Assembly: GCA_004356615.1 (NCBI GenBank)
Contig: SMWT01000040.1
Location: 1-32,268, forward strand
Direction of reading: 5' to 3'
Length of the DNA: 32,268 nucleotides
Origin: Deltaproteobacteria bacterium
Lineage (GTDB): Bacteria; Bdellovibrionota; Bacteriovoracia; Bacteriovoracales; Bacteriovoracaceae
Shown here: positions 1-32,268 of the stretch, piece after piece
How positions within the stretch are numbered: the stretch's first letter is position 1
Layout: each line of letters begins with the position of its first letter
Made by a program: the position numbers and the translations under genes
The notes under the pieces: generated by a model
Seen by the model: the letters and a program-made list of their open reading frames with translations, nothing else
Databases searched by the model: none
Told to the model about the DNA's origin: nothing

Positions 1-719
1 CCAGGAGCTATAGAGCAACTAACTTGAACATGAAGAATTTTTTTATCATTATCTATAAAAGTTACTATTCCTTGGGCATTTTTATCACTCGTTACCGAAT
101 TTCCCACACTAAAATTTTCTGGTTTATCTACGTTTAACACCAAAGTTAATCCATCTGCTTGGGGATAATGGAGGGAATCTGGTTTGGTGGCGATAGATAT
201 TTGAATAGTGGTAATAACGGACGTTCCGCTTATGTGATCCCCTTGGATGGTATAAAACTTTCCATCGGTAAACACTTGGGCAAGGCCGGTAATTTCGCCA
301 GTTAAGGGGTTTAAAATCATCCCGGTTGGAAGAGTTCGATCTGGCGAAGGTGTGATAGCATCTTTTTCCCTTACGTCAGATACGAAAAAAGACATATCTC
401 CTTCTTTAATTTCTCCACCATTTAGCGCAATACAGACTAGGGGAGTTGGAAGTTCTCCGGTATTTATCTGTGATGTTTGATCAAAGAAATAAGTCGCATT
501 TGGGCTACCTTCAGGATAACTCGGAGGTGTATAGGCGATATCCGTCGGCGGAATAGATACATCTGGATCTGTAGGAATTATTGGCCCTCCAGGATCTGTC
601 GCTCCACCTCCAGGGGCCGAAGGATCTTCCACCTTCCATTTGGTGAAAGTATCAGGGATACAACCACCAAGAAGCATTGTTGAAATAAATAGTAATATTA
701 GGCCTTTAGTTAGTTTCAT
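1..719 (-). CDS. Putative lipoprotein with Ig-like (He_PIG-type) motif, partial
   Basis: This minus-strand reading frame has no stop before the left edge, so it is missing from the ORF track. It starts at ATG 719 and gives about 239 residues before being cut. The N-terminus is a lipoprotein signal peptide ending in the lipobox LGGC (Cys about residue 20). Next come a Pro/Gly-rich linker of about 35 residues and a segment LPTGMILNPLTGEITG, which resembles the signature strand of putative Ig domains (He_PIG). The last visible part (FSVGNSVTSDKNAQGIVTF) resembles the short beta repeats seen in phage and surface proteins. I infer a surface or periplasmic adhesin-like lipoprotein. The family is not identified and the C-terminus is unseen. 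It is divergent from the regulator gene at 896 and shares a 176-bp intergenic region with it. Confidence 0.82.
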   Translation of the reverse strand, partial: MKLTKGLILLFISTMLLGGCIPDTFTKWKVEDPSAPGGGATDPGGPIIPTDPDVSIPPTDIAYTPPSYPEGSPNATYFFDQTSQINTGELPTPLVCIALNGGEIKEGDMSFFVSDVREKDAITPSPDRTLPTGMILNPLTGEITGLAQVFTDGKFYTIQGDHISGTSVITTIQISIATKPDSLHYPQADGLTLVLNVDKPENFSVGNSVTSDKNAQGIVTFIDNDKKILHVQVSCSIAP

Positions 720-827
720 AAGTAAAATATCGACCTCTAAGCTTTTTTTATTTATTTGCCGTCCTTATTCCGTAACAGGGGAATATATTTCTCCCTATTT
801 AGGGATAACCAACCGAGTTAATTTGTC

Positions 828-839
828 TTTCACGTGAAA
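828..839. promoter_or_regulatory. 12-bp perfect palindrome TTTCACGTGAAA
   Basis: TTTCACGTGAAA is a perfect dyad in the intergenic region between the divergent lipoprotein gene (start 719) and the regulator gene (start 896). The position would suit an operator serving either gene. No binding protein can be named from sequence alone, and a chance palindrome is possible in AT-rich DNA. Confidence 0.35.
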
Positions 840-895
840 AACTTCATGACTAAAGCGCTCTACTATTTTTTATTAATGAAAAAATTGGAGTTAAT

Positions 896-2173
896 ATGAA
901 AATTGCCTATTTTTCCGACCAGGCCTCTGGCCCACCAAAGCTTTTTAATAAATCGGGAAAGCGTATTCCCCTAGATTTCATTGAGGATCAAAAGAACTTA
1001 CTGGTTAGGGTTTATGATCTAGTGGTTATAGATGTTGAAAAAGAAAATAAGGTTTTATGGGAAATCCTTGAGCTGTTAAAACAAAGAAAAGTTTTTATAA
1101 TGATTCTTGGGAGTAATCTGGATTCAAACATTATTGAAAAATGTTACCGGTTAGGTTGCCACGATATTTTTTCCTCACCTCTTAAAGCTGAATATTTAAG
1201 ATATTTTTGGGGCAAGTATTTTTCCAAGGAATTTATTTTTTCCAGATTCAATTTTGTGACTAGAGATGAGGTGTTTTGGAAAACTTTACAAAAGCTTAAT
1301 CAGCTTTTTATAGATCCCGGGCCTGTACTTATAAAAGGCCCTACAGGAGTTGGAAAAACCCATCTGGCCAAAATGGTTCATGAATATCTGGTAGGAAAAG
1401 ATCGGCCATTTATTTCTTTTAATTGTTCGGAGTTTTCTGAGTCATTGATTGAGTCTGAGCTCTTTGGCCATAAAAGAGGGAGCTTTACCGGTGCCATCTC
1501 AGATAAGAGAGGTCTTTTATCTTTAGCGGATACAGGTACCTTATTTCTTGATGAGATTGGCACCATGCCACTCTCTATCCAGAAAAAGCTGTTAAAGGCA
1601 TTAGAGGAGAAATGTTTTTATCCGGTCGGTGCTGGGGAGAGTGAGCAATCAAACTTCCAATTGATCTCCGCTACTTGTGATGACATTTTAGATGAGACAA
1701 CTTTTAGGAGTGATTTTTATTATAGGATTGAGGGCTTCGTTTTAAATATCAAACCCCTAAAAGAAAGGCCCTATGATATTCCTTTGCTCTTTGGTGAGTT
1801 TTTAAAGAGGACTTCAAGAAAGATTATTATCTCAGAAGACGCCATGAAACTTTTAAAAGATTATCATTGGCCTGGAAATGTTAGGGAACTTAAAAACTTG
1901 ATCAGATTAATTGGCTCAATTGACGGGGGAGTGGTGAGGGCCAGTGATTTACCGGAAAAAATAAGCAAAGAACAAAATCAAATCAGTTTTTTATCTAATG
2001 ATGCCGTTAAAAATCTAATAACTAATGTAGGATTAAATGTGGCCATGCAAAATTTAGAAGATGAGGCCTTTAAATATTTTTATTTTAAAAATGAGGGCAA
2101 AGTTCGAAAAACCATGAAGCAGCTAAAAATATCAAATAATGCCTTTTATAGAATTAAAAAGAGGATTTCCTAA
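896..2173 (+). CDS. Sigma-54 activator-like AAA+ regulator with degenerate receiver domain
   Basis: A 425-residue bacterial enhancer-binding-protein-like transcription regulator. Residues 1-110 look like a receiver fold. The phospho-acceptor-like Asp (LVVIDVE, about 46) is kept, but the N-terminal acidic pair and the conserved KP Lys (here SSPLKAEY) are not evident, so it is probably a pseudo-receiver. The AAA+ domain follows, with Walker A GPTGVGKT (148-155), the sigma-54 contact loop as GSFTGA (195-200) in place of GAFTGA, Walker B TLFLDE (215-220) and the arginine-finger segment FRSDFYYRI (270-278). A short Fis-type helix-turn-helix ends the protein (about 404-425). ATG 896 has a good Shine-Dalgarno (TTGGAG, 6-nt spacing). 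The next gene starts 2 nt downstream, so the two are probably co-transcribed. Since GAFTGA loops contact sigma-54, sigma-54 dependence is likely; the signal and target genes are unknown. Confidence 0.88.
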   Translation: MKIAYFSDQASGPPKLFNKSGKRIPLDFIEDQKNLLVRVYDLVVIDVEKENKVLWEILELLKQRKVFIMILGSNLDSNIIEKCYRLGCHDIFSSPLKAEYLRYFWGKYFSKEFIFSRFNFVTRDEVFWKTLQKLNQLFIDPGPVLIKGPTGVGKTHLAKMVHEYLVGKDRPFISFNCSEFSESLIESELFGHKRGSFTGAISDKRGLLSLADTGTLFLDEIGTMPLSIQKKLLKALEEKCFYPVGAGESEQSNFQLISATCDDILDETTFRSDFYYRIEGFVLNIKPLKERPYDIPLLFGEFLKRTSRKIIISEDAMKLLKDYHWPGNVRELKNLIRLIGSIDGGVVRASDLPEKISKEQNQISFLSNDAVKNLITNVGLNVAMQNLEDEAFKYFYFKNEGKVRKTMKQLKISNNAFYRIKKRIS

Positions 2174-2174
2174 A

Positions 2175-2951
2175 ATGAAAAAGATTCTAGTTTTACTAAT
2201 GCTTGTTTTCTTATCCAGTTGTAACGAGAGGTTGAGGCCTCATTTAAATAGTCTCATCGGTGAAGAGTTAACTGAAAAAATACTTGGTGGGCCTCCCGTG
2301 GTTAAAAGAGAGATCAATCTTCCTAAGATACCCAATATAACTAGAGATGGCCGGACTTTTGGGGGGTTTAAGGGAGAGAAACAAATCAATATGAAAGTCT
2401 TCCCTCCGGATAGGATGAATCAGCTTAATATCCAATTTATTGAAGAGGCCTATAAAGAAGTTCGAGGAATCAAAGCATCGCGTGGTGATTTAAAAAAATG
2501 GATTAATGTTTTAGCTCAGGGAGGAACTCGGGAGGGGGTATACCGGGCATTGATCCTCGATTCAAGCTACTACAAGTTGGAGCGGAAAAATATCCCTTTA
2601 ACTGACAGTGCAATTGATTTTGCTAAATATTTTTCAACAAAATATATGGGCAATGAAATTTCTAGTGAAACTCTGGAGCGGATTAATTTTTATCGCTTAA
2701 AAAGGGAACTCACTGATAGATCTTTAGAAATAGTTGATGCTCTTTCAAGTAATCTAGATGATGTATATGATTGGTACGCGGTATTTTCCGCGGAGCTTGC
2801 CTCTAGATATCCCCAAGTGTGGAAGTTAAAGATTAGAAAAGACCAGTCTCTAGATTTTCAAAGAAATTGGGCCAAGGGTGTTCCGGTTCAAATGATGAAG
2901 TCAGAAATTTTAATCAAGATAAACCGACTCATTAATCTTCTCAACAAGTGA
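2175..2951 (+). CDS. Small lipoprotein of unknown function
   Basis: I prefer the start at ATG 2175 over the track start at 2139. It is preceded by GAGGA, lies 2 nt after the regulator stop, and puts a signal peptide at the very N-terminus (MKKILVLLMLVFLSSC, lipobox LSSC). The mature protein, about 240 residues, is charged and mostly helical by composition. A stretch around residues 100-140 (KKWINVLAQGGTREGVYRAL) faintly recalls DUF4214-like helical repeats, but this is too weak to name a family. Coupling to the sigma-54-type activator suggests they act in one process, perhaps envelope sensing; that is inference. Its stop codon abuts the stop codon of epmA on the other strand with no base between. 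Confidence 0.8.
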   Translation: MKKILVLLMLVFLSSCNERLRPHLNSLIGEELTEKILGGPPVVKREINLPKIPNITRDGRTFGGFKGEKQINMKVFPPDRMNQLNIQFIEEAYKEVRGIKASRGDLKKWINVLAQGGTREGVYRALILDSSYYKLERKNIPLTDSAIDFAKYFSTKYMGNEISSETLERINFYRLKRELTDRSLEIVDALSSNLDDVYDWYAVFSAELASRYPQVWKLKIRKDQSLDFQRNWAKGVPVQMMKSEILIKINRLINLLNK

Positions 2952-3905
2952 CTAGTCCCAAAAAGGATTGGAGATGCCAGTTAGTGCCAGTAGCAGTCTT
3001 TCCACGCCCATGGCGATTCCTGCAGAAGTGGGCAGGCCCTTATCCATTACGGCGATAAACTTTGTAGGTTTTGGTAGCGAGTAGTTATAAATATTTTGTT
3101 TAAGCTCTGATTGTTTTTGCAGTCTGTTTTTTTGTTCCACGGGATCAGTGAGCTCATTGAAACAATTACCAAGCTCAAGTCCTTGCCAGTATATTTCAAA
3201 CCTTTCACAGACCCTTGGATCTTCTTTCTTTAAAGTTGAATAGGCCGACAAATGATGAGGGAATTCAAAGAGCAGCCAAGGTGATTTGCCAATTAGCTTT
3301 GGTTCTATTTTATTTAAAAATAATAAGAAATAGAGATCGTCCCAAGTAAGCTTTTCTTTCGGTAGCGGAACCTCGGGAAACTTATCCTCGATTAGTTTTC
3401 TTAGGGTTTTGGTTTCTAAATAGTTTAGGATATCTATATTTAAAGTTTTTTTAAATATTTCCTGGATGGTATATTTTTTAATTTCTACAGGAGCTACTGT
3501 GGGAACACCTTTTTCTTTTAGGTAAGTGGAGCAAAAATTAAAAAGCTCCTGGCAGTCCTTCATTATTTGCTGGTAGCTTACCTCTTTTCGGTACCACTCA
3601 AGCATAATAAATTGACGTCTGTGTACCTCTGATTTGGGTTCGTCTCTAAAAACATAAGACAGGGTAAAAATATTTTCCAGGCCCTCGGATAATAACTCCT
3701 TCATACAAAATTCAGGTGAGGTATGAAGGTAGAGGTCATCTAGTTTATTTTCTCTAGTTTTCCACAAGGCATAGGGGTGAATATGAGCTTCCATCCCAGG
3801 ATTTTGCACAGCAGGAGGAGTAAGCACATCAAGGAAATTTTTTGTTTTAAAAAATTCTCGTATGGCCTCTAGTAAATATATTCTCGCTAAATGCTTTTCT
3901 TTCAT
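2952..3905 (-). CDS. epmA: EF-P--(R)-beta-lysine ligase EpmA (GenX/PoxA-type)
   Basis: A 317-residue class II aminoacyl-tRNA-synthetase-like protein. It resembles the catalytic core of lysyl-tRNA synthetase but lacks the N-terminal anticodon-binding domain, which is the architecture and length of EpmA. Visible motifs are the motif 1 region around NPGMEAHIHPY, motif 2 in YVFRDEPKSEVHRRQFIMLEW, and motif 3 GIAMGVERLLLAL near the C-terminus. In known systems EpmA attaches (R)-beta-lysine, made by EpmB, to a lysine of elongation factor P, helping ribosomes through polyproline. Neither efp nor epmB is in this window. ATG 3905 has no strong Shine-Dalgarno. The gene is divergent from ftsY and convergent, with zero spacing, with the upstream lipoprotein gene. 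Confidence 0.9.
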   Translation of the reverse strand: MKEKHLARIYLLEAIREFFKTKNFLDVLTPPAVQNPGMEAHIHPYALWKTRENKLDDLYLHTSPEFCMKELLSEGLENIFTLSYVFRDEPKSEVHRRQFIMLEWYRKEVSYQQIMKDCQELFNFCSTYLKEKGVPTVAPVEIKKYTIQEIFKKTLNIDILNYLETKTLRKLIEDKFPEVPLPKEKLTWDDLYFLLFLNKIEPKLIGKSPWLLFEFPHHLSAYSTLKKEDPRVCERFEIYWQGLELGNCFNELTDPVEQKNRLQKQSELKQNIYNYSLPKPTKFIAVMDKGLPTSAGIAMGVERLLLALTGISNPFWD

Positions 3906-3935
3906 TGAAAAAATAAATACCTTAGGAGGTTCTCA

Positions 3936-4034
3936 TTGCAAAGCAGAATAGAGCGTTTCCTTTGCAACTATGCCAAATTGTGTTACCTGTGCCCAACAAG
4001 TTTTAAAGGATTATTTAATGGAAAACTTAATTAG
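3936..4034 (+). CDS. Possible 32-codon leader ORF before ftsY
   Basis: A strong Shine-Dalgarno AGGAGG (3924-3929) is followed after 6 nt by TTG 3936. That frame runs 32 codons to TAG 4032-4034, ending 17 nt inside the preferred ftsY reading frame in another phase. The predicted peptide is basic with several cysteines (CNYAKLCYLC). The AGGAGG is the best ribosome-binding motif in this intergenic region, yet it does not serve the ftsY start itself. It could be a leader peptide that couples translation to ftsY. It could also be chance, and TTG is a weak start. Confidence 0.25.
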   Translation: MQSRIERFLCNYAKLCYLCPTSFKGLFNGKLN

Positions 4035-5145
4035 TTACCTCTCCCCCATATACAAAAATCTCGGACTTATGCCGCCAAATAATGGTGACCTCTTTGGACT
4101 TCTGGCCATCCTTTTTGTTCTGCTAACCGGGTTGACTTTTTTACTGACTAGAAAAGAAGCAAAGATAGCACCTCCTAAGGAAAAGGCCCCGAGAGAAGAA
4201 CAAGTTGTAGAGGTGCCTAAAGGGCCTTCTTGGTCTGAGAGACTAAGTCTTGGACTCTCAAAATCTAGAAGCGAAGTTTGGGGAAAACTCGGTGCCCTGC
4301 TAACTTCCAGTAAACTTGATGATGAACAAATGGAAGAGATGGAGGAGATCCTCTACTCCTCTGACCTAGGCCCTAAAACCGTTCATGAATTGATGGAGGC
4401 CCTAAGCTCCCGAAAAAATAAAGCGGAAGATTTTAAGGAGTTCCTCTTTAATTTCTTAAAAGAAAAAATTGTAGGGATCCAGGAAAATATCCATCCCTCA
4501 CTGATTAACTTCTCCCCTGATGAAGGTGGAAAACCCAAGGTAATAATGGTGGTGGGAGTAAATGGTGTGGGAAAAACGACAACCATTGGAAAATTGGCCA
4601 CCAAATTTACCTCTCAGGGGGCCAAGGTGATAGTAGCTGCCGGAGATACCTTTAGGGCCGCGGCCGTGGATCAATTAGCAGTTTGGTGTGATCGGGCCGG
4701 AGCGGAAATGATTCGCGCCAAAGAAGGATCAAGTCCCAGTGGGGTAGGATACCAGGCCCTGGAAAAGGCCATATCAATCAATGCTGATTATTGCATCCTA
4801 GATACTGCTGGGAGGATGCACAATAAAGGCAATCTGATGGAGGAGCTGAAAAAATCCAAAGATGTTTTAAAAAAGCTCGATCCCGACGCTCCTTGGCAGG
4901 TTCTTCTCGTCATTGATGCTGTCACTGGTCAGAATGCGATACGCCAGGCCGAGGAGTTCAATAAGGCCTTAGGTCTAACAGGGCTTATCTTTACCAAATG
5001 CGATGGCTCTTCCAAAGCAGGGGCCGCGATCCCAATTGTGCAGAACTTAAAAGTACCCATCACCTATATAGGGGTAGGAGAATCGGTGGATGATCTCAAC
5101 CCTTTTGTGACAGATGACTACTTAAAGGCACTGTTAGATTATTGA
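4018..5145 (+). CDS. ftsY: Signal recognition particle receptor FtsY
   Basis: FtsY is the SRP receptor GTPase that docks ribosome-SRP complexes at the inner membrane. I choose ATG 4018 (375 residues) over the track start 3970. 4018 has AAAGGA at 7-nt spacing and 3970 has none. Residues 25-44 (GLLAILFVLLTGLTFLLTR) form a predicted transmembrane helix, followed by a short charged linker rather than the long acidic A domain of E. coli. The NG domain follows, with the N helical bundle, G1 GVNGVGKTTTIGK, the DTFRAAA element, G3 DTAGR, G4 TKCDG and the C-terminal GVGESVDDLNPF. The gene heads a plus-strand run with zapA, the 5-FTHF cyclo-ligase and rny (gaps 35, 34 and 23 nt), which looks like one operon. 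Confidence 0.95.
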   Translation: MENLISYLSPIYKNLGLMPPNNGDLFGLLAILFVLLTGLTFLLTRKEAKIAPPKEKAPREEQVVEVPKGPSWSERLSLGLSKSRSEVWGKLGALLTSSKLDDEQMEEMEEILYSSDLGPKTVHELMEALSSRKNKAEDFKEFLFNFLKEKIVGIQENIHPSLINFSPDEGGKPKVIMVVGVNGVGKTTTIGKLATKFTSQGAKVIVAAGDTFRAAAVDQLAVWCDRAGAEMIRAKEGSSPSGVGYQALEKAISINADYCILDTAGRMHNKGNLMEELKKSKDVLKKLDPDAPWQVLLVIDAVTGQNAIRQAEEFNKALGLTGLIFTKCDGSSKAGAAIPIVQNLKVPITYIGVGESVDDLNPFVTDDYLKALLDY

Positions 5146-5180
5146 CGAGAGTATTAGTTTAAGCGTAATCTAGTGACAGA

Positions 5181-5486
5181 ATGAAGACCAATGAAGGAAA
5201 AATAGAATTTGATGTGTTAGGTTATACCGTTACTTTTCGGCCTAGTACCGATGGAAGTGATGTAGCTCCTGAGCAAATCTTAGATTATGTGCGAAAGGAA
5301 GCTAATATAATAAAGAGAAATTCTCCAAATCTAGATCCTGGGCAAATAGCTGTTTTACTTGCCCTTAAACTGGCCAAAGAGAATTTTGATTTGAAAAACG
5401 ATTTTAAAGAAAATATTGATAAGCTTCAGGCCTCGGCCAGCGATGCTCTTCAGTATTTCGAAGAAGTAGCACCCACCATCTCCTAG
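5181..5486 (+). CDS. zapA: Cell division protein ZapA-like
   Basis: A 101-residue protein with the ZapA layout. A short N-terminal beta-rich part (IEFDVLGYTVTF) resembles the ZapA segment that starts 'v.vlG..y.i', followed by a long alpha-helical, coiled-coil-prone C-terminal half rich in Leu, Ala, Lys and Glu. ZapA binds and bundles FtsZ at the division ring. The call is supported by size, layout and position just before a 5-formyltetrahydrofolate cyclo-ligase gene, a neighbourhood known for zapA in many proteobacteria. The Shine-Dalgarno is weak. Short helical proteins are hard to assign by eye, so confidence is moderate. Confidence 0.72.
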   Translation: MKTNEGKIEFDVLGYTVTFRPSTDGSDVAPEQILDYVRKEANIIKRNSPNLDPGQIAVLLALKLAKENFDLKNDFKENIDKLQASASDALQYFEEVAPTIS

Positions 5487-5520
5487 TCTTTTTTTCTTCT
5501 TAAATTAGCGAGGTTTACTC

Positions 5521-6072
5521 ATGTCTCCATCCAAAATGGAGATGAGAATTCATGTTAAAAGTATGTTTTCTCTGATGACAAAAGAAACCTTACTTGAAAA
5601 AAGTGAAGGGTTATCGGCACGTCTTTTGGAATTTGTGGCCGGTTTTCAGGAAGGCCTAACTGTCGGGGCCTATTATCCTTCAAAGGATGAGGCACTGTGG
5701 TTTATTAACTGGGATGTTAATAAAGTAAGACTTGCTTTTCCCCGCATTGGTTTTGATTCCATGAAATTTATCCTTTCTTCGCTGGATGAATTAAAAGAGT
5801 GGAGCGAAGGTGGGATCTCCTTTAAAGCTCCACCCGAGGGAAACCCCCAGGTTACCCCTGATGTACTTCTAATTCCCGGTCGGGCCTTTAAGGTTGAGGG
5901 CGATAGACTAGGAAGAGGTAAAGGATTTTTTGATAAGTATTTGGCCGATTTTAAGGGAACAAAAATTGGCATATGTTTTGATTTTCAAATATTTGAAAAT
6001 ATTCCATTAGAGCCACATGACCAACCGATGGATTATGTGGTGACAGAGAAACGGATTTTGAAAATGGAATAG
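5521..6072 (+). CDS. 5-formyltetrahydrofolate cyclo-ligase
   Basis: A 183-residue member of the MTHFS family (also called YgfA/Fau). It converts 5-formyl-THF to 5,10-methenyl-THF using ATP, returning a stored or inhibitory folate to one-carbon metabolism in the cytoplasm. Evidence is the substrate-side segment GAYYPSKDEALW (about residues 46-60) and the C-terminal ATP/Mg loop LLIPGRAFKVEGDRLGRGKG followed by FFDKYL. This matches the family's LvPglaFd..G.RLGrGgGyYDryL. The size is as expected. ATG 5521 has GAGGT 6 nt upstream. It lies between zapA and rny in the same-strand run. Confidence 0.93.
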   Translation: MSPSKMEMRIHVKSMFSLMTKETLLEKSEGLSARLLEFVAGFQEGLTVGAYYPSKDEALWFINWDVNKVRLAFPRIGFDSMKFILSSLDELKEWSEGGISFKAPPEGNPQVTPDVLLIPGRAFKVEGDRLGRGKGFFDKYLADFKGTKIGICFDFQIFENIPLEPHDQPMDYVVTEKRILKME

Positions 6073-6095
6073 TCTTTTCGTTTTAGGAGACAAGA

Positions 6096-7655
6096 ATGGA
6101 AACGAATTTACTAGTGCCCGTTATGATATCATTGGCCGCTGGTGCTGGATTAGTGCTTGTGATCATGGGAATAAGGGCAAAGGCCTTAGAGAAAAAGAAT
6201 AAAGAAATTGCTGACGAGGTAATTCGACGGGCCAAAAAAGAGGCCTCCGAGATTAAATACCACGCTCGCAAAGAGGCCAAAGAGATTGCTAAAGAGCACC
6301 GAGAAATTTCAGAAAGAGAAATTAACAAAAGGCAAAATGACATCAAAGGTCTTGAAAAAGGCCTGGTTAAAAAAGAGGCCACTTTAGATCAAAAGATTGA
6401 AGATAAAAACCGGGAAATGCAAAGGCTTAATACTAAAGAAGAAGACCTAAAACTGGTTAAGGACAATTACCTAAAAGAAGTTGACCGTTATAAAGAAAAA
6501 CAAGGTCAGGTATCTGAAGAAATGGCCAAAGTCGCTTCCATGACTAAAGAAGAGGCCAAAACTTCCTTAAAAAAAATGATGGAAGAAGAGGCCAAGGTTG
6601 AATTTGCTCATGACCTTCGAAGGATGGAGGAAGAGACTAAAGAAGACGCAGAAAAACTTTCCAAAAGAATTATCGGTATTTCCATTCAACGCTTTGCTGG
6701 TGAATACATAGCTGAAAAGGCCATCTCCTCGGTTGAACTTCCTTCAGACGACGTAAAAGGACGACTAATTGGTAGAGATGGAAGAAATATCCGTGCCTTT
6801 GAGGGAATCTGCGGAGTCGATCTAATTATTGATGATACCCCAGAAGTGGTGGTGATCTCCTCTTTTAATGTTGTTAGACGAGAGATCGCTAGAAGCACCC
6901 TGCAAAAACTGATCGCCGATGGACGAATTCATCCGGCCAAGATTGAAGAATTTCACGACAAATCAAAAAGTGAAATGGATAAACAACTTCTAGACCTAGG
7001 ACAAAAAGCGCAAATGGAAATTGGCGTTCATGGCATCCATCCGGAAGTTTTAAAGCTAGTGGGTGCGCTTAATTGGCGAACCTCCTACACCCAAAACCAA
7101 TATCAACACGCTCTTGAAACTGCCTTCATCTGCGGGTCCATGGCCCAGGAGATGGGACTCAATGTTAAGCAGGCAAGAAGGGCAGGACTGCTTCACGATG
7201 TGGGAAAAGTTATTGATGCCTCTGCTGAAGGATCCCACGCCGTTGTGGGAGCTGACTTTGCCAAAAAATATGGTGAATCACCAGAAGTCGTTCACGCTAT
7301 TAGATCTCACCACGATGATGAAAAGCCAGAAACTGTGCTTGCTCACCTGGTGGCCGCGGCCGATGCTCTATCAGGAGCTAGACCTGGGGCCCGTAAGGCC
7401 ATGACGGAATCTTATGTTTCCCGTCTTACCGATATTGAAGACATTGTTAATACCTTTGAGGGAGTAACAAAATCTTACGCCATCTCTGGTGGTCGAGAAA
7501 TTCGGGTTTTCGTGGAAAATGAGAAGATCAATGATGAGCAAACAGTAATGCTCTCAAGAGACATTGCTAAAAAGATTGAAGAAGAGATGAGCTATCCTGG
7601 TACCATTAAAATAACCGTACTTCGTGAAACCCGGGCCATAGGAGTTGCAAAATAA
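6096..7655 (+). CDS. rny: Ribonuclease Y
   Basis: Full-length (519 residues) RNase Y, the membrane-anchored endoribonuclease that starts mRNA decay in many bacteria lacking a full RNase E system. Residues 7-25 form the transmembrane anchor (VPVMISLAAGAGLVLVIMG). Residues of about 28-205 are a highly charged coiled coil. A KH domain follows (GRLIGRDGRNIRAFE), then an HD domain with HALETAF...GLLHDVGK and the SHHDDE segment carrying metal ligands. The C-terminus ends in the family-typical YPGTIKITVLRETRA. The start has TAGGAG at good spacing. The 3' end carries CATAGGAG, which appears to be the ribosome-binding site of the next overlapping gene. Confidence 0.97.
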   Translation: METNLLVPVMISLAAGAGLVLVIMGIRAKALEKKNKEIADEVIRRAKKEASEIKYHARKEAKEIAKEHREISEREINKRQNDIKGLEKGLVKKEATLDQKIEDKNREMQRLNTKEEDLKLVKDNYLKEVDRYKEKQGQVSEEMAKVASMTKEEAKTSLKKMMEEEAKVEFAHDLRRMEEETKEDAEKLSKRIIGISIQRFAGEYIAEKAISSVELPSDDVKGRLIGRDGRNIRAFEGICGVDLIIDDTPEVVVISSFNVVRREIARSTLQKLIADGRIHPAKIEEFHDKSKSEMDKQLLDLGQKAQMEIGVHGIHPEVLKLVGALNWRTSYTQNQYQHALETAFICGSMAQEMGLNVKQARRAGLLHDVGKVIDASAEGSHAVVGADFAKKYGESPEVVHAIRSHHDDEKPETVLAHLVAAADALSGARPGARKAMTESYVSRLTDIEDIVNTFEGVTKSYAISGGREIRVFVENEKINDEQTVMLSRDIAKKIEEEMSYPGTIKITVLRETRAIGVAK

Positions 7656-8071
7656 ATCGCAGAAAAGATTTAATTAAATACTACCTCTGGGTTTTAACCC
7701 CACTTGTTTTTTTTATTTTTCTCTTTAGGGCTCTAGATATCTCCCTCTTTGGGGGAGTCCTATTTCTTTTCACTTATCTCTGGCCAATAACCTTAAAGGC
7801 CCCAGGAATGATGGAGCGGATTACTAGTAAGAAGTATCGCTTCTCCATTTTACGTTTTATTTATATTCTAGATACTTTGCTTAGAAGTATTAAGCTTGTA
7901 AATCATCCTAAGATAGCATGGGTGGTGGTTCGCTTGGCCCCGTTTTTAGTGGGAGAGGCCATGGTGGTGGTGACCAATCTTAATAAGGCGCTATACCCAC
8001 TCCTGGGAGTTGTGGCGGCCGAGTCCATAATATTTATTAGAGGCCGGGTTATAGGTCTTGTAAATGACTAA
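7652..8071 (+). CDS. Small membrane protein, apparently started at ATA
   Basis: The track lists 7808-8071, but the frame is open back to 7628 and reads as plausible protein throughout. No ATG, GTG or TTG lies in frame before 7808. ATA 7652, 7 nt after AGGAG (7640-7644) and overlapping the rny stop as ATAA, is the best-placed start and gives 139 residues (NRRKDLIKYYLWVLTP...). The N-terminal third holds two probable membrane helices (WVLTPLVFFIFLFRALDIS and GGVLFLFTYLWPITL). The downstream half contains another hydrophobic stretch (YPLLGVVAAESIIFI). The function is unknown. The 3' end overlaps the convergent dus gene by 23 nt. A conventional start at ATG 7808 is the alternative. Confidence 0.6.
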   Translation: MNRRKDLIKYYLWVLTPLVFFIFLFRALDISLFGGVLFLFTYLWPITLKAPGMMERITSKKYRFSILRFIYILDTLLRSIKLVNHPKIAWVVVRLAPFLVGEAMVVVTNLNKALYPLLGVVAAESIIFIRGRVIGLVND

Positions 8072-9029
8072 AAAATTCTTGTAGAGTTTTTGATCTTAAA
8101 AACTTGGAGCGCACCTTATCTCCCTGAGGGAAATCTTCAAAGGTATGTCGGCAAAAGGATTTAAATCTTTTTAAAATTTTAAGGCCATCAGCTGTGTTTT
8201 TTTGATATTCATCCAGCAGAGTTTTAAAATATAGCGTTAATTCTTTTTTTCGATCTGAGCTATCTGCATTTTTAAAGTCCCGTGCCAGCCAGGGAGTTTT
8301 AAGTGCTCCTCTTCCAAGCATAACCGAGTGGCACCCAGTTCTTTCAAAAATCTTTGCCACATCACTCACTGACCAGATATCACCGTTGCCAATGATCGGC
8401 ACCTTTACGGTTTTCACCGCCTGCCCAATATAGTCCCAATCGGCCGTTCCCTTATAAAGCTGGTTTCTAGTTCGCGCATGGATGGTGATGGCATCCACTC
8501 CTTCATCTTCCATCAATTTAAGAGAGTCGATAAAGGTATTTGTATCAGCAAGGCCGAGCCTCATCTTTACCGTAAAGAGATGGGGAAAAGATTTTCGGAT
8601 CGTTGATAGAACATTTTTAAGTCCCCTAAGATCGGATAGAAGATAGGCCCCACCAAAGTGAGAATTTACCTTCCTAGAAGGACAACCGAGATTTAGATCG
8701 ATATGGTTAAAACCGAGAATTTCTATGCTTTTTAAAGTCTGCGTGGTTTGTGCCTTTTCGGTGGTGAGAATTTGAAAGGTGGTTTTTTCTCTTAGAGACT
8801 TATTCTGGTAAATCACCGGGCCAAAATGTTCGAGGATGAACTTCTCATTAAAACGGCCGACGGTCGGAACCCTTAAGAAATCTGTGGAAAAGCGATCCCA
8901 CTCGGGGAATGCCCGCATTACCGCCAATCTGTAACGCTCATCGGTAACCCCCTCAAGCGGAGCAAAAAGCAGGGAATGTTCTTTGATTGGGAAATTTTCC
9001 ATTGAATTTTTAATATGGCCGCAAACCAA
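8049..9029 (-). CDS. tRNA-dihydrouridine synthase (DusC-like)
   Basis: An FMN-dependent enzyme that reduces uridines in the tRNA D-loop or nearby. The TIM-barrel motifs are in order: APLEGVTD near the N-terminus, LNLGCPSRKVNSHFGGAYLL with the catalytic Cys, VKMRLG with the substrate/FMN Lys, ITIHARTRNQLYKG, the FMN phosphate-binding PIIGNGDIWS and VMLGRGALKTPW. The C-terminal helical domain is present. The GDIW and GRGAL...P segments look most like DusC, but which tRNA position is modified cannot be told. The start is uncertain: the track uses TTG 9029, ATG 9002 would give MENFPIKEHS, and neither has a clear Shine-Dalgarno. It is divergent from the NUDIX gene and overlaps the gene at 7652 by 23 nt at its 3' end. 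Confidence 0.92.
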   Translation of the reverse strand: MVCGHIKNSMENFPIKEHSLLFAPLEGVTDERYRLAVMRAFPEWDRFSTDFLRVPTVGRFNEKFILEHFGPVIYQNKSLREKTTFQILTTEKAQTTQTLKSIEILGFNHIDLNLGCPSRKVNSHFGGAYLLSDLRGLKNVLSTIRKSFPHLFTVKMRLGLADTNTFIDSLKLMEDEGVDAITIHARTRNQLYKGTADWDYIGQAVKTVKVPIIGNGDIWSVSDVAKIFERTGCHSVMLGRGALKTPWLARDFKNADSSDRKKELTLYFKTLLDEYQKNTADGLKILKRFKSFCRHTFEDFPQGDKVRSKFLRSKTLQEFFSHLQDL

Positions 9030-9069
9030 GCTTGTCCAGCGTTAGAGCATATGTTAGCAAGAATATCTA

Positions 9070-9531
9070 ATGAGAAATATTATACCAGCTTCAATTGTCC
9101 TATTTATTAAAGATATAGACGACAGTGGGTACTCTCTGTGGATGCAAAAAAGAACTGAGGGAGGGAGCACTCATGGAATGTGGGAGTTTCCCGGCGGAAA
9201 AATAGAAGCGGGGGAAAGTCCGCTGGACGCCGCCTATAGGGAAGTCGCAGAAGAAGTGGAGATAGATTTTCCAAAATCTAATAAACTTTTGAAATTTAAA
9301 GATTATCCCTACCAGTATGAAGACCGCGATATTTTACTTTTTACCTTTCTTGGACTTAAAGCTGATCTTCCAACAGATAAGGGAAAATGGTATAAAATCA
9401 ACTACCTTGAAAAATCCTCTCATTTAGAAGGTGAAATTCCACCAATCAATCATCAAATAATAGATGAGATGAGTGATTATATTAAAGAGCAATCCACTAC
9501 TCCCTTTTGGAAATCCTTATGGGCCCTTTAG
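9070..9531 (+). CDS. NUDIX hydrolase, MutT-like
   Basis: A 153-residue protein with a complete NUDIX box, GGKIEAGESPLDAAYREVAEEVEI (about residues 39-62), matching G-x5-E-x7-REUxEExGU apart from a Glu at the usual final Gly. WMQKRTEGGSTHGMWEFPGGK before it is typical of MutT-type 8-oxo-dGTP pyrophosphatases, which clean oxidised nucleotides from the pool. MutT substrate choice cannot be proven from the box. A mutY gene (26560) elsewhere in the window would complete part of the GO repair system. The start ATG 9070 lacks a strong Shine-Dalgarno. The end overlaps the next gene by 13 nt. Confidence 0.88.
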   Translation: MRNIIPASIVLFIKDIDDSGYSLWMQKRTEGGSTHGMWEFPGGKIEAGESPLDAAYREVAEEVEIDFPKSNKLLKFKDYPYQYEDRDILLFTFLGLKADLPTDKGKWYKINYLEKSSHLEGEIPPINHQIIDEMSDYIKEQSTTPFWKSLWAL

Positions 9532-10286
9532 CACAGACCTTTGAATTCTTCTTGTTCTCCCTCGCTTTGGGAGTGGGGGGATTTTCTATTTTGGTTGATT
9601 CCAAAAAGATTGGGGGAGGGTTTTTTCGCCTGGTCTCTCATATCAGTTTTGGCGCCCTGCTTGTTGCCTCTTTTTTCTTTTGGGGAACGAGAGGATCTTT
9701 TGATTATAGAGTAGGGATATTTGCCATGGTCCTGCTCTCCTACTTAATTGTTGGCCGAAAACATGAAGATGAAAAAAGCGCCTTCATGTGGATAAACTAC
9801 TTTATTCAAACTGTGGGGATGTTGCTGATCCTTTTCTTTTTCATTAAAGAGAATTCAGCTGTTTTTCCCTGGTACCACTTTCCTTTTTTCTTATCCTCCT
9901 CACTTTTAGTGGGTATCATCACTTTTTCCATGACCCTGGGACATTGGTATTTAGTGACTCCCAAGCTTAGCGAAAAACCTTTGATTATCTGCACTTATAT
10001 AATTTGGGGAGTTCTCTCCTTTAAAGTTTTCCTAACTCTTTTAACATTTTATTTGGGTTTTGATTCTTATAGTGGGGATGGATATTCCTTTAATATCTTG
10101 ATGCTTCTTATGCGAGTCATTTGGGGCTATGTGATTATTGGAGTTCTAAGTTATTTCACTTACCGTCTGGTTAAAATGAGGTCCATCCAATCCGCTACCG
10201 GTATTTTATATGTGATGACCTTTTTTGTTTTCATAGGGGAATTGATCTCCATTTATTTTTACTTTAAATACGGTTTTTATTTATGA
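9519..10286 (+). CDS. Polytopic membrane protein, unknown function
   Basis: I prefer ATG 9519 (MGPLAQTFEF, 255 residues) with TTTGGA upstream over the track's TTG 9507. The sequence is very hydrophobic, with about eight predicted membrane helices. One is a conserved-looking segment TLGHWYLVTPKL after the fifth helix, whose His and Trp might bind a cofactor or contact a partner. I do not recognise the family. It overlaps the NUDIX gene by 13 nt and the following zinc-ribbon gene by 4 nt (ATGA), so the three are translated together. A link to membrane assembly or redox work is possible but speculative. Confidence 0.75.
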   Translation: MGPLAQTFEFFLFSLALGVGGFSILVDSKKIGGGFFRLVSHISFGALLVASFFFWGTRGSFDYRVGIFAMVLLSYLIVGRKHEDEKSAFMWINYFIQTVGMLLILFFFIKENSAVFPWYHFPFFLSSSLLVGIITFSMTLGHWYLVTPKLSEKPLIICTYIIWGVLSFKVFLTLLTFYLGFDSYSGDGYSFNILMLLMRVIWGYVIIGVLSYFTYRLVKMRSIQSATGILYVMTFFVFIGELISIYFYFKYGFYL

Positions 10287-10735
10287 TGGAAATTACTTTG
10301 ACCTGTCCAGAATGCGGTTCTGGAGTCCATATTGTACCAACTCTTGATGCCAAGCTTGCTAAGTGTGATATCTGTAATCATGATACTCCAGTAAAATTTG
10401 ACCAGGCGCACATGGAAGGTATTTTAAAAACCTGTCCCTGCTGCGAGAGAAAGGACTTCTACTCACAAAAAGATTTCAATCGAAAAATAGGGGTTATTCT
10501 TTTTGTTATCGCTGCCATTTTCTCCATCTGGACCTACGGAATAAGTTTTATTGTCCTCTACCTTTTTGACTTTCTATTATTCAAAAAACTCGGCACTATT
10601 GCTATTTGTTACAAATGTGCCAGTATTTTTAGGAGAGTTAAGAATATTAAGGACATACCAGGCTTTGATCATGAAATGAACGACCGTATAATCTACTCTG
10701 ACCACGATTTTGAGGGAAAACCTCTCTCACATTGA
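10283..10735 (+). CDS. Zinc-ribbon membrane protein, unknown function
   Basis: A 150-residue protein. The N-terminus carries a zinc ribbon made of CPEC (8-11) and CDIC (28-31). A second CxxC-like pair, CPCC (51-54), is followed by two close membrane helices (about 69-100, IGVILFVIAAIFSIW and SFIVLYLFDFLLF) and then CYKC (109-112). The second metal site would therefore be closed by cysteines on both sides of a membrane hairpin. ATG 10283 overlaps the previous stop (ATGA); ATG 10286 is an equally possible start. The function is unknown. It looks like a protein that senses or binds metal, or scaffolds, at the cytoplasmic membrane face. Confidence 0.78.
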   Translation: MMEITLTCPECGSGVHIVPTLDAKLAKCDICNHDTPVKFDQAHMEGILKTCPCCERKDFYSQKDFNRKIGVILFVIAAIFSIWTYGISFIVLYLFDFLLFKKLGTIAICYKCASIFRRVKNIKDIPGFDHEMNDRIIYSDHDFEGKPLSH

Positions 10736-10761
10736 ATAACTATTTGGAATCATGGGAACCC

Positions 10762-10790
10762 TGGACAATAACCAATGGTTTGGGTACTAT
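10762..10790 (+). promoter_or_regulatory. Predicted sigma-70 promoter for the CNNM-type transporter gene
   Basis: TGGACA (10762-10767, five of six matches to TTGACA), a 17-nt spacer and TACTAT (10785-10790, four of six matches to TATAAT). Transcription would begin near 10797 and leave a leader of about 65 nt before ATG 10862. It lies in the only sizeable gap (126 nt) of this part of the window. Confidence 0.5.
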
Positions 10791-10861
10791 ATATCTATTG
10801 GCAATAACAAGGATTTAAAAATAGAGCCTCCGTCGATTTACTTCTCCCTGGACATAATTAA

Positions 10862-12151
10862 ATGATTGAAACATCTGAGATTGTTTACCTCATTATATGT
10901 CTTATAGGCTCAGCGCTGTACTCAGGCTCTGAATCAGTTCTCGTATCCATTGGTATCGATCGTGCTAAACATATTCTGGAAAACGGAGGTCCTAGGGCCA
11001 ACGCCATGAAGTTTATGATCGAGCGGCCGAATGAGCTTTTAACCACAATTCTTGTGGGAAACAATATTGTAAATATCCTAACCGCATCTCTCGTTACCGT
11101 AATCACCACCAGATATTATCAAAGTGAGGCGATAGGAATCGCGACCGGGATTACCACTTTGGCCATTCTGATTTTTGGTGAGATTCTTCCTAAAACCTTT
11201 GGCATGGCCAATGCGGAAAGATTGTCAGTTCCCGTCATTAGATTTCTGCAGGTTAATTTTTATCTTCTCTATCCGCTAGTAACGACGATGACTTTCATCA
11301 CTAAAAAGTTGTTGGGAGAAGGGGCACAAATAAAAGGTCGCTTGGTGCAAAAAAGTGATATCGAATACATGGTCTCAAAAGCTGAACGGGAGAAGACTAT
11401 CGATTCCAAACAGCTCGACATGCTCGCAAACATTTTAGAGTTTCCCAAGATAAAAGTTAAAGATATTATGATTCCCAGATCTGGAGTCAAATTTGTTCAA
11501 GATACATGGTCTTATAAAGAAATTATCAATTATGTAAAAAAAGATACCCACAGTCGTTACCCGGTTTGCAAGGGAGACTTGGATAAATATTTAGGTTTTC
11601 TCCATATAAAAGATATGGCCTTCGTTAGAGAATCGCAGACTAAAAATTTTAAAATTGAGAAAATGCTTAAAAAACCATTTTTTGTTTATGAGCATATGAA
11701 GATCCAAATCGTTTTTGATCAGATGAATAAAAGGAAAGTTCACCTGGCCCTGGTTAAAGATGAAAATGGAATGGTGGTAGGTATCGTTACCCTCGAGGAT
11801 ATTGTGGAGGAAATTCTTGGAGAAATTCAAGATGAGCATGATATTGAAATTATTGTTCCAGATGCCGGAGATCTTATTATAGGAATATTAATTCAAGGAA
11901 CGATGTCTCTGCGCGATTTAGATGGCGAATATGATATTAAAATACCTTTAAATACCAACTACTCAACGGTGGCCGGATTTATTTTAGATATGCTTGGCAA
12001 TAACTTTCCTAGCAAAGGACAAATTATTGTTTGGGGAGGCTACTCCTTTGAACTTACCAGAGTAGAGGAATACGAGATCAGAGATATTCTAATTAAAGAC
12101 GTGGGCGGGGAAAAACACCTGTTTGATAAAAAGAAGGCCCACAGGGGTTAA
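10862..12151 (+). CDS. CNNM/CorC-HlyC family transporter with CBS pair
   Basis: A 429-residue inner-membrane protein. It has an N-terminal DUF21/CNNM transmembrane domain (about residues 1-180, with LYSGSESVLVS and FGEILPKTFGMANAE), then a CBS-domain pair (KVKDIMIPRSGVKF..., HLALVKDENGMVVGIVTLEDIVEEILG, about 200-340). A C-terminal CorC_HlyC domain follows (STVAGFILDMLG...GGYSFELTRVE). Family members are linked to Mg2+ or Co2+ export and to haemolysin-C-like annotations; the ion is not determined here. The CBS pair probably binds adenine nucleotides and gates transport. The flavoprotein gene begins 2 nt after its stop, so they are probably co-transcribed. Confidence 0.9.
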   Translation: MIETSEIVYLIICLIGSALYSGSESVLVSIGIDRAKHILENGGPRANAMKFMIERPNELLTTILVGNNIVNILTASLVTVITTRYYQSEAIGIATGITTLAILIFGEILPKTFGMANAERLSVPVIRFLQVNFYLLYPLVTTMTFITKKLLGEGAQIKGRLVQKSDIEYMVSKAEREKTIDSKQLDMLANILEFPKIKVKDIMIPRSGVKFVQDTWSYKEIINYVKKDTHSRYPVCKGDLDKYLGFLHIKDMAFVRESQTKNFKIEKMLKKPFFVYEHMKIQIVFDQMNKRKVHLALVKDENGMVVGIVTLEDIVEEILGEIQDEHDIEIIVPDAGDLIIGILIQGTMSLRDLDGEYDIKIPLNTNYSTVAGFILDMLGNNFPSKGQIIVWGGYSFELTRVEEYEIRDILIKDVGGEKHLFDKKKAHRG

Positions 12152-12153
12152 TT

Positions 12154-13146
12154 ATGGAAAGTGAAGTATATCCTGTGGCCATCATTGGTGGAGGTTCTGC
12201 TGGAACCATGGCCGCTCTGCGAACTGTTTTAAACAATCAGACCTGTATTTTATTTCCCGGTAGTGGAAAAGATAAAAAAAAATCTCGCGCCTTTTGGGTG
12301 GCAAAAGTTGAAAATGTTCCCGGTCACACGAGGTATAAAAAGGGTATTGAAGAACCCAATAAGGAAACCTTGGATTGGATGAGTGAGTCTAAATTTAAAG
12401 CTAACTTTATCTGGAAAAAAAACCGGGGAATTAGAAAAATTGAAAAAGATGGTGACCTTTTTATTCTAACTGATGATAAAGACCAAAAATATAAAGCCGA
12501 ATACGTAATTCTCTCTACCGGTTTAATGGATATTCAACCTCATATTGGCGGCGATTTTAAACTTATTCTTCCCTTTGCCAATATGCAAACCATTGATTAT
12601 TGCCTTCGCTGCGATGGCCATCATACTTTTGAAAAAAACACTTCAGTAATAGGACACAACTCAGGCGCGGCCTGGGTGGCGATTATGCTCTATGAAAGAT
12701 ATAAAAATCCTTCTATGAAAATACTTACCAATGGAGAAAAACCCGGGTTTGATGAAACGGTATCAAAGCTTATTGATCTCTATGGTATTGAAGTTTTTGA
12801 GCAAGAAATTGAAGGTGTTGTTGGTAAACCTGAAGAGGGAAAGCTTGAGGGTTTTATCCTTAAAGGCGGCAAGCAGGTGGTAACTGAGTTTGCTTTTGTC
12901 TCCCTTGGTATGATGGTTTATAACCAGTTGGCCACCAACTTAGGTGCGGATGTGGATGATCGCGGCTTTGTTCTAACGGACTCAAATGGCGAGACTTCAG
13001 TTGCAGGGCTATATGTGGCGGGAGACCTCAGGGCAGATGGAAAAAAACAAATCTATACAGCTTGGGACCAGGCGGTAGATACGGTGGATGCCATTGATGC
13101 ACGTATTAGAAGAAATTATCGAGAAATTATGCTTAAAAAAGATTAA
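12154..13146 (+). CDS. Thioredoxin-reductase-like FAD flavoprotein
   Basis: A 330-residue protein with the low-molecular-weight thioredoxin reductase fold. The FAD dinucleotide motif is IIGGGSAGTMAAL (about 9-21), followed by VENVPG, a redox pair CLRC followed by DGHHTF at the place of TrxR CxxCDG, and the C-terminal FAD motif GLYVAGDLRADGKKQIYTAWDQA. The second nucleotide-binding motif is degenerate: IGHNSGAAW stands where GGGDSA is expected. The usual HRR...R NADPH-phosphate motif is absent (KILTNGEKPGFD). It may therefore use another electron donor. A [2Fe-2S] ferredoxin gene converges on it, overlapping by 4 nt. Its natural substrate is unknown. Confidence 0.85.
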   Translation: MESEVYPVAIIGGGSAGTMAALRTVLNNQTCILFPGSGKDKKKSRAFWVAKVENVPGHTRYKKGIEEPNKETLDWMSESKFKANFIWKKNRGIRKIEKDGDLFILTDDKDQKYKAEYVILSTGLMDIQPHIGGDFKLILPFANMQTIDYCLRCDGHHTFEKNTSVIGHNSGAAWVAIMLYERYKNPSMKILTNGEKPGFDETVSKLIDLYGIEVFEQEIEGVVGKPEEGKLEGFILKGGKQVVTEFAFVSLGMMVYNQLATNLGADVDDRGFVLTDSNGETSVAGLYVAGDLRADGKKQIYTAWDQAVDTVDAIDARIRRNYREIMLKKD

Positions 13147-13475
13147 ATTTTTTCTTTGAAGGGAGTGATGGAAACATCACCGGCGATTCTTGCACGACAA
13201 GAAAGCCTAATGGTTTTCCCCTGCATAAAATCATCACCATATTTTTTCTTATATTGATCTTCTAGGTGATGGATGGTCTCTTTTTCCACAGCTCTAGGTT
13301 CACTGAGATTTTCCGGGCCTTTTAAGATTTGAATTCGACAGGTGCCACAGGAACCGGCGAGGCAACCGGCAGGAAGCTTGGTTCCCAGACGGTCGAGTTC
13401 ATCCCAAATGAGCTCATTTTCATGTACTTCAAACTGTTTAACTTCATTGTTGACTGTTAATGACACGGTGGGCAT
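13143..13475 (-). CDS. [2Fe-2S] ferredoxin
   Basis: A 110-residue protein with a plant-type/adrenodoxin-like ferredoxin fold. The cluster ligands are CLAGSCGTC (C-x4-C-x2-C) about residues 38-46 and a fourth Cys in RLSCRARI near residue 92. An insertion of about 25 charged residues lies between them (AVEKETIHHLEDQYKKKYGDD), longer than in minimal ferredoxins. It would act as a soluble one-electron carrier. ATG 13475 has a good Shine-Dalgarno (AAAGGGA). It is convergent with the TrxR-like flavoprotein, which makes a functional pairing attractive, and divergent from the leucine dehydrogenase gene. Confidence 0.9.
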   Translation of the reverse strand: MPTVSLTVNNEVKQFEVHENELIWDELDRLGTKLPAGCLAGSCGTCRIQILKGPENLSEPRAVEKETIHHLEDQYKKKYGDDFMQGKTIRLSCRARIAGDVSITPFKEKI

Positions 13476-13547
13476 ATTTATTTCCCTTTCGTTCTTTTAT
13501 TGTTCCTCATCATAACTTTATAACCCATCAAAGACAAAGATTTGCCT

Positions 13548-14651
13548 ATGTTAAGTTTCGAAAGACTCCAAAAATATGGACATGAAGAAGTTGTTTTCTT
13601 CTCTGATCCCGCCACTAACTTGAAGGTCATTATTGCTATTCATAATACCGTTTTAGGCCCCTCCTTAGGAGGAACTAGGATGTGGCCATATGAAAGTGAA
13701 GAAGCAGCGCTAACTGATGTTTTGAGACTTTCAAGGGGTATGACTTATAAGGCAGCAGTAACTGGACTTCCACTAGGTGGGGGAAAAGCGGTCATTATAG
13801 GAGATCCTGAGAAGGATAAGTCTGAGGCCTTCTTTAGATCTTATGGAAAGTTTATTGAGACGTTAAATGGCAGATATGTCACTGCTGAAGATGTAAATAT
13901 TACGGTGGAAGACATGGAACATGTCTATAAAGAAACTACCTTCGTCACGGGAATTGCTAAAGACCATGGCGGTTCTGGAAATCCTGCTCCTTATACGGCC
14001 CTTGGAGTATTTAGAGGAATTGAAGCGTCTCTGCTAAAAGTCTTTGGTGATAAATCCCCCAAAGGAAAAGTTTTTGCCATTCAAGGAGCAGGAGAAGTAG
14101 GCCATAGACTGGGAAAACTTCTGGTTGAAGGTGGTGCTAAAATATTTGTTTCTGATATTAATAAAAAAAAACTAGATCATTTTATTGAAACCGTACCAGG
14201 TTCTGAAATTGTAGGGGTTGATGAGATTTATGATGTGGACTGTGATGTTTACACACCGGCAGCTCTTGGAGGAACGGTAAACGAATTCACCATTCCTCGT
14301 CTCAAATGCAAAATTATTGCTGGCCCTGCCAATAACCAACTGGCCAGACCAGAACATGGAGATATGCTTAGAGAGAAGGGAATCCTCTACGCCCCGGATT
14401 ATCTTATTAATGCCGGAGGACTGATAAATGTTAGTCTTGAGTTTGAAGGTTGGTCACATGAGAAATCGGTCAAAAAGGTCAACTCTATTTTTGATACCAC
14501 CTTGGAAATTTTTAAGATTTCGGAGTCTGAAAATATTCCCATTTATAAAGCGGCCGATCACCTTGCTGAGAAGAGAATTGAAGAAGGCAGGGCCTTTAGA
14601 GATCGCTTTATAAATACAGCTACTCCACTTTTCCCAGGAAGAGGCAGGTAA
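13548..14651 (+). CDS. Leucine/valine-type amino acid dehydrogenase
   Basis: A 367-residue Glu/Leu/Phe/Val dehydrogenase that oxidatively deaminates branched-chain (or aromatic) amino acids to 2-oxoacids with NAD. The size and sequence fit the leucine dehydrogenase branch rather than the larger glutamate enzymes: LGPSLGGTRMWPY, MTYKAAVTGLPLGGGKAVI with the catalytic lysines, AEDVNITVEDM, GSGNPAPYTALGV and the NAD fold FAIQGAGEVGHRLG with VSDINKKKLD. I start at ATG 13548 instead of the track's TTG 13542. Together with the E1 enzyme at 18191 it would form the first two steps of Leu, Ile and Val breakdown. Exact amino-acid preference is not visible. Confidence 0.92.
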   Translation: MLSFERLQKYGHEEVVFFSDPATNLKVIIAIHNTVLGPSLGGTRMWPYESEEAALTDVLRLSRGMTYKAAVTGLPLGGGKAVIIGDPEKDKSEAFFRSYGKFIETLNGRYVTAEDVNITVEDMEHVYKETTFVTGIAKDHGGSGNPAPYTALGVFRGIEASLLKVFGDKSPKGKVFAIQGAGEVGHRLGKLLVEGGAKIFVSDINKKKLDHFIETVPGSEIVGVDEIYDVDCDVYTPAALGGTVNEFTIPRLKCKIIAGPANNQLARPEHGDMLREKGILYAPDYLINAGGLINVSLEFEGWSHEKSVKKVNSIFDTTLEIFKISESENIPIYKAADHLAEKRIEEGRAFRDRFINTATPLFPGRGR

Positions 14652-14697
14652 ATTTGTCTCCTAAAGGGTACTAGTTTCCTCAAGCTCCAATTCCCTT

Positions 14698-14703
14698 TAT
14701 AAT
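14698..14703 (+). promoter_or_regulatory. Consensus -10 box TATAAT, 7 nt before a GTG start
   Basis: TATAAT lies at 14698-14703 and the preferred GTG start is at 14711. If this box is used, transcription begins within a base or two of the GTG, giving a leaderless mRNA. The -35 region at 17-nt spacing (TTTCCT) is poor, so the promoter is tentative. Confidence 0.4.
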
Positions 14704-14710
14704 GTAAGAT

Positions 14711-15841
14711 GTGCGGGCGTTTATCCTCATCTTGTTATTTATACTTCCCAATTTAGGTTGGGCCCAGGGTTGTATGGACCTAGATTTTGGCCCCGTTGCC
14801 TATCCCCAGTTAGCAACCTCCGGTCGAGCACTGGCCATGGGGAATGCTTATATATCAAAAGTCGATGATTCCGCGGCCCCTTTTTACAACGCCGCTGGAC
14901 TGGGTACGGTTCGTCCCACCAACTTTCATTTAACCGATATTCATTTTGAAAGTTCCCAGGACTATTTAACTATGCCAAAAGGCACGACCTCTGATTTTTG
15001 GCAAGGGGCCTTTGGAAATGTAACCATTGAAGGAACCAGAGTTAACTTGAAGGATAATATTGGTGATGTGGCCTATTCAAGATTTAACATTCTTCCTAAT
15101 TTCACCATGAGATATTTTAGCTTTGGCTATCTTCTCTCGCAACAATCTAGGATGACCATTTTAAGTGACACTTCCCCTTATGAATGGGCCTTTCGCTTTG
15201 ACCAGGGCCCATATCTCTCGATAAACTTTTCTTTTTTTGGAGGAGTGATAAAAGTTGGTGCCATGGGAGTTTGGCTTATTCGCCGGGAGCTCTATGGGTG
15301 TGGGCCACAAGATGAGACGGTTTTTATTGAAGAAGATGATTACGCCAAGGGAAATGGATTCTTTTCCGACATGGGAGTTAGGGTAACCCTTCCTACCGAT
15401 TGGATTCCCGCCTTTTCACTTTCTTTTCACAATGCTTTTGGCGGTTCATTTAATGTTACCCAACAACCCAAACTCACCGTCTACAATCCAAATCCCAGGC
15501 CCCTGCAAAATTATGCTAATACTATGGATTTAGGGGTCTCCATTACTCCACGAATAGGGAAGCTTGCCCGTCTTCATATCGAGGTGAACCTAAATGATCT
15601 TTTGGGTAAATTCGATGAAGTGGACACCCTCCGACGCCTCTTAATTGGGGGTGAATACGATTGGGAGAGAAAATATTTTATTCGTCTGGGAATGGTTGAT
15701 GGCTATGTCTCAGGAGGTTTTGGTTTTAAATCCAGGCATTTTAACTTCGCCTTATCGACCTATGGGGCGGAACTTGATCCAACTGGATGGCACGTTAAGC
15801 AAGAACGAAGATATCTTATCGCATTTGATTTTGGCATCTAG
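14711..15841 (+). CDS. Probable outer-membrane beta-barrel protein (PorV/UPF0164-like)
   Basis: A 376-residue exported protein. A clear signal peptide ends at GWA (MRAFILILLFILPNLGWAQG). The start of the mature region, ATSGRALAMGNAYISKVDDSAAPFYNAAGLG, is the hallmark of PorV/PorQ- and UPF0164-type barrels, and to a lesser degree FadL-like ones. The rest alternates polar and aromatic residues as beta-barrels do and ends in an aromatic-rich strand (ERRYLIAFDFGI). The cargo is unknown. It sits inside a group of amino-acid catabolic genes, so nutrient passage is possible but not shown. The start is GTG 14711 and no Shine-Dalgarno is visible. Confidence 0.72.
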   Translation: MRAFILILLFILPNLGWAQGCMDLDFGPVAYPQLATSGRALAMGNAYISKVDDSAAPFYNAAGLGTVRPTNFHLTDIHFESSQDYLTMPKGTTSDFWQGAFGNVTIEGTRVNLKDNIGDVAYSRFNILPNFTMRYFSFGYLLSQQSRMTILSDTSPYEWAFRFDQGPYLSINFSFFGGVIKVGAMGVWLIRRELYGCGPQDETVFIEEDDYAKGNGFFSDMGVRVTLPTDWIPAFSLSFHNAFGGSFNVTQQPKLTVYNPNPRPLQNYANTMDLGVSITPRIGKLARLHIEVNLNDLLGKFDEVDTLRRLLIGGEYDWERKYFIRLGMVDGYVSGGFGFKSRHFNFALSTYGAELDPTGWHVKQERRYLIAFDFGI

Positions 15842-15904
15842 CGCAATCTTTTACAAAAAGACCTACCTATTATAGAAAATAGCATACTTTCCCAGGAAAA
15901 ATTA

Positions 15905-17089
15905 ATGTCTCAAAGTTTCTTAGACCACCTAGCAGGAGAGCTAGACTTCATTAGAGAACAAGGCCTTTATAAAGATGAAAGGATCATTACCTCACCGCAA
16001 GGATCGCATATCGTTTCCGCACATGATGAAGTTATCAATATGTGTGCCAATAATTATTTGGGATTGTCCTCTCATCCAGAACTGATAAAATTCGCCCAGG
16101 CAGCTCTTGATAAATACGGCTTTGGCATGTCTAGTGTCAGGTTTATCTGTGGGACACAAGATGTGCACAAGCAACTGGAAAATAAAATATCAGGCTTTTT
16201 AAAGATGGAGGATACCATCCTCTACTCATCATGCTTTGATGCCAATGGAGGACTATTTGAAACCCTGCTAACTGCTGAAGATGCCATCATTAGTGATTCG
16301 CTTAATCACGCCAGTATCATCGATGGGGTGAGACTCTGTAAGGCCCAGAGATTTAGATACAAAAATAGCGACATGGAAGACCTGGAAGAAAAGCTAAAAG
16401 CTGCCAAGGATGCCAGATTTAAACTCATCGCCACCGATGGAGTTTTTTCCATGGATGGTTATGTGGCCAATTTAAAAGGAATCTGTGATCTGGCCGATAA
16501 ATACGATGCCATGGTGATGGTGGATGATTCCCATGCAGTTGGTTTTATGGGTGAAGAAGGTAGAGGAACCCATGAATACTGTGGCGTAATGGATCGGGTA
16601 GATATTATCACAGGAACTCTGGGCAAGGCCCTGGGGGGAGCATCGGGAGGTTATACTTCAGGAAAAAAAGAGATTGTTGAAATGCTTAGGCAAAGATCTA
16701 GGCCCTATCTCTTCTCAAATACTCTAGCACCAGTTATCGCCGCCACTTCCATAAAAGTTTTAGAACTTCTAGAATCCCAGTCAGATTTAAGACAAAAACT
16801 AAGGGAGAACACAACCTATTTTAGAAAAGAAATAGAGCATTTGGGATTTAATATTTTAAAAGGGGAACACCCAATTGTTCCTGTTATGCTTGGTGAGGCC
16901 AAACTGGCAAAAGATATGGCCGATGCTCTTCTTCATGAAGGAATTTATGTCATTGGCTTTTCCTTTCCTGTGGTACCTAAGGGACAAGCGAGAATTAGAA
17001 CTCAGATATCTGCCGCTCACAGCAGAGAAGATTTAGATAAGGCCCTGGCGGCATTTGAAAAAGTAGGAAAAAACTTTAAGGTAATTTAA
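15905..17089 (+). CDS. kbl: Glycine C-acetyltransferase (2-amino-3-ketobutyrate CoA ligase)
   Basis: A 394-residue PLP enzyme of the alpha-oxoamine synthase family. It splits 2-amino-3-oxobutyrate with CoA into glycine and acetyl-CoA, the second step of threonine breakdown. Seen are [32 protein letters not shown], the PLP-site [10 protein letters not shown], the PLP lysine region [15 protein letters not shown] and the C-terminal [19 protein letters not shown]. Length is standard for Kbl. ATG 15905 has CAGGAA upstream. The stop overlaps the tdh start by one base (TAATG), and the pair kbl-tdh is the classic operon, which secures the specific name over AONS or serine palmitoyltransferase relatives. 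Confidence 0.96.
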
Positions 17090-18126
17090 TGAAAAATAAA
17101 ATAAAAGTTCTCAGGAAAAGTAAAAAAGAAAAAGGCCTATGGATGGAAGAAGGCGATATGCCGGAAATCGGAGCAGGTGATGTTTTAATTAAAATACAAA
17201 AAACTGCCATCTGTGGAACCGATCTTCATATCTATAACTGGGATGAGTGGTCGCAAAAAACCATTCCCGTACCTCTGGTTACAGGCCATGAGTTTTTTGG
17301 CGTGGTGGAGAGACTTGGTCACGATGTAAAAGGACTCAATATTGGTGATCGAGTTTCCGGAGAAGGCCATATTACCTGTGGCCATTGTAGGAATTGTCGG
17401 GCGGGGATTCAACATCTCTGTCGCAATACCATCGGTGTGGGAGTAAACAGGCCTGGCTGTTTTGCCGAGTACCTCTCCCTTCCCGCTACCAATGTTTTTC
17501 CTATTTCTGACGATATCCCAGAGCAAATTGCCGCTATCTTTGATCCCTTTGGAAATGCTGTTCATACGGCCCTATCATTTAGCCTCGTTGGTGAAGATGT
17601 TTTAATCACGGGAGCTGGTCCTATTGGTGCCATGGCCGCGGCCATCGCTAAACACGTTGGGGCGCGACATGTAGTGATCACAGATGTGAACGACTACCGT
17701 TTAGATCTTGCTAAAAAAATGGGCGCCGACGTAACCGTTAATCCCACTAAAACTGATCTGAAATCTGTTATGCAAGATTTAGGCATGACTGAAGGTTTTG
17801 ATATTGGCATGGAAATGTCGGGAAATAGTAGTGCTTTTAATGACATGCTAGAGGCGATGAACCATGGTGGCAAAATCGCCATGCTGGGAATCTTTTCTGA
17901 AAAGGTTGCCATCGATTGGAGTAAGGTCATTTTTAAAGGTCTAACTCTTAAAGGGATCTATGGCCGAGAAATGTATGAAACCTGGTATAAAATGGCCGCC
18001 ATGATTCAGGGTGGACTCGATATTTCACCTATCATCACCCATACTCTTCCCATAGACAGCTACCAGGAAGGTTTTAAAATTATGAATGAAGGGAAGGCCG
18101 GAAAAGTTATCCTCGATTGGACGTAG
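17089..18126 (+). CDS. tdh: L-threonine 3-dehydrogenase
   Basis: A 345-residue zinc-dependent medium-chain dehydrogenase. It oxidises threonine to 2-amino-3-oxobutyrate with NAD, feeding Kbl. Catalytic zinc ligands are in [17 protein letters not shown] and GHEFFG. The structural zinc loop is [15 protein letters not shown]. The Rossmann motif [15 protein letters not shown] is followed by [20 protein letters not shown]. The WDEW segment is characteristic of threonine dehydrogenase within the family. Length matches E. coli Tdh closely. It is translationally coupled to kbl. The gene's 3' end may also contain part of the promoter of the next gene. Confidence 0.96.
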
Positions 18127-18146
18127 TGGCCCATTTTAGATAAAAT
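18117..18146 (+). promoter_or_regulatory. Possible promoter for the fused E1 gene
   Basis: TTGGAC (18117-18122), an 18-nt spacer and TAAAAT (18141-18146) lie at the end of tdh and ahead of the E1 start at 18191. The -10 matches five of six consensus bases and the -35 only three, so E1 may instead be read through from kbl-tdh. Confidence 0.3.
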
Positions 18147-18190
18147 TCTAGTCCTAAATAACGCATTACTCAGCAAAGGATTTTCTCTCC

Positions 18191-20353
18191 ATGAAAGAAA
18201 AAGCACGGAAAAAAGTCATCAAATCTAGTGTAGTGGAAAAAAAGCTAAAGTTGGCCAAAAAGTATGGCCTGAATAAGCAAAAGCTAATCTCTTTTTGGAA
18301 AAATATCTATCTATCAAGAAAACTTGATGATGCTGAGATCTCCATGAGAAAAAGTGCTACCGCCTTTTTCCAAATTTCTGGCGCAGGACATGAAGGAGTT
18401 CTAACCGCTTTTGGAAATGTGCTGTGGCCTACATATGATTATTTTATTCCTTACTACCGGGACCGTGCTCTTTGTTTGGCCCTCGGTATGACTCCCTATG
18501 AAATGCTTTGTCAGGCCAATGGAAATATCGGAGACATCGCTTCCCACGGCCGGCAAATGCCAGTTCACTTTGGCCATAAGGATTTAAATATTATCTCGGT
18601 CTCCTCTTGTACCGGAACCCAGTTTCTTCAAGGGGTAGGGCTTGCTGAGACCGGGGAATACCTCAAAGGCATCAAAGATAAAAAACATCTTCCCCCTTTT
18701 AATGAAGATGAAATTACCTATGTAAGCTCTGGTGATGGAACCACCTCACAAGGAGAATTTTGGGAGGCGGTAACCACTGCTTGTGTAAATAATCTCCCAG
18801 TGATGTTTATGATTGAAGACAACGGCTACGCCATCAGTGTGCCGGTGGAAACGCAAACTCCTGGAGGCTCAATCTCCAAGGCGCTGGAACATTTCCCAGG
18901 ACTTAAGATTTTTAAATGTGATGGAAACTGTCCTATTGACTCCTATGCGGCCGCCGTTGAATCCACAAACTATCTTCGAAAAGAGCGTGGGCCGGTTTTA
19001 ATTCACGCCAAAGTAACCCGTCCTTACTCCCACTCCCTTTCTGATGACCACAGCAGTTATCGAACCAAGGATGAGCTCTCCCAAGAAGCAGAAGAGGATG
19101 TGATCAACAACTATCCTAAACTTTTAATTCAAGGTGGGGTTTTAAAAGAAGCGGAAAATGAAAAGCTAAAAAAAGAAATCGATCAAGAAGTGAGAGAGGC
19201 CAGAGAAAAAGCAGAGAATACCCCCTGGCCGGAACCGGAAACGTGTATGGACCATCTCTTTTCAGAAGAAGTAGATATAACTTCTGATGACTTTAAAACG
19301 GATCCAGAGTTTAGTGGCAAAGACGATGTGCCCATGGCCCAGATGATAAACTTGGTGCTTAAAAATGAGTTAAAAAGAAATCCGCTGATGATAATGTTTG
19401 GAGAAGATGTGGCCGATTTTGGCACGCTTGAAAAACTAGATGATGAGACTTTAAAAGGAAAAGGCGGAGTCTTTGCAGTCACCAGAGGCTGTCAAAGAGT
19501 AGCTCGTCCGGGACAAGTGTTTAACTCCCCACTGGCAGAGGCCAATATCATTGGCCGTGCCATTGGTATGGCAACGAGGGGACTAAAACCTGTCGTTGAG
19601 ATTCAGTTTTTTGATTATATCTGGACTGCCTTCATGCAACTTAAAAATGAAATGGCCACCATGAGGTATCGCTCTGGTGGAGATTTCAAATGTCCTATGG
19701 TGGTCAGAGTTCCCATTGGTGGATACCTTCGAGGTGGATCGATTTTCCACTCCCAGTGTGGGGAATCTATTTTTAGTAATATCCCTGGCATTTATGTGGC
19801 CTTTCCTTCTAACGCTCAAGATGCCGCCGGACTTCTAAGGACCGCTATAAGGGCCGATGATCCAGTGCTTTTTTTAGAGCACAAGCATCTCTATTATCAG
19901 GGCTATAATAGATCGGCCGATCCCGGCGATAATTATATGATCCCCTTTGGGGAAGCTCGGGTAGTTAGAGAAGGAAATGATGCCACCATCGTTGCCTGGG
20001 GCGCACTTGTTCAAAAATCTATCGATGCCGCAAAAAAAATTGAAAAAGAAACCGGCAAAACCATTGAGATCATCGACCCAAGAACCCTGGTTCCTTTTGA
20101 TATAGATGCAGTTAAAAAATCTCTCAGTAAAACCAATCGGCTTTTAATTTGTCATGAAGATACCAAAACCTCTGGTTTTGCCGGAGAGATTGCCGCTCTT
20201 GTAAATGAAGAATGCTTTGAATCTTTAGACGCTCCAATTCTTCGAGTGGCCGCCAAGGACACTCACGTGGCCTATTGCCCGGGACTTGAAGATGAGATCC
20301 TTCCCCAGGTAGAAGATGTAAAGGTTATGCTCACTAAACTTTTAGATTATTAG
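18191..20353 (+). CDS. Fused alpha-beta E1 of branched-chain 2-oxoacid dehydrogenase
   Basis: A 720-residue TPP-dependent E1. It decarboxylates 2-oxoacids and passes the acyl group to the lipoyl domain of E2. Residues 1-350 are the alpha part, with the TPP-binding GDGTTSQGEFWEAVTTACVN...EDN and the loop HSLSDDHSSYR. Residues of about 375-720 are the beta part, starting MINLVLKNELKRNPLMIMFGEDVADFG and ending with the transketolase C-domain. In most bacteria these are two genes. The fused form is known for 2-oxoisovalerate dehydrogenase E1 in some phyla, which together with the nearby leucine dehydrogenase favours branched-chain substrates over pyruvate. E2 and E3 are not in the window. AAAGGA precedes ATG 18191. 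The stop overlaps the convergent comEC-like gene by 4 nt. Confidence 0.9.
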   Translation: MKEKARKKVIKSSVVEKKLKLAKKYGLNKQKLISFWKNIYLSRKLDDAEISMRKSATAFFQISGAGHEGVLTAFGNVLWPTYDYFIPYYRDRALCLALGMTPYEMLCQANGNIGDIASHGRQMPVHFGHKDLNIISVSSCTGTQFLQGVGLAETGEYLKGIKDKKHLPPFNEDEITYVSSGDGTTSQGEFWEAVTTACVNNLPVMFMIEDNGYAISVPVETQTPGGSISKALEHFPGLKIFKCDGNCPIDSYAAAVESTNYLRKERGPVLIHAKVTRPYSHSLSDDHSSYRTKDELSQEAEEDVINNYPKLLIQGGVLKEAENEKLKKEIDQEVREAREKAENTPWPEPETCMDHLFSEEVDITSDDFKTDPEFSGKDDVPMAQMINLVLKNELKRNPLMIMFGEDVADFGTLEKLDDETLKGKGGVFAVTRGCQRVARPGQVFNSPLAEANIIGRAIGMATRGLKPVVEIQFFDYIWTAFMQLKNEMATMRYRSGGDFKCPMVVRVPIGGYLRGGSIFHSQCGESIFSNIPGIYVAFPSNAQDAAGLLRTAIRADDPVLFLEHKHLYYQGYNRSADPGDNYMIPFGEARVVREGNDATIVAWGALVQKSIDAAKKIEKETGKTIEIIDPRTLVPFDIDAVKKSLSKTNRLLICHEDTKTSGFAGEIAALVNEECFESLDAPILRVAAKDTHVAYCPGLEDEILPQVEDVKVMLTKLLDY

Positions 20354-21408
20354 TAACAGCTCTTCTGCCAATAAGTGTTAAAAAAATAATACCAGCAAGT
20401 ATACCCACTTATATATTCTAGCTTATAACCCCTGCCAGTTATTTTAATTTTAGAAATACCTCGGCCCTCTTCTGCCAGATAGAAGTCATTTCTTCTTTTA
20501 ACCCTATAATATTTAGGGTGTTGGTTAAAAAGGTTTGGGGGATAAATACAGATGAAAAAAATAAAAATATAAAGTTTTACTTTTAATCGAAGACTAGAGC
20601 AGAGAAGTAAAAAAAGCAAAAGCGTATCGAAGGTGACATAAAAAACAGGGAAGTTTTTTGTCAATTTTGCCAAAAAGATAACTGAATTTGAAAAAGCGTT
20701 CAAAGGGATAAGAAAAATATCTAGGGGAAGCCAAAAACCTATAAAAAAAATAGGAAATAAAAAAGAGAAAACTAAAGATAAAAACTGTCCAAGCATTACC
20801 GCAAAAGGATTAACCAAACTTTGCCAGAAAAAAGCGATGACAATTTGACCGGTAAATAAAACAAAGGGCAAGGGATCCTTCCCTTTCCCTTCGAGAGAAA
20901 AGATCAAACCTAGGAATAAAAAACTAAAGCAAAAGCTAAGCGGAGAATATTTAAAAGTCCCCAGAAAAAAATCAATGAAAAAAGAGATTAAAAAAGCATT
21001 GAACCAGGAAATTTTAGGAAAAAAATGCTTAAGAATTTTTATTAGACTTATCCTTTTTATGGACCAAAAACCCGGCAGAGAAAAAGGAAGGATGAAAAGA
21101 AAAAGCGATAGCACCCAGGAAATCCTGAGGGGGAAGATTTTAAGTAGTGGCCTAATCAACATAAAAATGGAGGATAGATGCAGGCCTGAGGGAGTAAATA
21201 AATGCTGGAGGGCCAATGCCTGGTGGGCCCATTTTAAGGATCTGCTCAGGCCCTTCTTATCCCCCAAAACGTAGGAGCGAAGTGCCCCATTTCCCCGTCC
21301 GGGAAAGAAATCGGCCGATTTTTTAGCTATCAGTGGGGTCGCCTCTTTAGACGCATAGCAATAGAAGAGAATAATTGAGGCCATCAGGATAAAAAGTGTT
21401 TTGTTCAC
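20350..21408 (-). CDS. ComEC/Rec2-like membrane protein, competence domain only
   Basis: A 352-residue integral membrane protein. The key signature is ALRSYVLGDKKGLS followed by HQALALQHLFTPSGLHLSSI, which matches the ComEC competence domain (R..l.G....l.....f...G..HllaiSGLHv). After it come many membrane helices. ComEC proteins carry DNA across the inner membrane during natural transformation. This one lacks the C-terminal metallo-beta-lactamase domain and most of the N-terminal OB-like DUF4131 region of full-length ComEC (about 700-800 residues). The last 60 residues are basic and not hydrophobic. It may be a separate pore subunit working with a nuclease domain encoded elsewhere, or a paralogue with another role. 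The stop overlaps that of the E1 gene. Confidence 0.7.
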   Translation of the reverse strand: MNKTLFILMASIILFYCYASKEATPLIAKKSADFFPGRGNGALRSYVLGDKKGLSRSLKWAHQALALQHLFTPSGLHLSSIFMLIRPLLKIFPLRISWVLSLFLFILPFSLPGFWSIKRISLIKILKHFFPKISWFNAFLISFFIDFFLGTFKYSPLSFCFSFLFLGLIFSLEGKGKDPLPFVLFTGQIVIAFFWQSLVNPFAVMLGQFLSLVFSFLFPIFFIGFWLPLDIFLIPLNAFSNSVIFLAKLTKNFPVFYVTFDTLLLFLLLCSSLRLKVKLYIFIFFICIYPPNLFNQHPKYYRVKRRNDFYLAEEGRGISKIKITGRGYKLEYISGYTCWYYFFNTYWQKSCY

Positions 21409-21508
21409 ATCCCTTTAAGAGCAGGCCCCCGTCTTGAAATAAAAACTTAACGGATTGGAAGTAAAGGGATATTAAGACGGAGCATCAAAAACTTGCTAGG
21501 GAAATCAT

Positions 21509-22354
21509 ATGAAAATGCAATTTAGAAAGGATTTAGAGCACTTCTTCGCTGAAGATGATCTCTTTCGAAATCATTTCTATTTTAGTTCTCTGCCAGCTGA
21601 TGAAGTGGAGTGTCACCTCTATATTAAATCGCCCATGGTTTTAGCAGGCCTTCCTTACTTTTTTTCCGTTTTTGAATTTCTCGGGGCAAAAAATCTCGGT
21701 GAGGAAATTATTGAGAACTTTGAAGGAAAAAAACTAGACCAGTCTCAAAAACCTATTACCTTTTCGCTACCTTTTAATATTGCCCTAACAGGTGAAAGAT
21801 TAGCACTTAATCTCCTCACTCATGCAACCAGCGTAGCGACAACTACTTATGAGTTTTCTAGCAAGGCCAAAGAATTTAATATTTCTATTTTAGATACTAG
21901 AAAAACCACCCCGGGGCTTAAATCCCTGGAAAAGTATGCAGTTCTTCAAGGTGGTGGATGCAATCACCGCTTTGGTCAAACTGATGTATGGATGATTAAA
22001 GATAATCATAAAGATTTCTTTGGTGGAGTTGAAAAGGCCTTGGAATTTTTTGAACATCAAAGAGGGTTTTATAAACCAGTAGTGCTTGAAGTCCATAACC
22101 TGGAAGAATTAAATCAGGCCAAAGACTTAGGTATAAGTCATGTTATGCTTGATAACTTTGACCCTGAAATGATTAAAAATGCCATCGATATAAAGACTGA
22201 TAAGATGACCTATGAAATCTCGGGAGGTATTAATCTGGATAACCTGGAAAAATATCTTTTAAATGGAGTCGATGCCATAAGTGTTGGCACGCTTACCCAA
22301 AATCCTATTAAAGTGGATCTTTCCCTCAAAATGAGAAGAGCTGATGAACTTTGA
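21509..22354 (+). CDS. nadC: Nicotinate-nucleotide pyrophosphorylase (quinolinate PRTase)
   Basis: A 281-residue enzyme joining quinolinate and PRPP to give nicotinate mononucleotide, CO2 and PPi in de novo NAD synthesis. Motifs: LTGERLALNLLTHATSVAT, the DTRKTTPGLKSLEKYAVLQGGG active-site stretch with quinolinate-binding Arg and Lys, NHRFGQTDVWMIKDNH, HVMLDNFD and the PRPP-site YEISGGINLDNLEKY...GVDAISVGTLT. Length is normal. ATG 21509 has CTAGGGA upstream. The end overlaps nadB by 11 nt. No nadA is in the window, so quinolinate synthase must be encoded elsewhere. Confidence 0.96.
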   Translation: MKMQFRKDLEHFFAEDDLFRNHFYFSSLPADEVECHLYIKSPMVLAGLPYFFSVFEFLGAKNLGEEIIENFEGKKLDQSQKPITFSLPFNIALTGERLALNLLTHATSVATTTYEFSSKAKEFNISILDTRKTTPGLKSLEKYAVLQGGGCNHRFGQTDVWMIKDNHKDFFGGVEKALEFFEHQRGFYKPVVLEVHNLEELNQAKDLGISHVMLDNFDPEMIKNAIDIKTDKMTYEISGGINLDNLEKYLLNGVDAISVGTLTQNPIKVDLSLKMRRADEL

Positions 22355-23900
22355 TGTTTTAATTATAGGGACAGGAATTGCAGGTTTGTCTTGTGCTTTA
22401 AAATTGGCCGAAAAAGGATTTTTAGTAGGTCTTGTATCGAGAGAGAAAGATCCCAAATTATCTAATACCTACTATGCTCAAGGAGGAATCATCTATCCTC
22501 AAAGGGATGATGAATTTCTTGTAAGTGATATTAAAAAGGCCGGTGTAGGCACTAATAATCCACTTGCAGTTGATATCTTAAGAGAAAGAGGTGGCGAAAT
22601 ATTAAAAGAGGTTTTACTCGATAAAGTAGAGGTGGATTTTAACCGCAAGGCCACAGGAGAGTTGAGCTTTACCCGGGAGGCGGCCCATTCTCTTCCTCGT
22701 ATTTTGTACAAGGGCGATTTTACCGGTAAGGAAATTCAAACCAGTTTATTAAATTATATAAAAGATGTTAAACGTTTCCCCAATATAAAACTTTTACAAA
22801 ACCACACTGCTATAGATCTTTTAACGCCATTGCATCATGGAACTTCCTTCAATCAACGATACGTTGAGAATAAGATTGTCGGGGCCTATCTTTATAACCG
22901 GGAAAATGGAGCGGTGGTAAAGGCCCAGGCCAAAGTAACGGTTCTTGCAACTGGTGGCATAGGTTCTCTTTATCTACATAATTCAAATTCTGAAGGGGCA
23001 AGAGGAGACGGGCATGCCATGGCCAAAAGGGCCGGGGCCTTGTTAATTGATATGGAGTTTATTCAATTCCATCCGACAACTTTTTACAATAGAAATTCTC
23101 ACCGTAGATTTTTAATTAGTGAAGCACTTCGTGGAGAAGGTGGGAAACTACTGAACTGCAAGGGTGAGTCCTTTATGGATAAATATCACCCGGATAAAGA
23201 ACTTGCACCTCGGGATGTTGTGGCCAAATCTATTATGGAAGAAACCATTGAGACCAAGCATGATTGTGTCTATCTCGATATTTCTCATAAAGATCCTGAT
23301 TGGATTAAAGAGCGCTTCCCAACTATTTTTGAACATTGTCTGCAAAACAAAATTGATATCACCAAAGAATCAATACCGGTGATCCCCGCGGCCCATTACA
23401 CCTGTGGAGGAGTAAAAACAGATTTAACAGGCAAGACAAGCCTCAAAAATCTCTACGCCGTTGGTGAAGTTGCTTGTACCGGGCTTCATGGAGCAAATAG
23501 ACTCGCATCCACCTCTCTTCTTGAAGGTCTTACCTGGGGATATTTAGCGGCAGAAGAGATGGCCCGCGATTTAAATCATATTTCCCATTATCCTGATGAT
23601 CAAATCAAAGATTGGGAGGTTAGTTCCGGTGAATGTGACAACGCGCTGGTAAGTCAAGACTGGCTCACCCTTAAACAGACTATGTGGAATTATGTGGGAC
23701 TTACGCGAACTAAGAGGCGTCTGAAAAGGGCCGAGTCCTTATTTGGTGAGCTTTATATTGAACTGGCAAAGTTTTATAAGCACTCTACCTTAACTGATGG
23801 GCTTATAGGGCTTAGAAATGCTGCTGAAGTGGCCTCTCTCGTAGTACAGGCATCGCTTATTAACAAAGAGTCTATTGGCTGCTTTCAACGAAAAGATTAA
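22344..23900 (+). CDS. nadB: L-aspartate oxidase
   Basis: A 518-residue FAD flavoprotein oxidising aspartate to iminoaspartate, the first step of de novo NAD synthesis. It belongs to the succinate dehydrogenase/fumarate reductase flavoprotein family. The FAD motif is IIGTGIAGLSCALKLAE at the N-terminus. Others are NTYYAQGGI, MEFIQFHPTTFYN, LISEALRGEGGKL, the active-site region AAHYTCGGVKTDLTGKT and YAVGEVACTGLHGANRLASTSLLEGL. The C-terminal helical domain contains YVGLTRTKRRL. NadB from the family is usually 520-540 residues, so it is essentially complete. It is translationally coupled to nadC. Confidence 0.95.
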   Translation: MNFDVLIIGTGIAGLSCALKLAEKGFLVGLVSREKDPKLSNTYYAQGGIIYPQRDDEFLVSDIKKAGVGTNNPLAVDILRERGGEILKEVLLDKVEVDFNRKATGELSFTREAAHSLPRILYKGDFTGKEIQTSLLNYIKDVKRFPNIKLLQNHTAIDLLTPLHHGTSFNQRYVENKIVGAYLYNRENGAVVKAQAKVTVLATGGIGSLYLHNSNSEGARGDGHAMAKRAGALLIDMEFIQFHPTTFYNRNSHRRFLISEALRGEGGKLLNCKGESFMDKYHPDKELAPRDVVAKSIMEETIETKHDCVYLDISHKDPDWIKERFPTIFEHCLQNKIDITKESIPVIPAAHYTCGGVKTDLTGKTSLKNLYAVGEVACTGLHGANRLASTSLLEGLTWGYLAAEEMARDLNHISHYPDDQIKDWEVSSGECDNALVSQDWLTLKQTMWNYVGLTRTKRRLKRAESLFGELYIELAKFYKHSTLTDGLIGLRNAAEVASLVVQASLINKESIGCFQRKD

Positions 23901-23955
23901 TAAATTAGTCTTCCATTCCGATTAAATAAATAGCAATACACCCAGGAAATAAATT

Positions 23956-24753
23956 TTGTTTAAAAGCATGGTTTTTCTATTATCTATTTTATTTAGTGCA
24001 AATTTACTTGCTCTCCCCGAGGTAATCGAATTTTGGTTTATTTCCCGTGCCAAATACGGATTACTACAAAACTATCCGCAAACCCTCGTTAAAGTGGCCC
24101 AGGTACGAAGGATTTACCAAGGATGTCAGTCCTGGGCAGAAGGCTGCTATGATCTTGAAGATGAAACACTGGCAAATCGTCAGTCTGATTTAAAAGTAAA
24201 TAGTTATATGATTAAAAAACAGAAAAGATTACAAAATAGGTTAGACCTCTTTGAGCCTTATCAAACTCACCTTTCAGATTGTGATGCAGGTGTGGGCCAT
24301 AGCAAGTTTTGTGGCGGCCGGCTTCCTGCTAGGGTTGATAGTAGTATTGAGATTTGGATAGATACCAGCTCTAGCATGAACGAAATAGATCCTCGGGCAA
24401 GTGATGGAAGTTGTTTAAGAAAAAAGTTTATAAAAATGGTCTTGGACGGTTGCGGGGGAAAAATTCCTATTATGGGGATTTTTAATAAATCTCTTAGGGC
24501 GATGGGGGCCTTTACTGATGTCTGTCGAAGTTATGGGGAGAACGACCTCAACTACCTTGCCGATTGGATCGAGGCCTCCAAGTCAAAACATCTGGTAGTG
24601 GTGACAGACTACACCCAAATGAAGCACAAACTTAAAAAGTTTATTGACCGCTCTGGGGCAAAAGTTAGAGGCGATTTTTTCAAAGGAGCAACCTTAGAAA
24701 ATTTTATCTATTGGGGTATGGAGTTATCCAACTCCTGTGAAGATTTAACGTAA
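23956..24753 (+). CDS. Secreted protein with VWA/MIDAS-like motif
   Basis: A 265-residue exported protein. TTG 23956 is the likely start because AGGAA lies 7 nt upstream; ATG 23968 is less well placed. The signal peptide runs to about residue 20 (ILFSANLLALP). Residues 131-141 read IEIWIDTSSSM, a strand followed by the MIDAS motif D-x-S-x-S (Asp136, Ser138, Ser140) of von Willebrand factor A domains. Later HLVVVTDYTQMK resembles the fourth strand and its metal-site Asp. Several cysteines suggest disulfides. The first 120 residues are not recognised. The C-terminus (SNSCEDLT) falls at the edge of an IS605-type insertion, so the native end may have been altered slightly. The function is unknown; ligand binding outside the cytoplasm is likely. 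Confidence 0.72.
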   Translation: MFKSMVFLLSILFSANLLALPEVIEFWFISRAKYGLLQNYPQTLVKVAQVRRIYQGCQSWAEGCYDLEDETLANRQSDLKVNSYMIKKQKRLQNRLDLFEPYQTHLSDCDAGVGHSKFCGGRLPARVDSSIEIWIDTSSSMNEIDPRASDGSCLRKKFIKMVLDGCGGKIPIMGIFNKSLRAMGAFTDVCRSYGENDLNYLADWIEASKSKHLVVVTDYTQMKHKLKKFIDRSGAKVRGDFFKGATLENFIYWGMELSNSCEDLT

Positions 24754-24755
24754 TG

Positions 24756-25250
24756 TCAGAGAATTCTCCCTCTAAATCCATTTGCCCCAGGGCCATTGGG
24801 AATAGAGGGAGATGAATCGGACGCCCTTTGGCGAGAATTTCTTTTTCCTTGGTTTTCGATATAATTTTTTATTGTTTCGATATTTGCTCCTCCTGTCGTG
24901 AGCAAACAATAGGCCCTCGTCCATAAAATAGGTTTCCAGTAATAGGATTGCAGATGGCAAGAAAATTCCTTCCTTATAAGTCTACTTGAAACCGTTTTTA
25001 GATTATTTATGAACTTACTCATTTGCATGGCAGGATGGCACGTTAAAAGTAAATGAATATGATCTGCCTCTCCCCCAAATTCCACTAATTCACAGGCCCA
25101 TTTTTCACATATGGATTGGGAGATTTCTTCCAATCTAATTAAGATGGGTTTTGAAAAACACTTTTTGCGATATTTTGTCACTAACACTAAATGGTATTGA
25201 AGATTGTAAACACAATGGAAATGTGACCTAAGATTTGCTGTTTTTTTCAT
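24756..25250 (-). CDS. tnpA: IS200/IS605 TnpA, HUH Y1 transposase
   Basis: A 164-residue transposase that cuts and rejoins single-stranded DNA at the element ends. The HUH motif is HIH (64-66) in ADHIHLLL, and the catalytic tyrosine is Tyr130 in IETIKNYIENQ. The N-terminal HCVYNLQYHLVLVTKYRKK is highly typical of Y1_Tnp proteins. ATG 25250 is chosen; the track start (GTG 25259) has no extra support. About 30 residues after YIENQ are Ser/Pro/Gly-rich and coincide with the left-end hairpin, so they are probably a by-product of coding over the DNA end. Its stop is only 2 nt from the VWA gene stop. Confidence 0.93.
   Translation of the reverse strand: MKKTANLRSHFHCVYNLQYHLVLVTKYRKKCFSKPILIRLEEISQSICEKWACELVEFGGEADHIHLLLTCHPAMQMSKFINNLKTVSSRLIRKEFSCHLQSYYWKPILWTRAYCLLTTGGANIETIKNYIENQGKRNSRQRASDSSPSIPNGPGANGFRGRIL
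24765..24812. repeat. Left-end hairpin of the IS605-type element
   Basis: TCTCCCTCTA (24765-24774) pairs perfectly with TAGAGGGAGA (24803-24812), and the interior adds GCCC/GGGC. It overlaps the end of tnpA. IS200/IS605 transposases recognise subterminal hairpins on single-stranded DNA, and this is in the right place. It could also act as a transcription terminator between the VWA gene and tnpA. Confidence 0.6.
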
Positions 25251-25259
25251 TGGGGCCAC

Positions 25260-25289
25260 TTGACACTAACCTTTGTAATAGATCATAGT
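25260..25289 (+). promoter_or_regulatory. Possible tnpB promoter giving a leaderless mRNA
   Basis: A perfect TTGACA (25260-25265), an 18-nt spacer and CATAGT (25284-25289, four of six consensus bases). Transcription would begin near 25296, exactly at the GTG proposed as the tnpB start. It also lies only 10 nt from the tnpA ATG on the other strand. Confidence 0.4.
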
Positions 25290-25295
25290 TTTATA

Positions 25296-26507
25296 GTGGA
25301 AAAATGGCGCCAAGGAAATAAATTCCGACTAAGTTTGACTAAAAAACAAAAGGTAATTCTTTTGAGGTGGATAGGTTCTTGTCGGTTTGTTTATAATTGT
25401 GGCATGGAACATCGAGTAACTTGTTACAACAGACAATATCCAAAAAGCGTTTTCTATTTTGAGCAACAAAACGCCTTGCCGGAAATCAAAAAAGACCCCG
25501 ACTTTGACTGGCTAAGAGATGTGCCTTCACAGTCTTTGCAACTTGCCCTTAGAAATCTAGATATTGCCTTTGGGAGATTTTTCAAGGGGATTGGAAAATT
25601 TCCAAAAAGAAAGAAAAAAGGTCACGGTAATGTCACTTTCCCCCAAGGGGATAAGCTTATCCCTGTTCCTATTTCAAATAAAAAATCGGTTGTTCAAATT
25701 CCAAAGCTAGGAAAGCTTAAATTTATTCACCACAGGAAATTAATTGGTAAAATCAAAAGTGCTACGATTTCTCTTTGTGCTGGAAAGTTTTATATCTCTT
25801 TTTTGACAGAAGAGGAAAAAGTCATTCCCCTTATGCCTCTTGATCCTAAATATGCCATTGGCATTGATATGGGCGTGAAAAAAAGTATCGCTCTATCTAA
25901 TGATAAATTTGAAAATCTTGATGTGGAAAATATTATAAAGATTGAAAAGAGGATCGAGAAACTTCAAAGAAAACTAAGCAAACAAGAAAAATTTTCAGGG
26001 AGATGGAAATATTTCCAAAAAATAATTTCCCGCCTACACTCCCAAATTGCCAATATAAGACGAGAATTTCTTCATAGAGTTTCCAGAGAACTTGCCGAAA
26101 GCCAAAGCATAGTTTGCATGGAGGACTTGAGGGTAAAAAATATGTCTAAATCGGCAAAAGGGAGCTTGCAAAACCCCGGCAAAAATGTGGCACAGAAATC
26201 CGGTCTGAATAAGTCCATACTGCGCCAAGGTTGGGGTATGTTTCGGACCATGCTGGAGTACAAATGTAAAAAATTTGGCAGCACTTTGGTACTAGTAAAT
26301 CCCAAAAATACCTCAAGGGAGTGTCGAAAATGCCATTTTGTATCCAAGGAAAACCGGAAAACCCAAGAAAATTTTCTTTGTGTAAATTGTGGGCATGATG
26401 AAAATGCGGATTTGCTCGCATCAAAGAATATCAAAAGACGTGGATTAGCGTCTTTGGGCCTTGAAGAGGCCCTAGAAGCCCCCACTATAATTGCACTAGC
26501 AATTTAG
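25296..26507 (+). CDS. tnpB: TnpB, RNA-guided RuvC nuclease of the IS605 element
   Basis: TnpB proteins are ancestors of Cas12: they use an omega-RNA from the element's right end to cut DNA and help keep the element. I start at GTG 25296 (403 residues), because the track's TTG 25260 coincides with a good -35 box and the family begins just before KFRL. The N-terminal domain includes RWIGSCRFVYN. RuvC motifs are AIGIDMGVKKSI (Asp), VCMEDLRVKNM (Glu) and NADLLASKNI (Asp). The zinc finger CRKC...CVNC lies between RuvC II and III. All catalytic positions are present, so activity is plausible. The gene lacks the GGCC that its neighbours are full of. The last codons form the right-end hairpin. Confidence 0.92.
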   Translation: MEKWRQGNKFRLSLTKKQKVILLRWIGSCRFVYNCGMEHRVTCYNRQYPKSVFYFEQQNALPEIKKDPDFDWLRDVPSQSLQLALRNLDIAFGRFFKGIGKFPKRKKKGHGNVTFPQGDKLIPVPISNKKSVVQIPKLGKLKFIHHRKLIGKIKSATISLCAGKFYISFLTEEEKVIPLMPLDPKYAIGIDMGVKKSIALSNDKFENLDVENIIKIEKRIEKLQRKLSKQEKFSGRWKYFQKIISRLHSQIANIRREFLHRVSRELAESQSIVCMEDLRVKNMSKSAKGSLQNPGKNVAQKSGLNKSILRQGWGMFRTMLEYKCKKFGSTLVLVNPKNTSRECRKCHFVSKENRKTQENFLCVNCGHDENADLLASKNIKRRGLASLGLEEALEAPTIIALAI

Positions 26508-26514
26508 TGGTGGG
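26479..26514 (+). ncRNA. Right-end hairpin, probable 3' part of the TnpB omega-RNA
   Basis: A nearly perfect stem spans the tnpB stop codon. CCC+CCACTA (26479-26487) pairs with TAGTGG+GGG (26505-26514, one bulged T), and inside it AATTGC (26489-26494) pairs with GCAATT (26499-26504) around the loop ACTA. IS605 right ends fold like this both as transposase substrate and as the scaffold of the TnpB guide RNA. The guide would then start just after GTCAC near 26524. The 5' extent of the RNA inside tnpB is not determined. Confidence 0.6.
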
Positions 26515-26559
26515 AGTAGTCACGTTTGCAAGATTAGAGCTTAGGTGTCATAAAAAAGT

Positions 26560-27600
26560 ATGTTTGAAAATCTTATCAAGTGGTCTAAGAAGGAATATTC
26601 CCATCTTCCGTGGAGAATAAACCGAACTCTATATACTACTTTGGTTTCAGAGATCATGCTCCAGCAAACTACGGTGCCTACCGTAATAAATAAATTTGGA
26701 CCTTTCTTAAAAAAATATCCAACGCTTAAAAAGTTATCAAAGGCCACAGATGAAGAGGTTTGTATTGCCTGGAAGGGACTTGGTTATTACTCCCGTGCTA
26801 GAAATCTTAAAAAAGCGGCGATAGACATAGTAGCGAATCACCAGGGAAAAATACCAACGGACTACCTTACGCTTAAAAAATTAACGGGAATTGGCGAATA
26901 CACTGCCAATGCTCTTTTATCTATAGGACACAAGAAATTGCATCTGGCGCTAGATGCCAACATAGAAAGAGTTCTCTGTAGATATTTAGGACTAAAGCTA
27001 AATAAAGGGCCACAACTTAAAAAAGAGCTTTCTGCTCATCTAGAAAAAACAAGATTTACGGCCAAATTAAATGGTATCTGCCCTCGTGAGCTTAACGAGG
27101 CCCTCATGGATCTTGGAAGAGTTTATTGCCAGGCAAATAAAGTTGAATGTAGTAAATGCCATTTAAGAACAAAATGTAAGGCCTATAAAACAAAAGACCC
27201 CCTCGCGTATCCCGTCGCGATTAAAAAAGAAAAAAAGTTTTATAACCTAGAACTTCTCCGGGTAGTTTTAATAGAGCGTGGGAAAGTTCTGGTACATAAA
27301 AGAAAAAAGGGACAGTGGCTCACGGATCAATGGGAACTTCCCACTTTTATCCTAAGTACAGATGATGAAAAACTTGCCCAATATCCAAGACTTAACAAAA
27401 AGTTAAAATTAATAGGTAAGCTGGAGTTTAAAAGCACTATTACCAAATATAAAATCAGAAACCGTGTGGTTAAAATGACCTTAAAAGAATTTAGAAAAGA
27501 AATACCTTTAAGTTTAAAATTTGAATTTATAACACTAGATACCACCGGACAAAACTTTACAACTGCTACCCTTAAGGTCTTAAATCATGAAATATTTTAG
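26560..27600 (+). CDS. mutY: A/G-specific adenine glycosylase
   Basis: A 346-residue base-excision enzyme that removes adenine mispaired with 8-oxoguanine. In order: LPWR, the catalytic Glu in SEIMLQQTTVPTV, the helix-hairpin-helix LTGIGEYTANALLS, the catalytic-Asp segment LDANIERVLCRY, and the [4Fe-4S] loop C-x6-C-x2-C-x5-C (CQANKVECSKCHLRTKC). From about residue 225 comes a NUDIX-like 8-oxoG recognition domain with GQWLTDQWELPTF. Length is standard. ATG 26560 has only a weak AGG upstream, and the IS605-type element lies just 5' of it, so its normal promoter may have been displaced or the element may now drive it. The end overlaps the EEP gene by 14 nt. Confidence 0.95.
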   Translation: MFENLIKWSKKEYSHLPWRINRTLYTTLVSEIMLQQTTVPTVINKFGPFLKKYPTLKKLSKATDEEVCIAWKGLGYYSRARNLKKAAIDIVANHQGKIPTDYLTLKKLTGIGEYTANALLSIGHKKLHLALDANIERVLCRYLGLKLNKGPQLKKELSAHLEKTRFTAKLNGICPRELNEALMDLGRVYCQANKVECSKCHLRTKCKAYKTKDPLAYPVAIKKEKKFYNLELLRVVLIERGKVLVHKRKKGQWLTDQWELPTFILSTDDEKLAQYPRLNKKLKLIGKLEFKSTITKYKIRNRVVKMTLKEFRKEIPLSLKFEFITLDTTGQNFTTATLKVLNHEIF

Positions 27601-28714
27601 CCTCATAATCTTATTTTTTGTTCAAACGGCCTTGTCGGAAGAGCTCATTGTAGCGACCTTTAATACCAACTTTCGCCATAAAAAGACTCATCAAAGAGAA
27701 ATAAGGTTTGAAGAGTTTATAAAAGGGCTTAAGAGGTTAGATGCGGATGTGCTTTGTCTTCAAGAGATGGTTCATAAAAAGGAACGGGAAAGAGTTATAA
27801 AGGAACTAGGCTTCAGGTATAATTATCTCCACTTCTCTACACAAACTCAAGAATATTACAGATGGCCTGTCTGTTCCATAAAACAACTTTTTGATTCCGA
27901 AGGCCCGCTCGCCTGTCGTTTTAATAATTGTCTTAAAATGAGAGGCGATACTCTTGGAAAATGTCTTGATGAAAATTGTGCTATCTCTTTTGAGAGGTTA
28001 AGGATTGAAAATCCCAATTGTTCTCAGGCACAATTGTCTCAACAAAACACCAATATAGTGATGGCCTTAATAAATCTTATTAATCCCTTTAAAAGGGTTA
28101 AACGCTTTTCAGGTCCCGGTCGAGATGGACTTTTACTCCTTTCTAAAAAACAGCTTACGGATAAAGACGAAGTTGATTACCTTGAAATTTCCACCTACAG
28201 GAGAAGGGGGGCCATTTCTGCTGAGATAAGTTTTAATGGAAAACCCCTGAAAATATTTTGTGCTCATCTAACTTCTAATTTAGATGGAATCTATCCTTAT
28301 CCAGGAGTTTTTGATTCTTGGGAGGAAGAAAATCGGGCGCAGGTGGAAAAAGTGGCCCTTAATCTAAACCCGGAAAAACCCACCATCGTTATGGGGGGGC
28401 TTGGTTGTTCTAGAAGGGTGGACTTAAGAGATATTCAGGATAATTTTGAGGGCAACTGTGCGCCACTATTTGGCAAGGGGCTAACGGAGCCTTTTTACAA
28501 TTTGAACCCCGAATGTACCTTTTGCCCCTACAATAATCTCGTGACCAATAAAATCGCTGGAGGACTCATCCTAGATAATATTCTAACCAGTGGAGTTGAG
28601 GTTAAAGAGATGAACTTGATCTTTAACAATGCTATCGAAATTAATCCAAACTCGGATGATCTCGAGTTGACCTATATTTCAGATCACTTTGGACTGAGAG
28701 CAGTGATTAAGTAA
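27587..28714 (+). CDS. Secreted endonuclease/exonuclease/phosphatase-fold protein, degenerate
   Basis: A 375-residue protein with a signal peptide (MKYFSLIILFFVQTALS) and the EEP fold. Seen are the first strand VATFNTNF, the metal-binding Glu in DVLCLQEM, the His in IFCAHLTSN and the terminal catalytic SDHFGLRA. The strongly conserved GDxN motif is replaced: IVMGGLGCSRR has Gly where both Asp and Asn should be. Activity as a nuclease, phosphatase or sphingomyelinase is therefore doubtful. A Cys-rich insertion (about residues 105-155, CRFNNC...CLDENC) is not part of the core and suggests disulfides outside the cytoplasm. It overlaps mutY by 14 nt and ends 5 nt from rnpB, which converges on it. 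Confidence 0.78.
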   Translation: MKYFSLIILFFVQTALSEELIVATFNTNFRHKKTHQREIRFEEFIKGLKRLDADVLCLQEMVHKKERERVIKELGFRYNYLHFSTQTQEYYRWPVCSIKQLFDSEGPLACRFNNCLKMRGDTLGKCLDENCAISFERLRIENPNCSQAQLSQQNTNIVMALINLINPFKRVKRFSGPGRDGLLLLSKKQLTDKDEVDYLEISTYRRRGAISAEISFNGKPLKIFCAHLTSNLDGIYPYPGVFDSWEEENRAQVEKVALNLNPEKPTIVMGGLGCSRRVDLRDIQDNFEGNCAPLFGKGLTEPFYNLNPECTFCPYNNLVTNKIAGGLILDNILTSGVEVKEMNLIFNNAIEINPNSDDLELTYISDHFGLRAVIK

Positions 28715-28778
28715 AAAAAGATCCCAAGAAGGGGTATAAGCCGGATTTTGTTTTAGACTACCATTCATCTGGGATCTT
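28712..28778 (-). terminator. Terminator-like structure at the rnpB 3' end
   Basis: On the minus strand AAGATCCCA (28778-28770) can pair with TGGGATCTT (28726-28718), giving a 9-bp stem directly followed by a T-run (TTTTTTT to 28713). The loop is about 43 nt. The 3' arm is the same strand that forms P1 in the mature RNA, so the two structures exclude each other. Confidence 0.5.
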
Positions 28779-29020
28779 CGTTGCCTTAGACCTCATGCGT
28801 CCTACCCGCCTGCTCGAACTGGCCGTTCTCAAACACAGGCCTATTTGGACTTGCACTACGTAGAGTTTACCTGGTTTCACTACAGCATTATCTGTACATA
28901 CTTTCTGTTGCACTGGTCCTCACCTCGCGGTGGACGGGCGTTACCCGCTACGTTGCCATACAGTGTCCGGACTTTCCTCCAGTACCGAGGTACCAGCGGC
29001 AATCCCCCCTTCTTGGGATC
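28720..29020 (-). ncRNA. rnpB: RNase P RNA (type A)
   Basis: On the minus strand this is a complete RNase P RNA of about 300 nt, the ribozyme that trims tRNA 5' ends. The 5' conserved core reads GGAGGAAAGTCCGGAC and the 3' core reads AGATGAATGGTAGTC and AAATCCGGCTTATA, as in bacterial type A RNAs. Helix P1 is a perfect 15-bp pair: 5' GATCCCAAGAAGGGG (29020-29006) with 3' CCCCTTCTTGGGATC (28734-28720). P2 (TTGCC/GGCAA) is visible. P3 appears very short (GTACC/GGTAC). A run of seven T follows the 3' end. The track ORF at 28845-29030 is an artefact of this gene. Confidence 0.96.
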
Positions 29021-29029
29021 AAATCTCTA

Positions 29030-29056
29030 GTTATTTGAAGCGGAACGATTAGTCAA
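29030..29056 (-). promoter_or_regulatory. Possible rnpB promoter
   Basis: On the minus strand TTGACT (29056-29051) and, 15 nt on, AATAAC (29035-29030) lie immediately upstream of the P1 5' end at 29020. The -35 matches five of six consensus bases; the -10 is weak and the spacing short. The position relative to the RNA 5' end is right. Confidence 0.45.
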
Positions 29057-29114
29057 ATATGTCTAAGAGTGATAAGTAAAAAGGTTATGAATTTAACTAT
29101 TTGGAGCCGATCCT

Positions 29115-30563
29115 GTGAAATTTAGACCTCTTTCTCTCTCTCTCATATTGATCCTATGCTCTCCTGCATATGCCAGTTTAAATAAGCTCACTGAGGAGCT
29201 CATTGAGAATAACTTTGGCATTCAGGAAAAAGATCAACAAATTTTTATTAGCAAACAAAACGTCCAGCAATTCTGGGCCATGAGACCATGGAATTTGAAC
29301 ATTGATGCCTCCTATAGGAATGATCATTCTGCCTTCTTCACTCCAGTCTCCAATATGAACGCTGTTTATCAAAACTACCTGGCCCAATTTAATAAGAGAT
29401 TGGTTTGGGGTGGACAGTTTCAAGTGGATGCCACTTTTATAAGAACGGTTCGAGATGATGAAAACTTTATTTATGTGTTTGGGAAGGACCAGGGAGAGCC
29501 TAAGACATTTTTCAACTTTAAAATGGGCATCAGTTATATCCAAGATTTAGGTAGAAACGTTTTTGGCCGAGAAGAATATAAAGATTTAGAAACTAGAGAG
29601 TACGCCGTAAGTGTTTCAAGGGCCTCCAAGGATTTGGAAATTGAGTCCAAGGTTTTGGAATTTTTTGTCGCCTATATTAAAGTTCGCCAACTTAAAACCG
29701 TTTTAATCTCTGAAAAAAATGCACTTGATCGGGCCAAGAAAAGAACTAATTTAATTAGGAGAATGGTTAAAGACGGCCTCAGGCTTGATGTCGATCTAGA
29801 TGAATCTAGGATGATTGAAATTGAAAAAGAGGAAGCAGTTAAAAGGGCCTATATTAATTTAGGTACCACCCTGGAGAGGGTCTCAAATCTTGTTCACCGA
29901 GAAGTTAAAGAAGATGAGATTAAAGAGCTTGACCCCTTTGGAAAGGTTCTGCCTCTAACTTTAAAATCTAAAGGTAATCCCCATAATAATAAAATTATTA
30001 AACTGTTTGAGGCGCAAATTAGGCAACTGCAGCTTGGGCTGCAGTATATAAATTATGGTTTCGTTCCCTCCATTAAACTTATTCTTGATTATAAAACAGA
30101 TGCTATCGGTACGGGTGAGTTTGAAGTCCTAAGGGAAGGAAACCTAACGGGTGAATTCTTTGATGCTACGGCCATGGTAAGGCTAGAATGGCCCTTAGGT
30201 TATCCGGAAAAAGATGTTGAAAAGGCCAAGGCGGGAATTGATCTTAATACTGCCAAGATGAGGAGAAATAAGGAATTTAGAAATATTCAAAACTCTGAAT
30301 ATTATATTCGTTACCGACTTAAGATGTTGGAAGAAAATATTGTTAAGGCAAAAAAACGCTGGGATCTCTCGAAAGTTGTTTTAGATAAATACAACAAACT
30401 ATATAATCTAGGTAGAACTGACCTTCTTCAATCTCTAACAGCAGAAGAACGTCGGATTTTTACCGAACTTAGATACATCAGCTATATCGGTGAAAGGGAA
30501 GAGTTATTGGCCCAACTGGCCTTTTTATGGGGATCTTTAAAAGATACCATAAGTAAAATTTAA
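29115..30563 (+). CDS. TolC-family outer-membrane efflux protein
   Basis: A 482-residue outer-membrane channel protein of the OEP family, used to carry substrates from an inner-membrane pump across the outer membrane. The signal peptide ends at AYA (ILILCSPAYAS). The mature protein has long Lys/Glu-rich helices alternating with beta-like segments, including the duplicated layout of TolC: a helix around FVAYIKVRQLKTVLISEKNAL in the first half and NIVKAKKRWDLSKVVLDKYNKLYNLG in the second. The latter resembles the OEP consensus 'a...y..G..d...ll.a'. GTG 29115 is preceded by GGAG. The RND gene follows after 12 nt, so they form one operon. No adaptor gene lies between them. Confidence 0.85.
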   Translation: MKFRPLSLSLILILCSPAYASLNKLTEELIENNFGIQEKDQQIFISKQNVQQFWAMRPWNLNIDASYRNDHSAFFTPVSNMNAVYQNYLAQFNKRLVWGGQFQVDATFIRTVRDDENFIYVFGKDQGEPKTFFNFKMGISYIQDLGRNVFGREEYKDLETREYAVSVSRASKDLEIESKVLEFFVAYIKVRQLKTVLISEKNALDRAKKRTNLIRRMVKDGLRLDVDLDESRMIEIEKEEAVKRAYINLGTTLERVSNLVHREVKEDEIKELDPFGKVLPLTLKSKGNPHNNKIIKLFEAQIRQLQLGLQYINYGFVPSIKLILDYKTDAIGTGEFEVLREGNLTGEFFDATAMVRLEWPLGYPEKDVEKAKAGIDLNTAKMRRNKEFRNIQNSEYYIRYRLKMLEENIVKAKKRWDLSKVVLDKYNKLYNLGRTDLLQSLTAEERRIFTELRYISYIGEREELLAQLAFLWGSLKDTISKI

Positions 30564-30575
30564 GCGAGGTCAAAC

Positions 30576-32268
30576 TTGAAAACCATGATTGAATTTTTTC
30601 TAAAAAGGCCACTCCTGGTAAATCTTTTGACGGTTATTATTTTTTTAGTGGGGGGATACTCGCTATATAATTTGCAAAAAGAGACTTTTCCAAAAGTGGA
30701 ATTTGATTTCATCACCATTCGTACCAATTATTCGGGTTCTTCTTCAGAGGATGTGGAAAAACTTGTCACTATTCCTCTTGAGAGAGAGTTGAAAGTCGTC
30801 GATGGCATTAAAAGAATGAATGCCATGTCAGGTGAGGGCTTTTCTGTTTTTACCATTGAGGTGGAGCCAGATTATGACCTAGATGAAGTTTTTATGGAAG
30901 TTAAAGATGCTGTGGAATCCACCACAGACCTTCCTGATGAAGCGGATCTTCCCATTGTTAAAAAGATAAATAATAAAAACCGGGGAACCATCAAGGTGGC
31001 CCTTACGGGAAAAGATTACTCACAGCTTCGCATGGTCAGCAAGCTCCTGCGGGATAAACTTGAGGCCATAAGAGAGGTATCACGGGTGAACCTTAGTGGT
31101 TATCGAAGGGATGAAATAAGAATTGAAGTAGATCTTGATAAATTACAAAAGTATCATCTGACAATTGCCGAAATAGGGGCGGCCGTTCGCCAAAGAAATA
31201 TCAATTTATCCGCAGGTTATATCGAATCACCAAGAGGTAATATTTTAATCAGAACCCTGGTCGAATTTGAAGATTTAGATGAAATCAAAAATATAACAGT
31301 TCGCTCCAATCCTACGGGCATGGGAGTTAGAGTAATCGATGTTGCAAAGGTAATAAGAATTCCCGAGAAAGATGCCATTATTGAAAGGTCTCAGGGAGAG
31401 AGAGCGATCTTTTTAGATGTTATGATCAGGGGAACGGCCGATGTTATTAATACCACTAAGGCGATAAAGAAAAGGACGGATGATTTTTTTGCTAAGGACT
31501 ACAAGGGCAAGTTTCCAGAAATTAAATATAGATTTACTGATGATTGGTCCTACTATGTAACGCGAAGGCTGAATATTTTATCTAAGAGTGGAGTTCAGGG
31601 GGTCTTTTTAGTCTTTATGGCCCTGCTGCTTTTCCTTAATTTTTCAACCTCTGGGGTAACAGCGCTGGGGGCACCTCTAGCTTTTGCCGCCTCCTTTATT
31701 GTAATGAGTATCTTTGGGCTTTCTATCAACCTTATTTCTATGCTTGCTCTAATTATGGTTTTGGGGATGCTAGTTGATGATTCAATCATTGTGGCAGAAC
31801 AATACTATCAAAATGTTGAGGCCGGTTATGATAAGTATGAAGCGGCCAAAAAAGCGGCCTTTGAAACTATTAAACCTATTACCGCGACGGTTTTGACCTC
31901 TTGTATCGCCTTTGGATCCATGTTTTTTATGGGCGGTATAATGGGGAAATTTCTCTGGCCGGTACCAGTAATTATTATTATCTGTCTTTTGGCCTCACTT
32001 TTTGAATGTTTTTTTATTCTACCAAGCCACCTAAACGACTTTGCTAGGGTTCCAAAAAATCATGGAGATCATAACAGATGGTATACTCCGGTGATTAAAT
32101 ATTATGGGAAAGCTCTAAAACCTTTTTTGAAATATCCATTTTTAGTTTCTTTTTTCTTTCTAGTACTTTTTGTGAGTTCTATTTTTGTCGCCAAGTCTAT
32201 GCGTTTTGAACTCTTTCCTGGCGATGATGTAAGACTTGTCTTCCTGCAAATTAAGGGTGAAGTGGGGA
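30576..32268 (+). CDS. RND efflux transporter (AcrB-like), 3' end cut by window
   Basis: The frame is open to the right edge and so is absent from the ORF track. TTG 30576 is the likely start, with GAGGT 5 nt upstream; ATG 30585 is spaced 14 nt from it. About 564 residues are visible. They comprise TM1 (LLVNLLTVIIFLVGGYSL), the periplasmic porter domain with SSSEDVEKLVTIPLE and the DLDEVFMEVKDAVES segment, and then TM2-TM6. The RND signature is GMLVDDSIIVAEQYYQN. Family members use the proton gradient to export drugs, lipids or metals; the substrate is not visible. A full-length protein would be roughly 1000 residues, so about half is missing. Confidence 0.93.
   Translation, partial: MKTMIEFFLKRPLLVNLLTVIIFLVGGYSLYNLQKETFPKVEFDFITIRTNYSGSSSEDVEKLVTIPLERELKVVDGIKRMNAMSGEGFSVFTIEVEPDYDLDEVFMEVKDAVESTTDLPDEADLPIVKKINNKNRGTIKVALTGKDYSQLRMVSKLLRDKLEAIREVSRVNLSGYRRDEIRIEVDLDKLQKYHLTIAEIGAAVRQRNINLSAGYIESPRGNILIRTLVEFEDLDEIKNITVRSNPTGMGVRVIDVAKVIRIPEKDAIIERSQGERAIFLDVMIRGTADVINTTKAIKKRTDDFFAKDYKGKFPEIKYRFTDDWSYYVTRRLNILSKSGVQGVFLVFMALLLFLNFSTSGVTALGAPLAFAASFIVMSIFGLSINLISMLALIMVLGMLVDDSIIVAEQYYQNVEAGYDKYEAAKKAAFETIKPITATVLTSCIAFGSMFFMGGIMGKFLWPVPVIIIICLLASLFECFFILPSHLNDFARVPKNHGDHNRWYTPVIKYYGKALKPFLKYPFLVSFFFLVLFVSSIFVAKSMRFELFPGDDVRLVFLQIKGEVG

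What the first reader, a model, noticed from the sequence alone, without database searches (positions are those of the whole stretch)
24750..26523. Apparently intact IS605/TnpB element with ends folded into the coding ends and a readable guide
TnpA keeps HUH and Tyr130, and TnpB keeps all three RuvC acids and the C4 zinc finger. The left hairpin overlaps the tnpA 3' end and the right hairpin includes the tnpB stop codon, so almost no non-coding DNA is left. If the right end is at GTCAC (26523), the omega-RNA guide would start GTTTGCAAGATTAGAG, and the target-adjacent motif would be TTTAAC-like from the left junction. That would direct TnpB to the empty donor site, as known for other IS605 TnpBs. 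The borders and TAM are inference.
Basis: partly seen in the sequence, partly recalled or inferred. Interest (0 to 1): 0.65.

Follow-up and report, generated by a model that had tools for sequence, protein, structure and literature searches.

The report
Ordinary IS605 transposon with RNA-guided nuclease
This is a complete single-copy IS605-type jumping gene whose exact ends could be fixed because a sister species still carries the uninterrupted site; it belongs to a well-studied kind, and the finder's borders and target motif needed a one-base correction.

Summary
Window 24749-26523 is a divergent tnpA/tnpB element of the IS605 group (IS200/IS605 family). TnpA keeps H67/H69 and Tyr133 (Tyr130 from the internal ATG). 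TnpB keeps D203, E288, D384 and C355/C358/C374/C377. A congener (G001) has the empty site, CAAGATTTAA|GTTTGCAAGATTAA. Joining TTTAA to GTTTG restores the upstream gene's ending SLQD*, shared with G001. A second member of the family (Shewanella plasmids) gives the same result. Ten of ten related left ends read TTTAA|C. Right-end guide and cleavage motifs covary (GAAG-TCAC, GAAT-TCAA), as in the IS608 rule. Three omega-RNA hairpins, two lying within tnpB codons, are supported by compensatory changes. The guide GTTTGCAAGATTAGAG matches the rebuilt donor site, as for ISDra2. Ends overlapping coding sequence are a lineage trait, not exceptional. One caveat on 'intact': TnpB has Leu386 where 20 of 23 homologues have Asn (DxNAA motif). 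This is a new member of a known kind; activity is untested.

The parts
24749..26523 (+). whole element, 1775 bp, left end to right end
   Evidence: empty site in G001, restored reading frame, second empty site for a related element
24744..24748 (+). TTTAA, insertion target kept in the left flank; predicted TAM
   Evidence: TTTAA is the TAM of SisTnpB7 (PMC11043419)
24761..24764 (+). left guide GAAT at the 5' foot of the left hairpin
   Evidence: same place in relatives; IS608 rule (PMC5934647)
24765..24812 (+). left-end hairpin, read through by the tnpA 3' end
   Evidence: DNA fold
24756..25259 (-). tnpA, Y1 HUH transposase; GTG at 25259, more likely ATG at 25250 (164 aa)
25260..26507 (+). tnpB, RNA-guided nuclease, up to 415 aa; RuvC triad and C4 zinc finger kept, Leu386 instead of Asn
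26391..26523 (+). predicted omega-RNA scaffold (5' end approximate) overlapping tnpB codons
   Evidence: four-sequence covariation
26436..26453 (+). omega-RNA helix 1, inside tnpB codons
   Evidence: 4 of 6 pairs with compensatory change
26456..26472 (+). omega-RNA helix 2, inside tnpB codons
   Evidence: 2 of 5 pairs with compensatory change
26475..26478 (+). right guide GAAG
   Evidence: covaries with the right cleavage motif across relatives
26479..26514 (+). right-end hairpin and omega-RNA helix 3, holding the tnpB stop 26505-26507
26520..26523 (+). right cleavage motif TCAC, last bases of the element
26524..26539 (+). predicted 16-nt omega-RNA guide GTTTGCAAGATTAGAG from host flank
   Evidence: first base after the right end; first 13 nt identical in the G001 empty site
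23956..24753 (+). host gene whose last codons SLQD* were replaced by T* (the stop is supplied by the element)

Best explanation
A single-copy IS605-type element inserted 3' of TTTAA at the last codons of a host gene, just upstream of mutY. TnpA should cut single-stranded DNA after TTTAA (left) and after TCAC (right). The cut sites would be read by the short DNA guides GAAT and GAAG at the foot of each hairpin, and the element excised as a circle. TnpB should bind an omega-RNA made from the 3' end of its own message. The 3' tail of that RNA, GTTTGCAAGATTAGAG, matches the donor site once the element has left, so TnpB would cut TTTAA|GTTTGCAAG and let repair copy the element back. Shown here: both frames open, the borders, the empty site, the guide-motif covariation and the RNA covariation. 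Inferred: TnpA excision, TnpB cleavage, the TAM and the retention role.
For: Empty site in a same-genus genome. SLQD* is restored only if C belongs to the element. A Shewanella empty site for a related element has the same form. TTTAA|C stands at 10 of 10 left ends. GAAG-TCAC or GAAT-TCAA covariation at right ends. Omega-RNA pairs: 97.8% of cells paired and 11 pairs with double-sided change, 0 of 500 shuffles as high. Protein families and solved relatives. Published mechanism: PMC8612924, PMC5934647, PMC11043419, PMC10278001.
Against: Only one copy exists in the assembly, so no recent transposition is shown. TnpB has Leu386 at a position that is Asn in 20 of 23 homologues, which could weaken cleavage. 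The genome is an 81.6% complete draft. The omega-RNA covariation rests on four sequences. No expression data.
Confidence: 0.9

Rival explanations
1. One reading: the target and TAM are TTTAAC, the element starts at 24750, and the congener lost one C by chance.
For: TTTAAC occurs at every left junction compared.
Against: It needs an extra one-base deletion and makes the ancestral gene read past its conserved stop. An independent Shewanella empty site also lacks the C. The left guide GAAT ends in T, fitting a motif ending in A. TAMs found in a 59-ortholog screen were at most 5 nt (PMC10278001).
Confidence: 0.04
2. The element is structurally complete but functionally dead or decaying: TnpB is impaired by Leu386 and the tnpA stop has been lost into the left end.
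For: Leu386 in the DxNAA motif; tnpA runs about 25 residues further than in most relatives; single copy; the tnpA of two relatives is broken.
Against: Both frames are open with all catalytic residues kept; a relative with an open tnpA (L091) also extends into its left end; ends, guides and RNA pairing are all intact.
Confidence: 0.25
3. TnpB is retained for another role (domesticated regulator) rather than element retention.
For: Two relatives keep tnpB with a broken tnpA.
Against: Here tnpA is open and both ends match their guides; the nuclease triad is kept; the insertion is not shared with the congener.
Confidence: 0.04

Closest known systems
IS605 of Helicobacter pylori (IS200/IS605 family)
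   Same: insertion next to TTTAA (PMC2993954, citing Kersulyte 1998); divergent tnpA/tnpB (from general knowledge)
   Different: different host phylum; sequences not compared directly here
IS608 / ISHp608
   Same: Y1 HUH TnpA (2a6m, E 2e-25); hairpin-foot DNA guides and right motif logic (GAAT-TCAA there; GAAG-TCAC here)
   Different: IS608 target is TTAC with guide AAAG; here TTTAA with guide GAAT
ISDra2 TnpB of Deinococcus radiodurans
   Same: full-length TnpB homology (8h1j, E 2e-41), RuvC triad, C4 zinc finger, omega-RNA overlapping the tnpB 3' end, guide from the right flank
   Different: TAM is TTGAT; Asn in the DxNAA motif where this TnpB has Leu
SisTnpB7 of Sulfolobus islandicus
   Same: TAM TTTAA and right end ending TTCAC with the guide starting right after (PMC11043419)
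   Different: archaeal host; no direct sequence comparison made here
Elements L068, L090 and L091 in the same phylum
   Same: TnpB about 50-56% and TnpA about 68-72% identical over the parts compared, same left ends (right end not seen in L091)
   Different: L068 and L090 have broken tnpA; L091 is cut by the contig end

Membership tests
IS200/IS605 family, IS605 group | Y1 HUH transposase with catalytic tyrosine | tested here: met
IS200/IS605 family, IS605 group | adjacent tnpB | tested here: met
IS200/IS605 family, IS605 group | subterminal hairpins and no target duplication | tested here: met
   hairpins; empty-site comparison shows no duplication
IS200/IS605 family, IS605 group | insertion 3' of a short fixed target read by the left guide | tested here: met
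   TTTAA at 10 of 10 left ends, GAAT or AAAT guide; two empty sites
IS200/IS605 family, IS605 group | single-strand excision and circle formation by TnpA | not testable with these tools
   needs an excision assay
OMEGA TnpB nucleases | split RuvC D-E-D and zinc finger | tested here: met
   D203, E288, D384 and C4
OMEGA TnpB nucleases | usual (not strictly defining) DxNAA stretch in RuvC-III | tested here: not met
   DLLAS here; Asn at this place in 20 of 23 homologues, not invariant. The catalytic Asp is kept, so this is a caveat on activity rather than a failed family definition
OMEGA TnpB nucleases | structured omega-RNA from the tnpB 3' end and right end | tested here: met
   covariation; expression not tested
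OMEGA TnpB nucleases | RNA-guided, TAM-dependent cleavage | not testable with these tools
   needs a cleavage assay

The most novel reading that the evidence does not exclude
TnpB with Leu386 in the otherwise near-universal DxNAA stretch is a working protein with altered behaviour (for example nicking or binding only), kept together with an active TnpA.
Probability: 0.08. Interest if true: 0.4.

Novelty: new member of a known kind. Interest (0 to 1): 0.22.

Why it matters
It gives base-exact borders, target motif and guide for an IS605-type element in a little-studied lineage, from natural empty sites. It also shows that an invariant first base of an element can be mistaken for the last base of its target. 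The predictions can be tested directly in E. coli.

Tried and rejected
Other copies in the same genome to fix the ends: only one tnpA and one left end were found; the two nearest TnpB pieces (54-56%) are partial and belong to a TCAA-type subgroup. The genome-contig scan gave only distant TnpBs at about 30-38% identity. The viral scan with TnpA found nothing; the viral scan with TnpB found four weak partial relatives at 25-33%. Joined-flank searches for the Acinetobacter and Vibrio elements gave no full empty site; an Acinetobacter johnsonii plasmid reads TTTAA|GAAACC but with another left side. No second perfect TTAA-plus-guide target was found in the genome, all hits having 2 mismatches. No structure prediction was run, since sequence relatives with solved structures were enough.

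Full report
What is there. The window carries two divergent genes whose start codons abut at 25259/25260. The minus-strand gene matches Y1_Tnp and the IS200/IS605 transposase model; the plus-strand gene matches the RNA-guided TnpB model, OrfB_IS605 and the Cas12f1-like TNB domain. TnpA aligns with IS608 TnpA (2a6m) and TnpB with ISDra2 TnpB (8h1j, 8bf8) along most of their length. Catalytic residues are in place: H67, H69 and Y133 in TnpA (64, 66 and 130 if it starts at its ATG); D203, E288 and D384 and four cysteines in TnpB.

Borders from an empty site. The two flanking genes were searched in relatives. In the same-genus genome G001 they are adjacent and uninterrupted. G001 reads CAAGATTTAAGTTTGCAAGATTAA; the window reads GAAGATTTAA then C24749 on the left and GTTTGCAAGATTAG from 26524 on the right. 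Joining TTTAA to GTTTG gives the C-terminus SLQD* for the host gene, identical to G001; joining TTTAAC to GTTTG shifts the frame and loses the stop. So the element is 24749-26523 and its first base is C.

Same result elsewhere. A related element on Shewanella plasmid NZ_CP051530 (L066) has left flank TTATTTAA then C, and right flank TCTCTTAC. Plasmids NC_008573 and NZ_AP025015 carry the uninterrupted TTATTTAATCTCTTAC. Of ten left ends compared (window, L061-L066, L068, L090, L091), all read TTTAA followed by C. That is why a single-sequence reader would take TTTAAC for the target.

Guide logic. In IS608 four bases at the 5' foot of each hairpin pair with the cleavage motif (PMC5934647). Here GAAT precedes the left hairpin and GAAG the right one. 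Across right ends, guides ending in G go with TCAC (window, L061, L063, L065, L068, L090, L104) and guides ending in T go with TCAA (L062, L064, L066, L067, L070, L071). The guides were picked by eye at the hairpin foot; L062 reads GATT rather than GAAT. This supports the right end at TCAC 26520-26523, and on the left it favours a motif ending in A rather than C.

Omega-RNA. Aligning 26391-26523 with L090, L104 and L068 gives three hairpins with 97.8% of cells paired and 11 pairs changed on both sides; no shuffle of 500 reaches this and slid versions fall to 53% or less. The set is only four sequences, so the statistics are supportive, not final. Two of the hairpins lie in tnpB codons and the third holds the stop codon. 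Placement of the stop in the right hairpin is also seen in several of the relatives examined, and two relatives (L090, L091) also have tnpA running into the left end. The compact overlap is thus shared by the lineage.

How it most likely works. By analogy with ISDra2 (PMC8612924), TnpB loaded with the omega-RNA would cut the donor site after excision, TTTAA plus GTTTGCAAGATTAGAG, and repair would restore the element. SisTnpB7 has the same TAM, TTTAA, and a guide starting right after UUCAC (PMC11043419). TAMs in a screen of 59 orthologs were at most five bases (PMC10278001). H. pylori IS605 inserts next to TTTAA (PMC2993954). None of these steps was tested for this element.

Caveats. TnpB has DLLASKNI where most relatives have DxNAAxNI; Asp384 is invariant in 23 of 23 sequences compared (this one included), but position 386 is Asn in 20 of 23 and Leu only here. 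The element is single-copy in an 81.6% complete draft genome. Two relatives keep an open tnpB but a broken tnpA.

Verdict. A correctly spotted, ordinary IS605-type element, with border and TAM corrected by one base.

Noticed in passing
L070 and L071 (G000 contigs C160 and C107): Two partial TnpB pieces of a second, TCAA-ending IS605-like subgroup in the same genome, each with a right-end hairpin; L071 starts at a contig edge.
   Followed up: partly
L076 1405-3171 (G023 contig C2), minus strand: A long open frame (901 aa in the genome search) ending in a TnpB-like zinc finger and RuvC-III motif, with a Cas1-looking frame beside it on the same strand; possibly a type V CRISPR effector. Judged by eye only.
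   Followed up: no
L090 and L068: Both keep an open tnpB but have stop codons in tnpA, as if tnpB outlasts tnpA in this lineage.
   Followed up: partly
L061-L067: Gammaproteobacterial and cyanobacterial elements with TnpA 53-68% identical to this one carry TnpBs only about 25-30% identical where a match was found, suggesting exchange of tnpB partners between elements.
   Followed up: no
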